Assembly: GCA_025210265.1 (NCBI GenBank) | Contig: JAOASD010000004.1 | Span: forward strand, 310,001-374,000 | Reading direction: 5' to 3' | Source of the DNA: Pelagimonas sp. | GTDB lineage: Bacteria; Pseudomonadota; Alphaproteobacteria; Rhodobacterales; Rhodobacteraceae | DNA: 64,000 nt | In this document: positions 1 to 64,000 of the stretch, piece by piece | Layout: the number at the start of each line of letters is the position of its first letter | Position numbering within the stretch: the first letter of the stretch is position 1 | Translations under genes and position numbers: made by a program | Notes under the pieces: generated by a model | What the model was told of the DNA's origin: nothing | The model's input: only the letters and a program-made list of their open reading frames with translations | The model's database searches: none

Positions 1-137
1 GCTCTTCGATTTTTGCCACGGATCAGACCAAGGTGATGGATGGCCGGATGTGCCGTGTGCTGAGCTGGTATGACAATGAATGGGGCTTTTCCAACCGCAT
101 GGCGGATACGGCGGCGGCGATGGGCAGATTGATCTGA
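1..137 (+). CDS. gap: Glyceraldehyde-3-phosphate dehydrogenase, C-terminal end (partial)
   Basis: Only the last 44 codons are in the window; the 5' part lies to the left. The peptide contains [13 protein letters not shown], the hallmark C-terminal stretch of type I GAPDH, and ends ...[10 protein letters not shown] before a TGA. The family catalyses NAD(P)-dependent oxidation of glyceraldehyde-3-phosphate to 1,3-bisphosphoglycerate in the cytoplasm. The reading frame is the third frame from the window edge. No terminator is obvious before the following dus gene, which starts about 170 bp downstream. Confidence 0.9.
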
Positions 138-308
138 CACTCGGGTCTAAGGCGGGTCCAGGACTGGTCCAAGATGGGCCTCAAACAGGGGCGGGATCTG
201 CGCATCGCGCTGTTTGCGGCGGCAGGATGTGCTACACCAGCCCCTGCTCGAATCATGGCACAGACAGATGTGCCGCCCGAGCCTGCCAATCTGTGTGGAG
301 CTGCCGCC

Positions 309-1307
309 GTGAACACCAAACCGCAACGCGCCGCGCGCCTGTCCGTCGCCCCGATGATGGAATGGACCGACCGCCATTGCCGTTATTTCCATCGCCTGAT
401 CAGCCAGGGGGCGTTGCTGTATACGGAAATGGTGACGTCGCCGGCTTTGGTGCGGGGCGGGGCGCTGCATTTGCTGGATCACGATCCGGCAGAGCAGCCC
501 GTGGCCCTGCAGTTGGGCGGCTCTGACCCTGTTGAGCTGGCCCAGGCCGCGCGGATCGGGGCCGAGGCCGGGTATCGCGAAATCAACCTCAATTGCGGCT
601 GCCCGTCGGATCGGGTGCAATCCGGGGCTTTTGGTGCGGTGCTGATGAAATCGCCGCAGCTGGTGGTCGATTGCGTCAAGGCGATGCAGGATGCCTGCGA
701 CGCCGAAATCACCGTGAAATGCCGCATCGGTGTGGATGATCAGGATCCGCATGAGGTGCTGCCGGAATTTCTGTCCATTCTGGGGGCAAACCATTGCTCA
801 CGCATCACAATCCACGCGCGCAAAGCCTGGCTGCAAGGGCTGTCACCGAAAGAAAACCGCGAAGTGCCGCCACTGGACTATGATCTGGTGCAGCAGATGC
901 GCGGGCTGTTCCCCAATCTGCATTTGTCGGTCAATGGCGGAATCGAAAGCCTGGATCAGATCACGCAGTGGCTGGACTGCGGGCTGGATGGCGTGATGGT
1001 GGGCCGCGCTGCCTATCATCGCCCGTGGGACATTCTGTCAGGCGCGGATCAGGCGGTGTTTGGCCAGCCTGCGCGGGCGCAAAGCCGGGCCGATGTGGTT
1101 CATGCCATGCTGCCTTATATCGAAAATCACCTTGCTGGCGGGGGCCGCCTGCACCAGATTTCGCGCCATATGCTGGGCCTGTTCACAGGACAGCCCGGCG
1201 CGCGGCGCTGGCGTCAGATCCTGTCCACCGGCGCGACCCGTCCCGGTGCGGGTACCGAGCTGATGCTGGAGGCATTGAACGCCGTAACACAGGAGCAGGC
1301 CGCATGA
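309..1307 (+). CDS. dusA: tRNA-dihydrouridine synthase A
   Basis: FMN-dependent flavoenzyme that reduces specific uridines in the tRNA D-loop to dihydrouridine using NADPH. The N-terminal LSVAPMMEWTDRHCRYFHRL, the catalytic loop INLNCGCPSDRVQ (catalytic Cys about residue 98), VNGGI and the C-terminal RHMLGLFTGQPGARRWRQIL are DusA signatures. The open frame extends upstream to 174, but the extra residues are low-complexity and unlike the family. A GTG at 309 gives 332 residues, the normal DusA length, so it was preferred; an ATG at 255 is possible. The stop overlaps the next start by ATGA, which suggests translational coupling with the TauE/SafE gene. Confidence 0.9.
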   Translation: MNTKPQRAARLSVAPMMEWTDRHCRYFHRLISQGALLYTEMVTSPALVRGGALHLLDHDPAEQPVALQLGGSDPVELAQAARIGAEAGYREINLNCGCPSDRVQSGAFGAVLMKSPQLVVDCVKAMQDACDAEITVKCRIGVDDQDPHEVLPEFLSILGANHCSRITIHARKAWLQGLSPKENREVPPLDYDLVQQMRGLFPNLHLSVNGGIESLDQITQWLDCGLDGVMVGRAAYHRPWDILSGADQAVFGQPARAQSRADVVHAMLPYIENHLAGGGRLHQISRHMLGLFTGQPGARRWRQILSTGATRPGAGTELMLEALNAVTQEQAA

Positions 1308-2125
1308 GCTGGGACATCTCGTTGATCTTGCCGCTGCTGGCGCTGTTGATGCTGGCCTCGGGCTTTGCCGGGGTGCTGGCCGGGCTGTTCGGGGTTGGGG
1401 GCGGCATTGTGCTGGTCCCGGTGTTCTTCTTTGTCTTCAGCGGGTTGGGGCTGGATGGGCCGCAGCTGATGCAGATCTGTCTGGCGACCTCTTTGGCCTC
1501 GATCATCGTGACCTCGATCCGGTCGGTGCATTCGCATAACAAACGCGGCGCGGTTGATTGGCAGATCCTGCGGGGCTGGGCTCCAGGCATCGTGGTGGGC
1601 GCGGTGATCGGGATGCTGATCGCGGCACAGCTGCGCAGCGAAGCCCTGGCGGTGATCTTTGGCCTGCTGGCCGGGCTGGTCGGGCTGTACATGGCCTTTG
1701 GCAAGCCGGACTGGCGGCTGGGACAGGCCATGCCGACAGGCGTGACGCGCGCGGCGCTGTCGCCGCTGGTGGGCTTTTTGTCGGTGCTGATGGGGATCGG
1801 CGGGGGCAGCTTTGGTGTGCCGCTGATGACCCTGTTCAACACGCCGATGCACCGGGCGGTGGCGACGGCGGCGGGCTTTGGCCTGCTGATCGCGGTGCCC
1901 TCGGTTCTGGGCTTTCTGTTCCTGCCGGTCACAGGCGCGCCGCCGCTGACCATCGGCGCGGTCAACCTGCCGGCCTTTGCCATCGCGGTGTCGATGACGC
2001 TGATCACAACGCCCTGGGGGGTGAAGCTGGCCCATGCGCTGCCTGCCATGTTGCTGCGCCGCGCCTTTGCGGTGTTCATCCTGATCGTTGCAGCCAATAT
2101 GCTGCGCCTGGCGGTGTCGTCATGA
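1304..2125 (+). CDS. TauE/SafE family sulfite exporter-like permease
   Basis: Integral inner-membrane protein of 273 residues with about eight hydrophobic segments. The N-terminal glycine-rich FAGVLAGLFGVGGGIVLVPV and the internal repeat LVGFLSVLMGIGGGSFGVPL are the paired motifs of the TauE/SafE (DUF81) family. Members are associated with export of sulfite, sulfoacetate or other organic anions; the substrate here cannot be read from sequence. The ATG overlaps the dusA stop by four bases, and its own TGA overlaps the next ATG in the same way, so the three genes probably share one message. No transport partner is adjacent. Confidence 0.85.
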   Translation: MSWDISLILPLLALLMLASGFAGVLAGLFGVGGGIVLVPVFFFVFSGLGLDGPQLMQICLATSLASIIVTSIRSVHSHNKRGAVDWQILRGWAPGIVVGAVIGMLIAAQLRSEALAVIFGLLAGLVGLYMAFGKPDWRLGQAMPTGVTRAALSPLVGFLSVLMGIGGGSFGVPLMTLFNTPMHRAVATAAGFGLLIAVPSVLGFLFLPVTGAPPLTIGAVNLPAFAIAVSMTLITTPWGVKLAHALPAMLLRRAFAVFILIVAANMLRLAVSS

Positions 2126-2895
2126 CCGGGATCCGCGCGCAGGGCGCTGGCTGGACTGTGTTCGCCGAGGATGAGGCCCTGCGCCCCTGGCTGGCCGCCG
2201 CCCATGCCCATGGGCTGCGCGTGCTGGCCGATCCGCAAATGCGCGAGACCTGGCTGCAATGCGAAGGCACCTGGTTTGTCGGCGTCGATGCGCTGGACAA
2301 TGCGCCGGATGGCACGCTGGATGGGGTGGCATTGCGGGGCAGGGCGGTTGACGCGGTCTCCCCCCTGCTGCCGCTGCACCGCGCGCAGCTTTCGGTGACC
2401 TATCCCGGCTATCCCAGGCCGCGCGACGGTGAGGGCGAGGCCGCCTTTCGCTATCGCCGCAACCGCGATGCAGCCCATGTGGATGGCATCACCGTCGAAG
2501 GGCCAGAGCGCCGTCGCGTGGTGACCGAATTTCACGCTTATATCCTGGGCCTGCCGATCACTCAGGCCGACCCTGATGCGGCCCCGCTGGTGATCTGGGA
2601 TGGCAGCCACAAAATCATGGGCGCGGCCCTGCGCGACGCGCCTGAGGGCGCGGATGTGACCGAGATCTACCAGCAGGCCCGCCGCCGCTGTTTTGAGGAA
2701 TGCACCCGCATCGTGCTGCCTGCAAAACCGGGCGAAGCGATCCTGCTGCACCGTCATCTGCTGCATGGCATCACCCCCTGGGCCGAGGGCGCACAGGCCC
2801 CGCAGGAGGGCCGGATGATTGCCTATTTCAGACCGGAATTTCTGGGCGGCCATGCGGATTGGTGCCATGCTGAGTCGCCTCAATTCGCCCAATAA
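2122..2895 (+). CDS. Phytanoyl-CoA dioxygenase (PhyH)-like protein
   Basis: Predicted soluble 257-residue member of the Fe(II)/2-oxoglutarate dioxygenase superfamily. The facial triad is visible as H119-x-D121 in DAAHVDGI and a distal histidine in RHLLHGITP (about residue 215), followed by an arginine in RMIAYFRPEF that could bind 2-oxoglutarate. WDGSHKIM between them is typical of PhyH-like proteins. It overlaps the permease gene by four bases. The substrate is unknown; the family includes hydroxylases of fatty acyl-CoAs, ectoine and small molecules. Confidence 0.75.
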   Translation: MTGIRAQGAGWTVFAEDEALRPWLAAAHAHGLRVLADPQMRETWLQCEGTWFVGVDALDNAPDGTLDGVALRGRAVDAVSPLLPLHRAQLSVTYPGYPRPRDGEGEAAFRYRRNRDAAHVDGITVEGPERRRVVTEFHAYILGLPITQADPDAAPLVIWDGSHKIMGAALRDAPEGADVTEIYQQARRRCFEECTRIVLPAKPGEAILLHRHLLHGITPWAEGAQAPQEGRMIAYFRPEFLGGHADWCHAESPQFAQ

Positions 2896-3066
2896 GCGCG
2901 CGAATCACCCTTTGTTCGCGTAATGGTTTCTTTAGCAATATGGCAATCGCGTGAGGATTGCGGATCAATCCGGGCCAAGGCCTTGGATTGTTTCCGCTTC
3001 CTTTAACAATTGTCGAAAAAGCTTGGAAAATTGCAGGCAGCCCCTAATGGTTAACCGGTGTAACCC

Positions 3067-4269
3067 ATGGGGATTATTATGATCTGGCTACTTTCTTTGA
3101 TGCCGCTGCTGCTGATTGGCTCTTTTGTCGACTTTGGTGGCGACAGTGATGACGATGACGATTCTGACATGGGTGGTGAAACCCCCGAAACGCCGGACGG
3201 CCCCGGAACGGATGGGGATGACAATCTGACCCTGACGGATGCGGCTGAATCGGTTGACCTGGGCGGCGGCAATGACATGGCGGATGGCCAGGGCGGTGCG
3301 GACACGCTGAATGGTGGCGATGGCAATGACACGCTGCTGGGGGATTCTGGCCTGGACATGCTGTTTGGCGGTGAAGGCAATGACCAGCTGGGCGGTGGCT
3401 CGGCCGGGGATACGCTGGATGGCGGCAACGGCAATGACACGCTGAATGGCGATGGCGGCAATGACGAATTGCTGGGCCGCTTTGGCGATGATGTGCTGAA
3501 TGGCAATGCCGATAGTGACACGCTGAAAGGCGGCTGGGGTAACGACCTGCTGAATGGTGGTCTGGGCGAAGACCTGCTGCAGGGTGGCGAGGGTCTGGAC
3601 ACGCTGCTGGGCGGCTCGAACGAAGACGAACTGTTTGGTGATGGCGGTGCGGATACGCTTCAGGGTGCTGGCGGAGATGACCTGCTGGATGGCGGCACCG
3701 GGGATGACACCCTGGATGCGGGCGATGGCAATGACACGCTGCTGGGCGGTGCCGGTGCGGACAGCCTGCTGGGTGGCGAAGGCAATGACGGCCTGGACGG
3801 CGGTGCCGACAATGACCGGCTGTTTGGTGGCAATGGCAATGACATGCTGACCGGCGGCGAAGGCACGGATTACGCCGATGGCGGTGCGGGCAATGACACG
3901 CTGGCGGCGGAAACCATGCTGGGCGGCGCGGGCGCAGATGTGCTGAGCCTGTTTGGCGCGACCACCGCCACCGGCGGCGCGGATGCGGATGCCTTTACCT
4001 ACACCTATGACGCGTCGGCCAGTGCCGATGATACCGCAACGACGATCACCGATTTCGACACCGAAGGCGATGATGCGGATGTGCTGGTTGTGGAGATCCC
4101 CGCAGGGCTGACCCCGGCACCGACCGTGGGCATCACCACCGAAGGCGGCAATGCCGTGGTGCAACTGACCGTGGGCAGCACCGTGATCAACATGGCGACA
4201 ATCACCGGCGGTGCGGGCAGCTTCAGCCTGGCCAATATCCGCGTGGCCGAGGTCGCAGCGGCAAGCTAA
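3067..4269 (+). CDS. RTX calcium-binding protein with N-terminal membrane helix
   Basis: 400 residues. An N-terminal hydrophobic helix (about residues 5-20, [16 protein letters not shown]) precedes a very acidic stretch (DSDDDDDSD) and roughly fifteen glycine/aspartate nonapeptides of the GGxGxDxLx type between residues 70 and 290. The last 100 residues carry no RTX repeats and resemble the beta-sandwich C-terminus common in roseobacter calcium-binding proteins ([21 protein letters not shown]). It differs from the eight-member array at 39-57 kb: it has a membrane anchor or signal-like N-terminus and lacks the DFLL C-terminus. An ATG at 3079 is an alternative start. A strong terminator follows. 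Confidence 0.8.
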
Positions 4270-4308
4270 CCCCCCAAAGACACCTGACTTTGCCAGAGGT
4301 CAGGCCAG

Positions 4309-4341
4309 CCCCCAACACCCGCGCGGCGTTGGGGGTTTTTT
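4309..4341 (+). terminator. Rho-independent terminator after the RTX gene
   Basis: CCCCCAAC at 4309-4316 pairs with GTTGGGGG at 4328-4335, followed by six T residues. It lies 40 bp after the stop of the upstream RTX gene. Confidence 0.85.
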
Positions 4342-4411
4342 GATGTCTGATGTTGCGGGCCTGTCCGGGTGTGATGTCCTGTACGAGCCTAGCATTGGCA
4401 TAAACCGCACC

Positions 4412-4439
4412 AAAAAACGCGCCCCAAATCAGGGCGCGT
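4412..4439 (-). terminator. Terminator of the DUF1289/ruvX/ccmI cluster
   Basis: ACGCGCCC (4417-4424) pairs with GGGCGCGT (4432-4439). A run of A at 4412-4417 becomes the T tract on the minus strand. It lies just downstream of the DUF1289 gene. Confidence 0.75.
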
Positions 4440-4481
4440 GTTGGTCTGGCGGCAGGGGGCGGGCCTTTGGCTGGGGTAGGT

Positions 4482-4715
4482 TTAACGCCGTTTCAGCCGC
4501 GCGGCCCGGCCACCGCGCCGTTGCTGATGCTGGGTTTCGCGCTCGGGCAGTTTCAGCATGATGTCGCGCCGCGCCTCGGGCGTCATGCGGGACCAGTCGG
4601 TGATCTCGTCAATGCTGCGCAGGCAGCCGGTGCACAGCCGGGTTTCCGGGTGGATCACACAGATCTGCACACAGGGGCTTTCGATCTCGTTGCGGGTCCA
4701 GACGTCTTTGCTCAT
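4482..4715 (-). CDS. DUF1289 domain-containing protein
   Basis: A 77-residue protein with the compact cysteine motif SPCVQICVIHPETRLCTGCLRSIDEI typical of DUF1289, followed by the conserved W-x-x-M (DWSRMT). The four cysteines suggest metal or Fe-S binding, but no function is established. The ATG at 4715 was chosen over an in-frame GTG at 4748 because it starts MSKDVWTRNEIESPC, as in family members. It is the last gene of a minus-strand group after ccmI and ruvX. The C-terminal tail is basic (GGRAARLKRR). Confidence 0.85.
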   Translation of the reverse strand: MSKDVWTRNEIESPCVQICVIHPETRLCTGCLRSIDEITDWSRMTPEARRDIMLKLPERETQHQQRRGGRAARLKRR

Positions 4716-4748
4716 GCGTGCAGCATCCCTGTCCTGATCAATGGGCAC

Positions 4749-5225
4749 TTAGCTGGCCAGATGGCGCAGCCGATCCAGCGCCCCCTGCAGGATATACCCG
4801 GCCGCCACATGGTCGATGACCTCAGAGCGACGTTTTCTGCTCGTATCCGCCTCTAAAAGCGACTTTTCAGCGGCCACGGTCGACAGGCGCTCGTCCCAGA
4901 ATGTGATTTGCCCGTCCCAGCGCGCGGTCAGGTTGCGGGCAAACGCGCGGGTGGCCTGACAGCGCGGGCCTTCGCTGCCATCCATGTTGCGGGGCAGGCC
5001 CAGCACAATGCCGTGGATCTGTCGCTCGGCCAGGATCTGTTCCAGCGCCTCGGCATCCAGAGTGAATTTGCGCCGTTTGATCGTGGTGATCGGGGTGGCG
5101 ACACCGCGCAGCACATCCGACACGGCCACGCCGATGGTTTTGGTGCCCAGATCCAGCCCGGCCAGGGCGGTCATGGGGGGCAGGGCGGCGGCGAAATCTG
5201 CGATGTCTTCGTGAATGCGGGTCAT
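4749..5225 (-). CDS. ruvX: Putative pre-16S rRNA nuclease / Holliday junction resolvase homolog
   Basis: YqgF/RuvX family RNase H-fold protein of 158 residues. Motifs are LAGLDLGTKTIGVAVSD (first catalytic Asp), IVLGLPRNMDGSEG, FWDERLSTVAAEK and IDHVAAGYILQGALD (last Asp). The family is linked to maturation of the 5' end of 16S rRNA and is widely conserved. The ATG at 5225 overlaps the ccmI stop as ATGA, indicating coupling. The open frame extends further upstream, but that part overlaps ccmI and is not family-like. The N-terminal extension of about 20 residues before the first motif is a little long. Confidence 0.9.
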   Translation of the reverse strand: MTRIHEDIADFAAALPPMTALAGLDLGTKTIGVAVSDVLRGVATPITTIKRRKFTLDAEALEQILAERQIHGIVLGLPRNMDGSEGPRCQATRAFARNLTARWDGQITFWDERLSTVAAEKSLLEADTSRKRRSEVIDHVAAGYILQGALDRLRHLAS

Positions 5226-6475
5226 TGGGTCAATCCTGCACGGTCGGCGGCGGCGCGCAGCTGGGCCAGCGCCTCGGGCGCGTCGGCAAAGCGGAGCTGG
5301 GCTTCTTGCCAGATGGCCTGGGCCTGACTGGTGTCGCCCATCACGCCCAAGGCGCTGATCAGGCGGGCCCATTCTTCGGGTGGGCCGCCCTCAGAGGCCA
5401 GGCGTTCGGACAGGCGGCTGACCATGCCCTGCACCATCTCTGCGCGTTCTTGCGGGGTCATGTCAGCAGCGGCGGCAATGTCATCCGCGTCGGGGCCGAC
5501 GGAAGGGGCGAAGGGAGCGGCGGCGGCAGGGGCATCCGGCAGGGTGTAATTCTGGATCCCGGCCCGATAGGCCAGTTCCTCCATCTGGGCGCGGATCGGG
5601 GGCAGCCAGGGGGCCCCCGCGGCGCTGTCGCGGATCAGGCCATCCCACAGGCGAAAGGCCAGATCCGGGCGCCCTGTTTGCACCAGCATCAGCCCGTAAT
5701 AATAGCGCGCCACACCGTTTTTCGGCTCAAGCGACAGCACATGTTCCAGAACGGTCTGGGCCTCGGGCGAAACATACCCCCCTGCGGCCAGCACCATCAT
5801 ATCGGCCAGGTCGATATAATCCTGCAGCGCGACCGTGTCGCCCTTAAGCAGGATCAGCTGGTCGAGCGCGCGCCAGGCGGCGGCGAAATTTCCCAGCGCG
5901 GCCTCTGAACGGGCCAGCAGCACATAGCCCTGCTGGTCGTCGGGATTGTTCTGCACCGCCTGGCGCAGCTGTGCGACCAGCTGCAGATAATCCTCTGAGG
6001 CCTCTGCAGGGACGGAACTGGGCAGCCCTGCCTCTGCCGCGGCTTGCAGGGTGCGATCTGCGCGCATCTCATCGGCCTGCGCCTTGCGCGCCTCAAGCGG
6101 AAGATCCCCATAGCCGGGCTGTCCCAGCTGCAGATAGCCGGCATACCCGGCCCCCAGCAAAGCGGCGCTGATGGTCAGGGCGGCGATGGCATTGCCTGTG
6201 CGGCGCTGTGCCGGGGCGGTGCCCGCTGTCGCGCCCTGGGCTTTGGCATCGGCGGCCAGAATGCGGCGGGCGATTTCGGTGCGCAGGCGCTCGGCCTCGT
6301 CGGCGGGGATGATGCCGCGCTCTGCGTCGCGCTCGATTTCCTTCAGCTGATCACGATAGACCTGCAGGTCGAACTGTTCCGCAGGGCCGTCCGGTCCCTG
6401 GCCTCGCATCATTGCCCGTGCAAGAATGCCCGCCACGGCCAGTCCGATCACACCCGTCAAGATCCAGAATTGCAT
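5222..6475 (-). CDS. ccmI: c-type cytochrome biogenesis protein CcmI
   Basis: 417 residues. The N-terminus MQFWILTGVIGLAVAGILARAMM is a membrane helix, followed by the cytoplasmic CcmI-1 domain (FDLQVYRDQLKEIERDAERGIIPADEAERLRTEI is diagnostic), a second membrane helix near residue 100 and a periplasmic TPR-rich region (PDDQQGYVLLARSEAALGNFAAAWRAL...). CcmI delivers apocytochrome c to the CcmFH haem ligase. The start at 6475 gives the family N-terminus; upstream codons are not conserved. The stop overlaps ruvX. No other ccm genes are adjacent. Confidence 0.9.
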   Translation of the reverse strand: MQFWILTGVIGLAVAGILARAMMRGQGPDGPAEQFDLQVYRDQLKEIERDAERGIIPADEAERLRTEIARRILAADAKAQGATAGTAPAQRRTGNAIAALTISAALLGAGYAGYLQLGQPGYGDLPLEARKAQADEMRADRTLQAAAEAGLPSSVPAEASEDYLQLVAQLRQAVQNNPDDQQGYVLLARSEAALGNFAAAWRALDQLILLKGDTVALQDYIDLADMMVLAAGGYVSPEAQTVLEHVLSLEPKNGVARYYYGLMLVQTGRPDLAFRLWDGLIRDSAAGAPWLPPIRAQMEELAYRAGIQNYTLPDAPAAAAPFAPSVGPDADDIAAAADMTPQERAEMVQGMVSRLSERLASEGGPPEEWARLISALGVMGDTSQAQAIWQEAQLRFADAPEALAQLRAAADRAGLTQ

Positions 6476-6722
6476 CTGCCGCCCACTCCTATGCGTTCCT
6501 TTGCATCTATATCTGGATGCGCCCGGAAAAAAGGGCAAATGCCGGAACAGGCCGGGGATGTCGCAGGTCTGTGATTGGGGCGTCTGTGCCCGGAAAACCG
6601 TCACAAACCCCTTTGGCGACGCCCCATGTCGCAAGCAGCCGGTATTGTGACGGTTGCAGTCGGTGCTACAAAACCCAAAGAAACGCATAAAACCGTTCAT
6701 AGACCTTATCCGGAATCGCTCC

Positions 6723-7967
6723 ATGAAACGCTACTCTGTCTTTGCCGTGGCCCGAGAGGCCGCACGCTATCACACCGGATGGCAGCGCGCCTGGCGCAAG
6801 CCCGAGCCCAAGAAACGCTATGATGTCGTGATCATCGGGGCGGGTGGGCATGGCCTGGCCACCGCTTACTATCTTGGTAAGAATTTCGGCATCACCAATG
6901 TTGCCGTGATCGAAAAGGGCTGGCTGGGGGGCGGGAATACCGGCCGTAACACCACCATCATCCGCTCGAACTATCTGCAGGATCCGTCGGCGGCGATCTA
7001 TGAAAAGGCCCGCTCGCTCTATGAAACCATGAGCCAGGACCTGAACTACAACGTCATGTTCAGCCCGCGCGGCGTTCTGATGCTGGCCCAGACCGAGCAC
7101 GAAGTGCGCGGCTACAAGCGCACGGCGCACGCCAATGCGCTGCAGGGTGTGCCGACCGAGTTCGTCAGCCCCGCCAAGGTCAAAGAGATCGTGCCGATCA
7201 TCAACCTGGCAGGTCCGCGCTACCCGGTGCTGGGTGGCCTGTGGCAGGCGCGCGGCGGCACCGCCCGCCACGATGCCGTGGCCTGGGGCTATGCCCGCGC
7301 CTGTTCCGACATGGGCATGGACATCATCCAGAAATGCGAAGTCACCGGCATCCGTTCCGAGGGCGGCAAGGTGCGCGGCGTGACCACCACCAAAGGCGAG
7401 ATCGACTGCGACAAGCTGGGCATCGTCGTGGCGGGCCATTCCGGCGATCTGGCCGATATGGCGGGCTTCCGCCTGCCGATCGAATCCGTGCCGCTGCAGG
7501 CGCTGGTGTCCGAGCCGATCAAACCGGTGATGGATTGCGTTGTCATGGCCAACACCGTGCACGGCTATATGAGCCAGTCCGACAAGGGCGAAATGGTCAT
7601 CGGTGGCGGCACCGACGCCTATAACGGCTATACCCAGCGCGGGTCGTTCCACCATGTCGAAGAAACCGTGCGCGCCCTGGTCGAAACCTTCCCGATGGTG
7701 TCGCGCCTGAAGATGCTGCGCCAGTGGGGCGGGATCGTGGACGTGACCGGCGACCGCTCGCCGATCCTGTCCAAAACCCCGGTCGAGGGCATCTTTATCA
7801 ACTCTGGCTGGGGCACCGGTGGCTTCAAGGCCATTCCGGGGTCGGGCTGGGGCTTTGCCGAACTGATGGCCAAAGGCCATTCGCCGCTGACCGAAGAATT
7901 CGGCCTGAACCGGTTCACCGAAGGCCGCTTTATCGACGAAAGCGTTGCGGCAGGGGTGGCGCATTGA
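6723..7967 (+). CDS. soxB: Sarcosine oxidase, beta subunit
   Basis: FAD/FMN-binding beta subunit (414 residues) of heterotetrameric sarcosine oxidase. The dinucleotide fold is YDVVIIGAGGHGLATAYYL at residues 34-52, followed by the conserved GNTGRNTTIIRSNYL and a C-terminal GIFINSGWGTGGFKAIPGSGW. The complex oxidises sarcosine (and its imino intermediate with THF) to glycine, 5,10-methylene-THF and H2O2 in the cytoplasm, a step of glycine betaine/choline breakdown. It is the first gene of soxBDAG. The ATG at 6723 gives the standard MKRYSVFAVAREA start. Confidence 0.95.
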   Translation: MKRYSVFAVAREAARYHTGWQRAWRKPEPKKRYDVVIIGAGGHGLATAYYLGKNFGITNVAVIEKGWLGGGNTGRNTTIIRSNYLQDPSAAIYEKARSLYETMSQDLNYNVMFSPRGVLMLAQTEHEVRGYKRTAHANALQGVPTEFVSPAKVKEIVPIINLAGPRYPVLGGLWQARGGTARHDAVAWGYARACSDMGMDIIQKCEVTGIRSEGGKVRGVTTTKGEIDCDKLGIVVAGHSGDLADMAGFRLPIESVPLQALVSEPIKPVMDCVVMANTVHGYMSQSDKGEMVIGGGTDAYNGYTQRGSFHHVEETVRALVETFPMVSRLKMLRQWGGIVDVTGDRSPILSKTPVEGIFINSGWGTGGFKAIPGSGWGFAELMAKGHSPLTEEFGLNRFTEGRFIDESVAAGVAH

Positions 7968-8044
7968 TCGCCCCGTTTCTGTCCCCTTGTCTTGTGGCAT
8001 CGCCGGCTGGCGCTGCCTTCAACATCTTCCAGAAGGTCTAAACC

Positions 8045-8374
8045 ATGCTGACCCTCAAATGCCCCTGCTGCGGCGTGCAGGCCGATGAAACCGAACTGGC
8101 CGCGGGCGGCGAAGCGCATCTGAAACGCTTTGGCCCCGGTTCGTCCGATGCGGACTTTGAAACCTATCTGTTCACGCGTGAAAACCCCAAAGGGGTGCAC
8201 CTGGAACGCTGGCGTCATGCCTATGGCTGCGGAAAGTGGTTCCTGGCGGCGCGTGACACCGTGACCATGGAAGTCATCGGCACCTATTCAGCCCAGACCC
8301 TTGAACCCCCGCAAGAGATCAAGGACGCCATCACCGCCCGTCATCCGGGCTGGAGCTGGAGAGAGTTCTCGTGA
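8045..8374 (+). CDS. soxD: Sarcosine oxidase, delta subunit
   Basis: 109-residue delta subunit. The zinc-binding CPCCG near the N-terminus, the LERWRHAYGCGKWF core and the C-terminal PGWSW are family signatures. The subunit is structural and binds Zn(II), stabilising the alpha/beta/gamma assembly. It lies 77 bp after soxB with an AGAAGG ribosome-binding site and precedes soxA. Confidence 0.95.
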   Translation: MLTLKCPCCGVQADETELAAGGEAHLKRFGPGSSDADFETYLFTRENPKGVHLERWRHAYGCGKWFLAARDTVTMEVIGTYSAQTLEPPQEIKDAITARHPGWSWREFS

Positions 8375-8451
8375 TCGCCTCTGCCACCTCCTTTTCCGCC
8401 GAAGGCGCCCGCGCCTTTTCCCGCGACCCCTCCAGTTTCAGGGCCTGACAC

Positions 8452-11400
8452 ATGAGCACACGTCTCGCCAATGGCGGCCGCCTGATCGACCGCAGCAAGA
8501 AAATCGAGTTTTCCTTTAACGGCAAACGCCTGAGCGGCCATGCCGGGGATACCCTTGCCTCTGCCCTGCTGGCCAATGATCAGATGATGATCGGCCGCAG
8601 CTTTAAATATCACCGTCCGCGCGGTGTTGTGGCCTCTGGTGCCGAAGAGCCCAACGGCCTTGTCAATCTGGGCAAGGGCGTCACCCACGAGCCCAACCAG
8701 CGCGTCACCACGACCGAGATCTTTGCCGGTCTGCAGGCCACCAGCCAGAACCACTGGCCCAGCCTGGAATTTGACATCGGTGCGGTGAACCAGGCCTTTG
8801 CGCGCTTCCTGCCCGCAGGGTTCTACTACAAGATGTTCATCCATCCGCGCAGCTTCTGGAAGCACGTGTACGAACCCTTTATCCGCCAGTCGGCGGGTCT
8901 GGGTAAGGCACCGGATGCGGAAACCAGCGATCCCGACACCTATGAACATTACCACGCGCATGTGGATGTGCTGGTGGTGGGCGGCGGTGTGGCCGGTCTG
9001 CAGGCCGCGCGCCGTGCGGCTGAATCCGGTGCATCGGTGATCCTGATGGAACAGACCCCGCATTGGGGTGGCCGCGCTGCGGTTGATGGCGGCGAAGTCG
9101 ATGGCCAGCCGGTTCAGGATTGGATCAACGCCACCGTCAAAGCTCTTGAAAGCATGGACAATGTGACCCTGCGCACCCGCTGCATGGGCTCGGGCGTCTA
9201 TGATCACGGCTATGCGCTGGGATATGAGCGTCTGACCGACCACGCGCCGGAACTGGACGGCCCGCGTCACCGCCTGTGGCGCATCCGTGCCGGTCAGATC
9301 GTCACCGCAACCGGTGCAATCGAACGTCCGCTGTCCTTTGCAGGCAACGACATTCCCGGTGTGCTGCTGGCCAGCGCCGTGCGCGATTACGCGGTCGATT
9401 ACGGTGTGTCGATTGGCGACCGTACCGTGGTTGTCACCAACAATGACGACGGCTATCGCACTGCAATTGCACTGAAAAAAGCAGGCATGGACGTGCCTGT
9501 GGTGCTGGATGCGCGCGCCCTTGGTGGCGGTGCGCTGATGCAGGAAGCCCAGGATCTGGGCATTCGTGTTGAAAAGGGCCGTGGCATTGCCAAGGTCAAA
9601 GGCGGCAAGCGCGTCACCGGCGTGGCCACCTGTCTGCAGGGCGGCGAAGGCGCGGTTCTGGAAGAGATCGCCTGTGATTGCGTCGCCATGGCGGGCGGCT
9701 GGTCTCCGGTTGTGCATCTGTGGTCGCATTGCGGCGGCAAGCTGACCTGGGACGATGCCAATGCGTTCTTCCGTCCCGATGCCAACCGCGCCCCGACCGG
9801 CGACAAGGGCCAGCCCTTTGTTATCGCGACCGGGTCGGCCAATGGCCATCTGGGTCTGAACGACGTGCTGCAAGATGCTGACGCTGCAGGGAAACTTGCC
9901 GCAGAGCGCATGGGCCGTGAGGTCGCAGCCGGCGCACCGAGCGCCACGCAGATTGACGAAACCCCGATCGAACCGATCTGGCTGATGCCTCAGGGCGCTG
10001 GTCCCAAGCTGCGCATGAAAGCCTGGCTGGACTATCAAAACGACGTCAAGGTCTCTGACGTGCAGCTGGCTGCGCGCGAAGGCTATGAATCGGTTGAACA
10101 TACCAAGCGTTACACCACGCTGGGCATGGCGACTGACCAGGGTAAGCTGAGCAATATCAACGGTCTGGCGACGCTTTCTAACATGCTGGGTGAAGACATC
10201 CCGCAGGTTGGCACCACCACGTTCCGTCCGCCTTACACGCCCATCTCTATGGGGGCGATTGCAGGCGAAGCGCGCGGCGAGATCTTTCAGCCGATCCGCA
10301 AAACGCCGATCCATGCCTGGCACGAGGACAACAACGCGGTGTTCGAACCCGTTGGCCAATGGCGCCGTCCGTACTGCTTCCCGCGTGGCAGCGAAAGCAA
10401 TCATGACGCTGTGACCCGCGAGATCAACGCCACCCGCAACAGCCTTGGCCTGCTGGACGCGTCGACCCTGGGTAAGATCATCGTCAAGGGCCCTGATGCG
10501 GGCAAATTCTTGGATATGCTCTACACCAACATGATGAGCACGCTGAAGCCGGGCAAATGCCGCTATGGTCTGATGTGTAACGAGAACGGTTTCCTGATCG
10601 ACGATGGCGTGGTTGCGCGCATCGACGAGGACACCTTCCTGTGCCACACCACCACTGGCGGCGCGGATAACATCCACGGCCATATGGAAGACTGGCTGCA
10701 ATGCGAATGGTGGGACTGGAAAGTCTATACCGCCAATGTGACCGAGCAATACGCTCAGATCGCGGTGGTTGGTCCCAATGCGCGCAAGCTGCTGGAAAAA
10801 CTGGGCGGCATGGATGTCAGCAAAGAGGCGCTGCCGTTTATGGAATGGCGCGATGGCGAGCTGGGCGGGTTCCCCGTGCGGGCCTATCGGATCTCGTTCT
10901 CGGGTGAGCTGAGCTATGAAATTGCTGTGCCTGCATCCATGGGCCGTGCGTTCTGGGATCTGTGCCACGAGGCCGGGGCCGAGTTCGGCGCCACCGCCTA
11001 TGGGACCGAGGCGCTGCACGTGCTGCGGGCCGAAAAGGGCTTTATCATGATCGGTGACGAAACCGACGGCACGGTGATCCCGCAGGATCTGAACATGGGC
11101 TGGGCGATTTCGAAAAAGAAAGAGGACTACCTGGGCAAGCGCGCTCAGACCCGTAGCCACATGGCCGATCCGAACCGCTGGAAACTGGTGGGTCTGGAAA
11201 CGCTGGACGGGTCTGTCATCCCCGATGGGGCCTATATTCTGGCCGAGGGCACCAATGCCAATGGTCAGCGTAAAACCCAGGGCCGCGTGACCTCGACCTA
11301 TTATTCGCCGACGCTGGACAAGGGCATTGCCATGGGTCTGGTCCATAATGGGCCGGATCGGATGGGCGACGTGATTGACGTCATGCGCGACGATGGTGAA

Positions 11401-11469
11401 ACCCGGATCCCGACGCGGATCGTCAGCCCGGTCTTCTACGATCCGGAAGGAGAGAAACAGAATGTCTGA
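8452..11469 (+). CDS. soxA: Sarcosine oxidase, alpha subunit
   Basis: 1005 residues. The N-terminal part (FNGKRLSGHAGDTLASALLAN...) has the ferredoxin-like fold of the family. The NAD-binding domain carries VLVVGGGVAGLQAARRAAESG near residue 180, and the last 400 residues are a GcvT-like tetrahydrofolate domain (HAWHEDNNAVFEPVGQWRRPY, then GEKSYE-type FSGELSYEIAVPA). It produces methylene-THF from the C1 unit removed from sarcosine and binds NAD tightly. The length matches the family. Its stop overlaps the soxG start by eight bases, consistent with coupling. Confidence 0.95.
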   Translation: MSTRLANGGRLIDRSKKIEFSFNGKRLSGHAGDTLASALLANDQMMIGRSFKYHRPRGVVASGAEEPNGLVNLGKGVTHEPNQRVTTTEIFAGLQATSQNHWPSLEFDIGAVNQAFARFLPAGFYYKMFIHPRSFWKHVYEPFIRQSAGLGKAPDAETSDPDTYEHYHAHVDVLVVGGGVAGLQAARRAAESGASVILMEQTPHWGGRAAVDGGEVDGQPVQDWINATVKALESMDNVTLRTRCMGSGVYDHGYALGYERLTDHAPELDGPRHRLWRIRAGQIVTATGAIERPLSFAGNDIPGVLLASAVRDYAVDYGVSIGDRTVVVTNNDDGYRTAIALKKAGMDVPVVLDARALGGGALMQEAQDLGIRVEKGRGIAKVKGGKRVTGVATCLQGGEGAVLEEIACDCVAMAGGWSPVVHLWSHCGGKLTWDDANAFFRPDANRAPTGDKGQPFVIATGSANGHLGLNDVLQDADAAGKLAAERMGREVAAGAPSATQIDETPIEPIWLMPQGAGPKLRMKAWLDYQNDVKVSDVQLAAREGYESVEHTKRYTTLGMATDQGKLSNINGLATLSNMLGEDIPQVGTTTFRPPYTPISMGAIAGEARGEIFQPIRKTPIHAWHEDNNAVFEPVGQWRRPYCFPRGSESNHDAVTREINATRNSLGLLDASTLGKIIVKGPDAGKFLDMLYTNMMSTLKPGKCRYGLMCNENGFLIDDGVVARIDEDTFLCHTTTGGADNIHGHMEDWLQCEWWDWKVYTANVTEQYAQIAVVGPNARKLLEKLGGMDVSKEALPFMEWRDGELGGFPVRAYRISFSGELSYEIAVPASMGRAFWDLCHEAGAEFGATAYGTEALHVLRAEKGFIMIGDETDGTVIPQDLNMGWAISKKKEDYLGKRAQTRSHMADPNRWKLVGLETLDGSVIPDGAYILAEGTNANGQRKTQGRVTSTYYSPTLDKGIAMGLVHNGPDRMGDVIDVMRDDGETRIPTRIVSPVFYDPEGEKQNV

Positions 11470-12031
11470 ACCGGTTTCGGCGCTGAAGGGCGCAAAATTC
11501 GATGGGCTGGTCCAGGTCGCCGAAGCAGGCGTTCAGGGCATGATCAGCCTGCGTGGGGATCTGGCGGATGCCGGTCTGCGCGCCGCAGTCGAGGGCTTTA
11601 CCGGGGCGGCGTTCCCGGAGGCCCGCATGGTGTCGGCCGGGGCCACGGGCTCTGCTTTGTGGATGTCGCCGGATGAATTGCTGCTGCTGTGCAGCCGCGC
11701 CGATGCGCCGGCAAAATCCGCCGAGCTGGCCCAGACGCTGTCTGGCAGCCATGCGCTTGTGGCCGAGATCTCGGATGCGCGGGCCATGTTCACGCTGAAC
11801 GGGGCGCATGTGCGCGAAGTTCTGGCAAAGCTGTGCCCGGCGGATATGGCCCCTGGCGCGCTGCCGGTGAATGAACTGCGCCGCACCAAGCTGGCACAGG
11901 TCGCTGCGGCGGTCTGGCTGTCAGACGAAGCCACGGCCCATGTGATCTGTTTCCGTTCGGTTGCGGATTACGCTTTTGGCGCGCTGAAAGCCGCCAGCCA
12001 CAAGGCCAGCGCGGTGAACCACCTCGTCTGA
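11462..12031 (+). CDS. soxG: Sarcosine oxidase, gamma subunit
   Basis: 189-residue gamma subunit, similar to part of the GcvT fold (WMSPDELLLLC, ARAMFTLNGAHVREVLAKLCPADMAP and RRTKLAQVAAAVWL). It starts inside the soxA 3' end after GGAGAGAAACAG and closes the soxBDAG operon, followed by a strong terminator. Known heterotetramers need one gamma chain; its exact chemical role is not settled. Confidence 0.93.
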   Translation: MSEPVSALKGAKFDGLVQVAEAGVQGMISLRGDLADAGLRAAVEGFTGAAFPEARMVSAGATGSALWMSPDELLLLCSRADAPAKSAELAQTLSGSHALVAEISDARAMFTLNGAHVREVLAKLCPADMAPGALPVNELRRTKLAQVAAAVWLSDEATAHVICFRSVADYAFGALKAASHKASAVNHLV

Positions 12032-12054
12032 ATCTGGACGGATCTGAACATTGG

Positions 12055-12083
12055 AAAAACCCGGCCATTGCGCCGGGTTTTTT
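12055..12083 (+). terminator. Terminator of soxBDAG
   Basis: CCCGGC (12060-12065) pairs with GCCGGG (12072-12077), extended by A/T pairs and followed by six T residues. It lies 25 bp after the soxG stop. Confidence 0.85.
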
Positions 12084-12184
12084 GTTGTGATGCTTGGCGT
12101 ATGACGCGACATGGCGTCGCTTTGGTCGTGCCCGGATGTGTGCTAATCTTGCGTTTTGACGCTCTATTTTTGAAGGAAATGGTC

Positions 12185-12604
12185 ATGTTGCCACATTTTT
12201 ACAGGCTTTTTTGTCGTTTTGTGATTGTTATGATCGCCGCCTGCACCGCAGTGCCTGTTGGCGCTGAACCTGTGGCTGTTGTTTGCAAAATGAAGGCTGA
12301 AAGCGGCGAAGGGATTATGGAGAACATCCTGTTTGCCGAGGATCAGAATGGCATAGTGCATGTTTTTGACGCCATGATCAATTATGGGAACAACAAGCAA
12401 CCCCTCCGGGCGATTGTGACCAAGAATACCAGTGACCTTCTGGACTTTAGTTGGACTGTGGTTGTGCCCAGTACGCAATCACAAAAGATCAAGGTAAAGG
12501 CGCGCGCCCAGTACAACCGGCGCACTCAGAAAATCCAGATCAATGCCAATCTGGTCGAGTTTCGCCAGAACAGTTTTGCCCGTGGCACCTGCAGCAAACG
12601 CTGA
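12185..12604 (+). CDS. Small predicted exported protein of unknown function
   Basis: 139 residues with a clear signal peptide (hydrophobic RFVIVMIAACTAVPVGA, likely cleaved after GA at about residue 28). The mature part is about 110 residues with two cysteines (VVCKMK and GTCSKR) that could form a disulfide, and a beta-rich pattern. I recognise no family. The ATG at 12185 was preferred because GAAGGA lies about eight bases upstream; the ATG at 12179 is too close to it and the longer frame starts in a terminator. It stands alone between soxG and sodB. Its GC content is lower than its neighbours. Confidence 0.6.
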   Translation: MLPHFYRLFCRFVIVMIAACTAVPVGAEPVAVVCKMKAESGEGIMENILFAEDQNGIVHVFDAMINYGNNKQPLRAIVTKNTSDLLDFSWTVVVPSTQSQKIKVKARAQYNRRTQKIQINANLVEFRQNSFARGTCSKR

Positions 12605-12719
12605 GAATGGGCAATTCATCAGGGAAGGCACAGCTATCTTGGCAGAATGGCTTGACCTTCTTGAGTAACGCTATCAGGTATGGTCGGTGAAACGATCGCC
12701 GCAACACGGAGGGGTGACC

Positions 12720-13319
12720 ATGGCATTCGAACTTCCCGATCTTCCTTACGCACATGACGCGCTGGCAAGCAAAGGCATGAGCCAGGAAACAATGGAATAT
12801 CACCACGATATTCACCACAAGGCCTATGTCGACAACGGCAACAAGCTGATCGCCGGCACCGAATGGGAAGGCAAGAGCCTTGAGGACATCATCAAAGGCA
12901 CCTATGCCGCTGATGCGGTTGCTCAGAATGGTATCTTCAACAACGCCTCGCAGCACTGGAACCACATGCAGTTCTGGGAAATGATGGGGCCGGGCGCATC
13001 CACCATGCCGGGTGAACTGGAAGCCGCCATCAAAGACAGCTTTGGCACTGTTGACGCTTTCAAAGAGCAGTTCGCCGCCGCTGGTGCCGGCCAGTTCGGT
13101 TCGGGCTGGGCCTGGCTGGTCAAGGACACCGATGGTGGCCTGAAAGTGACCAAGACCGAAAACGGCGTAAACCCGCTCTGCTTTGGTCAGACCGCGCTGC
13201 TGGGCTGTGATGTGTGGGAACATTCCTACTATATCGACTTCCGCAACAAGCGCCCTGCCTATCTGTCGAACTTCCTCGACAATCTGGTGAACTGGGAAAA
13301 CGTGGCCTCGCGCCTGTAA
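12720..13319 (+). CDS. sodB: Superoxide dismutase [Fe/Mn]
   Basis: 199 residues. Metal ligands are visible as H28 (MEYHHDIHH), H82 (QHWNHMQFW), and D165 and H169 (CDVWEHSYYIDF). The order and spacing are those of Fe/Mn SODs. It dismutates superoxide in the cytoplasm. The start at 12720 follows GGAGGGG; the open frame begins 11 codons earlier without a better signal. Placement next to soxBDAG, which makes H2O2, may be coincidental. A terminator follows. Fe versus Mn preference cannot be decided safely. Confidence 0.93.
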   Translation: MAFELPDLPYAHDALASKGMSQETMEYHHDIHHKAYVDNGNKLIAGTEWEGKSLEDIIKGTYAADAVAQNGIFNNASQHWNHMQFWEMMGPGASTMPGELEAAIKDSFGTVDAFKEQFAAAGAGQFGSGWAWLVKDTDGGLKVTKTENGVNPLCFGQTALLGCDVWEHSYYIDFRNKRPAYLSNFLDNLVNWENVASRL

Positions 13320-13346
13320 TCTTAGGTTTAGCACTTGCATTCAGGG

Positions 13347-13375
13347 AAGGGCGTGCCGTTTTGGTGCGCCCTTTT
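13347..13375 (+). terminator. Terminator after sodB
   Basis: AAGGGCG (13347-13353) pairs with CGCCCTT (13367-13373), followed by TT. It lies 27 bp after the sodB stop and ends just before the next gene. Confidence 0.75.
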
Positions 13376-13404
13376 CCATGCTTAGGACGATGGCGGGGCC
13401 TTTG

Positions 13405-14319
13405 ATGAACGCGCATAGACATGGTATCGTGGCGATGATCGTCGCCTGCACCCTGTGGGGGCTGTCGCCGCTTTATTACATGCTGCTGGACCATGTGCCG
13501 CCGCCAGAAATCCTGGCGCATCGCACGATGTGGTCGCTGGTGTTCTTTGCGCTGCTTCTGGCGGGGCAGGGGCGGTTGCACGAAATGAAATCCGCCTTTG
13601 CCACGCGCAGCCGGTTCGGCACGATCCTGTTGGCCGCCTTGCTGGTGTCGGTCAATTGGGGCGTGTTCATCACCTCTATTCAGATCGGTTTGGTGCGCGA
13701 AGCGGCGCTTGGCTATTATATTTTCCCGCTGGTTGCGGTGGTCTTTGGCGTGGTCTTCTTTGGCGAGAGATTGGGCCGGGCGCAGTGGGGTGCGCTGGTG
13801 CTGGCCACGAGCGGCGTGCTGGTGTTGACCATCGGGCAGGGCACCGCGCCCTGGATCGCGCTGGTGCTGGCGGCGACCTTTGGCCTGTATGGGGTGATCA
13901 AAAAGCGCCTGCCGCTGGGGCCGGTGGTGTCTGTCGCCTCTGAGGTGCTGATGCTGGCGCCCGTGGCGCTGATCTGGCTGGGCTGGCTGTGGACCGACGG
14001 GCAGGGGGCCTTTGGCACGGATCTGTCGACCAGCCTGTTGCTGATGGCCTCGGGGGTGATGACCGGGTTTCCTCTGGTGCTGTTTGCACGCGCGGCCCAG
14101 CAGGTGCCGTTGGCCACGGTCGGGCTGTTGCAATATATCAACCCGACCCTGCAGTTTCTGTGCGCTGTGACCGTGCTTGCAGAACCTTTCACCCGGGTTC
14201 ATGCCATCAGCTTTGCCCTGATCTGGCTGGCGCTTGGGGTTTATTCGGTGGCGCTGGTGCTGCAGGAAAAGGCGCGCTCCAAAAGCGCCTCAGCGGCGTC
14301 CACGGATCCGGCGGTCTGA
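13405..14319 (+). CDS. rarD: RarD-type EamA family transporter
   Basis: Ten-helix DMT-superfamily inner-membrane protein of 304 residues with two EamA repeats. GIVAMIVACTLWGLSPLYYMLLDHVPPPEILAHR, AALGYYIFPLVAVVFGVVFFGERL and LQYINPTLQFLCAVTVLAEPF match the RarD subfamily throughout. The substrate is unknown. Starts at 13378 and 13390 are in frame; 13405 (MNAHRHGIV) best matches RarD N-termini. The 3' end overlaps the convergent LOG-family gene by 79 bp. Confidence 0.88.
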   Translation: MNAHRHGIVAMIVACTLWGLSPLYYMLLDHVPPPEILAHRTMWSLVFFALLLAGQGRLHEMKSAFATRSRFGTILLAALLVSVNWGVFITSIQIGLVREAALGYYIFPLVAVVFGVVFFGERLGRAQWGALVLATSGVLVLTIGQGTAPWIALVLAATFGLYGVIKKRLPLGPVVSVASEVLMLAPVALIWLGWLWTDGQGAFGTDLSTSLLLMASGVMTGFPLVLFARAAQQVPLATVGLLQYINPTLQFLCAVTVLAEPFTRVHAISFALIWLALGVYSVALVLQEKARSKSASAASTDPAV

Positions 14320-14825
14320 ACAAAATCCAACAGGCTGTTTTCGGCAAATCCATGCTGCACCACATGGTCCAGCAGCGCCGAAAGCGGCCCCCAATAGCCA
14401 TTGATGTCCAGCAAGATGATGGGTTTGTCATGCAGGCCCAGCTGCCGCCATGTCAGCACTTCGAAAAATTCATCCAGCGAACCCGGCCCGCCGGGCAGCA
14501 CCACCACCGCATCCGCATTCATCAGCATGACCTTTTTGCGCTCATGCATGGTTTCGGTGATGATAAAGCTGGTCAGATCGGTCTTGCCGACCTCTTTGTT
14601 CAGCAGGTGGGTCGGGATCACGCCAAATGTATCGCCCCCCGCCCATTGGGTTGCCCGCGCCACGGCCCCCATCAGCCCCACATCCCCGGCCCCATAGACC
14701 AGCCGCCAGCCGCGCGCGGCGATACGGGTGCCCAGATCATCCGCCGCCTGCATAAAGGCGGGATCATCGCCAGGCCGCGATCCGCAATAGACGCAGACAG
14801 ATTTCTGAGGCTGTTTGGCAGGCAT
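14241..14825 (-). CDS. LOG family protein (TIGR00730, putative nucleotide phosphoribohydrolase)
   Basis: 194-residue Rossmann-like protein. SVCVYCGSRPGDDPAFMQAA, VYGAGDVGLMGAVA, MHERKKVMLMNADAVVVLPGGPGSLDEFFE and ...WRQLGLHDKPIILLDINGYW are the LOG/YvdD signatures. Family members hydrolyse nucleoside monophosphates to a base and ribose-5-phosphate; plant LOG makes active cytokinins. The usual PGGxGTxxE motif appears as PGGPGSLDE with Ser in place of Thr, which is conservative. Start at 14825; upstream residues are not family-like. It overlaps the convergent rarD 3' end. Confidence 0.9.
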   Translation of the reverse strand: MPAKQPQKSVCVYCGSRPGDDPAFMQAADDLGTRIAARGWRLVYGAGDVGLMGAVARATQWAGGDTFGVIPTHLLNKEVGKTDLTSFIITETMHERKKVMLMNADAVVVLPGGPGSLDEFFEVLTWRQLGLHDKPIILLDINGYWGPLSALLDHVVQHGFAENSLLDFVQTAGSVDAAEALLERAFSCSTSATE

Positions 14826-14975
14826 GGCGCGCTCCTGAGTGATGTAAATGGGCTTTTGACCCTTGATAGGCGGGCTGATATACACGCTCAACCATGTTGC
14901 ACTGGAAAACCTGTGTGACAAGGGCACTTGGGGGAAGTCCGGGTCTGCCGCCCGGCACAAAATACAGGGTCTGCC

Positions 14976-16358
14976 ATGAGCAAATTGGCGCTGAATGCCC
15001 TTTGGGGTGGGGCCGGGGTCGCCGGGCTGGTCGCGGTTGCATTCGCCACCGGGGGGCTGCAATGGCCCGCCGCGCCGCAGCCGGACAACACCGCAGAGAC
15101 CGCGCAGGCTGCAGAGCCAGGGGCGCAGGATCAGGCCCCGACGCAGCCCAGTGCACCAATACCAGCAGAGGCGGCGCTGGAGCCAACCGCAGATCCCGAA
15201 CCGCAGATCGCCGCCTTGGGCGCGCCGGGCTTTGACATCGTGCGGTCGGAACCGGGCGGGGCGACGCTGGTGGCCGGGTATGGTCAGGCAGGCGCGGTGA
15301 TGCAGCTTTTGATTGACGGGCAGGCGGACGGGGACGCGTCAGTGCCCGTGCCCGGTGATGGCAAATTCGTTTTGTTCGTGGATCTGGATCCGGCTGCCGG
15401 GCCGCGTGTGCTGACACTGCGTCAAACGCTGGATGATGCGGTGGCCCTGTCTACAGAAGAGATCATCGTCACGCCCCAGCCTGCCCTGTCCGACCCAGCC
15501 CTGTCAGACCCAGCCCTGTCAGACACTGTGCCAGAGGCGCAGACCGAAATCGCCGAGGGCACTGGCCACCAGCCCGATGCTGAGACCATGGCCGCGCTGG
15601 ACCCGCTGCAGCCCGAGGCCTCCGCCAGCCTGCCGGCCGGCAGCGCCGCGCCCAGCCTCAGCGACACTGCGGATACGGCCCCCGAAGCAGAGCGGAGCAC
15701 AGTCGCAGCCGCGCCAACCCCGACAGAACCGGACAGCTCTGCGATTCAGGATGTTGCCCAGGACGTGCGCCAGGATACGGCGGCTGCGACCAGCGCAGAG
15801 GCCGGGGACGCACCGACCGCGCCGCCGGTCCTTTTGTCCTCTGCCAGCGGGGTCGAGGTGCTGCAAACCGCGCCGCTGGCGCCGGGCGCTGTGGCGCTGG
15901 ATTCCATCAGCTATGACTCCGCAGGCGATGTCCTGCTGGCCGGGCGCGGCGGCGATGCGGGTTTTGTCCGGGTCTATCTGGACAACAGCCCGGTCACGAC
16001 CTCGCGCATTCGCAGCGACGGGCGCTGGCGGGTGGAACTGCCCGAGGTCGAAACCGGTACTTACACGCTGCGCGTCGATCAGCTGGATGTTGATGGGGCG
16101 GTGACAGCCCGCGTCGAAAGCCCGTTTCTGCGCGAAAGCCCCGAAGCCCTGGCCGCGGCCAGCACCCGCAATGCGGCCAGCGCGGCACCTCTGACGGCGA
16201 TCACGGTGCAGCCGGGCCATACGCTATGGGCCATCGCGCGCGATCGTTATGGCGATGGGGTGGAATATCTGCGGGTGTTCCGGGCCAATCGTGATCGCAT
16301 CCGCAACCCTGATCTGATCTATCCGGGCCAGATCTTTGACCTGCCCACGCCTGACTGA
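14976..16358 (+). CDS. LysM peptidoglycan-binding domain protein
   Basis: 460 residues. An N-terminal membrane helix (NALWGGAGVAGLVAVAFATGG) is followed by a long Pro/Ala/Asp-rich low-complexity segment (about residues 30-290), a small Ig-like region (AGFVRVYLDNSPVTTSRIRSDGRWRVEL...) and a C-terminal LysM (TVQPGHTLWAIARDRYG...NPDLIYPGQIFDLP). It is probably anchored in the inner membrane with the LysM contacting peptidoglycan. Short tandem DNA repeats encode LSDPALSDPALSD near residue 170. It lies upstream of the Atm1-type exporter; no shared function is evident. Confidence 0.85.
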   Translation: MSKLALNALWGGAGVAGLVAVAFATGGLQWPAAPQPDNTAETAQAAEPGAQDQAPTQPSAPIPAEAALEPTADPEPQIAALGAPGFDIVRSEPGGATLVAGYGQAGAVMQLLIDGQADGDASVPVPGDGKFVLFVDLDPAAGPRVLTLRQTLDDAVALSTEEIIVTPQPALSDPALSDPALSDTVPEAQTEIAEGTGHQPDAETMAALDPLQPEASASLPAGSAAPSLSDTADTAPEAERSTVAAAPTPTEPDSSAIQDVAQDVRQDTAAATSAEAGDAPTAPPVLLSSASGVEVLQTAPLAPGAVALDSISYDSAGDVLLAGRGGDAGFVRVYLDNSPVTTSRIRSDGRWRVELPEVETGTYTLRVDQLDVDGAVTARVESPFLRESPEALAAASTRNAASAAPLTAITVQPGHTLWAIARDRYGDGVEYLRVFRANRDRIRNPDLIYPGQIFDLPTPD

Positions 16359-16433
16359 GCTGGGCCCGACGAAGCTGGGCCTGACTGAACCGGGCCTCTG
16401 TCTGTAAATCCTCTTTTCCCGAAAGGGCCTGAT

Positions 16434-18260
16434 ATGCGCGCCATGGCGGACACCGCCCAGCCAGCCAATGACACCGACATTGCCGGGAACGAGCGCCGCT
16501 CTGGCCTGCGCACAATCCGTCGCGTGTTGCCCTATCTCTGGCCCAGGGAGGCGCTGTGGGTGCGCCGCCGGGTGGTGATCGCCATGGCGCTTTTGCTGCT
16601 GGCGAAACTGGTCGCCGTGGGCACCCCGCTTTTGTATAGCCGGGCGGTGGACAGCCTGTCCGGGGATCTGCCGGATGTGGCAATCGGGGCCATCGGTCTG
16701 ACCCTGGCCTATGGCATGGCCCGCCTGATGAGCAACGGGTTCCAGCAGCTGCGCGATGCGGTGTTTGCGCGGGTGGGCCAGCGGGCGCTGCGTCTGCTGG
16801 CGCTGCGCACCTTCCGCCATATCCACCAGCTGTCGCTGCGCTATCACATCACTCGCAAGACCGGCGGGTTGTCCCGCATCATCGAGCGCGGTGTCAAAGG
16901 TGTCGAATTTCTGCTGCGCTTTCTGCTGTTTTCCATCGGCCCGCTGATCCTTGAGCTGGTCATGGTTGCGCTGGTCCTGTTCTGGATCCTGGATCTGCGC
17001 TATCTGCTGGTCGTGCTGGGGGTGATCACGCTGTATGTGGCCTTTACCTTTAAGGTCACTGAATGGCGGGTCAAGCTGCGCCGCCAGATGAACCAGCAGG
17101 ACACTGAGGCCAATCAAAAGGCCATCGACAGCCTGCTGAATTTCGAAACCGTCAAATATTTCAACGCCGAAGAGCGCGAAGCCACCCGCTATGACAGCGC
17201 CATGCAGGCCTATCAGGCGGCGGCGATCCGCACATCGACCTCGCTGGCGATGCTGAATTTCGGTCAGGCGCTGATCATCACGTCGGGCCTTGTGGCGGTG
17301 ATGGTCATGGCGGCGATGGGGGTGCAGGAGGGCACGCTCAGCGTCGGGGATTTTGTCATGGTCAACGCTTATATGATCCAGATCACCATGCCACTGAACT
17401 TCCTTGGTACGGTCTATCGTGAAATCCGCCAGAGCCTGGTGGATATGGGCGAAATGTTTGACCTGCTGGAACAGCCGCCTGAGGTGGCCGAGAAACCCGG
17501 CGCAGCGGCGTTGAACGTGCCGCAGGGGGAAATCTCGTTCGAGGCGGTGCAGTTCGGCTATGACGCAGAGCGCCCGATCCTGCGCGGCATCGACCTGCAT
17601 GTGGGGCAGGGCGAAAAACTGGCGCTGGTCGGGGCGTCGGGGGCCGGCAAATCCACCATAGGACGGCTGCTGTTTCGCTTTTATGATGTCAGTGGCGGGG
17701 CGATCCGCATCGACGGGCAGGACATTCGTGATGTCAGCCTGACCAGCCTGCATCAGGCCATTGGCGTGGTGCCGCAGGACACGGTTCTGTTCAACGATAC
17801 GATCTTTTACAACATTGCCTATGGGCGTGACGGGGCCAGCCGTGAAGATGTGATTGCCGCCGCGCGCGCCGCCCAGATCCACGACTTCATCGCCAGCCTG
17901 CCCGAAGGCTATGACACCCAGGTCGGCGAACGCGGTCTGAAACTGTCGGGCGGTGAAAAACAACGGGTTGGCATTGCCCGCGCGTTGCTCAAGGATCCGC
18001 CGATCCTGCTGCTGGACGAGGCCACCAGCGCGCTGGACACGGAAACCGAGGCCTCGATCCAGGGCGCGCTCAGCCACGCAGGTCAGGGGCGCACGGTTGT
18101 GACCATTGCCCATCGCCTGTCCACCGTGGCGGATGCGGATCGCATCGTTGTGCTGGAACAGGGCAAGGTTGCCGAAATTGGCACCCATGATGCGCTGCTG
18201 GCGCAGGATGGGCGTTATGCCGCGCTGTGGCATCTGCAACAGGCCGCCGGGGACGGGTAG
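16434..18260 (+). CDS. ABC transporter ATP-binding/permease, Atm1/HMT1 type
   Basis: 608-residue half-transporter. The N-terminal membrane domain has six helices, with IIERGVKGVEFLLRF, NQKAIDSLLNFETVKYFNAEEREA and NFLGTVYREIRQSLVDMGEMFDLL typical of mitochondrial Atm1 and bacterial NaAtm1. The nucleotide-binding domain has Walker A GASGAGKST, Q-loop VPQDTVLFNDT, signature LSGGEKQRV, Walker B ILLLDEATSALD and the switch H in IAHRL. Homologues export glutathione-conjugated metals or persulfides. The start at 16434 is 8-10 bp after a purine-rich site; ATG at 16443 is possible. Confidence 0.92.
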   Translation: MRAMADTAQPANDTDIAGNERRSGLRTIRRVLPYLWPREALWVRRRVVIAMALLLLAKLVAVGTPLLYSRAVDSLSGDLPDVAIGAIGLTLAYGMARLMSNGFQQLRDAVFARVGQRALRLLALRTFRHIHQLSLRYHITRKTGGLSRIIERGVKGVEFLLRFLLFSIGPLILELVMVALVLFWILDLRYLLVVLGVITLYVAFTFKVTEWRVKLRRQMNQQDTEANQKAIDSLLNFETVKYFNAEEREATRYDSAMQAYQAAAIRTSTSLAMLNFGQALIITSGLVAVMVMAAMGVQEGTLSVGDFVMVNAYMIQITMPLNFLGTVYREIRQSLVDMGEMFDLLEQPPEVAEKPGAAALNVPQGEISFEAVQFGYDAERPILRGIDLHVGQGEKLALVGASGAGKSTIGRLLFRFYDVSGGAIRIDGQDIRDVSLTSLHQAIGVVPQDTVLFNDTIFYNIAYGRDGASREDVIAAARAAQIHDFIASLPEGYDTQVGERGLKLSGGEKQRVGIARALLKDPPILLLDEATSALDTETEASIQGALSHAGQGRTVVTIAHRLSTVADADRIVVLEQGKVAEIGTHDALLAQDGRYAALWHLQQAAGDG

Positions 18261-18387
18261 GGGCGGCTGCTCAATTGTGCGTCAATGCATGTCTGCTGGT
18301 CTGAATGTGCGTCTGCGCGCATCCCCAGGCCTTTCCCCGCCCGGATCCTTCGCCTATCAAAAGGCATTAACAGACGGAACGGATCAT

Positions 18388-19161
18388 ATGGCGCGCCCCA
18401 TTGTTGGCATCATCGGCAATCAATACCTGATCAATGACGAATACCCCGCCCATGCGGGCGGCACGATGAATTCCGAAGCCGTGGCCGAGGTCTGCGGCTG
18501 TATGCCGATGCTGATCCCCGCTGATCCGCGCTTTGTCTCGGTCGAGGAGCTGCTGACCCTGTGTGACGGCTTTGTCCTGACCGGAGGCCGCCCCAATGTG
18601 CATCCCGAAGAATATGGCGAAGCCTGGACCGAAGCCCACGGTGCCTATGACCGCGCCCGCGATGCGATCACCCTGCCGCTGGTGCGCGCCTGCGTCGACC
18701 GCGGCCAGCCCTTCCTTGGCATTTGCCGCGGCTTTCAAGAGGTCAATGTGGCCATGGGCGGTACGCTCTATCCTGAAATCCGCGACCTGCCGGGCCGCCT
18801 GAACCACCGGATGCCACCGGATGGCACGCTGCAGGAAAAATTCGCCCTGCGCCATATCGTGTCGCTGGAAGAGGGTGGCAAATTCCATACCCTGTTTGGT
18901 GCGCGCGAAGTGCTGACCAATACGCTGCATGGGCAGGGCATCAAAACCCCCGGCGCCCGCGTGGTGATCGAAGGCCTCGCCCCCGATGGCACCCCCGAAG
19001 CGATCCATATCAAGGACGCACCCGGCTTTACCCTGTCGGTGCAATGGCACCCGGAATGGGACGCAGCCAATGACCCGGTGTCGCGCCCGCTTTTCACCGC
19101 CTTTGGCGAGGCCGTGCATGATTGGGCCACGCGCAAGGGGACCAAAGCGGCAGGCTCCTGA
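18388..19161 (+). CDS. Class I glutamine amidotransferase-like (gamma-glutamyl-gamma-aminobutyrate hydrolase family)
   Basis: 257 residues of the peptidase C26 / PuuD type. The nucleophile elbow is FLGICRGFQEVNVAMGG (Cys near residue 114) and the histidine is in SVQWHPEWD, with the acidic partner following. N-terminal PIVGIIGNQYLI and VLTGGRPNVHP fit the family. PuuD hydrolyses gamma-glutamyl-GABA in putrescine degradation, but no puu genes are nearby, so the substrate is open. It is convergent with the Hint/RTX gene, with repeat-like hairpins between the two stops. Confidence 0.85.
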   Translation: MARPIVGIIGNQYLINDEYPAHAGGTMNSEAVAEVCGCMPMLIPADPRFVSVEELLTLCDGFVLTGGRPNVHPEEYGEAWTEAHGAYDRARDAITLPLVRACVDRGQPFLGICRGFQEVNVAMGGTLYPEIRDLPGRLNHRMPPDGTLQEKFALRHIVSLEEGGKFHTLFGAREVLTNTLHGQGIKTPGARVVIEGLAPDGTPEAIHIKDAPGFTLSVQWHPEWDAANDPVSRPLFTAFGEAVHDWATRKGTKAAGS

Positions 19162-19192
19162 GCCACGTGGTTTGAAACCACCGGGCCTGCCT

Positions 19193-19219
19193 GTTTCTTT
19201 GCTTTGAAAATACCCAAAT
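19193..19219 (+). repeat. Intergenic TTTCTTTGCTTTGAAAATACCC motif (copy 1)
   Basis: One of seven related intergenic motifs in the window with the core TTTCTTnTTG...AAATAC(C/T)C, here 32 bp after the amidotransferase stop. Confidence 0.5.
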
Positions 19220-19264
19220 GGTGCAGCGCCCAGACACAGGGCACTCCGCCTTGGGGGCGGGTAG

Positions 19265-19283
19265 GGTGGGTTTTCAACCCACC
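19265..19283. terminator. Perfect hairpin between convergent genes
   Basis: GGTGGGTT (19265-19272) pairs with AACCCACC (19276-19283) around TTC. It sits between the convergent stops at 19161 and 19300 and may act as a bidirectional terminator or be a REP-like unit. There is no long T run. Confidence 0.5.
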
Positions 19284-19299
19284 GCCCGTTTCCTCCGGA

Positions 19300-21399
19300 T
19301 CACGCCACCAATGGGCGCAGGGTTTGGCCGCGCATCTGTTCCATCAAGGCCTCGGTCTCATAGCGATGCAGACAGGGGCGCGCCACCGCGCCATAGCTGT
19401 GCGGGTCGTCCTGCAGCTGGGGCAGGGCGCGCAGCAGATCAGCCCGTTGTGCGGGCCCCAGCGCAGCCAGACCAGAGGGCCCGGCAAAGAAACTCTCGCT
19501 GGCCATGCCCTCGGCCCAGATCACGTGATGGCGGGCCAGTGCCAAATGGACATAGGTCACCGTGCCGCCCTCCATCCGGGTGACGCCGGGCAGATCGACC
19601 AGATGGCCCGCATCGGCAAACACCTGATCCGCGCCAAACATCAGTTCCGGCAGATAGCCATGCAGCACCATGCGGTGCCGCTGAGACACGATCAACGGGC
19701 GCAGCGCACCGGGCAGCACGCCGGGATCAATTCGCACTGCCGCCAGATCGCCCTGCGCAATCACCTGTGTCTGACCCAGCCAGCGCAGCTGCTGCACGCC
19801 TGCATCCTCGGTCACGATGCCGTCGCCGGGGCGCAGGGTTTCAATCGCGCGATAGCCGCGATCCGTCAGGATCCGTGTGCCCGCCGCATAGCATATGATA
19901 CTGTCAATATTGGAAAAATTGACCGTCGTGCCATCCAAAAGCTGCGCTGTGCCGGATTTCTCTCCGCCAATATTTGAGGTGATGTTCACGCTGCCCGGTG
20001 CCAAAAGCCCGTTCAGATCCAGCACATCGCCCGCGCCTTGGCCCGTGGTGCCGCCATCCAGAATGATGCTGCCGGGGCCGTCGCCGGTGTCCTCGATGAT
20101 GAACAGATCATCGCCATCGCCGCCTGTGGCGCTGTCTCCGCTGCCGATCTGCAGGCTGTCGTCCCCTGCGCCGCCGGACAGATCATCTGCACCACTGCCG
20201 CCGATCAAGCTGTCTGCGCCCTCATCCCCAGCGAGGGTGTCGTCGCCTGCTTCGCCATAGATCGTATCATTGCCCAGCCCGCCGGATAGATCGTCATTGC
20301 CAGCCGCCTCTGGCACCGCGTCAAAATGCAGATCGCTGACCCAGATCGCCTGTGTCCCGCTTTGCCCATTGGCATAGATGATTTCGACCTGCGCCACGGG
20401 CCCGGCGATCTCTACCAGAACCGACCCATCCGCCTGTCCCGGAGAATTGGCCACCTGATTGGCGGTGATCGTATTGCCGCTGACGCTGTCGCCGCCCGAC
20501 GGGGTCAACGTAACCGTGACCGGATTGCCATCCGCATCATAGGCATTCACCGTCACAATGTCGGTGTGATTGCCCGATCCCCAGTCGATGTCATTGATGC
20601 GGAAATTCAGGTTCTGCACCGCATCGGCCACATCCGCCCCGGCGCTGGCGGCAAAGTCGATTGTGGTGGTGGAGGTCGCCCCGTCCCCGTTGCCATACAG
20701 ATAGAGCGAGGAATTGTTGTCATAGGGTTCGCCTCCGGCCACATAGATCTGGTCGGAGGTGTTGACCTGATAGACCGGAGCGTTGTCGCCGTTATTGGCA
20801 AAGCTGACGGACACGTCGATATCGCCGGTATCCTGCGTCACCCCGGCGGCCAGGTTTGTGCCATTGCCCCCCAGCGCGTCCCAGTTCAGCTGTTGCGCGA
20901 TCAAAGTGGGGCTGCCGGGGCCGAAATCGCCATGGATTTCGTCATTGCCGCTGCCGCCATCAACCGTGTCATCGCCCAGCCCGGCCATGACCGTGTCATT
21001 GCTTGCGCCCGCGCGGATGTCATCGCCATATTGCGCCGGGTTGTCGTCGACCTGATCCAGATCGCTGTCTGTATAGCTGTTGTCGATCAGATCCGCGCCG
21101 GAACTCCCGCTGACGATCCCGTCTGGCAGGGTAAAGCTGGGGGCGGAAATGACCGAGCCGCTGGTGAGTGTGGTCACAGGGCCCAGGCCGGGCTCAAAAT
21201 ACACATTGCCATTGGTGGCCAGGTAATATTGCCCAGGCTCCAGTTCATTGGTGAATTGGGAGCCGTTCCAGGTGCCTGTCCATTGCCACTGACCGGCACC
21301 AAGCGCGGTTTGCGTGTCAAAATCGAACAGGCCGCCGGAAATGACATCGGCGGGGTCTAGGCTGTTATTGCCCAGTGTGACGAGATAGCCCTGGGGCAT
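19300..21399 (-). CDS. RTX calcium-binding protein with C-terminal Hint domain
   Basis: 699 residues. The N-terminal 100 residues (MPQGYLVTLGNNSLDPADVISGG...) are beta-rich; RTX-like repeats occur at about 115-150 and 370-420 with a beta-sandwich between them; a Hint-type domain follows from about 505 (IICYAAGTRILTDRGYRAIETLRPGDGIVTED). The cysteine at the Hint start is present. Roseobacter proteins of this design are thought to be exported by type I systems, though no transporter is here. The last 120 residues (LIVSQRHRMVL...HVIWAEGMASESFF) are the Hint-2 region. It is convergent with the upstream amidotransferase. Confidence 0.85.
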   Translation of the reverse strand: MPQGYLVTLGNNSLDPADVISGGLFDFDTQTALGAGQWQWTGTWNGSQFTNELEPGQYYLATNGNVYFEPGLGPVTTLTSGSVISAPSFTLPDGIVSGSSGADLIDNSYTDSDLDQVDDNPAQYGDDIRAGASNDTVMAGLGDDTVDGGSGNDEIHGDFGPGSPTLIAQQLNWDALGGNGTNLAAGVTQDTGDIDVSVSFANNGDNAPVYQVNTSDQIYVAGGEPYDNNSSLYLYGNGDGATSTTTIDFAASAGADVADAVQNLNFRINDIDWGSGNHTDIVTVNAYDADGNPVTVTLTPSGGDSVSGNTITANQVANSPGQADGSVLVEIAGPVAQVEIIYANGQSGTQAIWVSDLHFDAVPEAAGNDDLSGGLGNDTIYGEAGDDTLAGDEGADSLIGGSGADDLSGGAGDDSLQIGSGDSATGGDGDDLFIIEDTGDGPGSIILDGGTTGQGAGDVLDLNGLLAPGSVNITSNIGGEKSGTAQLLDGTTVNFSNIDSIICYAAGTRILTDRGYRAIETLRPGDGIVTEDAGVQQLRWLGQTQVIAQGDLAAVRIDPGVLPGALRPLIVSQRHRMVLHGYLPELMFGADQVFADAGHLVDLPGVTRMEGGTVTYVHLALARHHVIWAEGMASESFFAGPSGLAALGPAQRADLLRALPQLQDDPHSYGAVARPCLHRYETEALMEQMRGQTLRPLVA

Positions 21400-21580
21400 G
21401 TGCTGCTCTTGCCTGTTTTGTGCCGGTCTTGATGCCGGTTGGGACTGCGTTAAGGCAGGGGCAGTATTGCAGCGGGCTTTGTGATTTCAAACGCTTGCGG
21501 TTCTGTGCGCGCAGGTTTGATGGAGAATGTGTTAAATTTGTTAATATTTATCTGTGGGTCTTGTGTGTCAGGCGTGGGAA

Positions 21581-21641
21581 GGGGGCGTTGCCCCCGCCCC
21601 TGACGGGGCTCCCCCAGAGGTATTTTTACCAAGAAGAAACA
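21581..21641 (-). repeat. Hairpin plus GGTATTTTTACCAAGAAGAAAC motif (copy 2)
   Basis: GGGGGCGTTGCCCCC (21581-21595) forms a hairpin, followed by CCCCAGAGGTATTTTTACCAAGAAGAAAC, the reverse complement of the recurring TTTCTTCTTGGTAAAAATACC motif. Located between the Ior-like operon stop and the Hint/RTX promoter region. The same hairpin-plus-motif arrangement recurs at 59062-59108. Confidence 0.55.
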
Positions 21642-21676
21642 AGGGGCGCGGCATGGGCAGCGCCCCCTTTGGGGGG

Positions 21677-23914
21677 TCAGATCACGAAATTCACGTGATT
21701 GCGCAGGGGCAGTTCGCGGATCCGCTGGCCTGTCAGGTCAAAGATTGCGTTGGCCAGCGCGGGGGCGGCGGGCGGGGTGCCCGGTTCGCCGATGCCGGTC
21801 AGGCGGTCCTGGTTTTCTAGGATCTTCACCGCGACCTCGGGCATCTGGTGGATGCGCAGCGGTTCGTAATCGGGGAAGTTCTGCTGTTCGGCCATACCAT
21901 CGTCGAAGGTGATTTCTTCGTTCATTGCGGCGGAGAGCCCATAGGCCAGCCCACCGAACAGCTGTGCCTCGAGGATACTTGGATCCAGCGCGACACCGGG
22001 ATCGGCGGCCATCCAGGCTTTGGTCAGGGCGATGTCTCCGTCGCGATCCGCGACTTCCAGAACCACGGCGACCGGCGTGCCAAAGCTGTAGACAAAGGCG
22101 ACACCGCGCCCGATGCCTTCGGGTGTTGTGCCGGTCCAGCCGGACATTTCACCCACGGTTTTCAGCACTTGATAGGCCGGATCCCATTCGTCTTTGGCCA
22201 TTTCCATGCGGAAGGCCAGCGGGTCTGCCCCGGCTGCATGGGCCATTTCGTCGATGAACCCATCCAGGAAAAACCCGTTGAAGCTGGCCCCGACAGAGCG
22301 CCAGAACCCCATGGGCGGTTCGGTTTCGGCGCGGTAGCCGCGCACGCGGAGGTTTTCGATCTTGTAGGGCACCTGAAAGAAGCCATCGGTGATCGCGCGG
22401 TCCGGCCCCGAGGGCGCAAAGCCCAGCCAGCGTTTCATGGCGGTGGCCGTGACCGAAGGGGCGGACATGGCGGCATCCAGCAGCACGGGTTTGCCATCCT
22501 TGATCCCGGCGCGCAGGCGGGCCATGGCGCCGGGGCGATAGAAATCATGGGTCATGTCTTCTTCGCGGCTCCAGGTGACCTGGACCGGGGTGCCGGGCAC
22601 GGATTTGGCGACGCGCGTGGCGAGGACAGAGAAATCCAGCTCGCTTCGGCGGCCAAACCCGCCGCCCATCAGCGTGGTTTCCAGATCAACCTGCTCCGGG
22701 GCGATCCCGGCCTCGGCGGCGCAGGCATCGCGCACCAGTGTCGGTGCCTGATTGCCGGACCAGACCCGCAGCCGGTCGCCATCGACCCAGGCAGTGGCGT
22801 TCATGGGTTCCATCGTGGCGTGGGCCAGGAAGGGGGCGCGATAGTCTGCAGTGAGTTCAACCGCCCCCTCGGGCATCTGATCGGCATCGCCGTCATCGCG
22901 CAGGGTCGAATCCGGGTCGTTGCCAAAGCCCTGTTCGATATTGGTGAACAGCTCTTGGGTGCTGGGGTGATACGGGGCCGGGCCCCATGTGACATCGACC
23001 GCGTCCAGCGCCTGCATCGCCAGCCAGGTGTTGTTGGCAATGACCGCATAGCCGTCGCCCATATCGACCACTTTTTCCACACCGGGCATGTCCAGCGCGG
23101 CGCTTGGGTCCATTTGGGTCATCTCACCGCGGCGCGGCGACATGCGGATCGACGCGTATTTCATTCCCGGCAGGCGGGTGTCGATGCCGAACATGGCGGT
23201 GCCGGTGGATTTTCCGGGGATGTCTTTGCGCGGCAGCGATGTGCCCAGCAGTTTCCATTCTGAGCGCGGGCGCAGCTCGATTTTGGGCGCATCCATGCTG
23301 GCGGCGGCCTGCGCCAGTTCGCTGTAGGGCAGGGTGGTGCCATCGGGGGCGATCACCTGACCGTTTTGTGTTTTCAGTGTGCTGGCGCTGACGCCCAGTT
23401 GCTGCGCGGCGGCGGCTTTCAGCATTTCGCGCGCTCCGGCGCCAGCCACCCGCATGCGTTCATAACCGTCGCGCATGGCGGTGGACCCGCCGGTGATCTG
23501 CAGGGAAAACACCTTGCCCAGCTGGCCCATGGCCTCGGCAATGGCGTGCTGGAACGAACTGTCATCATAGCCCTTGGTATTCAGCGCCTCGCTCATCAGG
23601 GCCGAGTTGAAATAGGCCTGTGCGGGCGGGCCATGCAGAATGCGGACCGATTGCCAGTCCAGATCCAGCTCTTCGGCCAGCAGCGCAGCCCAGGTGCTTT
23701 GCACACCCTGTCCCATTTCCGCGCGCGGCGCGATCAGGGTCACACCTTCGCCATCAATCAGAACAAACGGGTTCAGCGAGGCCGCATCGCGCCCCGGTTT
23801 CAGCGGGTTCGGCGCTGGTTTGGTCACATACCAGGTGCCAAAAGCCGCGCCCCCGGCCACAGCCACAGCGCCAAACAGAAACGTGCGGCGGGCGATTTTT
23901 CCAATGCTTGCCAT
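21677..23914 (-). CDS. Molybdopterin-binding subunit, xanthine dehydrogenase family (IorB-like)
   Basis: 745 residues. The N-terminus has a twin-arginine signal (IARRTFLFGAVAVAGGAAFG), so the mature enzyme is probably periplasmic or membrane-tethered. Two aldehyde-oxidase/xanthine-dehydrogenase molybdopterin domains follow: AEMGQGVQSTWAALLAEEL, LMGGGFGRRSELDFSV, PMGFWRSVGASFNGFFLDGF and the catalytic Glu in TGIGEPGTPPAAPALANAI. This matches the isoquinoline 1-oxidoreductase beta subunit type, which hydroxylates N-heterocycles or aldehydes; the substrate is unknown. It is translated 3 bp after the 2Fe-2S subunit and lies next to a divergent TetR gene. Confidence 0.9.
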   Translation of the reverse strand: MASIGKIARRTFLFGAVAVAGGAAFGTWYVTKPAPNPLKPGRDAASLNPFVLIDGEGVTLIAPRAEMGQGVQSTWAALLAEELDLDWQSVRILHGPPAQAYFNSALMSEALNTKGYDDSSFQHAIAEAMGQLGKVFSLQITGGSTAMRDGYERMRVAGAGAREMLKAAAAQQLGVSASTLKTQNGQVIAPDGTTLPYSELAQAAASMDAPKIELRPRSEWKLLGTSLPRKDIPGKSTGTAMFGIDTRLPGMKYASIRMSPRRGEMTQMDPSAALDMPGVEKVVDMGDGYAVIANNTWLAMQALDAVDVTWGPAPYHPSTQELFTNIEQGFGNDPDSTLRDDGDADQMPEGAVELTADYRAPFLAHATMEPMNATAWVDGDRLRVWSGNQAPTLVRDACAAEAGIAPEQVDLETTLMGGGFGRRSELDFSVLATRVAKSVPGTPVQVTWSREEDMTHDFYRPGAMARLRAGIKDGKPVLLDAAMSAPSVTATAMKRWLGFAPSGPDRAITDGFFQVPYKIENLRVRGYRAETEPPMGFWRSVGASFNGFFLDGFIDEMAHAAGADPLAFRMEMAKDEWDPAYQVLKTVGEMSGWTGTTPEGIGRGVAFVYSFGTPVAVVLEVADRDGDIALTKAWMAADPGVALDPSILEAQLFGGLAYGLSAAMNEEITFDDGMAEQQNFPDYEPLRIHQMPEVAVKILENQDRLTGIGEPGTPPAAPALANAIFDLTGQRIRELPLRNHVNFVI

Positions 23915-23917
23915 GGT

Positions 23918-24373
23918 TCACACCCCCTGCGCGACGGATTTGATGGCGGCGCGGATGCGCGGATAGGTGCCACAGCGGCACAGATTGCCCGCCATGGCGG
24001 TGTCGATTTCTTCGTCCGTGGGGTCGGGGCTTTCTTCCAGCAGGGCGGCGGCCTGCATGATCTGACCGGACTGGCAATAGCCACATTGCGCGACCTGATG
24101 ATCAATCCAGGCCTGCTGCAGCCGGTGCAGATTGTCCGGCTGGCCCAGACCTTCGATTGTGGTCACATCGCCCCAGACATCGGCCAGCGACACCTGGCAG
24201 GACCGCACGGCCTCGCCATCAATATGCACGGTGCAGGCACCGCAGGCGGCCACGCCGCAGCCGAACTTGGTGCCGGTCATGTTCAATTGATCCCGCAGCA
24301 CCCACAGCAGGGGCACATCTTCGGGCAAATCGACGTCATGCGCGGCGCCGTTCACGGTGATCCGGGTGGTCAT
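23918..24373 (-). CDS. (2Fe-2S)-binding subunit (IorA-like)
   Basis: 151 residues, the small subunit of the molybdenum hydroxylase. The N-terminal plant-type [2Fe-2S] cluster ligands are in [16 protein letters not shown] with a fourth Cys in VRSCQVS. The C-terminal helical domain binds the second cluster through [10 protein letters not shown] and [12 protein letters not shown]. It transfers electrons from the Mo centre. Start at 24373 (MTTRITVNG); the open frame reaches much further upstream but crosses into the TetR gene. It is the first gene of the pair. Confidence 0.92.
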
Positions 24374-24442
24374 TTTTCGCGTTCCTTGCGTGTCAAAAGC
24401 TGGGAAAGGTCTTGTGACAAAAGTAATCAAAAATGTCAGAGT

Positions 24443-24452
24443 GTCAATTGAC
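24443..24452. promoter_or_regulatory. Palindrome in the iorAB/tetR divergent promoter
   Basis: GTCAATTGAC is a perfect 10-bp palindrome in the 109-bp gap between the two divergent starts, 30 bp before the TetR ATG. It overlaps a TTGACC that could be a -35 element for tetR. A role as TetR operator is inferred from position. Confidence 0.4.
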
Positions 24453-24482
24453 CTCTTGTGAAAACTTTGCAACAAGCAGGCC

Positions 24483-25073
24483 ATGGACCAGAGTGACCCA
24501 CGAGAACAGGACAAGCGGCGCGCCATCATGCAGGCGGCTTTTGGTGTGTTCGCACAATACGGTTTCAAACGGGTGTCCATGGCCGATATCGCCAAGCAAG
24601 CCGGCATGTCGCGCCCGGCGCTGTACCAGCATTTCGCCGGAAAAGAAGACATCGCCCGGTCTATGGTCGCAGGCTATTACGACGATGCTTTGGCGGGGAT
24701 GATCGCGCAGCTGGCCCAACCCGGCCCCCCGGCCGAGGTGCTCAGCCGCGCGTTTCAGGCCAAAGCTGGGGACAGCATTGCCTTTCTGCTCAGCAGTCCG
24801 CATGGCATGGAACTGGTCGAATTGGGCAGCACCTTTGCGTCTGATCTGGTGGCAGAAGGCAGCACCCGGCTAGAGGCCGCTCTGTCCGAATGGCTGCTGC
24901 GCGAGGCAGAGGCAGGCCGGATTTCCCTGCCGGGCCCGGCCGAGGATCTGGCCGCAACCATGCTGGCCGCATTGGACGGGCTGAAAGCCAAAGGCCGCCT
25001 GCCCAGATATGCGCAATATGTGGTGCAGCGCGATCTGCTGGCACAGGCATTTGGCGCGGCGCTCAGCCGTTAG
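24483..25073 (+). CDS. TetR/AcrR family transcriptional regulator
   Basis: 196 residues. The N-terminal DNA-binding domain is [46 protein letters not shown], with the recognition helix SRPALYQHF. The C-terminal ligand domain is unspecific. Divergent from the molybdenum hydroxylase genes, it probably controls them. The stop TAG lies at the very end of a MITE-like repeat (25070-25211), so the element may have set the gene's 3' end. Confidence 0.88.
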
Positions 25074-25211
25074 GCCCAGGATCCATTCCTTCGCCAGACG
25101 TTGTTCCAGGCCAGATGTCTGACTGCGGGAACATACTTATACTTCAAGGGTATATGGCGCATTCAAACCGCTCTATGCTCAGCGCCGTAAACTCGTCGTC
25201 CCTGACCCTAG
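25070..25211. mobile_element. MITE-like element, short copy
   Basis: Begins TTAGGCCCAGGATCCATT and ends TCGTCCCTGACCCTAG. The left part (CTTCGCCAGACGTTGTTCCAG, then TTCAAGGGTATATGGCGC) and the right part (ATGCTCAGCGCCGTAAAC) align with the left and right ends of the longer copy at 38403-38671. This copy lacks about 125 bp of the interior and has more diverged ends. No coding capacity. Confidence 0.65.
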
Positions 25212-25250
25212 AAATGTCTCATCACGTAGACACAGGCGGCCCGCCCCTGG

Positions 25251-25273
25251 TTTCTCTGCTTCAAAAATACCCC
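25251..25273 (+). repeat. TTTCTCTGCTTCAAAAATACCCC motif (copy 3)
   Basis: Copy of the recurring intergenic motif, 40 bp after the MITE-like element. A second copy follows 49 bp later. Confidence 0.5.
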
Positions 25274-25321
25274 AATCTCACACCAGACACAGGCGCGGCG
25301 CTTAAGCTCGCCGCGCTTCCT

Positions 25322-25344
25322 GTTTCTTCTTGGCAAAAATACTC
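25322..25344 (+). repeat. GTTTCTTCTTGGCAAAAATACTC motif (copy 4)
   Basis: Best match to the core TTTCTTCTTGGnAAAAATAC. It ends 12 bp before the stop of the minus-strand SDR gene. A short inverted repeat (GCGGCGCTTAAGCTCGCCGC) lies just upstream. Confidence 0.5.
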
Positions 25345-25356
25345 ACTTTCTGCCAT

Positions 25357-26118
25357 CTACATCTCGCCCCCGGCGATCTCGATCGCCTGACCGTTCATGC
25401 TGCCGGAATTGGGGCCGCAGAGGAACAGCGCCGCTTCGGCGACCTCTTCTGGTGTGATCAGCCGACCATGCGGGTTGGCCCCAACCACGATCTTGATCGC
25501 CGCGTCGCGGGACATCCCGGTCCGCTCCATGATGCGGTCAATATTCTGCGGCACAATATCGGTGTCCACATAGGCCGGGCACAGCGCGTTGAACGTCAGG
25601 CCCGACCCCAGATAATCCGCTGCCAGCCCGCGGATCAGCCCGATCATCGCGTGTTTCGAGGCGGTGTAGCAGGGGGCACCCTTCAGCCCTTTGACCCCGG
25701 CAATGGAGCTGACGGCAATGACGCGCCCCCAATCGGTGCCGCGCATACTGCGCAGCGACTCGCGGATGGTCAGAAAGGCCCCGTCCAGATTGGTGGCCAT
25801 CATATTGCGCCAGAACGCCATGTCTGTCTTGTGCAAGGCGCGGCCTTCGGCCACCCCGGCATTGGGGACACAGATTTGGATCGGACCGCGTGCGGTGACA
25901 GCGCCGGCGATTCCCTCTGTGACCGATGTTTCATCCTGCACATCCATCACCAGCGGATGAATGCGGTCGCTTTGCGCGGCCTCCAGCGGCGCGGCACGGC
26001 GTCCGGTGATTGTGACCTGTGCGCCCTGATCCGCCAGAGCCCGCGCGATGGCCAGCCCGATGCCCGTGCCGCCGCCGGTGACGATGGCGTGTTTGCCGTT
26101 CAGATGTGTCATGTTCAT
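25357..26118 (-). CDS. SDR family oxidoreductase (3-hydroxybutyrate dehydrogenase-like)
   Basis: 253-residue short-chain dehydrogenase. The NAD-binding TGGGTGIGLAIARAL, NAG, catalytic Ser (AVSSIAGVKG) and Y-x-x-x-K (CYTASKHAMIGL) are in place. CPAYVDTDIVPQNIDRI... resembles D-3-hydroxybutyrate dehydrogenases, but the precise substrate is inferred only. The start at 26118 follows GGAGGAGAGCAGCCC. A second ATG two codons later is possible. It is divergent from the MBL-fold gene, with 131 bp between them. Confidence 0.85.
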   Translation of the reverse strand: MNMTHLNGKHAIVTGGGTGIGLAIARALADQGAQVTITGRRAAPLEAAQSDRIHPLVMDVQDETSVTEGIAGAVTARGPIQICVPNAGVAEGRALHKTDMAFWRNMMATNLDGAFLTIRESLRSMRGTDWGRVIAVSSIAGVKGLKGAPCYTASKHAMIGLIRGLAADYLGSGLTFNALCPAYVDTDIVPQNIDRIMERTGMSRDAAIKIVVGANPHGRLITPEEVAEAALFLCGPNSGSMNGQAIEIAGGEM

Positions 26119-26202
26119 GGGCTGCTCTCCTCCTCCGTTTGGAGCAGGGTAACCTGTCAGGAAGCCGAGGCAACAGGGCCCTAACGGCATCTTGGCTTTC
26201 TC

Positions 26203-26228
26203 ATTCACTCATGCGAATATATTCTTAA
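26203..26228. promoter_or_regulatory. ATTC/GAAT inverted-repeat operator candidate
   Basis: ATTC-N8-GAAT overlaps a perfect GAATATATTC palindrome (26215-26224), 25 bp before the MBL-fold start and in the divergent gap with the SDR gene. AT-rich ATTC/GAAT dyads are typical of ArsR-family sulfur regulators (BigR/SqrR type). No such regulator gene is in the window, so the assignment is inference. Confidence 0.4.
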
Positions 26229-26249
26229 GTGTAGTGAGGAGGCTTCTAA

Positions 26250-27200
26250 ATGACACGGGTTCTATCCACGGTGGCCCTGATGATCGCGGCAGGCGCGGCT
26301 CAGGCCAGCGAAGACATTGCGGATATGTATCCGCAGTCCGAACTTTACAGCAAACCGGTGGAATTTGTCCCCGGCGTCTATTCCGCCATCGGGGCGACCG
26401 CGCCGCCGACCTATGAAAATTCCGGCCATAACAACAACCTGTCCTTTGTTGTCACCGGGGATGGGGTGGTTGTGGTGAATGCCGGGGCCAGTGCGCGCCT
26501 GGCCGCTGCGCTGCACGCCGAAATCAAGGCCGTGACCGATCAGCCGGTTAAGCTGGTGATCAACGAGAATGGCCAGGGTCATGCTATGCTGGGCAATTCC
26601 TACTGGGCCGATCTGGGGGTCGATATCCTCGCCCATGAGGACGCGATTCATGAAGGCGCGGAAGAGGGCGATTTCATCCTGCAGGGGATGGAACGCTATA
26701 ACAAAGACAAGGCCGAAGGCACGCGGCTGGTGGTTGCCAACCTGTCCTTTTCGGATCGCTATGATTTTGAAATGGGGGGCATGACGTTTGAAGTGCTGCA
26801 TCTTGGCGCGGCGCATGGGCCGGGGGATACACAGGTCTGGCTGCCCCAGCTGTCGACGGTGATTGCCGGAGACATTGCGTTTCATGAACGAATGCCTCCG
26901 ATCTTTGAAGGGGCCTGCACCAGCTGCTGGATAGAAACCTTTGAAGGCCCGTTTACGGATCTGGGTGCGACCTATGTGATTCCGGGCCATGGCCACCCGA
27001 CCAATATGGATGTGGTGACAGTGGGAACGACGGGCTATCTGCGCGACCTGCGTGAAAAGATCGGAGCCCATATCGACGAAGGCGGGGATCTGAGCGGGGC
27101 CTATTACGTGGATCAATCCGCCTGGACGCATCTGGACACGTTCGAGGAACTCGCCACCAAAAACGCCGGCCGCGTTTTTGAAGAGATGGAGTGGGAATAA
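26250..27200 (+). CDS. MBL-fold metallo-hydrolase-like protein with altered metal motif
   Basis: 316 residues with a signal peptide (VALMIAAGAAQASED). The fold is recognisable from VVTGDGVVVVNAGASARLAAALHAEI, LHLGAAHGPGDTQVWLPQLSTVIAGDIAF (His and Asp ligands) and VIPGHGHPTNMDVV. The usual HxHxDH at the first metal site is replaced by ENGQGH (residues 106-111), keeping only the last His. The protein may bind one metal or act differently from beta-lactamase-type enzymes. Similar exported proteins occur in sulfur-oxidation (SoxH-like) contexts. It is preceded by GAGGAG and followed by hairpin repeats that overlap its stop codon. Confidence 0.8.
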   Translation: MTRVLSTVALMIAAGAAQASEDIADMYPQSELYSKPVEFVPGVYSAIGATAPPTYENSGHNNNLSFVVTGDGVVVVNAGASARLAAALHAEIKAVTDQPVKLVINENGQGHAMLGNSYWADLGVDILAHEDAIHEGAEEGDFILQGMERYNKDKAEGTRLVVANLSFSDRYDFEMGGMTFEVLHLGAAHGPGDTQVWLPQLSTVIAGDIAFHERMPPIFEGACTSCWIETFEGPFTDLGATYVIPGHGHPTNMDVVTVGTTGYLRDLREKIGAHIDEGGDLSGAYYVDQSAWTHLDTFEELATKNAGRVFEEMEWE

Positions 27201-27223
27201 CGCTGCGCAGGCAGCGTTATTCC
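27194..27223. terminator. Perfect 13-bp stem-loop over the MBL-fold gene stop
   Basis: GGAATAACGCTGC (27194-27206) pairs perfectly with GCAGCGTTATTCC (27211-27223) around GCAG. The TAA stop is inside the left arm. It probably terminates or stabilises the transcript end. Confidence 0.6.
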
Positions 27224-27391
27224 GGCGGGAAAGCGGTCTTTTTGGTACAAAAAGATCCGCACCCGCACCCATCCACTCTGGACGCTGTCCTCTCCTGCTG
27301 CGCAGGCAGCGTTATTCCGGCGGGAAAGCGGTCTTTTGGGTACAAAAAAGATCCGCCCCCGCCCCCGACCATTCTGGACGCCGGCCCCTCC
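27202..27391. repeat. Tandem duplication of a 95-bp hairpin unit
   Basis: Two head-to-tail copies (27202-27296 and 27297-27391). Each begins GCTGCGCAGGCAGCGTTATTCC and contains GCGGTCTTTTnGGTACAAAAA(A)GATCCGC, which can fold into a second stem-loop. This accounts for most of the 333-bp gap between the MBL-fold and methyltransferase-like genes. No ORF is supported inside it. Confidence 0.75.
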
Positions 27392-27400
27392 GCCCGCGCC

Positions 27401-27423
27401 CAAATTTCTTTCAAAGAAATTTG
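27401..27423. repeat. Palindrome CAAATTTCTTT-C-AAAGAAATTTG
   Basis: Perfect 11-bp arms around a single C, directly after the tandem repeat. It looks like a REP-type or protein-binding palindrome. Confidence 0.55.
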
Positions 27424-27533
27424 CCCCGCCCGTGACCATCTGTCTCTGCTGCTTTGGCCTTGGCTCTCTTGGCGGGGTCTCTGCCGCAGCTTACATGCGA
27501 TATTGCCCATAAAGACTGCGCAGGAGCCCCATC

Positions 27534-28016
27534 ATGTGGAAATGGATCGACATTCCCCCGGTCTGGTTGATCGGCTCGCTTTGCCTTGCCTGGTGGCAAA
27601 AGACGCATCACGCCATGGGATTGAATTTTGGTCCTGTGGTGGCCGATCTGATTGGCGGCCTGCTGGTCGGAGGTGGTGTGATCCTGATGGCGCTGGCCGT
27701 GCATGAAATGCGGCGTCAACGCACCACGGTCATTCCGCATCAGGAGGCAGGCCGGCTCGTCACCAGCGGTATTTTCAAACGCACCCGCAACCCGATTTAT
27801 CTGGGGGATGCCATGGTTCTGGCAGGCATGATTCTGTATTGGGATGCCGTGCTGGCACTGCCCCTGATCCCGCTGTTTGTCTGGGTGCTTGAGACCCGCT
27901 TTATCCTACCCGAAGAGGATCGCCTGCGACGCAAGTTCCGCATGGGCTTTGCCAAATATGAACGCGACACCGGGCGGTGGGTGACGGTCAAGGCAGCGGA
28001 CAAACCCTCGGGTTAG
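27534..28016 (+). CDS. Isoprenylcysteine carboxyl methyltransferase-like membrane protein
   Basis: 160 residues with four hydrophobic segments. The C-terminal half has RNPIYLGDAMVLAG and LPEEDRLRRKFRMGFAKYERDTGRW, the signature of the ICMT/PEMT (NnrU-like) membrane methyltransferase superfamily, where these residues bind S-adenosylmethionine. The substrate in bacteria is unknown. It lies between the MBL-fold and rhodanese genes, an association also seen in sulfur-metabolism loci. The start at 27534 follows GGAGCC. Confidence 0.75.
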   Translation: MWKWIDIPPVWLIGSLCLAWWQKTHHAMGLNFGPVVADLIGGLLVGGGVILMALAVHEMRRQRTTVIPHQEAGRLVTSGIFKRTRNPIYLGDAMVLAGMILYWDAVLALPLIPLFVWVLETRFILPEEDRLRRKFRMGFAKYERDTGRWVTVKAADKPSG

Positions 28017-28027
28017 GCGCTGTGGGC

Positions 28028-28543
28028 CTATGGCAGCAGGGCGGCTCGTGCGGCGGCCATGTTTCCCGCTGTCCCTGCGTAAATCGGCAGGCCGCGCGTC
28101 AGCCAGCCAGGGCCGTTGCGCCCGCCGACCATGCCTTCGCGCACATCAACCAGCCCCGGAAATCCCTGTTTCGCCAAAACGCTGGTCACATGTCCGGTGC
28201 GATTCCCGGTGCGACAGATCAGCGCCAGAGCTTTGTCCGGGTTGGTCTGCCGCAGCGTGATCAGGTCGCTCACGAAGCTGTCAGATGTCATGTCCAGCCC
28301 CACCGCCCCCTCGGCCACGCCGGTCTGAGCCCATTCTTCGGGGCGGCGAATATCTATCAAAAGGATCGTGCCTGCGCGGCGGGCAGACAGGGCTTCGGGC
28401 GCGCTCATCACGGCGACGGTGGTGCCTGATTGCGTGTCGGACTGGGCCAGAACCGGCGTGTACAGGCCGCAAAAGGCGATCATTGCGCCTAGAAAACCCC
28501 GCCGCGAGGCGATTTTGACAGCAGAGGTGACAACGGGTCGCAT
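28028..28543 (-). CDS. Exported rhodanese-like protein
   Basis: 171 residues. The N-terminus has a Tat-like signal (SRRGFLGAMIAFCGLYTPVLA). The rhodanese domain follows with ILLIDIRRPEEWAQTGVAEGAVGLDM and the active-site loop ALICRTGNRTGH (Cys about residue 110), where the persulfide would form. It likely handles sulfane sulfur in the periplasm. It is convergent with the methyltransferase-like gene, whose stop is 11 bp away. Its upstream region has an ATTCAA direct repeat. Confidence 0.85.
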   Translation of the reverse strand: MRPVVTSAVKIASRRGFLGAMIAFCGLYTPVLAQSDTQSGTTVAVMSAPEALSARRAGTILLIDIRRPEEWAQTGVAEGAVGLDMTSDSFVSDLITLRQTNPDKALALICRTGNRTGHVTSVLAKQGFPGLVDVREGMVGGRNGPGWLTRGLPIYAGTAGNMAAARAALLP

Positions 28544-28870
28544 AAGGGGGGCTCCGGCTTTGATCCTGTTGCGGATTGTTTATTCAAATATTCAAAACTA
28601 TGCAATCATATCAGCCAGATGCCGCCCGGTTTCCTCACACGCAGCTGTGATTCATCCTGGGCTTTACATTGGGCAGGTCGGTGCAGGGGTGCGCAAGTTT
28701 GTTGCCGACGCAGCGTCTGTTCCGCAATAAACCATAGTGTGGGTTTAACTTTTGGCAGGTCTGTGATTTACAGCACGCGCTGTTTGTCGCTGCAGCGGTC
28801 AGACCTGTGACCAGAATGCGAATTAACGCCTCTTCAGGGGCGTAGGAATACCTGACGAAAGGGGATAACC
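28544..28870. other. Divergent intergenic region, rhodanese/pntA
   Basis: 327 bp without a supported gene. Near the rhodanese start, ATTCAAATATTCAAA (28582-28596) is a direct repeat resembling the operator-like sequence upstream of the MBL-fold gene. AGGTCTG (28757-28763) and CAGACCT (28800-28806) form an inverted repeat, and ACGCC/GGCGT (28826-28843) a small hairpin, just before the pntA ribosome-binding site AAAGGGG. Confidence 0.5.
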
Positions 28871-30445
28871 GTGAGAATTGGTACGCCAAGTGAGGTCGAA
28901 AAGGGCGAAAATCGCGTTGCGATGACGCCGGATTCGGCCCGTCAGCTGCAAAAGCTGGGCTATGAGTGTGCGATCGAGAAGGGCGCGGGCAAACCCGCCG
29001 GTTTCTCGGATGCAGATTATGAGGCCGCGGGGGTCGCGATCATCGACACCGCCGAGGCCCTGTGGGCAGATGTGGACATTATTGCAAAGGTCCGCATTCC
29101 CACGACAAGCGAATTGGATCGGCTGACCGCCGACAAGACGCTGATCACCTTCTTTAATCCGGGCGGCAACGAAGCCGGTCTGGAACAGGCCAAATCCAAA
29201 GGCGCGAATGTGATCGCCATGGAAATGGTGCCGCGTATTTCGCGCGCGCAGAAAATGGACGCGCTGTCGTCCATGGCCAATATTGCGGGCTACCGCGCCG
29301 TGATCGAGGCAGGCAACAACTTTGGCCGCTTCTTCACTGGGCAGGTGACCGCTGCGGGCAAGGTGCCCCCGGCCAAGGTGCTGGTTGTCGGTGCTGGTGT
29401 GGCCGGTCTGGCCGCCATCGGGACCTCGACCAGCCTGGGTGCGATCACCCTGGCCTTTGACGTGCGCCCCGAAGTGGCAGAGCAGGTCGAATCCATGGGC
29501 GCTGAATTTGTCTATCTGGATTTCGAAGAAGAGCAGCAGGATGGCGCGTCCACCGGCGGCTATGCGTCGGTCCAGTCCGAGGAATTCCGCAACGCGCAGC
29601 TGGCCAAGTTCCGTGAACTGGCCCCCGAGGTGGACATTGTCATCACCACCGCGCTGATTCCCAACCGCGAAGCACCCGAGCTGTGGACCAAGGACATGGT
29701 CGACGCGATGAAGCCGGGCTCGGTCATTGTTGACCTCGCGGCGGAAAAGGGCGGCAACTGCAAACTGACCGTCGCAGACGAGAAAATCGTAACCGAGAAT
29801 GGCGTGACCATCATCGGCTATACCGATTTCCCCTCGCGCATGGCGACCCAGGCCTCGACCCTGTACGCGACCAACATCCGTCACATGATGACTGACCTGA
29901 CCCCGGAAAAGGACGGTCAGATCAATCACGACATGGAAGACGACGTGATCCGTGGCGCCACCGTCACCTATCAGGGCGAGATCACCTTCCCGCCGCCGCC
30001 GCCCAAGGTGCAGGCCATCGCGGCCAAGCCCAAAGCGGCCGAGCCAGAGCTGACACCGGAAGAAAAGCGCGCCGCCGAAGTGGCCGCGTTCAAGGCGCAG
30101 ACCAAACAGCAGGTCACTCTGCTGGGTGTCATGGCCGTGCTGATCCTGGGTGTGGGTCTGATTGCGCCCGCCAGCTTCATGCAGCACTTTATCGTGTTTG
30201 TGCTGTCGGTCTTTGTTGGCTTCCAGGTGATCTGGGGCGTTGCGCATTCGCTGCACACGCCGCTGATGGCTGTGACCAACGCGATTTCCTCCATCATCAT
30301 TCTCGGCGCGCTGATGCAGATCGGTTCGGGTGGCGGGTTCCTGGTGGTGCTCCTTGCTGCCATCTCGGTCTTCTTTGCCGGGATCAACATTTTTGGCGGC
30401 TTCCTCGTGACACGGCGGATGCTCGCCATGTTCCAGAAATCCTAA
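28871..30445 (+). CDS. pntA: Proton-translocating NAD(P) transhydrogenase, subunit alpha
   Basis: 524 residues starting with GTG. The soluble NAD(H)-binding domain I has MRIGTPSEVEKGENRVAMTP, VLVVGAGVAGLAAIGTSTSLGA and TTALIPNREAPELW; the C-terminal 130 residues form four membrane helices after a Glu/Ala-rich linker. The enzyme couples hydride transfer between NADH and NADP+ to proton translocation across the inner membrane. AAAGGGG precedes the start. It is followed at 13 bp by pntB. Confidence 0.95.
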   Translation: MRIGTPSEVEKGENRVAMTPDSARQLQKLGYECAIEKGAGKPAGFSDADYEAAGVAIIDTAEALWADVDIIAKVRIPTTSELDRLTADKTLITFFNPGGNEAGLEQAKSKGANVIAMEMVPRISRAQKMDALSSMANIAGYRAVIEAGNNFGRFFTGQVTAAGKVPPAKVLVVGAGVAGLAAIGTSTSLGAITLAFDVRPEVAEQVESMGAEFVYLDFEEEQQDGASTGGYASVQSEEFRNAQLAKFRELAPEVDIVITTALIPNREAPELWTKDMVDAMKPGSVIVDLAAEKGGNCKLTVADEKIVTENGVTIIGYTDFPSRMATQASTLYATNIRHMMTDLTPEKDGQINHDMEDDVIRGATVTYQGEITFPPPPPKVQAIAAKPKAAEPELTPEEKRAAEVAAFKAQTKQQVTLLGVMAVLILGVGLIAPASFMQHFIVFVLSVFVGFQVIWGVAHSLHTPLMAVTNAISSIIILGALMQIGSGGGFLVVLLAAISVFFAGINIFGGFLVTRRMLAMFQKS

Positions 30446-30458
30446 GGAGTAGAGGATC

Positions 30459-31892
30459 ATGGAATACGGATTTACCACGGCGGCCTATGTGGTCGCGGCT
30501 GTTCTCTTCATCCTTTCCCTGGGTGGCCTGAGCGGTCAGGAAAGCGCAAAGCGCGCTGTCTGGTATGGCATTGTCGGCATGGCGCTGGCGGTGTTTGCAA
30601 CGCTGATCGGCCCCGGTTCGGGCCTGTGGATCCTGTCGATCATCCTGATCGCGGGTGGTGGTGTCATCGGCTATCTGCTGGCCTCCAAGGTCGAAATGAC
30701 CCAGATGCCGGAACTGGTGGCGGGTATGCACGCGCTGGTCGGTCTGGCGGCTGTGTTTGTCGGCTATAACGCGGAACTGGTCATGAACGCGGTTCAGGGG
30801 CTGGACGCGGCTGGTGTTGAGGCGCTGAAAGGCTTCTCCTCTAAAGTGGCGCATAAAACCCCGGTCGAAATCGGCATCCTGAAGGTCGAAGTCTTCCTGG
30901 GTGTGTTCATCGGCGCCGTCACCTTTACCGGTTCGGTTGTGGCCTATGGCAAACTGGCGGGTAAACTGACCTCGGCGGCGACCAAGCTGCCCGGCGGTCA
31001 CATGCTGAACGCGGGCGCGGCGATCCTGTCGCTGATCCTGCTGCTGATCTACATGAACACCGGTGGCGGCTGGACGCTGCTGCTGATGTCGGTGCTGGCC
31101 TTCTTTATCGGCTATCACCTGATCATGGGCATCGGTGGCGCGGACATGCCGGTGGTTGTGTCCATGCTGAACAGCTATTCCGGCTGGGCCGCGGCTGCGA
31201 TCGGTTTCTCGCTTGGCAACGACCTGCTGATCGTTGTGGGTGCGCTGGTTGGCTCCTCCGGTGCGATCCTGTCTTACATCATGTGTAAGGCGATGAACCG
31301 GTCGTTCGTTTCGGTTATTCTGGGCGGCTTTGGCGGCGCAGCAGGTCCGGCGATGGAAGTCGAAGGCGAACAGGTTGCGATCGACGCAGACGGTGTTGCC
31401 ACCGCTCTGGAAGAGGCCGACAGCATCGTGATCATCCCCGGTTACGGCATGGCCGTGGCTCAGGCGCAGCAGAACGTGGCTGAGCTGACCACCCGTCTGC
31501 GCGCCAAGGGTAAGGAAGTGCGTTTCGCGATCCACCCGGTTGCGGGTCGTCTGCCCGGTCACATGAACGTGCTGCTGGCCGAAGCCAAAGTGCCCTATGA
31601 CATCGTGCTGGAGATGGACGAGATCAATGATGACTTCCCGGAAACGGATGTGGCCATCGTGATCGGCTCCAACGACATCGTGAACCCTGCCGCACAGGAA
31701 GACCCCAACAGCCCCATCGCCGGCATGCCGGTTCTGGAATGCTGGAAGGCCAAGCAGGTCTTTGTCTCCAAGCGTGGTCAGGGCACCGGGTACTCGGGCA
31801 TCGAAAACCCGCTGTTCTACAAAGAAAACACCCGCATGTATTATGGCGACGCCAAGCAGTCGCTGGGTGAGCTGCTGAACCGCATCTCCTGA
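30459..31892 (+). CDS. pntB: Proton-translocating NAD(P) transhydrogenase, subunit beta
   Basis: 477 residues. Eight to nine membrane helices (domain II) are followed by the NADP-binding domain III with [45 protein letters not shown] and [28 protein letters not shown]. It forms the proton channel and NADP(H) site with PntA. The length is typical. A terminator follows the stop. Confidence 0.95.
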
Positions 31893-31913
31893 TCGGAACC
31901 TCTGTGAAACGGG

Positions 31914-31944
31914 AAGGGGCGTCGCATCTGCGGCGCCCTTTTCG
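31914..31944 (+). terminator. Terminator of pntAB
   Basis: AAGGGGCGTCGC pairs with GCGGCGCCCTT with one bulge, followed by TTT, about 20 bp after the pntB stop. Confidence 0.75.
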
Positions 31945-31974
31945 TGTTTGTGCTCAGGGGGCTGTAGGGCCGGG

Positions 31975-32487
31975 TCAGACCGTTTCTGAGCAGGCTTTGT
32001 TGCGTTGGATCATTGCGGCAAGTGTCGTATCACCAGCGCCCACAGCGGCGAGGGCCTCGGTTTCGCTGCGGCAAACCGTGACCTGTAGCCCGGCCTGCGC
32101 GTCAACAAGGCTTTGGAACATGCGGGCCATGCCATAGCTCATGTCGACCGGGGCGTAGATCACCAGATGCAGCCCATGCGCACAGTAAAAATCGGCCACA
32201 CGCGCGGCCAGCCGCCGCATCTGGTCAAAATCCAGATCAAACCGGTCCACATGCTGCAGGTCAATCAGCTTGGTCCGCTTTCTGGTTGCGGCAAACCTGT
32301 GGCGAAACTGACGAAAGCCCCGCAAGAGCGGGTCCAGCTGCGCGGTGCCAAGGCTTTGGATCAGCCAGATGTCAGGGTCTTGCAGGGACAGGGGCAACAG
32401 CGTGAAAGGGGCATCGGAACGCGCCCCCCTCAGGCTGGTCGCAAGAGGGCGATCACGATTTAAAAGCCCGCGCTGCGAAGATGTCAT
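31975..32487 (-). CDS. STAS/SpoIIAA-like protein, function unknown
   Basis: 170 residues, soluble. The C-terminal half (LVIYAPVDMSYGMARMFQSLVD...VTVCRSETEALAAVG) resembles the SpoIIAA-like/STAS fold found in many short proteobacterial proteins, with a beta strand, the xYGMARMFQ helix and a final helix. The N-terminal half is basic and not recognised. It is convergent with pntB. Its promoter region holds the palindrome GGTATTTTAAAAATACC (32539-32555). Confidence 0.6.
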   Translation of the reverse strand: MTSSQRGLLNRDRPLATSLRGARSDAPFTLLPLSLQDPDIWLIQSLGTAQLDPLLRGFRQFRHRFAATRKRTKLIDLQHVDRFDLDFDQMRRLAARVADFYCAHGLHLVIYAPVDMSYGMARMFQSLVDAQAGLQVTVCRSETEALAAVGAGDTTLAAMIQRNKACSETV

Positions 32488-32538
32488 ATCATGAACCAGA
32501 CGGCAGGGCGCAAAAAAAAACCAAATGCGCCATAAAGG

Positions 32539-32555
32539 GGTATTTTAAAAATACC
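32539..32555. promoter_or_regulatory. AT-rich palindrome upstream of the STAS-like gene
   Basis: GGTATTTT-A-AAAATACC is a perfect dyad about 55 bp upstream of the minus-strand start at 32487; possible operator. Confidence 0.35.
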
Positions 32556-32656
32556 ATATTCACCCTAAACGGGTCAATCAGTCTGGAATATCGTGTCAAA
32601 GGCGGGTTTTGTTGCCGCCCCTGACAGGCGCTCAATTCCGGGAATTGCGCCTGAGC

Positions 32657-33868
32657 CTAGATCAACTCTGTCTTGATCCGGGCCCCTTGTTCCAAGGTGC
32701 GATGCACAGGACATTTATCAGCGATCTCCAGCAGGCGCTGACGCTGCGTTGCATCCAAAGGACCACATAGCGTGATTTGCCGGGTGAACTGATCAATCCG
32801 CGTGGCATTGCCCGTGGCGGCATCCTGCGCGTGCAGCTTGTCATGGCTGACATCGACCAGCACATGCTCTAGCGGCCAGCCCTTGCGTCGTGCATACATA
32901 CGGATCGTCATCGAGGTACAGGCCCCCAGACCCGCCGCCAGAAACCCATAGGGCGACATGCCGCGATTGGTGCCGCCATAGGCCAGCGGTTCATCCGCAA
33001 GCGCGTGGTGATGCGGCCCGTTCTGCACATCCTGCAGGAACCCGGCAGGATCGGCCTCGGACACCCGTGTGATGCCTTCGGGCGCACCGGGCGGCGGGGC
33101 CGGAGGCGTCAGCGTCAGATAGCGCCCGGCCCAGGCGGTGATCACCTCGGCGGCATATTCGGCGTCCTCGGGACGGGTGATCAGATGGTCAGCATTGTCC
33201 AGCGTGACAAAACTTTTGGGATGTTTGGCAGCGGTGAAGATCCGCGTGGCGTTGTCGATGGACACAATGTCATCCAGCGGCGCGTGCATCACCAGCAGCG
33301 CCCGTTTCAGCCCGCCAATATCATCGGTCAGATCCGTGTCCAGCACATCGCGGACAAAATCCCGGCCAATGGTGATCGGACGCCCGCCCAGATTGACCTC
33401 TGCATGGCCCTTTTCTTCGATCTCATCCAGCGATCCGGCAAAGTTATGGGTCACATGGCCGGGATCAAACGGCGCGCCCAATGTCGCCACGGCGCGCACC
33501 GTGGGGATCTGTCCTGCGGCCTTCAGCACCGCCGCGCCGCCCAGCGAATGCCCGATCAACAGATCCGGCGCCATGCCGCGCGCGTTCAGATGTTCAGCCG
33601 CAGCCAGCAGATCCTGCACATTCGACGCAAAGCTGGTCGCGCCAAATTCGCCCTCGGAATGGCCCAGCCCGGTGAAATCAAACCGCAGCACCGCGATCCC
33701 CATCGCCGCCAGCCGGGCCGAGATCCGCCGCGCGGCAGGAATGTCCTTTGAGCAGGAAAAGCAATGGGCAAACAGCGCGGTGGCCAGATGCGGCCCCTCG
33801 GGCAGATCCAGCCGGGCGGAAAGGTCGTGACCGGCATGGCCGGCAAAGCTGAGGCGTTCTGTGGGCAT
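32657..33868 (-). CDS. Bifunctional alpha/beta hydrolase - OsmC family protein
   Basis: 403-residue fusion. Residues 1-250 are an alpha/beta hydrolase with the oxyanion HCFSCSKD, nucleophile elbow LIGHSLGGAA (Ser near 110), and acid and histidine in HAPLDDIVS and NADHLI. Residues 270-403 are OsmC-like: YGFLAAGLGACTSMTIRMYARRKGW supplies one redox Cys and ADKCPVHRTLEQG the other. OsmC domains reduce organic hydroperoxides. This fusion is known in proteobacteria. Start at 33868; upstream codons are not family-like. Its TAG stop lies in CTAGGCTCAG, which matches the MITE terminus. Confidence 0.88.
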   Translation of the reverse strand: MPTERLSFAGHAGHDLSARLDLPEGPHLATALFAHCFSCSKDIPAARRISARLAAMGIAVLRFDFTGLGHSEGEFGATSFASNVQDLLAAAEHLNARGMAPDLLIGHSLGGAAVLKAAGQIPTVRAVATLGAPFDPGHVTHNFAGSLDEIEEKGHAEVNLGGRPITIGRDFVRDVLDTDLTDDIGGLKRALLVMHAPLDDIVSIDNATRIFTAAKHPKSFVTLDNADHLITRPEDAEYAAEVITAWAGRYLTLTPPAPPPGAPEGITRVSEADPAGFLQDVQNGPHHHALADEPLAYGGTNRGMSPYGFLAAGLGACTSMTIRMYARRKGWPLEHVLVDVSHDKLHAQDAATGNATRIDQFTRQITLCGPLDATQRQRLLEIADKCPVHRTLEQGARIKTELI

Positions 33869-33935
33869 GGGGGCAGGCTTTGTGTTAAGGGCATTGTAAC
33901 TTGTGGTCTGTCCTAAAGCTGAGGGCAGAGTAGGC

Positions 33936-34856
33936 ATGGCGCAAGGCACAAGCGCCCTGCGTCACGGGAAGGTGAGCGAATTGGTGATTTTGGTGAGGCT
34001 TGTTGCAATCGCTGCGCTGTTGGCCCTAGGGGGCGGCGCGTTGGGTGCGTTGCACCCGGCGGGGGATTCCCTGGCGGTGTTTCGGGTGCCGTTGACGGGG
34101 CTTTTGCTGGTGACGGGATGGGCGCTGCGCCCGCGTGTTCTGGCATGGGGGGCGATGCTGTTGGCGCTTGTGGGGTTGGCGTGGCATGGGGGGCAGCTGT
34201 ATCGCCCGGACCGGATCCCGGATCATGCCCCGGATCTGACGCTGTATCAGCAAAACCTGTTGATGGATCGGCAGTCGTCAATCGAGTTTCTATCTGCAAT
34301 TTCAGACGCTTCTGCGGATGTCCTCACCTTGCAAGAGGTCTCTGCCGCAAACCTCTCGATATTGGAAACCTTGCGGGGGGATTACCCTCATCAGATCCAC
34401 TGCCCGCTGGAGGACTGGCTGGGCGAAGCGGTGCTGTCGCGCCATCCCTTTGTCCCAGGCAGCGCCTTTTGTTCGCGTCGGGACGGGCTGGCCGGGGCGC
34501 AGATCATGATGCCGGATGGTCCTGTCTGGGTGGTGTCGCTGCATATCAGCTGGCCCTGGCCTCATGGTCAGGCGGCGCAGCTGGATGAGATCCTGCCAGA
34601 GCTGAAACATATCTCGGGTCCGGTGGTCGTATCTGGGGATTTCAACGCCGTTTCATGGTCTTACGCGGTGAAGCGCGTTGGCGATGCTGTGTCCGCCAAG
34701 CGGATCGGGCGCCGGTTCGCCAGTTTCAATCTGCCCATAGGCGGGATGCCAATCGGGATCGACCACGTTCTGAGCAACGGTTTTGGCGTGGCAAAACAGC
34801 AGGCAAAACTTGGGTCAGACCACCATGGCGCATATGCTGAAATTTGGCTTTATTGA
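33936..34856 (+). CDS. Membrane-anchored endonuclease/exonuclease/phosphatase family protein
   Basis: 306 residues. Three N-terminal helices (VRLVAIAALLALGGGALGAL, RVPLTGLLLVTGWAL, RVLAWGAMLLALVGLAW) anchor the protein; the EEP domain follows with LTLYQQNLL, VLTLQEVSA (metal-binding Glu), VVVSGDFNAVSWS, IDHVLSN and the C-terminal GSDHHGAYAEIW. The active-site residues are intact, and the domain faces the periplasm by topology. The reaction is phosphodiester hydrolysis of an unknown substrate. ATG at 33936 was preferred to the upstream in-frame start. Confidence 0.85.
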   Translation: MAQGTSALRHGKVSELVILVRLVAIAALLALGGGALGALHPAGDSLAVFRVPLTGLLLVTGWALRPRVLAWGAMLLALVGLAWHGGQLYRPDRIPDHAPDLTLYQQNLLMDRQSSIEFLSAISDASADVLTLQEVSAANLSILETLRGDYPHQIHCPLEDWLGEAVLSRHPFVPGSAFCSRRDGLAGAQIMMPDGPVWVVSLHISWPWPHGQAAQLDEILPELKHISGPVVVSGDFNAVSWSYAVKRVGDAVSAKRIGRRFASFNLPIGGMPIGIDHVLSNGFGVAKQQAKLGSDHHGAYAEIWLY

Positions 34857-34917
34857 TGTTAAATCAAGCCAATAATAGGCGTAGTTAATGTTTTAAGTGA
34901 GGTTTTGCGCTCAAGCC

Positions 34918-34943
34918 TTTTTCTGCTTCTTAAATACCCAAAT
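34918..34943 (+). repeat. TTTTTCTGCTTCTTAAATACCCAAAT motif (copy 5)
   Basis: Copy of the recurring intergenic motif, between the EEP gene stop and the dddP terminator. Confidence 0.45.
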
Positions 34944-34975
34944 AAAAAGACAGCCGCACAAAGATGCGACTGCCT
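34944..34975 (-). terminator. Terminator of dddP
   Basis: On the minus strand AGGCAGTCGCA pairs with TGCGGCTGTCT, followed by TTTT. It lies about 60 bp downstream of the dddP stop. Confidence 0.75.
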
Positions 34976-35036
34976 TTCCGTGATCCCTGTTTGCTGCGGC
35001 CCAAGCGGGAGAGAGTGCGGGGCCGGACTGACTGGA

Positions 35037-36383
35037 TCAGGCCTCTTCGCCCATCAGACGGGCGTCAAACGGGTATTTTGTCAGGTTCTCATAGCCGTCT
35101 TCGGTGATCAAAACCTGATCCTCCAGCTTGATCGAAAAATCGCCGCCTTCGGGGGACACCAGCGCCTCCACGCACAGGACCATGCCTGGCTGCAATTCGT
35201 AATCAAACGCGCCGGGCACCAGCTGATCGGGATAGGCCACCAGCGGCCATTCATCACACAGACCAACCCCGTGCATCATGCAGCCATATTTCTGCTTTTG
35301 AAATTCGGGGCGCAGCACGTGACCTTTGCGCGTCAGCTCTTCCAGCGCGAGGCCGGGCTTCAGCATCTCCATATTGGTCATGATGTGTTCATGCCCGTGT
35401 TTCATGGCGTCGATCATGTCGGGGCGCGGGGGCTGATCGCCAATCCACCAGCTGCGCGAAATATCCACGCAGATGCCGTAGCTGCCCACCAGATCCGTGT
35501 CGAAGCTGATGATTTCATTGTTTTGCGTGATGCGGGGCCCGCATTCCTGGAACCACGGGTTTGTGCGCGGACCCGAGGCCAGCAGGCGGGTTTCGATCCA
35601 TTCCCCTCCGCGCCGAATGTTTTCCGCGTGCAACACCGCCCAGATGTCGTCTTCGCTGGTCTGGCCCAGCGGGACATTGGCCCGCGCAAACCGCTCCATT
35701 TCCGCGACCGAGGTCTCGCAGGCCAGGCTGGCGCAGCGCATCGCCTTGATTTCGTCCGGGCCTTTGACGGCGCGGCTTTTTTCGGTGACTTCTTCGCCGG
35801 GCATGACCTCGATGCCCTGGGCTTCTAGGGCGCGCAGGCCAGCGACCATGATCTTATCGACCGCCAGGCGTTTATTCGCGCCCGAATGGGTCTCCAGCAG
35901 AGCGCGCACGTCGTTTGAAAACGCATCCGCCGCAACGTCGATCTTATCACCGCGATCAAAATAGAACAGGTCCGCGCCTGAACGAACTTCGCGCACCAAT
36001 GGATTGAATTCGCTGAGGAAAGGCGAGTTCTTGTAATCCCAAAGAACCATATACCCATCCGCACAAAGCAACAAAGCCCGGAACGGGTTATGCGTGTTCC
36101 ACAGCTGCATATTCGTGCTGTCCGTGGCATAGCGAATGTTGAGCGGGTCAAACATCAGCAACCCGGCATAGCCGCGTTCGACAATATGCGCGGTCAGGCG
36201 CTCCCAGCGGTACTGACGCATGTTCTGCAGATCGGGCAGCTCCAGCCCGGCCTCTGCCCATTCGGCAAATGCCAGCTGGGTCGGGCCAATTTCAATGCGG
36301 TCATTGTCGTTGGGGGTGTTGTCGCCCAGGGTTGTGCCTCGGCTGGGGTCGATTTTGCGCGTGTCGCGGAAATGAGTGTTCAC
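35037..36383 (-). CDS. dddP: Dimethylsulfoniopropionate lyase DddP (M24 family)
   Basis: 448 residues from a GTG with GGGAGG eight bases upstream. DddP has the M24 creatinase/aminopeptidase fold but cleaves DMSP to dimethyl sulfide and acrylate. All six di-metal ligands of characterised DddP are at the expected positions: D295 and D297 (SFDTDLVG), D307 (CVDISRSWW), H371 (MMHGVGLCDEW), E406 (CVEALV) and E421 (KLEDQV). The N-terminal HFRDTRKIDPSRGTTLGDNT and RYATDSTNMQLWNTHNP are DddP-specific. An upstream in-frame ATG at 36551 adds non-conserved residues. No other ddd or dmd genes are nearby. Confidence 0.93.
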   Translation of the reverse strand: MNTHFRDTRKIDPSRGTTLGDNTPNDNDRIEIGPTQLAFAEWAEAGLELPDLQNMRQYRWERLTAHIVERGYAGLLMFDPLNIRYATDSTNMQLWNTHNPFRALLLCADGYMVLWDYKNSPFLSEFNPLVREVRSGADLFYFDRGDKIDVAADAFSNDVRALLETHSGANKRLAVDKIMVAGLRALEAQGIEVMPGEEVTEKSRAVKGPDEIKAMRCASLACETSVAEMERFARANVPLGQTSEDDIWAVLHAENIRRGGEWIETRLLASGPRTNPWFQECGPRITQNNEIISFDTDLVGSYGICVDISRSWWIGDQPPRPDMIDAMKHGHEHIMTNMEMLKPGLALEELTRKGHVLRPEFQKQKYGCMMHGVGLCDEWPLVAYPDQLVPGAFDYELQPGMVLCVEALVSPEGGDFSIKLEDQVLITEDGYENLTKYPFDARLMGEEA

Positions 36384-36522
36384 TGGCTGGCCTCCCTTGC
36401 TCAGCCCAGTGTCGGTCTGGAAAATCCCTGCGGCGCGTGAAAAAGCGACACGAAAGCGGGTGTTTTCCGCCGCGCTTGGGTTTGCTTTGCTCCTGCGAGA
36501 GAGTGTGACGCGCCGCGCCCTG

Positions 36523-36572
36523 GCTTCTTCTTGGTTCAAATACTCAAACACGCGGGCTCGTCAGAGCCCGCG
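36523..36572 (+). repeat. GCTTCTTCTTGGTTCAAATACTC motif with hairpin (copy 6)
   Basis: The motif (36523-36545) is followed at 36551-36572 by the hairpin CGCGGGCTC-GTCA-GAGCCCGCG. It sits between dddP and the upstream paralog gene. Confidence 0.5.
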
Positions 36573-36625
36573 CAGATCGTCCCGGCGCAGCCGGGGCGAA
36601 ATCCCTTAAACGGGACACAGCGATG

Positions 36626-37369
36626 TCAGTGCAGAACCGTGTTCACAAAGGAATGCAGCCAGTCACTGTTCTGCAGCGCCAGAAACAGCAATGTGACCGA
36701 CAGGGCTTGTGTCGCCAGCCGGAAATCCATGCCGCGCACCAATGACACCACCCACAGGAACGCCGCCACAGGCAGGGCCACCAATGCGATCATGAGGCTG
36801 ATGATCCAGCCAGCCGCGCTTAGCCGCAGTTCGTCTGCGGGGCGCTCCACCACACGGGCGCGCAGCCGATCCTGTGCGCTGAGCGTTTCTTCCAGCGGGG
36901 CGGCGGCATCCTCTTCGCGGATGCTCAGACGCAGATCATGCGCGGCAAAGGGGTCTTCGGCGCTGGTCACGGAAATTTCGGCGGCAGCGGGGCCAAGGGC
37001 AAAATCTTCGGCATCAATCAGGTTGGTCGCCGCGCCCCATTCGACAATATCCGCAGGCGACCAATCCAGCATTTCACGCAGGCAGATGGCCAGAAAGTCC
37101 CGCTGCTGGGCGGCGGTAGAGGGCGCATCGCTGCGCGGCACAACCTGCAGCAGGATGCGCGGGCCAAAATCGCTGTCCTCTTGCGGTGTGATCACCAGCC
37201 CCATACGCGGCCCCATGACCAGCCCATGGGCGTCATCTATTGTGATCTGATCCTGGTCCTGTCCGATCTGTGCCATCACGCGGGCGGTCTCTGACAGATA
37301 GGGCCAGCTGTCCATATCCCGCGCATCGGGCAGGATCAGCCCCGCATAGATCAACTCGTCAACATGCAT
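36626..37369 (-). CDS. Membrane protein of unknown function, tandem paralog 1
   Basis: 247 residues. A soluble N-terminal 180 residues (YAGLILPDARDMDSWPYLSE..., GPRILLQVV..., DWSPADIVEWGAATNLIDA) is followed by the shared motif ADELRLSAAGWIISLMIALVALPVAAFLWVVSLVRGMDFRLATQALSVTLLFLAL, which holds two membrane helices. It is about 40% identical by eye to the next gene upstream. I do not recognise the family. The pair lies upstream of dddP in the same direction, but 242 bp with a repeat motif separates them, so an operon is unlikely. Confidence 0.7.
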   Translation of the reverse strand: MHVDELIYAGLILPDARDMDSWPYLSETARVMAQIGQDQDQITIDDAHGLVMGPRMGLVITPQEDSDFGPRILLQVVPRSDAPSTAAQQRDFLAICLREMLDWSPADIVEWGAATNLIDAEDFALGPAAAEISVTSAEDPFAAHDLRLSIREEDAAAPLEETLSAQDRLRARVVERPADELRLSAAGWIISLMIALVALPVAAFLWVVSLVRGMDFRLATQALSVTLLFLALQNSDWLHSFVNTVLH

Positions 37370-37412
37370 TTTTCACCTCACTCCCCGCCGAATCCGGCGG
37401 ATGCGGTTAAAA

Positions 37413-37461
37413 TGCAAAATAAATTTGTTAAGATTAGGACATCGAGAATGTTAACTTTGCA
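37413..37461. promoter_or_regulatory. Nested inverted repeat before paralog 1
   Basis: TGCAAA (37413-37418) pairs with TTTGCA (37456-37461), and inner GTTAA/TTAAC arms lie between them, 45-90 bp upstream of the start at 37369. It may be an operator. Confidence 0.35.
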
Positions 37462-37524
37462 TGATCTGGAAACAATCCACCTACATGTGCGAAATTGCCC
37501 CCGGTTCATGCGGTAATGGCTGGA

Positions 37525-38289
37525 TTACGTCAGGGCACTGGGGAGGATCAACCGCACCATTGAGGGCAGCGCGCTGTGGTTGGGCAGGGACACAAACAGC
37601 ATCGTCACCACCAGCGCCTGAGCGGACAGGCGGAAATCCATGCCTCGACGCAGGGCGATGACCCATAGCATTGCCGCCACGGGCAGGGCGACAAAGGCCA
37701 GCACGGCCGACATCACCCAGCCTGCCGCGCTGAGGCGCAGTTCATCTGCAGGGCGGTCCTGCAGGCGGGCGCGCAGCCGGGCCACGGCAGAAGGAGAGGC
37801 CAGAGGTAAGGGGGCTTCATCGGCATAGAGCGTCGACATACGCTGGTCATAGGCGGAAAACGGATCTTCGGCGCTGCTGACGGGGACCAGCGGGATACTG
37901 GCGCCCAGATGGGTGTGAAAGGCTGTGGCATCAACCAGATAGCTGGGGTCGCCCCATTCAATAATATCCGCATGTGACCAGTGCAGAGCCAGCGTGACAG
38001 CGCGGCGCAGCACGGCGCAGGCGCGCCGGAAATCCGGGGTCTGTCCGGGGCGGGCCAGAACACGGATCAGGATGCGGGGCCCGAACGGGCTGTTTTCCTC
38101 TGCCCGGATCCGCAGAACCAGATGGGCCGAGCGCACTTCGCCGCGTCGGTGATCGACCTGAACGCCCCCCTTGCCGGGCGTGTCCAGTTGAGTGCAGGCC
38201 TGCGCGACCTCTTGTAGATAGGGGGCCGGATCCATTTGGCGGATGTCTGGCAGGATCAGTCCTGCATAGGTGATGTCCTGGGCCTGCAT
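37525..38289 (-). CDS. Membrane protein of unknown function, tandem paralog 2
   Basis: 254 residues with the same layout as its neighbour: YAGLILPDIRQMDPAPYLQE at the start, SPFGPRILIRVLARP, ALHWSHADIIEWGDPSYLVDA, VSSAEDPFSAYDQRMS and a C-terminal two-helix region DELRLSAAGWVMSAVLAFVALPVAAMLWVIALRRGMDFRLSAQAL. The strong conservation of the SSAEDPF and RLSAAGW motifs suggests a recent duplication with both copies under selection. No enzymatic motif is visible. It lies just downstream of a MITE-like element. Confidence 0.7.
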   Translation of the reverse strand: MQAQDITYAGLILPDIRQMDPAPYLQEVAQACTQLDTPGKGGVQVDHRRGEVRSAHLVLRIRAEENSPFGPRILIRVLARPGQTPDFRRACAVLRRAVTLALHWSHADIIEWGDPSYLVDATAFHTHLGASIPLVPVSSAEDPFSAYDQRMSTLYADEAPLPLASPSAVARLRARLQDRPADELRLSAAGWVMSAVLAFVALPVAAMLWVIALRRGMDFRLSAQALVVTMLFVSLPNHSALPSMVRLILPSALT

Positions 38290-38402
38290 CTGCGCCTCTG
38301 GTTTTATGTTCGCTTGGGCGCAGCTTTGCAGGGAAATAAGGAAAAATCGGGTTTTAAAAAGTGTTAACTTTCTGTCAAAGGGCGATGATCCGCCCTTTGA
38401 GC

Positions 38403-38671
38403 CTAGGCTCAGGACCCATTGATTTGCAACGCTCAGTTCGCCAGATTTTGTTCCAGGCCAGGCATATGGCCGCAGGAATAGTTTTCTATTTCAAGGGCAT
38501 ATAACGCAGGCTGGGGCAAAATCTGGCGAACCCGCAGGGCATGGAGAAATGCACGCTCTCAGCGGCGTGGATCCCTCGCAAAGGCAACCAGCCTTTCCTG
38601 CGAAATCCAAACCACTGATACCGCGTATTTTTCCATGCTGAGTGCCGCAAATTAATGGGTCCTGAGCCTAG
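38403..38671. mobile_element. MITE-like element, long copy with 34-bp terminal inverted repeats
   Basis: Left end CTAGGCTCAGGACCCATTGA... (38403-38436) is the near-complement of the right end (38638-38671), with about 29 of 34 positions matching. A second inner pair, TTCGCCAGATTTTG (38437-38450) and CAAAATCTGGCGAA (38518-38531), lies near the left third. 269 bp, no ORF, CTAG at both ends. A shortened relative is at 25070-25211. It lies in the 395-bp gap between mltB and the paralog pair. Confidence 0.75.
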
Positions 38672-38684
38672 ATTGTTTCCAGGT

Positions 38685-39485
38685 TTATTTGTCGATCCGT
38701 ATCGCTGTGGCCGCGATGGCCTGTTGATAGACCGTGGCGGCGTTCCATTCATTCAGTACGCGGAAATTGGGCTGGCCGGGTTCATAGCCTTTGCTGGGCT
38801 TCCAGCCCTTTTTGCGCAGGAAATTTGCGGTCGAGGCCAGCGCATCCGCTTCGTTATAGAAATCGACCCGCCCGTCGCCATTGCCATCCACGCCATATTG
38901 CATCGCATTGCCGGGCAGGAACTGCGTGTGGCCCAGCTCTCCGTGAAACGCGCCGCGCTGGGTCGGGGACAGCATTCCGCGATCCACCATTTTCAGCGCC
39001 GCAATCGCATGAGGTTTAAAGAAATCGGACCGGCGGCAATCATAGGTCACGGTCAGGATCGAGTTGACCACAGGTTCCGACCCCATGGTGCGGCCAAACC
39101 CGGTTTCCATCCCATGGATCGACACAAGGATGCCCGCGGGCACACCATAGCGTTTTTCGATCGCATCAAAGAAACCCTGATTGCGGGTCACGCGCTTGCC
39201 TGCGGTGGCGGCAAAACTGTTCAGTGACCCCAGCCGGATTTTGACAAAGCGGTCAAAGCTGTATTTCACGCCTTTCTGGTTGCGATCTGCATGGATGGTT
39301 TTGGTGGAATAGCGCGCAGCCATCAGCGCCTTGATCCCGCGCTGGCCAACGCCTGCGCGCTTGGCTTCGGCGGCAAATTCGGCTTTCCAGGGTTCAAACC
39401 CGGATGAGGTGTTGCCGCAGCTGGCGGCAAGGGCAGGGGCGGCGGTCAGAATGGACAGGCCAAGGGCAAGGGCAATGCGGCGCAT
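38685..39485 (-). CDS. mltB: Lytic murein transglycosylase (MltB family)
   Basis: 266 residues with a signal peptide (MRRIALALGLSILTAAPALA). The catalytic Glu is E127 in ILVSIHGMETGFGRTMG; TRNQGFFDAIEKRYGVP, FHGELGHTQFLPGNAMQYGVDGNGDGRVDFYNEADALASTANFLRKKGW match the SLT_2/MltB domain. It cleaves peptidoglycan glycosidic bonds to give 1,6-anhydro-muropeptides in the periplasm. It lies 108 bp downstream of the first array RTX gene in the same direction. Confidence 0.9.
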   Translation of the reverse strand: MRRIALALGLSILTAAPALAASCGNTSSGFEPWKAEFAAEAKRAGVGQRGIKALMAARYSTKTIHADRNQKGVKYSFDRFVKIRLGSLNSFAATAGKRVTRNQGFFDAIEKRYGVPAGILVSIHGMETGFGRTMGSEPVVNSILTVTYDCRRSDFFKPHAIAALKMVDRGMLSPTQRGAFHGELGHTQFLPGNAMQYGVDGNGDGRVDFYNEADALASTANFLRKKGWKPSKGYEPGQPNFRVLNEWNAATVYQQAIAATAIRIDK

Positions 39486-39593
39486 GAGAGTCTCCGAAAT
39501 AGAAATATTACGGAAACTTTAGCGGTCGGGCAGGGCGCTGGCCAAGGGGAAAACCCTGACTTGCGCCCCGTTGACCGATGCGTCATCGGGGGA

Positions 39594-41153
39594 TCACAAT
39601 AGAAAATCCGTGGCGACAATGCCGGTCACGCCCTGCAGGTCAATGCGCATATCGCGGCTGCCATCGCCGTCAATGTCGATATTGACCCGCGTGTCGCCGC
39701 CGCTTTCGACCGTGCGTATACTGGCCACGGCCCCGCCGGTGAAACTGCCGCCAATGTTCAGATCGAACTGCCCCGGCACCAGATCGGTGACATCCAGCAG
39801 ATCCTGCCCGGATTTGAAATCGGTGATGCGGTCATATTTTTCCGAGGTGCTGTCGCTCATGGCATTGAAATCGAACACATCCATGCCGTCGCCGCCGGTC
39901 ATACTGTCCGCACCCGCGCCGCCGCGCAGCAGATCATCATCCGAGCCGCCCAGAATGCGGTCCTCGTCATCGCCGCCGATCAGCGTGTCATTCCCGGCAT
40001 TGCCCTCTAGCTTGTCGCGGCCGCTGCGGCCCTGAATGCGGTCATCGCCATCGCCGCCCTCGGCGGTGTCACCGCCCGAGCCCAGCCGGATGTCATCATC
40101 ACCTTCGCCGCCGTAAACCCGGTCTTTCTTGCCGCCTGCGCGGATGAAATCATCGCCCGCATGGCCATAGATCGTGTCTTCGCCATCGCGGCCGGACAGC
40201 GTGTTTGCGCCGGTATTACCGTCGATCAGGTTGCCCAGCTCATTGCCGATGCCGCCGAAATCGCCGGATCCCATCAGCGAGAGCACCTCGAAATTGTCGC
40301 CCAGCGTGTAGGTTGCCGCGATCATCACGCGGTCCGTGCCCTGGTCGATTTCTTCGCGCAGCTTGATCAGCGGATCGTCGATGATGAACAGATCATCGCC
40401 ATTGCCGCCGCTGACCTCGCCCACCAGTTTCCCGCCCAGGCCGTCATAGGTGTCATGGCCGCCGCCCAGCGTCACATCGCCGTAAATCGCCCCGCTATTG
40501 GTCACGCTGTCGGCCCAGGGGCTGCCCAGAAAGCCGCCCTTGCCGCCGATCATCGTGCCGGTGTTCAGCACGCTGTTGTTGCCCTGGTTCTGCGCATGAA
40601 TGGCCCAGCCATTTTCTTGCGCTTCGATCCGACCGTGATTTTCCAGAAGATTGTCGGTACCGGCCACGCGCACACCGTGATCTTCGCCCTCGATCACCCC
40701 GTGATTGACCAGCTCCAGCGCGCCGCCGGTGCTGTCGATCCCGGTCTGATTGGTCAGGGCCGAGATCGTCCCGCCATTGACCACACGGTTGTTATTGCCC
40801 GCCAGGAACACCGCGTCGCCGACCTGGCTCATCAACAGGCCATCATTGCGCAGAGTCATGTTGCCGCCGACATGCTGGATCGCATTGTCCTGACCAAAGA
40901 CAAAGCCGGTATCGGTTACGACGATCCGGTTGTTGCCGCCATTCACGGAATAGCCCAGCGCGATCCCGTCAGCGATGGCATTGTCGGCGATGACCGTGCC
41001 CTCGACAATGACGGTTTTGTTGCCGATCGTGTCCTCGCCATCCAGCGCGTCATCATCGGTTGCAATTGTTACCCCTTCGGGCACCAGCCAGATGTCATCG
41101 GCTGTGTCCAAAGCGATCGGGAGGATGGAATCCCCCAATATGTTAATTCCCAT
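39594..41153 (-). CDS. Array RTX protein A (beta-helix-like plus RTX)
   Basis: 519 residues. About 230 N-terminal residues contain degenerate N-x-G-x-I rungs (LRNDGLLMSQVGDAVFL, VVNGGTISALTNQTGID, LVNHGVIEGEDHGVRV, VLNTGTMIGG). A shared linker (HDTYDGLGGKLVGEVSGGNGDDLFIIDD...) leads to six to eight RTX nonapeptides and a C-terminal block IRTVESGGDTRVNIDIDGDGSRDM...TGIVATDFLL. There is no Sec signal; the C-terminus fits type I export. Start at 41153 after AGGTGGGTGA. It differs from siblings in the linker (KLVGEV) and in GGGVAS being GGAVAS. Secretion and calcium binding are family inferences. Confidence 0.85.
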   Translation of the reverse strand: MGINILGDSILPIALDTADDIWLVPEGVTIATDDDALDGEDTIGNKTVIVEGTVIADNAIADGIALGYSVNGGNNRIVVTDTGFVFGQDNAIQHVGGNMTLRNDGLLMSQVGDAVFLAGNNNRVVNGGTISALTNQTGIDSTGGALELVNHGVIEGEDHGVRVAGTDNLLENHGRIEAQENGWAIHAQNQGNNSVLNTGTMIGGKGGFLGSPWADSVTNSGAIYGDVTLGGGHDTYDGLGGKLVGEVSGGNGDDLFIIDDPLIKLREEIDQGTDRVMIAATYTLGDNFEVLSLMGSGDFGGIGNELGNLIDGNTGANTLSGRDGEDTIYGHAGDDFIRAGGKKDRVYGGEGDDDIRLGSGGDTAEGGDGDDRIQGRSGRDKLEGNAGNDTLIGGDDEDRILGGSDDDLLRGGAGADSMTGGDGMDVFDFNAMSDSTSEKYDRITDFKSGQDLLDVTDLVPGQFDLNIGGSFTGGAVASIRTVESGGDTRVNIDIDGDGSRDMRIDLQGVTGIVATDFLL

Positions 41154-41281
41154 TTCACCCACCTTTATGTCGCCGGATACCACCCCGGCGCGCGCCCACC
41201 TGTCTTTCGACATGGGCAAAGATGGCGGAAGAAAATAAACAAACCTTACTTGGCCAGGTAACGAAGTGCTTAGAATTGAAA

Positions 41282-41307
41282 AGACCGCGCAGTTGTCCGC
41301 GCGGTCT
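41282..41307 (-). terminator. Terminator of array gene B
   Basis: AGACCGCGC (41282-41290) pairs with GCGCGGTCT (41299-41307); A residues on the left make a short minus-strand T tract. It lies 25 bp after the stop of gene B. Confidence 0.75.
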
Positions 41308-41331
41308 CTGGACTGGCCCTAAGTCTGTGGA

Positions 41332-43392
41332 TCAGAGCAGGAAGTCCGTGGCCTCCATCCCGGTCACACCGGTCACATCAATGCGCATGTCGCGGGTGCC
41401 ATCGCCATCCACGTCGATATTGATGCGGGTGTCGCCGCCGCCGGTTTCCACAGTGCGGATCGACGCCACACCCCCGCCTGCGAAGCTGCCCAGCAGGTTC
41501 AGCTCCAGCTGGCCCTCGACCAGCGGGCGCAGGTCGATCAGGTCTTCGCCCTGGATGAAATCGACAATGGTGTCATATTCGGTGTCATCGCTGTCTGAAA
41601 TCGTGGTGAACAGGAAGGTGTCATTGCCATCCTGACCGCGCAGCTCGTCATAGCCCGCGCCACCCAGCAGAACGTCATCACCGTCACCGCCGCGCAGCGT
41701 GTCATTGTCGGCACCGCCCATCAGCGTGTCATTGCCGGTATCGCCCAGCAGGCGGTCCTTGCCGCTGCGGCCTTCGATCAGGTCGTCGCCTGCGCCGCCA
41801 TCCACAGAGTCGGCCCCGTCACCTGCGCGCACCGTATCCGCGCCGCCGCCCGCGTCGATCGAGTCCTTGCCCGCACCACCGCGCACAAAGTCATCGCCCA
41901 GACCGGCATCAATCGTGTCGCCGCCACCACGGCCCGACAGCACGTTGTCGACCTGGTTGCCGGTGACATAATTGTCCAGCGCGTTGCCAATGCCATCCGC
42001 CGCATCCGAGCCGATCAGCAGCAGGTTTTCGAAATACTCACCCAGGGTAAAGCTGACCTCGGACAGGACCGTATCGGTGCCTGCGCCATCTTCCTCGACA
42101 AACAGCGCCGCTGAATTGTCGGTGTAATAGCGGTCATCGCCCAGGCCACCGCGCACTTCGCCGGTGACAACACCGCCGCCGCGCCCGTCATAGGTGTCGT
42201 TGCCGTTTTCAAGATGGATATCCCCATCCACCAGGCCCGAGTTGCGGAAGATGTCATCGCCGCTGTTCAGATCGACCAGGCCGTAGATCTGGCCGGTATT
42301 GGTGACCTCGTCGCGCGCCAGAGCGCCGCTGCCGCCGGTGATGACACTGCCGCTGTTATTGTTGAGCAGCGTCCCGTTATTGATCAGCTGCGCCACGCTA
42401 CCCGCAAGAGAGGAGTTCAGCTGCACGGCTTCGCGGTCGGTCGAAACGATCGTGCCGTTATTGACCAGCGTCATGTAATCGTCACCGCTCATATAGACGC
42501 CTTCCCAGGCTGCGGTGATGGTGCCATTGTTGATCGCATTCGACCCGCCGGCATTGGTCAGGTAGAGCCCCATTTCGCTGCGGCTTTCCAGGATGCCGTC
42601 ATTGACGACCGAACTGTCAGGGCCATTTATGTAAACCGCGTGATCTTCGGCCTCGACCGTGCCACGGTTGGTCAGGGTGGTGCCGCCACCGCCAAGCCCG
42701 TCCTGAATGTAGATCCCGTCGCGCACATCGGATGTGATCAGACCGTCATTGACGATGCTGTTGCCACCGCCATCAATATAGAGCGCCTCCAGTTCTGATG
42801 CGATCACCCCGGTATTGGAAAAATCGACGGCCCCGACATCGGCTGCAAATTCAATCGCGCGCCCCTCGGACGACGTAATGCTGCCCGCATTGTCGATATC
42901 TGCGGCAACAGAAGACCGGATCGCGTCTTCGACGGCGGTGATGAAACCGGTATTGGTGATGTTGGACCGCAGGCCGTCAATATCAATGGCGGCACCTGCG
43001 CTGGTGATCTGGCCCGCATTGGTGATGGACGCATCCGTCGCCAGCGAGGTCAGATGCACCGCACCATGCTGCGCCCCCTGGCTGGTGATCGAGCCAAGGT
43101 TGCTGACGGCGATCCCATCGCCATTCAGGTACAGGCCGTTATTGCGACCGATGATGGCACCTTGTTCACCGACAGAGATCGTCCCACCGGCGCCCAGCTC
43201 GGCCCCGTTGTCATCCCCGGCCAGCGTGCCGTTGACATGGACAGTGACGCCGGTTTCGGTCAAGGCGTCCAGCGCGTCTGCATTGGATGAGGCGACGGTA
43301 ATACCGGGGTTGATGATGACGAGGTCATCATTGTTGGGGTTGATGCGATCCCCCGTGCCGTTGCTGTTGGTGGTCTGTAAAATGATAGCCAT
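41332..43392 (-). CDS. Array RTX protein B
   Basis: 686 residues with one of the longest variable parts (about 395 residues). It has at least ten rungs of the type ITNAGQITSAGAAIDI, ITNTGFITAVEDAI, IVNDGLITSDVRDGIYI, LTNRGTVEAEDHAVYI, VVNDGILESRSEMGLYL, AINNGTITAAWEGVYM. Linker GNDTYDGRGGGVVTGEVRGG and eight or more RTX nonapeptides follow, ending RDMRIDVTGVTGMEATDFLL. An extra Gly in the C-terminal block (ETGGGDTRIN) is unique to this copy. TAGGAG precedes the ATG. The parallel beta-helix is inferred from the repeat pattern. Confidence 0.85.
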   Translation of the reverse strand: MAIILQTTNSNGTGDRINPNNDDLVIINPGITVASSNADALDALTETGVTVHVNGTLAGDDNGAELGAGGTISVGEQGAIIGRNNGLYLNGDGIAVSNLGSITSQGAQHGAVHLTSLATDASITNAGQITSAGAAIDIDGLRSNITNTGFITAVEDAIRSSVAADIDNAGSITSSEGRAIEFAADVGAVDFSNTGVIASELEALYIDGGGNSIVNDGLITSDVRDGIYIQDGLGGGGTTLTNRGTVEAEDHAVYINGPDSSVVNDGILESRSEMGLYLTNAGGSNAINNGTITAAWEGVYMSGDDYMTLVNNGTIVSTDREAVQLNSSLAGSVAQLINNGTLLNNNSGSVITGGSGALARDEVTNTGQIYGLVDLNSGDDIFRNSGLVDGDIHLENGNDTYDGRGGGVVTGEVRGGLGDDRYYTDNSAALFVEEDGAGTDTVLSEVSFTLGEYFENLLLIGSDAADGIGNALDNYVTGNQVDNVLSGRGGGDTIDAGLGDDFVRGGAGKDSIDAGGGADTVRAGDGADSVDGGAGDDLIEGRSGKDRLLGDTGNDTLMGGADNDTLRGGDGDDVLLGGAGYDELRGQDGNDTFLFTTISDSDDTEYDTIVDFIQGEDLIDLRPLVEGQLELNLLGSFAGGGVASIRTVETGGGDTRINIDVDGDGTRDMRIDVTGVTGMEATDFLL

Positions 43393-43786
43393 TGGATTGC
43401 TCCTACGAAAACTGATAGCGCGCAGCGCGCCGGGGAAATGCCTTTGCTCCTGATGCGGAGGTCACGTGTTGATGTGACACTGGCAGGTTAATCGCTGCCC
43501 GGCTCTCACCTGTATTGAGGGAAACCCTACCTCTGCTGTGTCTGGCCCCGGAGTCACCTGTCAATTCTGAGAGGCAGGTCGCCGTCACGGGACATAGCTG
43601 CGCCTGCGCCAGACCAAACCCATCAGGTCAGTGCCATGCGCTGCAGGCCTGTTTGCGGGGCATCGCGCCCCGGATCACGTGTAAAAGATGACCTAGCGTA
43701 ACACGGCCTGCAGAGTCGGTAAATAAAAGCCGCCCTGACAGGACTGACAGGGCGGCAGTGTCATTTGTGTCAGATCGGGGCAGGGG
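43393..43786. other. 394-bp gap between array genes B and C
   Basis: I see no supported gene. It contains the gene B promoter and ribosome-binding region on the right of its start, and the terminator of gene C at the other end (43722-43756). The middle is GC-rich without clear repeats. Confidence 0.5.
43722..43756 (-). terminator. Terminator of array gene C
   Basis: GCCGCCCTG (43729-43737) pairs with CAGGGCGGC (43748-43756); minus-strand TTTTATTT follows. It lies about 30 bp after the gene C stop. Confidence 0.8.
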
Positions 43787-45583
43787 TCAGAGCAGGAAAT
43801 CCGTACCATCCAGCCCGGTCACACCGGTCACATCAATGCGCATATCGCGTGTGCCGTCGCCATCCACGTCTATATTGATGCGGGTGTCACCGCCGGTTTC
43901 CACGGTGCGGATGCTGGCCACGCCACCGCCTGCGAAACTGCCCAGCAGGTTCAGGGTCAGCTGGCCTTCGACCAGGGCGCGCAGGTCTATCAGGTCTTCG
44001 CCGCGGTTGAAATCGCCGATGCGGTCATATTCCAGATCATCGCTGTCCGATGTGGCAGCAAAGACAAAGCGATCCGCCCCCGCGCCGCCGGTCATCTGGT
44101 CATTGCCCAGACCGCCGCGCAGCACATCATCGCCTTCGCCGCCATTCAGAGTGTCATTATCGGCACCGCCCAGCAAAGTGTCATGGCCGTCTTCCCCCAG
44201 CAGCCGGTCCTTGCCCGCGCGCCCGTCCAGCAGATCGTCACCTTCGCCGCCGCTGGCCGTATCCCCGCCAGACCCGGCGCGGATCGTGTCATCCCCGGCC
44301 TCGCCAAACAGCGAATCCTTGCCTGCCCCACCACGCAGGAAATCATTGCCATCCCCGCCTGTGATCTGGTCCCAGCCATCGCGCCCGGACAGCATGTTGT
44401 CCCCATCATTGCCAAAGATCTTATTGGCCAGCGCATTGCCGATCCCGTGAAAATCCGCGGCTCCCGTCAGGGCCAGATTTTCAATCTGCGCGGCCAGCGT
44501 GAAATCGGTTTCGGCGAACACCGTGTCAGTGCCTTCATCCGCATATTCGACCAGCGTCACGTTCGAGCCGTTCACAATATAGATGTCATCGCCAGCCCCG
44601 CCATAAACGCCAGCGGTGACAGTGCCATTGCGCCCGTCAAATGCATCATCCCCATCGCCCAGATGCAGGCTGCCCTGGATCAGACCGCTATTGGTCACGG
44701 TTTCCTCACCCCCGGCAAAGCCGACATTGCCCTGCACCGAACCTGCATTGGTGAACCGCACCCCATCGGTCGCGGCCGAGCTCACATCGCCCTGAATCAC
44801 CCCGCCGCGTTGGTTGGTGATCTGGGTCTGCAGCGCCGCAGCGGCCACGGAGATGTCGCGCATGGTGCCGCTATTGGTGAGGGTGCCCACCTGGCCTGCG
44901 ATCAGGGTCAGACCGGCCAGATCGCCGGTATTCAGCAGGTTGATATTGTTGTTGGCCATATGCACAGCATGAACAGAGCCTGTCACCATGCCATGGTTTT
45001 CCACATTCAACGCGCTGCCATAGCCGTTGATCAAAAGCCCGGTGTCTGCGGTGATTGTGCCGAAATTCTTTAGGGTCGAAACATCGTTTAGAAAGTTCGA
45101 AGACAATTCAACGCCGATGTCTTCGCCGGTGATCACACCATAATTGGTAAAGACCGGCGCCTGCCCCGAAATCCGGACCGCGATGCCGGTCAGGCCGGTG
45201 ATGTCGCCGTGGTTGACCGCAGTGTTAAACGTGCCTGCCATGTAAAAGCCATAGGCATTGCCAAGGATCTGGCCGCGGTTGATCATGGTGCCAAAATCGT
45301 CGAGCATGGCAAAAGACGTGTAATAATCGCTGCTGCTGAACACGCGGCCGGTTTCACCGATATAGACCCCGGAATTGTCGGCGGTGTTTGAAACAAGGAT
45401 CGCCACATAGCTGGTCGCGATCAGATCCCCATCAATAAACGCGGTGTTCCCGTCCCCATTCAGACGCACAGCGTTAGAAAAGCCAGTCGTCGTGATGCTG
45501 TAGTCTTCGGGCAGGATCAGAACATCGTCCCCGTCCAATAGCTGCAGGGATGTCAGATTGGATGAAACAAGCGTTGTGGTCAT
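43787..45583 (-). CDS. Array RTX protein C
   Basis: 598 residues. The variable part (about 310 residues) includes MINRGQILGNAYGFYMAG, AVNHGDITGLTGIAVRI, FTNYGVITGEDIGVEL, LKNFGTITADTGLLING, VENHGMVTGSVHAVHM and FTNAGSVQGNVGF. Linker GDDAFDGRNGTVTAGVYGG, then RTX repeats (GGDGNDFLRGGAGKDSLFG...) and the constant end GVTGLDGTDFLL follow. AAGGAA precedes the ATG. Its neighbour on the 3' side is gene B; glnA follows on the other side, transcribed the same way. Export by an unlinked type I system is inferred. Confidence 0.85.
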   Translation of the reverse strand: MTTTLVSSNLTSLQLLDGDDVLILPEDYSITTTGFSNAVRLNGDGNTAFIDGDLIATSYVAILVSNTADNSGVYIGETGRVFSSSDYYTSFAMLDDFGTMINRGQILGNAYGFYMAGTFNTAVNHGDITGLTGIAVRISGQAPVFTNYGVITGEDIGVELSSNFLNDVSTLKNFGTITADTGLLINGYGSALNVENHGMVTGSVHAVHMANNNINLLNTGDLAGLTLIAGQVGTLTNSGTMRDISVAAAALQTQITNQRGGVIQGDVSSAATDGVRFTNAGSVQGNVGFAGGEETVTNSGLIQGSLHLGDGDDAFDGRNGTVTAGVYGGAGDDIYIVNGSNVTLVEYADEGTDTVFAETDFTLAAQIENLALTGAADFHGIGNALANKIFGNDGDNMLSGRDGWDQITGGDGNDFLRGGAGKDSLFGEAGDDTIRAGSGGDTASGGEGDDLLDGRAGKDRLLGEDGHDTLLGGADNDTLNGGEGDDVLRGGLGNDQMTGGAGADRFVFAATSDSDDLEYDRIGDFNRGEDLIDLRALVEGQLTLNLLGSFAGGGVASIRTVETGGDTRINIDVDGDGTRDMRIDVTGVTGLDGTDFLL

Positions 45584-45731
45584 GAAATGGTTCCTTTTGG
45601 GCGAATGCTGTACGGTAGCTGATCAAAAACAGCTGTGCTTTGTGCAAAAGGGCCGGGATTTTTCTAGAAAATCAACGGGGGCGGGGCGAAAGGTGGCCTC
45701 GCAATAGTGCCTGACCTGACGTCAAAAAGAA

Positions 45732-45757
45732 AAAGGGCGCCCCGAAAGGCGCCCTTT
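45732..45757 (-). terminator. Terminator of glnBA
   Basis: AAAGGGCGCC (45732-45741) pairs with GGCGCCCTTT (45748-45757); a long A-rich tract to the left gives minus-strand T residues. It lies 20 bp after the glnA stop. Confidence 0.9.
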
Positions 45758-45777
45758 GTTGCCGAGATCGAAACCGA

Positions 45778-47184
45778 TCAGCAGCTGTAATACATGCCGA
45801 ATTCGACCGGGTGCGGGGTGTGCTCGTAGTGCTCCACCTCTTCCATCTTGAGGGCGATATAGCCTTCGATCTGGTCTTTGGTGAACACGTCACCGGCCAG
45901 CAGGAAGTCGCTGTCTGCTTCCAGAGCTTCCAGAGCTTCGCGCAGGCTGCCGCAGACGGTCGGGATGCCGGCCAGCTCTTCTGCGGGCAGGTCATACAGG
46001 TTTTTGTCCATGGCTTCGCCCGGATCAATCTTGTTCTTGATGCCGTCCAGGCCAGCCATCAGCAGGGCAGCAAAGCACAGATAGGGGTTGGCCGACGGAT
46101 CGGGGAAGCGGGCCTCGACGCGCTTGGCTTTGGGCGATTCAGTCCACGGAATACGGACACAACCCGAACGGTTACGCGCAGAATAGGCGCGCAGAACCGG
46201 GGCTTCGAAACCGGGGATCAGGCGCTTGTAGCTGTTGGTCGACGGGTTGGTGAAGGCGTTCAGCACTTTGGCGTGCTTGAGGATACCACCGATGAAATAC
46301 AGGGCTTCCTGCGACAGGTCGGCGTATTTGTCGCCTGCGAACAGGGGCTTGCCGTCTTTCCAGATCGACATGTTCACGTGCATCCCGGTGCCGTTGTCAC
46401 CGTAGATCGGCTTCGGCATGAAGGTGGCCGATTTGCCGTAGGAATGCGCCACGTTGTGGATGACGTATTTGTATTTCTGCAGCTCGTCCGCCTGTTTGGT
46501 CAGGCTGTCAAAGATCAGGCCCAGCTCGTGCTGGCAGGACGCCACTTCGTGGTGGTGCTTGTCGACCTTCATGCCCAGACGCTTCATGGTGGACAGCATT
46601 TCCGAACGCAGATCCTGCGCGTCGTCGATCGGGTTCACCGGGAAATAGCCGCCCTTGATGCCGGGGCGATGGCCGGTGTTGCCCATTTCATATTCGGTGT
46701 CGGTGTTCCAGGAACCGTCAACCGCGTCCACTTCGTAGGACACTTTGTTGATTTTGTTCTCGAAACGCACGTCGTCGAACAGGAAGAATTCCGCCTCGGG
46801 GCCCATGTAAGCCACGTCACCGATACCCGAAGATTTCAGGTATGCTTCGGCCTTCTGTGCGGTGCCGCGCGGGTCACGCTCATAGGATTCGCCGGTGTCG
46901 GGTTCAACGATGGAGCAGTGGATGCAGATCGTTTTTTCCGCATAGAACGGATCGAGATAGGCGCTCTCGGTGTCCGGCAGCAGCTTCATGTCGGAGTTTT
47001 CGATCGACTTCCAGCCAGCGATGGAGGAACCGTCGAACATGAAACCCTCTTCGAGGAAATCTTCGTCCACCAGATCCACATCCACGGTGACGTGCTGCAG
47101 CTTGCCGCGCACATCGGTGAAACGGATGTCGACATAGGCGACGTCTTCGTCCTTGATCTTCTTGAGCAGGTCTTGTGCGCTCAT
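45778..47184 (-). CDS. glnA: Glutamine synthetase, type I
   Basis: 468 residues. It makes glutamine from glutamate, ammonia and ATP in the cytoplasm as a dodecamer. [84 protein letters not shown] are GS-I signatures. NLYDLP near residue 397 holds the adenylylation Tyr, so control by GlnE is expected. It follows glnB by 81 bp as in most alphaproteobacteria. A perfect terminator closes the unit. Confidence 0.97.
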
Positions 47185-47265
47185 CTCTGTATTCCCTTGA
47201 TTGCGTGTATTGGAAATTCTGTTTTGTCTTTGGATGCCCGCGGGGCAACCATCACCGGGGCCGGT

Positions 47266-47643
<378 letters not shown>

Positions 47644-47828
47644 TCATTTCTGTGCAGGGGCCACAATCGCAATGCGATCTGCCAGGGGACGGGTCGTGGG
47701 CATTTTAAAGACTGTGATTAAAAAATAGGCATAATGGCGTAAAAATGTGCGAAATTGAATCGCGTGCTGGTGTGCCGCCTGGGCCGGGGGGATTGGATCG
47801 CTGCACAATCGGGCGTTCTGCATGGCAA

Positions 47829-47853
47829 AAGGGCCAGTGTGAAACCGGCCCTT
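47829..47853 (-). terminator. Terminator of array gene D
   Basis: AAGGGCC (47829-47835) pairs with GGCCCTT (47847-47853), with AA before it giving a minus-strand TT. It lies 45 bp after the gene D stop, between it and glnB. Confidence 0.6.
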
Positions 47854-47897
47854 ATATAGGTATGTTTTGCTGTCACGTCGCTGCTGGGGCAGGGCGG

Positions 47898-49652
47898 TTA
47901 CAGCAGGAAATCCGTGGCTGCGATTCCGGTGATGCCCTCCAGATCAATGCGCATATCGCGCGCGCCATCACCATCCACGTCGATATTGACCCGCGTATCG
48001 CCGCCGGTTTCCACGGTGCGCACACTGGCCACGCCGCCGCCTGTGAAACTGCCCAGCAGGTTCAGCTCCCGCTGGCCTTCGACCAGCTCGCGCAGGTCGA
48101 TCAGGTCTTCGCCCTGGGTGAAATCGGTGATGCCGTCATAGCCCAGCGAGGGGCTGTCGCTGACCGCGTTGAAGTCAAAGACATCATGGCCCGCGCCGCC
48201 GGTCAGCGTGTCATTAGACGCCCCGCCGCGCAGCACGTCATCGCCATCGCCGCCCAGCAGGCGGTCTTCGTCGCCACCGCCGATCAGCGTGTCATTGCCA
48301 TCGCCGCCTTCCAGCCGGTCATCACCCGAGCGCCCTTCGATCCGGTCATCGCCCGCGCCGCCAAGACCGGTATCGCCGCCAGCCCCCAGTCGGATCACGT
48401 CATCGCCGTCCTCGCCGCTGACGCTGTCACGGTTGCCGCCGCCCTTCAGAATGTCATCGCCATCTCCGCCCAGGATCGTGTCATCGCCTGCGCGGCCCGA
48501 GATCATGTTGCCACCGTCATTGCCGGTCAGCGTGTTGGCCAGCTCGTTGCCGATCCCATCCGTGTTGCCGCTGCCGATCAGCTCTAGGTTTTCCAGATTG
48601 GCACCCAGATGATAATCTGACGCTGCCTGCACAAGATCCGTGCCCTGATTGGCACTTTCGACAATTTCCAGCAGCGGGTCGTCGACAATATAGATGTCAT
48701 CGCCAAATTCGCCCTGAACCGTGCCGTCAACCATGCCGCCACGCCCGTCAAACACATCATTGCCGGATCCAAGCCGCACGTCGCCGCCGATCTCGCCGGA
48801 ATTGCGCACCGTGTCATTGCCAGAGCCCAGCCAGATCAAGTTGTCATAGGAACCGCGGATTTCGCCGGAATTGTCAAAGATCTGATCACCCGAGCTGGAC
48901 CGAATGTAGTAAGTTCCGGTTTCGATCACGCCGCTGTTGCGGAATTCACCGCCGCTGCTGTTCATGCTGATCCCACCTCTGATCAGCCCCCGGTTTTCAA
49001 AGTCAGCATTGTCACCCATCGTTATGGCGTAGGTGCTATGCGTGCTGATCGTGCCCGTGTTCACACCGTTGGTCACTGAGGCGACGGCGGTGCTACCCGT
49101 TGAAATCGTGCCGTGATTGATCAGATCCAGCACGCCCGAAGACCAACCGACCAGGCCGCCCCCAGCTGAGGTGATCAACCCGGTGTTCACGATTTCCACT
49201 TCGGTCACGAACATATCGACCGCGACGGCATCCGCAGAGATGGTGCCATGGTTCTCCAACCGGCTGCCATCTGAACCTGACCCAAAGTCAAAGCCGTTTT
49301 CGCTGCTGATGATTGTGCCATAGTTCACAACATCTGATCGATTGCTGAACTCAATGGCGGAGGTGCCGGGAGGCCCAGCGCCTTCATCGCCTGCGGCGGT
49401 GATGGTCGCGTCTGCACCGATCCACATCCTCACATTGTCGCCATAAAGGTCAATGGCCGCGCCAAATGTATCGCTATCCGTTGCATAAAGCGCGGTCACA
49501 TCGCCATAAATGAACAGCTGCGCGTTTGCGGCATTGCCGCTGATCGCATCTGCACCGATGGTGGTGATGGACTGGTCTTCGGCCAGATAGAATGTATCGC
49601 CTGACCCGACCGAGACCGTTGTGGTGGTGCTGGTTTGATTGATAATCGCCAT
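47898..49652 (-). CDS. Array RTX protein D
   Basis: 584 residues. The variable part (about 295 residues) has [76 protein letters not shown] and FRNSGVIETGTYYI. Linker [45 protein letters not shown] is followed by RTX repeats with a block [43 protein letters not shown] shared almost verbatim with gene F. It ends [18 protein letters not shown] precedes the ATG. It is the first array gene upstream of glnB. Confidence 0.85.
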   Translation of the reverse strand: MAIINQTSTTTTVSVGSGDTFYLAEDQSITTIGADAISGNAANAQLFIYGDVTALYATDSDTFGAAIDLYGDNVRMWIGADATITAAGDEGAGPPGTSAIEFSNRSDVVNYGTIISSENGFDFGSGSDGSRLENHGTISADAVAVDMFVTEVEIVNTGLITSAGGGLVGWSSGVLDLINHGTISTGSTAVASVTNGVNTGTISTHSTYAITMGDNADFENRGLIRGGISMNSSGGEFRNSGVIETGTYYIRSSSGDQIFDNSGEIRGSYDNLIWLGSGNDTVRNSGEIGGDVRLGSGNDVFDGRGGMVDGTVQGEFGDDIYIVDDPLLEIVESANQGTDLVQAASDYHLGANLENLELIGSGNTDGIGNELANTLTGNDGGNMISGRAGDDTILGGDGDDILKGGGNRDSVSGEDGDDVIRLGAGGDTGLGGAGDDRIEGRSGDDRLEGGDGNDTLIGGGDEDRLLGGDGDDVLRGGASNDTLTGGAGHDVFDFNAVSDSPSLGYDGITDFTQGEDLIDLRELVEGQRELNLLGSFTGGGVASVRTVETGGDTRVNIDVDGDGARDMRIDLEGITGIAATDFLL

Positions 49653-49670
49653 AACTTCACTCCCCTTTAT

Positions 49671-49705
49671 AAAATCTGGCCAGCGCGCGGTGCGCGCGCC
49701 GGGCC
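49671..49705 (-). terminator. Probable terminator of array gene E
   Basis: GGCCAGCGCGCG (49678-49689) pairs with CGCGCGCCGGGCC (49693-49705) with a mismatch; AAAAT to the left gives a minus-strand ATTTT. It lies between genes E and D, so it could also insulate gene D. Confidence 0.55.
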
Positions 49706-49728
49706 GGTCTTGTAAATGTCATGCGGGA

Positions 49729-51309
49729 TCACAGCAGGAAATCGGTGCCATCCATCCCGGTCACGCCGGTCACATCAATGCGCATGTCGCGCGACCCGTC
49801 GCCATCTACGTCGATATTGATGCGGGTGTCGCCGCCGGTTTCCACCGTGCGGATGCTGGCCACGCCACCGCCCGAAAAACTGCCCAGCAGGTTCAGGGTC
49901 AGCGTGCCCTCGACCAGATCGCGCAGGTCGATCAGGTCTTCGCCCCGGACGAAATCCAGCACGCTGTCATAATCGACCTCATTGCTGTCAGAGACCGCCT
50001 GCCAGACAAAATGATCCGCCCCGTCGCCCCCGGTCAGCCGGTCCGCATCGCCGCCGCCGATCAGCACGTCATCCTGATCGCCGCCATTCAGCGTATCCGC
50101 ATCACCGCCGCCCAGCAGTGTGTCTTCGCCCGCGCCGCCCTGCAGAGCATCCTTGCCCGAGCGCCCCTGGATCACGTCATCGCCTTCGCCGCCATCGGCC
50201 TGATCGCCGCCTGCACCCAGTCGGATGTCATCATCGCCAGACCCGCCATCCACGGTGTCCTTGTTGCCGCCGCCGCGGATCAGGTCATTGCCCGCGCCGC
50301 CGCTGATGTCGTCATTGCCATCGCGCCCGGACAGTACATTGTCGCCTGTATTCCCGGTGATCGTGTTGTCTTCGCCATTGCCGGTGCCGCGCAGATCCGC
50401 GCTGCCCGCCAGCTCCAGGTTTTCGAAATGCGCGCTCAGCTGGAAATCATCGCTGCTGACCACGGTGTCGGTGCCTTCACCGCTGAGTTCGACCAGATCC
50501 AGCGTGCCATCATCGACGACAAACAGGTCATCTCCGTCCCCGCCAAAAACGGTGCCGATCACCTGGCCGCCATCATTGGTGAACACGTCATCCTCAGCAC
50601 CCAACAGAATATCGCCCTGCACCAACCCGGTATTGGTAAAGCGGTCGATCCCGAAAGAGCCGGACAGATAGGCCTGATTGGCAGACAGGATCTGGCCGTG
50701 ATTGATCACTGTGTTGATCGACTGATTGCCATCCCAGACATAGCCAAGCAGCCGGATGGTCGAGCCGTTGACGGTCTGCGCAGAAATCACCCCATCGGCC
50801 CCATTGGTGATGTTCACCCGAAACGCGGTGGTGATCTCGATCGCTGAACTCTGGTTTGCGGCGCCCTGGCTGGTGGTGTTGGAAATCAGGCCGAAATTGG
50901 TGATATCGGCGGTGGTGTTGTAAAAGCTGCCCGCCCAGGCAAAGAACAGCGCAGGATCAAAGGTCCATCCGTTAAAGCCGACCGTTGGGGCGGTGTTGCT
51001 GTTGGTGACTTCGCCATTATTGACCAGCTGAAGGCGATCTGAGCCCTCAAAAGGCGAGGGCACCCAGATCGCCGAACTGTTGCGCCCAGAGACAGACCCG
51101 CTATCGCCGATAAAGATTTCGCTGAAGGACGCGTTGATCCCCTCGTAATCGCCATGCACGGTGCCGTGGATCTCCACATCGGCCACACTGGCATAGACCG
51201 CCGTTGTGCCGGTGCTGATCAGATAGCGATCAGGCAGCAGGAACAGCCCGTTGCTGGTGACATTGGCGGCAAAACTGGTGCTGACTGTGTTGACGGGAAC
51301 GATGGTCAT
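49729..51309 (-). CDS. Array RTX protein E
   Basis: 526 residues. The variable part (about 235 residues) contains LVNNGEVTNSNTAPTVGF, ITNFGLISNTTSQGAANQSSAIEI, VINHGQILSANQAYLSG and FTNTGLVQGDILLGAEDDVFTNDGG. Instead of the DGRGG linker it has DDVFTNDGGQVIGTVFGGDGDDLFVVDDGTLDLVELSGEGTDTVV. RTX repeats and a constant end GVTGMDGTDFLL follow. AAGGAT precedes the ATG. It lies 76 bp upstream of gene D, the smallest gap in the array. Confidence 0.85.
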   Translation of the reverse strand: MTIVPVNTVSTSFAANVTSNGLFLLPDRYLISTGTTAVYASVADVEIHGTVHGDYEGINASFSEIFIGDSGSVSGRNSSAIWVPSPFEGSDRLQLVNNGEVTNSNTAPTVGFNGWTFDPALFFAWAGSFYNTTADITNFGLISNTTSQGAANQSSAIEITTAFRVNITNGADGVISAQTVNGSTIRLLGYVWDGNQSINTVINHGQILSANQAYLSGSFGIDRFTNTGLVQGDILLGAEDDVFTNDGGQVIGTVFGGDGDDLFVVDDGTLDLVELSGEGTDTVVSSDDFQLSAHFENLELAGSADLRGTGNGEDNTITGNTGDNVLSGRDGNDDISGGAGNDLIRGGGNKDTVDGGSGDDDIRLGAGGDQADGGEGDDVIQGRSGKDALQGGAGEDTLLGGGDADTLNGGDQDDVLIGGGDADRLTGGDGADHFVWQAVSDSNEVDYDSVLDFVRGEDLIDLRDLVEGTLTLNLLGSFSGGGVASIRTVETGGDTRINIDVDGDGSRDMRIDVTGVTGMDGTDFLL

Positions 51310-51488
51310 GGACGGATCCTTGTGAAACGGCGGAACGCATGGGCGGGACTCTGAAGGCAGAGCACAGCAATGGAATGCGGGCTTAGGCTACCGCATTCCT
51401 AAATTTTACGTCAAAGCCGGAATACCCTACCTGTGGCGGGGTTTCCGGCCCATGTCAGGCCCATATCTGGTCCGTTACAGGGCAGGGG

Positions 51489-53843
51489 CTACAGCAGGAA
51501 ATCCGTGGCCGCGATCCCTGTGACGCCCTGCAGATCAATGCGCATGTCGCGCACCCCGTCGCCATCCACGTCGATATTGATGCGGGTGTCGCCGCCGGTT
51601 TCGACCGTGCGGATGCTGGCAACGCCACCGCCTGCGAAACTGCCCAGCAGGTTCAGTTCCAGCTGGCCCTCTACCAGATCACCCAGGTCGATCAGGTCTT
51701 CGCCCTGGGTGAAATCGGCGATGCGGTCCCATTTCAACTCGGCGCTGTCACTGACGGTGTTGAAATCGAACACATCATTGCCTGCGCCGCCGATCAGCGT
51801 GTCATTGGAGGCCCCGCCGCGCAGCAGGTCGTTGCCATCCCCGCCCAGCAGCCGGTCTTCGTCGCTGCCCCCCAGCAGGGTGTCATTGCCCAGACCGCCT
51901 TCAAGCCGGTCATCGCCGGAACGGCCTTCGATCCGGTCATCGCCGTCGCCGCCCAGACCGGTATCGCCGCCCGTGCCAAGGCGGATCACGTCATCGCCCG
52001 TGCCGCCATCCACGGAGTCCTTGTTGCCGCCTGCGCGGATCGTGTCATTGCCGTCATGACCGTAAATCAGATCATTGCCGCCGCGGCCCGACAGATCGTT
52101 ATCGCCGTTATTCCCGGTGATCTGGTTCGTGCCGTCATTGCCGATGCCGCGCAGATCCTCATTGCCCATCAGTGTCAGGTTTTCAAAATGCTCGCCCAGG
52201 GTGAAATTGGCATAGGTTTCGACGCGGTCCGTCCCCTCCATGCTGTCTTCGATCAGCTGGATATTGCTGCGATCCACGATGTAAACATCATCCCCGTCAC
52301 CGCCGTCGACTTCGCCCGACACGGTACCACCGCGCCCGTCAAACACGTCATTGTCATCGCCCAGACTGACATCGCCGATGATTTTGCCACTATTGATAAG
52401 GTGATCTTGGTCATTGAAGGTTCGGATAGCCCCTTTGATCAGGCCGGTATTGGTGATCAGGTCTGTGCCATCGCTGTAAGAGCTGAACGCCAGACCATTG
52501 TCCGAAATGATCTCGCCGCTATTGATGATCTGCACCACATAGGAATCCAAATCGGTGGCATCCGTGCGGATCGTGGTTGATGTGGATCTGAGGATGCCCG
52601 AATTTTGCAGGGTCAGTGCCGCCGCATGGGCATAAACCGCTGTTCCCACAAAATTGTCGACTGCGTTGATCTCGCCGCTATTGGTCACGATCAGGTGATC
52701 GCTTTCACCGGTCTCTCCGTATGTGCGGACGGCTTCTACGCCCTCAGCGTTGATCGTGCCGGTGTTGAACACGATATTTTCCCCGCCGCCCATGCGCACA
52801 CCGCCAGAGATCGTGCCATGATTTTCCAATATGTCGTCGGCTGTGCCCAGTCGCATTGACCAGCTGCCCCCCGCGATCATGCTGCCGGTGTTGACAATCT
52901 CTGCGGTGTCATTGCTGCCTCTTACGGAGTTCGCCTGGATCACCGTGCCCTCAGAGGCCATCATGCCGCTATTGCGCAATTCCAGTGTGGCACTTTCCAC
53001 TGTGATGCTGCTGTTATCAGACTGGATCGTGCCAGTGTTGTTCACAGACAGGCTGGAATTGGGATCCGTGGTTGGATGCCCCTGCTGGTAGATGTGGCGG
53101 GACTGAAAATCCTGTAGGGTGCCGCTGTTGTCGACGCGGTTCTGCCCACCGCCCAGGTCCAGCGTACCGGTGATGGTGCCACTATTGCTGATGTAATCAT
53201 GGCCGCCCTCGGTGCGGACCGCATCAACATTCCCCAGAATAGAGCCCTCGTTGTTCAGCCGAACAAAGGACGTGGCATAGGTCAGTTGAACCGCGTAGTC
53301 CGCAATGATATCGCCGCTGTTCAGGATATTGGCATAGACGCGGTCCGTAGAGTAAAGTCCGTTGCCCCCAAGAACCTCGCCAGAGTTGAACAGATCAACC
53401 CGCGTAGAGCTGGTGGTGCTGCTATTGTCGACACGGATCGCGGTTGAGAGGGAGGAAAGACGCCCGCTGTTCAGGATCTCGACATTTCCTGCTTCGGTTT
53501 GGGCAAAAACGCCGTGGGCATTCCCGGTGATCGTGCCGCTATTGTCGATGTCTGTGTAGCGGCGGGAAAGTTTGAGCCCGCTGTCCTGAAGCCCCTGCAC
53601 AAACCCATCCTGCCCCACGGTGATGTCAAGCACGCTTGTGCCAGAGGCCATGTTCCCCAACTCGATCCCGTCATTCAAGCCCACCACAGTGCCCAGAATG
53701 GTGGTGCGCATGATGCCATCATTGCCGCCCCAAATGCCATCATCGGATGACGTCATGGTGTGGCCGGGCAGCAGGATATATTCATCCCCGTCATGCAATG
53801 CGTAGGTCGAGGTGAATGTGGGGCTGGAAACTTCGAATGCCAT
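51489..53843 (-). CDS. Array RTX protein F, the longest member
   Basis: 784 residues. The variable part is about 495 residues and has some fourteen rungs ([156 protein letters not shown]). Linker [19 protein letters not shown] and an RTX block nearly identical to that of gene D follow; the end is [10 protein letters not shown]. The number of rungs is the main source of length variation across the array. Confidence 0.85.
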
Positions 53844-54040
53844 GGTGTTTTCGCCTTTTGAATGCTCGGGTCAAAGCTGGTTAAAAACTGGGCGCAGCCT
53901 GTGTGGTTAACGAAATTTAAACAACGGGTGCCGCTACGGAAACGGGTGCCCGACCTGTCGGAATTGACAGGGGGAGCCGGGCGGGCTTGGCGACCGGAGG
54001 GGGCAGGCGGGCAAGCCCCGCCTGACGCCCGGTTTTCAGG

Positions 54041-55630
54041 TCACAGCAGGAAATCCGTGGCGCTCATGCCGGTCACGCCCTGCACATCAATGCGCATGTC
54101 GCGCACGCCATCGCCATCCACGTCGATATTGATCCGCGTGTCACCACCGGTTTCCACCGTGCGGATACTGGCCACGCCGCCGCCTGCGAAACTGCCCAGC
54201 AGGTTCAGGGTGAACTGGCCCTCGACCAGATCGCGCAGGTCGATCAGGTCTTCGCCACGGTTGAAATCGCCGATGCGGTCAAAATCCAGATCGGTGCTGT
54301 CCGAGGCCGCGCCAAAGACAAACCGGTCCGCGCCCGCGCCGCCCAGTAGGGTGTCATTGCCCGCGCCGCCTTTCAGCAGATCGGCCCCGTCGCCGCCCAG
54401 CAGGCGGTCATTGTCGCCGCCGCCGCGCAGCGTGTCGTCGCCCGCATCGCCCCACAGCGTGTCCTTGCCGCTATGGCCGGACAGCAGGTCGTCGCCTTCG
54501 CCGCCATGGCCCCGGTCTCCACCGCCGCCCAGACGGATTTCATCATTGCCATCATCGCCGTGAACGGTGTCCTTGTTGCCACCGCCCGACAGGGTGTCGT
54601 CGCCACCGGCACCGCGCAGGAGGTCTTCGCCCGCAAGGCCCTGCAGCACATTGGCCCCGTCATTGCCAAAGATCTCATTGTCTCCGACGGTCCCGGTGCC
54701 GTTGAAATCGCCGCTGCCGCGCAGATACAGCCGTTCGACAAAATCGGGCAGTTCGTAATCCGCCGAGACAATCACAGTGTCCGCATCGGCCGAGACGCTT
54801 TCGATGATCAGGGTCGAGGCATCGTCAATGTAATAGGTGTCCGCGCCGATGCCGCCAAACACCACACCATCCACAACCTGACCGCCGCCGCGCCCGTCAT
54901 AGGTGTCATCGCCCGCGCCCAGCGACACGGTGCCCACCAGCAAGCCGCTATTCACCACGCGATCCCCATTGATCGAGCCCTCGATCGCCACGCCATCGCT
55001 GAGGATCTCGCCGGTATTCACGATCTCGGTGCCGCTGCTATTGTCGATATGGATGCCGCGCTCGGCCTGAATGGTGCCAGAGTTCAGCACCAGCGCATTG
55101 TTTGAATTGTCCAGCCAGACGCCCGTACCTGCGCCAGTCACCTCGACCCGACCGGAATTGTAGAACCGCAGATCGTCTGAGGAAGTGAACGTCACGCCAA
55201 TCGTGGTGTTGGTCGGGGTGATAAAGGCCTCGATCAGGCCGGTATTGCTCATCTGCGCATTGTCAGAGGACACAAACAGCACGCCACGCGGGCCGGACAC
55301 TTCGCCATGATTGACCAGCGCCGAGGCATCGCCCCGCAGATAGACCCCATAGCTGAGATCGCCAAGACCGCGCACGGTGCCGTCCTCGCCGATCAGCACC
55401 TCGTTCACGCCATTGCCAGAGGTGTTGATGGCCAGCAGGGAAATCCCGTGATTGCCCCCGACCACGGTGCCATCAATGGTCAGGTCGATATTCCAGTCAT
55501 CGGTGTTGTCGACATTGGATATGGCGGAGCCGTTGGGATCAAAAATGGTCTGGCTGGCGGAAAGCCAGGCAGTGGTATGGGCGGTAAGTGTCTGTCCGAT
55601 GGTGGACGAGCTGAGATTGATGACCGGCAT
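54041..55630 (-). CDS. Array RTX protein G
   Basis: 529 residues. The variable part (about 240 residues) includes LVNHGEVSGPRGVLFV, MSNTGLIEAFITPTNTTI, VLNSGTIQAERGIHI and IVNTGEILSDGVAIEG. Linker GDDTYDGRGGGQVVDGVVFGGIGADTYYIDD, RTX repeats with a block GGGGDRGHGGEGDDLLSGHSGKDTLWGDAGDDTLRGG, and the end GVTGMSATDFLL follow. An ATG at 55684 would add 18 residues, but siblings start with short hydrophilic-hydrophobic MxxxN stretches such as MPVINLSSS, so 55630 was chosen (GGGGAT upstream). Confidence 0.85.
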   Translation of the reverse strand: MPVINLSSSTIGQTLTAHTTAWLSASQTIFDPNGSAISNVDNTDDWNIDLTIDGTVVGGNHGISLLAINTSGNGVNEVLIGEDGTVRGLGDLSYGVYLRGDASALVNHGEVSGPRGVLFVSSDNAQMSNTGLIEAFITPTNTTIGVTFTSSDDLRFYNSGRVEVTGAGTGVWLDNSNNALVLNSGTIQAERGIHIDNSSGTEIVNTGEILSDGVAIEGSINGDRVVNSGLLVGTVSLGAGDDTYDGRGGGQVVDGVVFGGIGADTYYIDDASTLIIESVSADADTVIVSADYELPDFVERLYLRGSGDFNGTGTVGDNEIFGNDGANVLQGLAGEDLLRGAGGDDTLSGGGNKDTVHGDDGNDEIRLGGGGDRGHGGEGDDLLSGHSGKDTLWGDAGDDTLRGGGDNDRLLGGDGADLLKGGAGNDTLLGGAGADRFVFGAASDSTDLDFDRIGDFNRGEDLIDLRDLVEGQFTLNLLGSFAGGGVASIRTVETGGDTRINIDVDGDGVRDMRIDVQGVTGMSATDFLL

Positions 55631-55788
55631 TGTGGCATCCCCGTTTGAACTGGTTTCACTGACACGCGGGCAGTCCCAGAACACAGGGAACGGGCTGGCA
55701 AAAGCCAGCCACGCATCAGCCCCAATGCGTTGATCTGTTTAAAGGAATTACCCAAGTCGGCGGCAGGATAGCCGTGCGGTCCACAATG

Positions 55789-57297
55789 TCAGGTCAGGAA
55801 ATCCGTGCCATCCAAGCCGGTCACACCCTGCACATCAATGCGCATGTCGCGCGATCCATCGCCATCCACGTCGATATTGATCCGCGTGTCGCCGCCGGAT
55901 TCCACGGTGCGGATGCTGGCCACCCCGCCCCCGCTGAAGGCCCCCAGCAGGTTCAGCGCCAACTGGCCTTCGATCAGGGCGCTGAGGTCGATCAGGTCTT
56001 CGCCTCGGGTGAAATCGGTGATCACGTCAAATTCCAGCGACGGGCTGTCGCTGACCGCGTGAAATTCGAAACTGTCCGTGCCCGCATTGCCGGTCAGCGT
56101 GTCTTTGCCCGCGCCGCCAACCAGCGTGTCGGCCCCGTCACCGCCGCGCAGCAGGTCTTCGTCCGCGCCGCCGATCAGCCGGTCATTGCCGTCCTGACCG
56201 TCGATCAGATCCTTGCCGGACCGCCCCTCGATCGTGTCATCGCCTGTGCCGCCCTGTGCGGTGTCACCGCCTGCGCCGAGCCGGATCAGATCATCGCCGC
56301 TGCCGCCATCGACGCTGTCCTTGTTGCCGCCTGCACGGATGAAATCATCGCCCGCGCCGCCAAGGATCGTGTCATTCCCGGCGCGCCCGGACAGCACATT
56401 GTCGCCGCCATTGCCTGTGACCTCATTGGCCAGTTCATTGCCAATGCCACGCCAGTTGCCTGCGCCCAGTAGGGTGAGGTCTTCGATATGATCGTCAAGG
56501 GCGAAATCCGCTGCCGCTTCGACCCGGTCATTGCCCTGACCATTGTTTTCATTGATGTCGAGCGCGCTGCTATCGGTGATGTAGACATCATTGCCGCTGC
56601 CGCCGTTCACGCGACCATTCACCGTGCCCCCCAGCGTGTTGAACGTATCGGCCCCGGCGCCCAGTTCGACCCGGCCATTGATCACCCCGGTGTTAAAGAT
56701 CGTGTCGGCCCCGGCGCCGCCAATATAGGCCTGGCTGCTGCTGAAGGGTTCGCCCCCGGTCAGGGTGCCGGTATTGATCAGCACGGTGATGCCATCCTGG
56801 GTCAGCGTGTTGTCGATGCCTTCTCCGGTGCCGGCGATGACCCCGCTATTGACGATCTCGGTCACCCCGGCATTTGAGGTCTCAAGCTGTAGCGCCGTAC
56901 CGGTCGAGGTGATCGAGCCGGTGTTGATGATGTCATGCACCACCGGGATCACCGCAGCGTTGTCGGCGGTCAGGATCATCCCGCGATTGGTGCCCGAGAT
57001 GCTGCCATGATTGATGATCTGCGTATCCGTGGTCACATCGGCCCGAATGCCGACCCCACCAGACAAGATCGAGCCAGTCTGGCCGATCAGCACCTCCAGC
57101 TGCGTGGCGCTGGTGGCGTCAATCCCGGTGCCAAAGGTCTGGATCGTGCCGTTGATGATAATGTCATTATCGGCGGTTGTGGTGATGGCGATGGGGGCAA
57201 AGGTCAGAATTGCGCCATCCGGCCCGATCAGCCCGCCTTCGTTCACGCCAAGGGATTGCCCGGCGACAACCGTGGTGTTGATGTTAAAAGAAGCCAT
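55789..57297 (-). CDS. Array RTX protein H
   Basis: 502 residues, the shortest member. The variable part (about 210 residues) has IINHGSISGTNRGMILT, IINTGSITSTGTALQL, IVNSGVIAGTGEGI, LINTGTLTGGEPFSSS and IFNTGVINGRVELG. Linker ADTFNTLGGTVNGRVNGGSGNDVYITDSSALDINENNGQGNDRVE is the most divergent. The end is GVTGLDGTDFLT, with Thr in place of the final Leu. AAAGGA precedes the ATG. It is the first gene of the array as transcribed; nnr lies upstream in the opposite direction. Confidence 0.85.
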   Translation of the reverse strand: MASFNINTTVVAGQSLGVNEGGLIGPDGAILTFAPIAITTTADNDIIINGTIQTFGTGIDATSATQLEVLIGQTGSILSGGVGIRADVTTDTQIINHGSISGTNRGMILTADNAAVIPVVHDIINTGSITSTGTALQLETSNAGVTEIVNSGVIAGTGEGIDNTLTQDGITVLINTGTLTGGEPFSSSQAYIGGAGADTIFNTGVINGRVELGAGADTFNTLGGTVNGRVNGGSGNDVYITDSSALDINENNGQGNDRVEAAADFALDDHIEDLTLLGAGNWRGIGNELANEVTGNGGDNVLSGRAGNDTILGGAGDDFIRAGGNKDSVDGGSGDDLIRLGAGGDTAQGGTGDDTIEGRSGKDLIDGQDGNDRLIGGADEDLLRGGDGADTLVGGAGKDTLTGNAGTDSFEFHAVSDSPSLEFDVITDFTRGEDLIDLSALIEGQLALNLLGAFSGGGVASIRTVESGGDTRINIDVDGDGSRDMRIDVQGVTGLDGTDFLT

Positions 57298-57531
57298 GAC
57301 AGTATCCTTTCCCAAATGCAAAGCCCTGCGCCATGGCGTGGCCTGATCGGTGCAGATACGGGATACGGGCGTTGGATACGGTTACGCGGCAGATCAGGGC
57401 CCCCGTCAGGCGTGGGCGGTGTTGCCTGTGATGTTAACAGCTTGGCCTTTGCGTGGGGCAGCTGTCAAAACTTTCTTTTTTCACGGGCGGCGGGGCTTGG
57501 CGTTGCACGGGGCTTGCGGCACTCTCGCCCC

Positions 57532-59052
57532 ATGACACAGGTTTTGACAGCCGCGCAGATGCGGCGTTTCGAACAAGACGCCATGGCGGCAGGCACTGCC
57601 ACTGGGGCCACATTGATGGAGCGCGCAGGGCAGGGCGTTGTGGAGGCGATCCAGAGGCGCTGGCCGCAGATGCGGGATCTGCAGAGGCGTGCGCTGATTT
57701 TATGCGGGCCGGGGAATAATGGCGGCGATGGCTTTGTGATTGCACGGCTTTTGCACGGGCTGGGCTGGCAGGTGGATCTGCGGCTGATGGGCGATCCGGC
57801 GCGCCTGCCGCCCGATGCGGCGCTGAATCATGCACGTTGGTGCGCGCTGGGCGCTGTCCTGCCCTACGCCCCCGATCTGCCCGGCTGTGGTGCGGTCGAT
57901 CTGGTGGTGGATGCGCTGTTTGGCACGGGGCTGACCCGACCGGTGGCCGGGCTGGATCAGTTGGCCAGGCGGTTGGCCCAGCTCAGCGCCCCGGTGGTGG
58001 CGGTGGACATCCCGTCGGGCCTGTGCGCTGATAGCGGACGCCCGCTGGGCGCGGCCCTGCAGGCCGATCTGACCGTCAGTTTTCATAGCGCCAAGCTGGG
58101 GCATTACCTAGCAGCAGGGCCAGCCCATTGCGGTGATCTGCAGATTGCGCCCATCGGGCTGGAGGGGGCCGTGCCCGGCGCGGCAGAGCTGCTTGAACCG
58201 CCTCAAGGTCTGGACAAAGCAGGCGCTGGGCACAAGTTCAGCCACGGCCATGCGCTGGTGCTGTCCGGTGGTTCAGGTCGCAGCGGCGCGGCACGGCTGG
58301 CGGCGCGGGCGGCGCTGCGGGTCGGGGCCGGGTTGGTCACGCTGGGCGCGCCGCCCAATGCGCTGCAGGAAATCGCCTGTCAGATCACGGCGCTGATGCT
58401 GACCCGGATCGCGGATGCGCAGGGGCTAAGCGCGGCGCTGGAGGATCCGCGGCTGACGGCCCTGTGCCTTGGCCCCGGTCTGGGGTTGGAGCGCGCCCGC
58501 GATTTGGTGCCGGTTGCCCTGAAAAGCGGGCGGGCCTGTGTTCTGGACGCGGATGCGCTGAGCGCCTTTCAGGACGCGCCGGACAGTTTGTTTGGTGCGC
58601 TGCATGAGGGCTGTGTCCTGACGCCTCATTTTGGTGAATTTACGCGGTTGTTCCCGGATCTGGCTGCGGCACTGCAGGGCGAGGCACTGCGCGGTCCCGC
58701 CTATGCGCGGGTGGATGCCGTGCGGGAGGCGGCGGCGCGGGCCGGCTGTACAATCCTGCTGAAAGGCCCTGACACGGTGATCGCGGACCCGACCGGGCGC
58801 ATTGCGCTGCATGGTGCGGCCTATGCGATGGCCGCGCCTTGGCTGGCCACCGCAGGGTCGGGCGATGTGTTGGCGGGGCTGATCACCGGGCTTCTCGCAC
58901 GCGGACGCGGCGGGTTCGAGGCCGCCGGGCAGGGGGCCTGGCTGCATGGCGCAGCGGGACGGCACTGCGGCCCCGGTTTGATTGCCGAAGATCTGCCAGA
59001 GGCGATTCCAGCAGTTTTGCGCCCCCTGATATCAGGCGTGCGCGCGGATTGA
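57532..59052 (+). CDS. nnr: Bifunctional NAD(P)H-hydrate epimerase / ADP-dependent NAD(P)H-hydrate dehydratase
   Basis: 506 residues. The N-terminal YjeF epimerase domain has LTAAQMRRFEQDAMAAG, ALILCGPGNNGGDGFVIARLL and VVAVDIPSGLCADSG; the C-terminal kinase-like dehydratase domain has LVLSGGSGRSGAARLAARAALRVGAGLV, LTPHFGEFTRLF, ILLKGPDTVIADPTGR and the ATP site PWLATAGSGDVLAGLITGLLARG. It repairs hydrated NAD(P)H. ATG at 57532 gives the normal length; the reading frame is open upstream but that part overlaps array gene H on the other strand. Confidence 0.9.
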   Translation: MTQVLTAAQMRRFEQDAMAAGTATGATLMERAGQGVVEAIQRRWPQMRDLQRRALILCGPGNNGGDGFVIARLLHGLGWQVDLRLMGDPARLPPDAALNHARWCALGAVLPYAPDLPGCGAVDLVVDALFGTGLTRPVAGLDQLARRLAQLSAPVVAVDIPSGLCADSGRPLGAALQADLTVSFHSAKLGHYLAAGPAHCGDLQIAPIGLEGAVPGAAELLEPPQGLDKAGAGHKFSHGHALVLSGGSGRSGAARLAARAALRVGAGLVTLGAPPNALQEIACQITALMLTRIADAQGLSAALEDPRLTALCLGPGLGLERARDLVPVALKSGRACVLDADALSAFQDAPDSLFGALHEGCVLTPHFGEFTRLFPDLAAALQGEALRGPAYARVDAVREAAARAGCTILLKGPDTVIADPTGRIALHGAAYAMAAPWLATAGSGDVLAGLITGLLARGRGGFEAAGQGAWLHGAAGRHCGPGLIAEDLPEAIPAVLRPLISGVRAD

Positions 59053-59061
59053 GCGGCTTAT

Positions 59062-59108
59062 GGGGGCGTTGCCCCCGTCCCCTTGCGGGGCCTCCCCCAG
59101 GGTATTTG
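59062..59108 (-). repeat. Hairpin plus CCCCAGGGTATTTG motif (copy 7)
   Basis: GGGGGCGTTGCCCCC (59062-59076), CCCCTTGCGGGG and CCTCCCCCAGGGTATTTGTGCAGCAGAGAAG closely resemble the arrangement at 21581-21641. It lies 10 bp after the nnr stop. Confidence 0.5.
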
Positions 59109-59135
59109 TGCAGCAGAGAAGCGCGCAGCCGGGCG

Positions 59136-59735
59136 TTACATCTGATGGGGCTGACGCTGGGGCTCTGGCCTTGCAGTGAGAGGCGCAGAGGAGGCCAGCT
59201 CCAGCCCGTCAACATACAGAATATGCGGCGCGTCAAAGATCAGTTCGGTCATTTCGCAGGCCGCGCTGCCATCATCGCGGATGAATGTGCCATCAATCAG
59301 GCGTTTGGCTGGGATAAGGGCGCTGGACCGCCCAAAGAGTGCCTTGGCGCGCCAGTCGCGGATCAGGATCTGCTGGCTTGCAGGTAGGGTCAGGTCGCTG
59401 TTCGGGCGCATATGGCCCAGTGTGCCGGCCTGAATGTGCACCCTCGGCAGGTGACGGCGCGCGCGCCGCACCGCCTGTAGTACAGCCGTGCCACTGTCGC
59501 GTGTAATGATCCTGTCTCCGGGTGCGAGATATTCCACTGGCAGGGCCCCATCCAGGGTCAACACGGATACCCCTGGCATTAGCCCGTTGCCGCAGAACCC
59601 ATGCACAAGATGGGGCGCATCAGCCAGCGCGTCTGATCTGATTCTTGCAGGGCTATCCTGCGGGGGTGTCGTCTGCGGTTTGCGTCCCATGCCAAAGCTG
59701 GTCCACATCCGCCCAAACGCGGAATTCCGTTGCAT
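59136..59735 (-). CDS. Hint domain-containing protein
   Basis: 199 residues. Most of the protein is a Hint-type domain: GVSVLTLDGALPVEYLAPGDRIITRD, LTLPASQQILIRDWRAKALFG, SALIPAKRLIDGTFIRDD and ELIFDAPHILYVDGLELASSAPL. Unlike the Hint/RTX protein at 19-21 kb, the first Hint position is Gly-Val (MPGVSVLTLDG) rather than Cys, so self-splicing is not expected. No signal peptide or RTX repeats are visible. A GTG at 59756 is an alternative start. It is convergent with nnr. Confidence 0.7.
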   Translation of the reverse strand: MQRNSAFGRMWTSFGMGRKPQTTPPQDSPARIRSDALADAPHLVHGFCGNGLMPGVSVLTLDGALPVEYLAPGDRIITRDSGTAVLQAVRRARRHLPRVHIQAGTLGHMRPNSDLTLPASQQILIRDWRAKALFGRSSALIPAKRLIDGTFIRDDGSAACEMTELIFDAPHILYVDGLELASSAPLTARPEPQRQPHQM

Positions 59736-59952
59736 GATGCAAAGCCTGTCTGTCACTGCCGTTTTGTATTTTTCCTTATGTTACATCAAGTTTCGGTAAA
59801 TGTCGCCCACGTTTTGCCTTGGTTTCGCCACGATCGCGTTGCGCGAAACAGGCAAAATTCGAATCGAATTTTTCCACTCGCAACCGGTGTCAGGCTTTGC
59901 TAGGTAGCGGGCATCGCTGTGGTTTTGACGTAAAGACACCGCGATACAGGAT

Positions 59953-60037
59953 GCGGGTGTGGCGGAATTGGTAGACGCACCAGATTTAGGTTCTGGCGCC
60001 GCAAGGCGTGGGGGTTCAAGTCCCTCCACCCGCACCA
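59953..60037 (+). tRNA. tRNA-Leu (anticodon TAG)
   Basis: 85 nt including an encoded CCA. The acceptor stem GCGGGTG pairs with CACCCGC. The anticodon arm CCAGA-TTTAGGT-TCTGG gives TAG, reading CUN leucine codons. A long variable arm (CGCCGCAAGGCG) follows and GGGTTCAAGTCCC is the T-arm. It forms the boundary to the lower-GC island on the right. Confidence 0.95.
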
Positions 60038-60177
60038 CATTGAAATTAAATGGAAATTGTGGGTGTTGTAAGCCTTGGTTGGCTGCAAATTTCTGCTACT
60101 GCTACGATTTTGCTACGAATGGCGGTCGTGGTGTAGCAGTCGTGTAGCAGGGCGGCGTGAGCCGCCCCGTAAATGCG

Positions 60178-60726
60178 TTAGCTGTCCAGAATCTTGAAAA
60201 TGTTATGATTATCAAGATTCTTAAGCACGCTGTGCAGGTTTGAGCGTTCCATGTCCTGAATCGCTTGACCGATCCCGCTGCGTTCTAGGTCTCGCATCAC
60301 CATGCCGACGCCGCTATTTTCTATCTGGCGTAGCGCTGCGCCCACACCGCTGCGCTCGAAATCTTGGATTGCGCGCATGGCAGGGCTTTCCTGAAACGCC
60401 TTGGCAACGCGGAGCGCTTCACCGATGGAGTTTCGCTGGCTTTCCATCGTGGACCTGCGGTCAACTACGCGGCGCGCCGGACGGTTGCGCTCTTCAAGGC
60501 GCTCACGCGCCTCTGCCATTCGCTCTTCCTTTTGCGTGCTCCACTTGTCATGCAAGCGTCGGCGGAAGGCTTCCAAACCTTGCTGGGGGATACCTTCACT
60601 CTTGGCGATTTGCATGATGGCGGCGTTTGCTGATTTAGCACTGTTGCGCGTCAGCGCATCCGCGATTTGATCCAGATACGGCCCATCTGGATAGGTGCTG
60701 CCCTTTGGGCGCCCACGTTTTGCCAT
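60178..60726 (-). CDS. Repeat-rich small protein of unknown function, putative DNA-binding
   Basis: 182 residues. The N-terminus MAKRGRPKGS is an AT-hook-like motif, followed by a possible helical domain (IADALTRNSAKSANAAIMQIAKSEGIPQQGLEAFRRRLHDKW). From about residue 120 there are five imperfect 12-residue repeats: IQDFERSGVGAAL, RQIENSGVGMVM, RDLERSGIGQAI, QDMERSNLHSVL and KNLDNHNIFKIL. I recognise no family. AAAGGAA precedes the ATG at 60726. It is the first gene after tRNA-Leu and looks like accessory DNA. Confidence 0.6.
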   Translation of the reverse strand: MAKRGRPKGSTYPDGPYLDQIADALTRNSAKSANAAIMQIAKSEGIPQQGLEAFRRRLHDKWSTQKEERMAEARERLEERNRPARRVVDRRSTMESQRNSIGEALRVAKAFQESPAMRAIQDFERSGVGAALRQIENSGVGMVMRDLERSGIGQAIQDMERSNLHSVLKNLDNHNIFKILDS

Positions 60727-60922
60727 GTCGTTTCCTTTGCTCGACTGTTTCGATGGGCCTAACTTCAGGGCAGAGCGGCCTCTTGTCAGCGAAGATAATA
60801 GTGCAGAACAAAGAAAACTGAGAGATTAATTCTGCGATCTGTGAGAAAAAATAGGAAATCGGCGCGCGGCTTTAGTGAGAATAAATGGCTGGGGCGTATT
60901 CGACGCTTCGATACAGGCAACG

Positions 60923-61168
60923 TCAGTAGTATTGCAGCGTCTCGCGGTTCTCCCAAGCTGCGGCGAAGTCGGGGTATCCGGTGGCAGCGTTTGTCTTGGC
61001 TTCCGTTAAGCGGTCAACGCGCCGAACCAGCCAGCCACCAGCACGCGTGGAAATCCAGCCATAGTAAATGTAGGTCGGGTCTGACTCGTCAGTTTCGTCC
61101 GGTGGCAGGGCCGTTGGACCGCTATTCGTTCCCGGCGGGCCTTGGATAACGGTCAGGTTTCGACTCAT
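60923..61168 (-). CDS. Phage-like small protein, 3' part
   Basis: 81 residues from the ATG at 61168, though the same frame is open further upstream (TDLYRYTTYAVISSENPLASRIDRLQSLVP) with a plausible continuation, so the true 5' end may be lost. The C-terminal YIYYGWISTRAGGWLVRRVD...ATGYPDFAAAWENRETLQY resembles small structural proteins of tailed phages that end in AWxNRxxLxY. The upstream part runs directly into the truncated cas1 frame, which suggests a recombination junction near 61260. Confidence 0.45.
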   Translation of the reverse strand: MSRNLTVIQGPPGTNSGPTALPPDETDESDPTYIYYGWISTRAGGWLVRRVDRLTEAKTNAATGYPDFAAAWENRETLQYY

Positions 61169-61224
61169 CGGCACCAATGACTGCAGCCTGTCTATGCGGC
61201 TAGCTAGCGGATTTTCTGAGGAAA

Positions 61225-61554
61225 TTACTGCATATGTTGTGTAACGATACAGGTCGGTGAAGTCATCGGTTCTTGGGGGCGCAAACGACCACCTTGGGCG
61301 TGATGACCCTCGATCGGCATAAGAACAGATCGTGGTACGTGATTGGATGCGCAAAAGACGACGGGTACAGCTCGATCACCAAGTTCGGCCAACAGGCTTC
61401 CCGACGCGGTGGTGCCATGTGCGTGAATGATGACGGCCGTAATTTCATCCAGGGGAATGCGGCCGATTTCGATGCTATTTTCGGTGACTTTCAAAAAGCC
61501 GCGTTCGCGTGAAAGGTGACGCCCATCCACGGAAATATCAATAACACGATCCAA
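61225..61554 (-). pseudogene. cas1: Truncated cas1 (type II-like)
   Basis: 109-residue ORF. Residues 1-92 read as the N-terminal beta domain of type II Cas1: RVIDISVDGRHLSRERGFLKVTENSIEIGRIPLDEITAVIIHAHGTT, ELGDRAVPVVFCASNHVPRSVLMPIEGHHAQGGRLRPQ. From there the sequence changes to EPMTSPTCIVTQHMQ and stops, so about two thirds of Cas1 (including the catalytic E/H/D region) is missing. Cas1 normally integrates spacers with Cas2; this copy cannot. It lies 57 bp downstream of cas9 in the same orientation. No cas2 or array follows. Confidence 0.75.
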
Positions 61555-61610
61555 TATACATACTCCAAATGGTTAAAAGCATGTCATATTTTCTGATTCG
61601 TGCTACTAAT

Positions 61611-63544
61611 TTAGAATGTTGGCGGTCCGGGGTCACGAAGACGCCCAATTTCGTCGACATGAACGCGCCTGAGGCCGGATTTTACGGCGGTCGTGGCAGA
61701 TAGCCGAATGTAGAGATCTTCTTTAATTTTCTTGTATCTGTCTGACGCATTCGCCTCGTTATGTGGAACCAGCTCAATTTTTCCATTTCCATCAAACTTG
61801 GCTACGGTCGCGGTCACAGCGCCGAATTTACTATCCTCAACCCGCACCATATCCATTTTGGAAAAGCGCGCGATTTTCTTAGCTGCAGGATGTGGGCGCT
61901 TTTCTACGCCGGTATGGGCTTCGTATGTTGAAATAACTTGAGCCACATATTTACCGTTTGGGAGTCGCCATATTTCATATTTGTGATTGCTGCCGCCTTG
62001 ATAGGCCTTGATCGGCGCGTCATGCGGGACGGGCACACGTGCCTGATCTTGCAGCGTTATTGTGATGCGCACACGCCGCATGCCCTGATAGGGCCCGTCT
62101 TTCGCCACGAAATTGCGTAGCGCGGTCTCATAGTCTTTGCCCGTTTTGTTTTTAGTGTCGACAAAAAGGGCGTTGCGCAGGTAGGGATCGCGGACTTGCC
62201 CGCTTTTTCCCGCCTTTTCCATGAGCTGTGCAGGCTTGACGCTCAGCAAGTCCGTTCGCGCAGCAACCTGAGTGTCATTGACGATGGAGTAGACTGTCGC
62301 CTGATGCAGCTGCCCAGCCGTACTGTCGCGTCCCGTTTTGCGACCCTCGACGTCAATGCGACCGTGATCGGCGCGATGGCTGACAATGATCTTATCGAGT
62401 TGCGCGGCGATATCGGTGCGGAAATGTTCCCATGGTTCAGGTGTGTCGCGGGCGATCAATTCGGCGGATTGGCCCGCGTGTTCGCCTAGGCCCGCTGCGC
62501 GGCTGATTTTCTGCACAAGCCCATAATCCGTTGCCGCGACCACGGCTGCATCAATTGCATGATGGCGATGGTCGGTGCGGTTCTTGGCCTTTACAGCTCC
62601 GCGAGCTTTGTCACTGAGCAGCGAATTCAACCCCCAATGGCGCCGAAGCATTTCCGTCATTCGCCCGGGCACGACCCAGACATGCCCACCTCTGGTAAAA
62701 AGCGTATCGAGATACATACGGGAAATCTTGGCCAGATATTGTGTGTCGACCAACGCACGATCGAGGAAATCATTGTCGCCCTCGAATCTTGCCATTGCAT
62801 CGGGACCGAAACGCCAACGCTTGTTTTCTGGCAGGTTCTTGAGGTTCGCTTCGATAGCGTCCCAATCCAGGACGCCCTTTTGGGCAGCTTCATGCGGGGC
62901 GTCATTGCTTTTGGCCCTGTTGGCCTCTTTCAAGCACAGGGTGCGGTTGGCGAAACTGTCGTCTAACGTGCGCGAGTAGGCGCGTGCGAACGGTGGGCAC
63001 ATGGCGCGGGTCGCTTGCGCGCTGGCGGCGCATATGCAGAAACTCGCCATAGGTTCGCGCGCCATTGGTCATCATTTCCAGATCGAGCCGCGCAGTCGCA
63101 TCCTTGATTTTGCCGTGTTCGTTGTCGCCTCGGTCCGTCTTGCGATTGGATTTGAAGCCACGCCGTTGATTGAGATGAAAAAGAGCGCGCCCGAAATGAG
63201 CGAGCGGCAGGGCGCCCTCCAGGCATTGTGTTCGGAGCTCATATGGATCGAGAAGCTCCAACTTTTTTGCCTCTGTGGGGTCGGTAGGCATTAGGCCCGT
63301 GCGCGCCAATAGCTTCATCAGGGTGGCGCGGCGGCGCAAATAGTGATCACGACGGCGACGCATCGCCCGGGCAGCGCGGCGGTCAACCGCAAGAGAGGCT
63401 TGCGACTTTGGATCGCGCCCGTCAGAGAAAATCCGCCCCCCCCCCGTCAATCACCCGGACTATCCTCGCAGATGATCCTTCGCCATCCGTCTCGTAAAGC
63501 CACCAGCCAATGGAATTCGTCCCGATATCTAAACCAAGTCTCAC
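61611..63544 (-). pseudogene. cas9: cas9 remnant (type II-C-like): homopolymer frameshift and internal deletion
   Basis: The gene starts at GTG 63544 (VRLGLDIGTNSIGWWLYETDG, with the RuvC-I Asp). Translation stops after IDGGGADFL because of a run of ten G (63436-63445). With nine G the frame would continue as RIFSDGRDPKSQASLAVDRRAARAMRRRRDHYLRRR (bridge helix), through RTYGEFLHMRR to TVRTRL. Near 62977 the frame switches to YSRTLDDSFANRTLCLKEANRAK (end of HNH), then RuvC-III DHRHHAIDAAVVA and the C-terminal PAM-interacting region. The REC lobe, RuvC-II and the HNH catalytic residues, about 400 residues, are gone. Confidence 0.8.
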
Positions 63545-63599
63545 AATACGCCTCGTCGAAATTTGGGTTAAGCTTTCATGAACTTCTGAAAACTTACAA

Positions 63600-63716
63600 C
63601 TTGAAATTATGCGATGACGCTGCCAATATGAGCTTAGTTCAGAATTCGCGGTCGAGCCGTTAACAAGCTCGAAGTAGCACCACATTAAAACGCGTCTTAC
63701 GGGGCGCGTTTTTTCT
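63600..63716 (+). ncRNA. Possible tracrRNA remnant
   Basis: Beside the cas9 start, on the opposite strand, a possible RNA ends in the terminator AACGCG-N10-CGCGTT-TTTT (63689-63714). Upstream is a stem TCGAGC-CGTTAACAA-GCTCGA (63652-63672), and before it TTAGTTCAGAATTCGCGGTC could be an anti-repeat. Position and structure fit a type II tracrRNA, but with no CRISPR repeat in view it cannot be verified. The 5' end is approximate. Confidence 0.35.
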
Positions 63717-63859
63717 CTTGCACAGGTCTAATGCTATATTGCGTAGAAAGTTCCTATCACGCTCTATGGAGCGGACTCGGCTCGCCACAAGCGCATTATA
63801 AGACGGGACCCCGAGCTGAGGTGGCCAAGCTCTAAGGCGTTGATGTGTAGAAAGGGGCA

Positions 63860-64000
63860 TCAACATGATAGTAGTCTAGGGTAGCCTCGACCGCCTTTGC
63901 CTCGTTCAAAGCGCAGGCCACGCCAGGTGCGCGACAATAGGTCTGCGGCCTTTTCGGCTGTTACATCGGCCACGCAAATGCGCTCTCTGATCGGCGCAGT
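63860..64000 (-). CDS. Possible C-terminal end of an ORF cut by the window edge
   Basis: On the minus strand a frame is open from the right edge to a TGA at 63860: ...IRERICVADVTAEKAADLLSRTWRGLRFERGKGGRGYPRLLSC, about 46 residues. It is rich in Arg/Gly/Ala with a composition similar to coding DNA nearby, but I recognise no family and the length is short. It may be noise. Confidence 0.25.
   Translation of the reverse strand, partial: TAPIRERICVADVTAEKAADLLSRTWRGLRFERGKGGRGYPRLLSC

Follow-up and report, generated by a model that had tools for sequence, protein, structure and literature searches.

SoxH of Paracoccus and its roseobacter relatives: an MBL-fold Sox protein with a fixed, unusual set of residues in place of the HxHxDH motif

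The window analysed here, a stretch of 64,000 nucleotides from a contig of Pelagimonas sp. (JAOASD010000004.1, positions 310,001 to 374,000 of the forward strand), contains a gene for an MBL-fold protein that we identify below as soxH. An earlier note, made from the sequence alone, had described the open reading frame at 26250-27200 as an exported MBL-fold protein without the HxHxDH metal motif; the reading frame and its coordinates were confirmed, as was the fold (by Pfam, AlphaFold2 and VIA-align). The gene, the residues discussed in this work and the neighbouring genes are the following:

25357..26208, minus strand: gene for a short-chain dehydrogenase (SDR; PF00106/PF13561), the divergent neighbour of soxH
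26250..27200, plus strand: soxH, encoding a 316-aa MBL-fold protein with a signal-like N-terminus
26250..26306, plus strand: probable Sec signal peptide, residues 1-19 (MTRVLSTVALMIAAGAAQA), from the sequence read by eye
26478..26480, plus strand: N77, in place of the Asp of the DxG motif (row comparison)
26565..26585, plus strand: E106-N-G-Q-G-H-A112, within which N107-x-Q109-x-H111-A112 is the counterpart of HxHxDH
26814..26816, plus strand: H189, counterpart of ligand His196 (alignments and row table)
26871..26873, plus strand: D208, counterpart of ligand position 221 (alignments and row table)
26988..26990, plus strand: H247, counterpart of ligand His263 (alignments and row table)
27534..28016, plus strand: gene for a PEMT/ICMT-like methyltransferase (PF04191/PF04140)
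28028-28543, minus strand: rhodanese gene (PF00581) whose start is signal-like, transcribed towards the soxH-methyltransferase pair
28871..30445, plus strand: open reading frame that is putatively pntA, for subunit alpha of NAD(P) transhydrogenase

Several of these neighbours recur beside soxH. Among 128 soxH loci (a set that includes the window copy, may hold a species twice and has many flanks of only 1.5 kb), homologues of the SDR gene were found in at least 93, of the methyltransferase gene in at least 100 and of pntA in at least 100. The rhodanese gene has a homologue in only 4 of the 90 soxH loci that span at least 9 kb, and a role tied to it is accordingly a weak candidate. Besides, a gene that we presume to be kynureninase-like occurs in 64 of the 128 loci; a link to the kynurenine pathway was set aside, with the signal-like N-terminus of the protein and its co-occurrence with SoxB taken as the stronger guide. 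Two copies of a direct repeat of ~95 bases follow directly on the stop codon of soxH (27202-27399), matching over 52 nt at 98% and then over 55 nt at 80% identity. Even with as many as 3 mismatches allowed, the 33-base core of this repeat had no further occurrence in the genome.

The closest plasmid relatives of the encoded protein are Paracoccus proteins. It is 68.7% identical, over 99% of the query, to a protein encoded on plasmid pPAN3 of Paracoccus pantotrophus (NZ_CP038206.1), where tblastn placed soxX, A, B, C, D, F and G on one strand, followed by the soxH homologue (this stretch of the plasmid is unannotated, and soxY, Z and E were outside the query set). A Ruegeria plasmid copy is 66.1% identical, and the annotated stretch there holds soxC and soxB. 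From the soxX-G neighbours on pPAN3 and the soxC/soxB setting in Ruegeria, it follows that the protein is SoxH. Judged by sequence comparison, then, the window gene is soxH, coding for a known protein, and an ordinary copy that lies away from its cluster. P. pantotrophus SoxH resembles the window protein in its identical ENGQGH and its kept ligands; the two differ in setting, the P. pantotrophus gene following soxX, A, B, C, D, F and G, whereas the window gene stands beside the SDR, methyltransferase and pntAB genes.

A comparison with SoxH-like and quinoprotein-relay MBL proteins had been proposed in the earlier note. The alignment could be made, and the protein turned out to be SoxH itself, whereas membership in the quinoprotein relay family did not hold: TIGR04559 (SoxH_rel_PQQ_2; quinoprotein relay metallohydrolase 2) is its best NCBIfam match and covers nearly its full length, yet at 136 bits (135.9 in a second figure) against a cut-off of 280. 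Relatives that we assume, rather than scored, to belong to this family (L130-L135, 27-31% identical) differ from SoxH in reading THMHPDH.

The presence of soxH goes together with that of soxB. Across 198 genomes of the window's family, 85 had a match at E 1e-20; 76 of these carry SoxH proper (at least 280 bits), and the other nine carry only sister or HxHxDH relatives. SoxB was matched at E 1e-100 in all 76 SoxH genomes versus 53 of the 122 others (Fisher 1e-19, a value that overstates independence since the genomes are related). It scored above the curated cut-off in 75 of the 76, the remaining genome (G159) having a 387.7-bit piece below it, and the SoxB of one genome (G193) contains an internal stop codon. 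A further set of ten SoxH genomes, of which seven belong to other families, has SoxB above the cut-off throughout. For the sister clade introduced below, SoxB was found in 13 of 14 genomes (p 0.04), several of which also carry SoxH.

Physical linkage is looser. The distance between soxH and soxB is at most 20 kb in 24 of the 76 genomes, and in the other 52 it is greater or the two genes lie on different contigs. Eleven of 90 loci had sox neighbours (L128, with a 34% SoxB-like match only, was left out), a count that comes mostly from the loci nearest to the window and is not a prevalence, for which 24 of 76 is the better guide. The window's own genome carries one SoxH, that of the window, and here the gene does not lie within the sox cluster, a location that is a common trait and no requirement. 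SoxB of this genome (852 bits) belongs to a sox run on a different contig, whose genes are provisionally soxV, W, X, Y, A, B, C, D, E-like and F, with SoxB alone scored against a model; soxH was absent from the 20 kb read there.

With the SDR, methyltransferase and pntA neighbours kept in 93, 100 and 100 of the 128 loci, and with soxH beyond 20 kb of soxB, or on a separate contig, in 52 of the 76 genomes, it is conceivable that window-type soxH no longer serves the Sox pathway and acts together with the SDR, methyltransferase and transhydrogenase encoded beside it. We hold this to be quite improbable: every one of the 76 genomes has a SoxB match, also where soxH lies far off, as in those 52, and the active-site residues are identical in both settings. 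Moreover, a 2024 survey describes soxF and/or soxH apart from the cluster in six Sulfitobacter species (PMC11034169), and another paper reports soxG and soxH as separated from the other sox genes (PMC10221251).

The fold of SoxH was assessed by profile and by model. PF00753 (MBL) matched at 26.7 bits versus a cut-off of 22.7, and the AlphaFold2 model (pLDDT 86.4, pTM 0.84) aligned in VIA-align with 8d2z (Z 31.4, 273 residues, 2.5 A) and with CphA 3f9o (Z 26.0, 224 residues, 2.5 A). Such matches speak for fold and not for ligands, and absence from the VIA list was not taken as exclusion. On the evidence of this model, SoxH is predicted to have the alpha-beta-beta-alpha MBL fold. Among the subclass models, B2 scored higher than B1 (49.6 versus 37.0 bits), with a B2 cut-off of 240. 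The N-terminus is hydrophobic and ends, when read by eye, in ...AAQA-SED; we infer that SoxH is probably exported to the periplasm. A CxxC pair (CTSC) at residues 223-226 alternates with DTDA or similar letters among close relatives.

To place the residues of SoxH in register with those of canonical MBL enzymes, SoxH rows (60, of which 56 were used) were aligned profile to profile with eight HxHxDH relatives. This alignment ran gapless from before the motif strand to past the LGN anchor, and the sister clade aligned with the same eight relatives equally without gaps in the motif stretch. HMM alignments of SoxH with B2 enzymes (CphA) and with 8d2z, also gapless through the motif, agree on the register. 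According to the profile-profile and HMM alignments, positions 116, 118, 120 and 121 are occupied by N107, Q109, H111 and A112; N107-x-Q109-x-H111-A112 thus stands where HxHxDH would be. E106 is one residue ahead of the motif, and the surviving His111 takes the position of Asp120. The letters E106-N-G-Q-G-H111 pointed out in the earlier note are indeed there, but to equate ENGQGH with HxHxDH sets the register off by one, and the gapless alignments rule this out. The suggestion that Glu, Asn and Gln side chains might bind metal was built on this wrong register: E106 corresponds to position 115, no ligand position. Other observations in the note hold, namely the presence of H189 (in AAHGPGD), D208 (in AGDIAF) and PGHGHP. 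Nor is an HxHxDH motif displaced elsewhere in the chain, where the only HxH begins at residue 247.

The altered motif is a fixed property of a clade. From 185 loci we obtained 169 distinct rows that matched the query at E 1e-6, of which 135 read EN[G/A]QGH (the window counted once), 24 read [TS]G[GS]QDH and 10 have other motifs. All 135 rows of the SoxH clade carry the motif, 133 as ENGQGH and two as ENAQGH, and H189, D208 and H247 are each kept in 134 of them, the remaining row being partial and lacking that part. The codons for E106, N107, Q109, G110 and H111 vary synonymously across the 135 rows, with GAG in 79 and GAA in 56 for E106, and CAT in 68 and CAC in 67 for H111. Decay or sequencing error as the source of the motif is therefore excluded, since the motif is fixed in 135 rows while its codons change synonymously.

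The 24 sister rows read G, Q, H and R at positions 116, 118, 120 and 121 (hereafter GxQxHR), and all of them keep the counterparts of Q109, H111, H189, D208 and H247. His is found at the position of H111 in all 159 SoxH and sister rows versus Asp in nine of the 10 others. Position 77, on which the earlier note is silent, is Asn in 135 of 135 SoxH rows and Asp in all 24 sister rows and in nine of the 10 other relatives. H60 and N77 are invariant in SoxH and absent from the sister clade. Both groups have an invariant N61; N63 does not vary in SoxH and is present in two of the 24 sister rows and in each of the 10 other relatives.

Those 10 other rows comprise eight with HxHxDH, one with NxHxDH (L129) and one with HxHxVR (L082). 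L129, a relative of 33% identity, reads NHHGDH, which puts Asn at 116, a feature of B2 enzymes too; it also has Asn at 196 and 221. L082, encoded in the same genome as the window (227148-227663 of another contig), is an MBL-fold protein reading HYHAVR, and 8d2z has identical letters; it keeps positions 116 and 118 and lacks 120 and 121, a mirror image of SoxH.

In a tree of 83 of 170 rows (the window counted twice), which were selected to represent the spread and from which the motif columns had been removed, one branch set off the 51 SoxH rows (SH-aLRT 98) and another the 23 sister rows (SH-aLRT 92). The distinct subfamily that had been surmised for this protein is thus supported, inasmuch as the EN[G/A]QGH rows group together independently of their motif. 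As several HxHxDH rows have long branches, and such branches meet in the tree (L129, L160, L184 and others), the root and the order in which the motif classes arose are left unsure.

How SoxH might handle metal can be considered from the residues that went and those that stayed. Site 1 of MBL enzymes (116, 118, 196) would be lost, N107 and Q109 standing at 116 and 118 and H189 alone being left. Site 2 would be kept in a rebuilt form: H111 substitutes for Asp120, positions 221 and 263 are occupied by D208 and H247, and H189 (196) lies beside the site. The nearest analogy is offered by the B2 MBLs (CphA, Sfh-I), which resemble SoxH in fold, in Asn at 116 and in the one site left. They differ in keeping H118 and D120 and in having C221, where SoxH has Gln, His and Asp. 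SoxH shares only Asn116 and His263 among N116, H118, D120, C221 and H263 and is accordingly not a B2 enzyme. We know of no tested ligand set that has His at 120 and lacks all three of His118, Asp120 and His121.

One metal in site 2 is favoured because B2 enzymes share N116 and bind only Zn2; a paper on these mono-zinc enzymes states that N116 replaces H116 and that Zn1 is absent (PMC10740994). Much as B2 enzymes keep Zn2, SoxH would most likely bind one ion, zinc or iron, at site 2. The single metal that the earlier note had offered as one possibility would fit the kept H111, D208, H247 and H189, and Asn instead of Asp at 77 would be expected to weaken the usual second shell. We further infer that SoxH probably serves the Sox pathway within the periplasm. 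Its substrate would be a sulfur intermediate of that pathway, either bound to SoxYZ or carried by a small molecule, and its chemistry hydrolysis or thiol transfer. That SoxH is a Sox-pathway protein whose rebuilt site 2 holds one metal is, in our estimate, about an even call.

The same residues admit another reading, in which SoxH is a pseudoenzyme, a metal-free MBL fold that binds or positions a Sox partner such as SoxG. All four HxHxDH ligand positions are changed (to Asn, Gln, His and Ala), N77 replaces an Asp, and in each of the 12 loci where tblastn found SoxG, which lies ~0.9 kb upstream of SoxH, its motif is intact (H[AG]HPDH). However, H111, H189, D208 and H247 are invariant, whereas a bare scaffold would need none of them. 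With regard to the partner, SoxG was missing at E 1e-80 from 30 of the 76 SoxH genomes, the window's included, and SoxH is missing from 20 genomes that have SoxG; in the window's genome the best SoxG-like match is 36% identical. An obligate SoxG partner is thus unsupported, and a division of labour between SoxG and SoxH is possible but not required, because SoxG is missing at that threshold from those 30 genomes. Taken together, we regard the pseudoenzyme as the main, though doubtful, alternative to the one-metal site.

Alternatively, the available His/Asp/His set and the sulfur-oxidation setting could point to a mononuclear non-heme iron enzyme that oxidises persulfides with a 2-His-1-carboxylate site, as ETHE1 does. 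The iron ligands of ETHE1 presumably correspond to positions 116, 196 and 221, the first of which is Asn in SoxH. Besides, ETHE1 was absent from the profile and HMM match lists, one of which holds the best 25 matches, which is weak evidence. ETHE1 itself is described in one paper as an MBL-fold enzyme whose single iron, bound in a 2-His-carboxylate site, serves to oxidise glutathione persulfide (PMC4819959). We consider an ETHE1-like SoxH unlikely.

Reverting to a single metal in a rebuilt site 2, the GxQxHR sister clade (24 rows, e.g. L112, L163 and L164) invites a broader comparison. It differs from SoxH in having Arg at 121 and in keeping Asp at 77. Two of its genes (L163 and L164) lie on annotated plasmids in runs of ArsR - permease - thioredoxin - MBL - OsmC, a gene content that suggests a sulfide or metal stress operon. 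More tentatively, SoxH and this sister clade could together form a group of sulfur proteins of the MBL fold whose only metal site is made up of His, Asp and His (120, 221, 263), with Gln at 118, a set for which we found no description. The group would carry out a periplasmic step on bound sulfur that is left to none of the other Sox proteins. If so, the HxHxDH-bearing proteins named SoxH would do another job.

These considerations bear on how SoxH has been described. Two papers call the function of soxH unknown (PMC11237559, PMC4891895). In a third, Sulfitobacter soxG and soxH are presented as thiosulfate-induced periplasmic zinc metallohydrolases (PMC10221251); the zinc in this label may rest on fold alone, while the link to sulfur is supported. 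A role in freeing sulfate from SoxY is proposed, mainly for Campylobacterota, in the first of these papers (PMC11237559) and in two more (PMC10045233, PMC9122950). A protein of the SoxH type, possibly orthologous, encoded on a plasmid of the campylobacterotan Sulfurovum mangrovi (L160), near soxXYZA and 30.7% identical over 77% of the query, has an intact THTHDDH, unlike the window SoxH. In that instance, the SoxY-sulfate idea therefore concerns a protein with an intact motif. Halomonas genomes that have no sox cluster are reported to carry a soxH homologue (PMC9237845), which may be of another kind than the SoxH described here but would otherwise count against the Sox link. The name SoxH has also been applied to genes beside PQQ-dependent dehydrogenases. 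In the openly licensed literature, represented mostly by titles and the openings of abstracts, we found no statement of a SoxH without HxHxDH.

In summary, the active site of SoxH, a known protein found in sulfur-oxidising bacteria, is genuinely altered: where related enzymes hold two metals, it has an unusual set of residues that is constant across the rows of its clade. On this basis, the protein may bind a single metal or be metal-free. In Paracoccus and its roseobacter relatives, SoxH lacks the motif that the label of zinc metallohydrolase implies and, if this holds, the one name SoxH covers at least two kinds of protein.

Follow-up and report, generated by a model that had tools for sequence, protein, structure and literature searches.

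Positions 38404-38670 (forward strand) of the window, the 64,000-nucleotide stretch of Pelagimonas sp. DNA that was analysed, hold a complete two-armed element of 267 bp with TA at both ends (CTAG target). The element is well supported as a non-autonomous IS5-family transposon. Its interior is not decayed IS sequence. The explanation that we find best overall, and hold with somewhat more belief than doubt, is a transposon moved in trans whose interior fold would act mainly as RNA. MITEs are usually treated as decayed ISs with an interior that drifts freely. In this family it is the interior that is conserved, one fold being held by paired changes from alpha- to gammaproteobacteria, and the ends that are swapped to match different transposases.

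A sequence-only reading had described the long element correctly in outline and placed it at 38403-38671; the ends are best set one base further in, since C38403 and G38671 form the outside of the CTAG target. Its terminal inverted repeats (TIRs) of about 34 bp, at 38404-38437 (+) and 38637-38670 (-), agree at 88% over 34 bp, and 24 nt at the start pair with 24 nt at the end. The inverted ends of that earlier description are real, as are both inner inverted pairs. As RNA the element folds at -155.9 kcal/mol (z = -14.6; none of 200 shuffles equals it) and as DNA at -83.2 kcal/mol (z = -12.2). The fold is Y-shaped: the TIR stem leads into arms A and B, with a small hairpin between them at the centre.

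Two half-units make up this layout. Half-unit 1 (38404-38533, +) comprises a TIR and the arm A hairpin, and scores 120.6 bits with structure model R2 and 133.2 bits with model R1. Half-unit 2 (38537-38670, -), inverted relative to the first, comprises a TIR and the arm B hairpin, and scores 56.5 bits with R1, a model containing no arm B sequence. The conserved tip of arm A, GCAGGAATAG-TTTT-CTATTTCAAG, lies at 38472-38495 (+), and its inverted counterpart in arm B, with a loop of the TGGTT type, at 38577-38602 (-). Between the arms, at 38531-38539, stands the mini-hairpin CCCGCAGGG, in place of which many relatives have CCCTTCGGG or CCCGAAGGG. No classical terminator or promoter was found. It lies between a hypothetical gene (37525-38289, -) and an SLT_2 lytic transglycosylase gene (38685-39485, -) whose stop is about 14 bp outside the element; the element itself supplies no stop codon.

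Among 395 Rhodobacteraceae genomes, elements about 70% identical to this one occur in many genera at a near-constant length of 264-270 bp; Shimia marina and Phaeobacter are among the carriers. Covariation was assessed in an alignment of 32 diverse members (63% identical on average and 42% at the least), whose consensus fold has 86 pairs, 73 of them with two-sided changes. The covariation score was 0.554 against 0.180 in shuffles, with 0 of 500 as high, and structures slid along the alignment reached at most 0.11. The stems vary, and the internal loops and the tip (GC-A/C-GGAA-nnn-TGGTT-nnn-TTTCAAG) hold their position. Model R1, built from left halves only, also picks out most right halves, each inverted with respect to the first match and directly adjoining it; the element is therefore an inverted pair, tail to tail, of one unit of about 132 nt (TIR plus long hairpin). 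In 214 kb scanned, R1 matches were confined to elements or element ends, and IS loci match the structure model at their ends only.

The half-unit reaches well beyond this family. With R1 it was found in eight further families among the alphaproteobacterial genomes sampled, and with the iterated model, R2, in 38 of 299 Pseudomonadota genomes. Within the Rhodobacteraceae, R2 has matches in 61 of the 395 genomes, with E below about 1e-8 in about 34; the weaker ones include IS ends, matched through the TIR part (G005, 36 bits), and are not counted as elements. Gammaproteobacterial half-units lie on plasmids of Azotobacter chroococcum, Halomonas sp. PA16-9, and Pseudomonas aeruginosa PA83. The same architecture occurs with unrelated TIRs, namely TAGGGTCTGTTGACGTTT (268-269 bp), TAGTGTCCCGTCTGGC (267 bp), TAGGGGGCGTTCTCAA (270 bp), and TATACCCAAGTAACCC (263 bp). 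The TAGGGTCTGTTGACGTTT TIR differs by one mismatch from that of a complete 860-bp IS5-family IS on an Aeromonas caviae plasmid, the transposase of which is 30% identical to the alphaproteobacterial one. Single-arm versions with still other TIRs (TAGAGCATAATCC... and TAGAGCGTATTTCATTTAA...) are present in several copies (L264 and L271) in a 1.5-Mb alphaproteobacterial genome (G611).

Shared tip, layout, and length suggest that the units in elements with unrelated TIRs have a common descent. We tentatively entertain a broader proposal, in which the half-unit would be a module that functions as RNA whatever the specificity of the transposase, and would have spread through the phylum Pseudomonadota on one non-autonomous transposon after another, each with different ends, mostly as an inverted pair so that transcripts from either side meet a working orientation. 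A search of Rfam gave no covariance-model match to the element, and no description of a two-armed structured family of this kind was found in Rfam or in the literature searched, in which few subscription journals were covered. The TIR strings led only to unrelated papers in that literature, the exact tip was absent from the viral contigs scanned, and a search of E. coli genomes with one gammaproteobacterial member as query found no member.

Whether the fold acts as RNA or as DNA can be approached through its strand preference. In the inward direction, starting at the TIR, a half-unit folds more stably than its complement in 36 of 40 cases for arm A and 37 of 40 for arm B. Removal of the conserved tip, which carries a fixed G.T pair, left this preference in place, at 34:6 for arm A, 37:3 for arm B, and 23:9 for the new loci, and at 14:1, 15:2, and 20:8 in non-redundant sets. 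The fixed G.T pair had partly inflated the mismatch counts per half-unit; with the tip removed, and within helices restricted to Watson-Crick pairs, G.T mismatches exceeded A.C mismatches by 42:15 in arm B and 16:3 at the new loci. Arm A with the tip removed had no such bias (25:27), and the TIR stem gave 28:29. A mutational bias of one strand cannot account for both arms, which lie on opposite DNA strands. A nearly strand-symmetric G.T:A.C count over the whole element, which had suggested a DNA role, was rejected, that count mixing one arm in sense with one in antisense. These strand comparisons, whose counts come from related sequences and so are not independent, point with moderate confidence to a constraint at the RNA level that would act on the inward-read strand, that is, on read-in transcripts from neighbouring genes.

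A rather less likely account keeps the same transposon and has its arms act as DNA, through cruciform extrusion, IHF bending, or a transpososome architecture that would favour transposition, or has them kept palindromic by template switching between the arms, with RNA irrelevant. It draws on the very stable DNA fold, the near-constant total length, the lack of a G.T bias in the arm A stems, and the retention of an IHF consensus in arm B. The last of these, WATCARNNNNTTR (TATCAGTGGTTTG at 38608-38620, -), is a perfect match within the arm B internal loop, with N positions that vary while the match is kept, and is found at the same place in 32 of 46 members; an IHF-like site is also present in Paracoccus ISs of the IS427 group (PMC3281130). 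The motif, though truly conserved in arm B, is missing from many members and is not counted as a core feature of the family. Neither cruciforms nor homogenisation of the arms predicts that both arms share a strand preference despite lying on opposite DNA strands, and template switching would erase the fixed internal loops and mismatches.

If the fold acts mainly as RNA, the inversion of the units would let a transcript from either neighbour meet a correctly oriented hairpin first, at or just past the gene stop. The likeliest effect would be a stable 3' structure, perhaps processed by RNase III, that protects the message upstream of it. Insertion would thereby be tolerable in either orientation, and copies with a good fold would persist.

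At 25 of the 69 elements examined for their position at genes, the stop of a neighbouring gene is a TAG made up of the target TA plus the G that opens the TIR; for comparison, 9 of 75 non-coding YTAR sites in the window are stop codons, on rough gene calls, which makes stop codons about threefold over-represented at elements. An element that lands in a TAA or TAG stop, whichever way round it lies, restores a TAG on either side, a simple account of harmless insertion at gene ends. Overall, element ends are turned towards gene 3' ends and towards 5' starts in similar numbers (64:54).

The shortened second copy reported earlier is present at 25071-25210 (+, 140 bp). It matches the left half of the long element at 75% over 72 bp, its right end has diverged, and R2 scores it at 23.9 bits; homology to the left half together with the diverged right end marks it as an internal-deletion derivative. 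Its left TAG is the stop of a TetR-type gene (24483-25073); the earlier reading spoke of two cases in which an end supplies a gene stop. The third partial match of that reading fares less well. The sequence, CTGAGCCTAG, is exact and does contain the stop of the alpha/beta hydrolase-OsmC fusion gene (32657-33949, -), at 32651-32660 (-), one base from where it had been placed. This lone 10-bp TIR-like match has neither a partner end nor a match to the structure model, so it is probably a chance likeness outside the element family. A short inverted repeat of the AGGCGC...GCGCCT type lies by the stop of the same gene.

A relationship to the CcrM-associated intergenic repeats (CIR) of Caulobacter and Brucella, or to other two-palindrome alphaproteobacterial repeats (RIME), is improbable. 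CIR RNAs likewise consist of two long hairpin arms and a linker, and likewise occur in alphaproteobacteria (PMC2229807). They are defined by the GANTC motif and lack an end-to-end TIR stem (PMC2229807), and the element is the opposite in both respects: GANTC (CcrM) sites number 0.22 per element in 46 elements and 1.03 in dinucleotide shuffles, a depletion of about fivefold. The distinction rests on the published CIR descriptions and on this count. Two further candidates were set aside. The intrastrand triplex motifs (PMC4666352) differ from the element, and REPIN/BIME are RAYT-mobilised, short REP units without TIRs or TA duplication, as opposed to the TIRs and TA flanks present here.

Mobility is documented first by the copies in the same genome. 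BLAST with the element gave 41 matches that resolve into 13 full copies, and the structure-model search added two older, diverged full copies (C1:8460 and C36:69027). The total is 15 full and about three partial copies, the one at 25071-25210 among the latter; the two in the window, which would have told against a transposon family had they been the only ones, are two of about 18. Full copies range from 266 to 352 bp, the larger ones carrying extra palindromic blocks. Such blocks are added in the spacer, in arm A, or in arm B of the variants that measure 303-352 bp (L006-L014), a pattern resembling the gain or loss of whole hairpin modules.

About 45 of 48 elements sit in a YTAR target whose TA is duplicated: a pyrimidine (C or T) precedes the TA in 46, and a purine (G or A) follows it in 45. 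Empty sites are found in two relatives (L237 and L238) whose SLT_2 genes are 77-80% identical and are followed by the same downstream gene with no element in between. The gap is about 110 bp in L237 and 395 bp in the window, 269 bp of the latter being the element plus the duplicated TA.

The exact TIR string occurs throughout the Alphaproteobacteria, often about 150 bp or less from contig ends, as expected of a multicopy IS. At 15 fetched loci, complete ISs of 823-858 bp carry these TIRs and transposase frames, the transposase matching NF033580 transpos_IS5_3, DUF4096, and DDE_Tnp_1. Two relatives, G218 (four 835-bp copies) and G286, have full ISs of 835-923 bp together with the miniature element. 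In the genome studied here, a truncated, stop-containing IS remnant with the TIR TAGGGTCAGGACTCATT lies at C36:147276, and no intact transposase was found in this draft assembly. The partner IS, with NF033580/DUF4096, a size of about 830-860 bp, a 2-bp TA duplication, and often two overlapping frames, can be placed in the IS427 group, a name given here on size, duplication, and frame layout rather than on an ISfinder comparison. The element itself has the marks of a MITE, namely TIRs without a transposase gene, dispersed copies with TA duplication and empty sites, and a TIR match to an autonomous element. TIR match, YTAR target, dispersal, and empty sites together suggest that an IS5-family transposase acting in trans would move it. 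The earlier proposal of a non-autonomous transposon family is upheld in each of these respects (several copies, a TA target, a transposase with matching TIRs, and relatives lacking the element).

That the element might be an ordinary internal-deletion derivative of the IS, its fold a by-product of the short palindromic form, is very unlikely. The TIRs are indeed those of the IS, and a true derivative with the same ends exists: the 237-bp element at L077:2301-2537 is a plain internal deletion that keeps the transposase 3' end, and offers a useful contrast to the structured family. The arms, by comparison, are unrelated to the IS interior, and the idea is contradicted by covariation that keeps the fold across genera and by the recurrence of the arms with unrelated TIRs. 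A vertically inherited regulatory element or sRNA gene, to which the conserved structure might appeal, can hardly be credited, contradicted as it is by dispersed copies at different loci, TA flanks, and empty sites, the sequence not being conserved in place across species.

The suggestion of a mobile structured RNA/DNA unit, also made in the sequence-only reading, stands as regards structure, on covariation and strand-specific folding. That paired changes preserve the two-hairpin fold in relatives across alpha- and gammaproteobacteria suggests that the fold itself does something. If so, a selected device of structured RNA (or DNA) can travel inside bacterial miniature transposons, and the question of why MITEs fold becomes directly testable.

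Several known systems share part of this picture. ISs of the IS427 group in the IS5 family (IS1248 and ISPaes1 of Paracoccus; PMC3281130) have the 2-bp target duplication also seen here, and the 823-858-bp relatives of this type share the TIRs of the element and carry a DUF4096 and DDE transposase (NF033580), while the element has no transposase and an unrelated interior. The NEMIS/Correia elements of Neisseria are, like it, TA-ended and miniature and possess an IHF site, and their RNA stem-loops in neighbouring mRNAs have been proposed to undergo RNase III processing (PMC2229807); they are shorter (107/155 bp) and described in one genus (PMC2229807), and are likened here by description, not by sequence. 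Among bacterial MITEs linked to ISs are MITEPsy1 of P. syringae (100 bp; PMC3189936) and MITEPye1 of P. yeei (159 bp; PMC11578231), which are geneless, have IS-like TIRs, and occur in several copies, as here. MITEPsy1 (listed as IS5?) further resembles the element in targeting CTAG or YTAA (PMC3189936). Both have been described in one or few species, in contrast to the present family, whose covarying two-arm fold persists from alpha- to gammaproteobacteria and in elements with unrelated TIRs.
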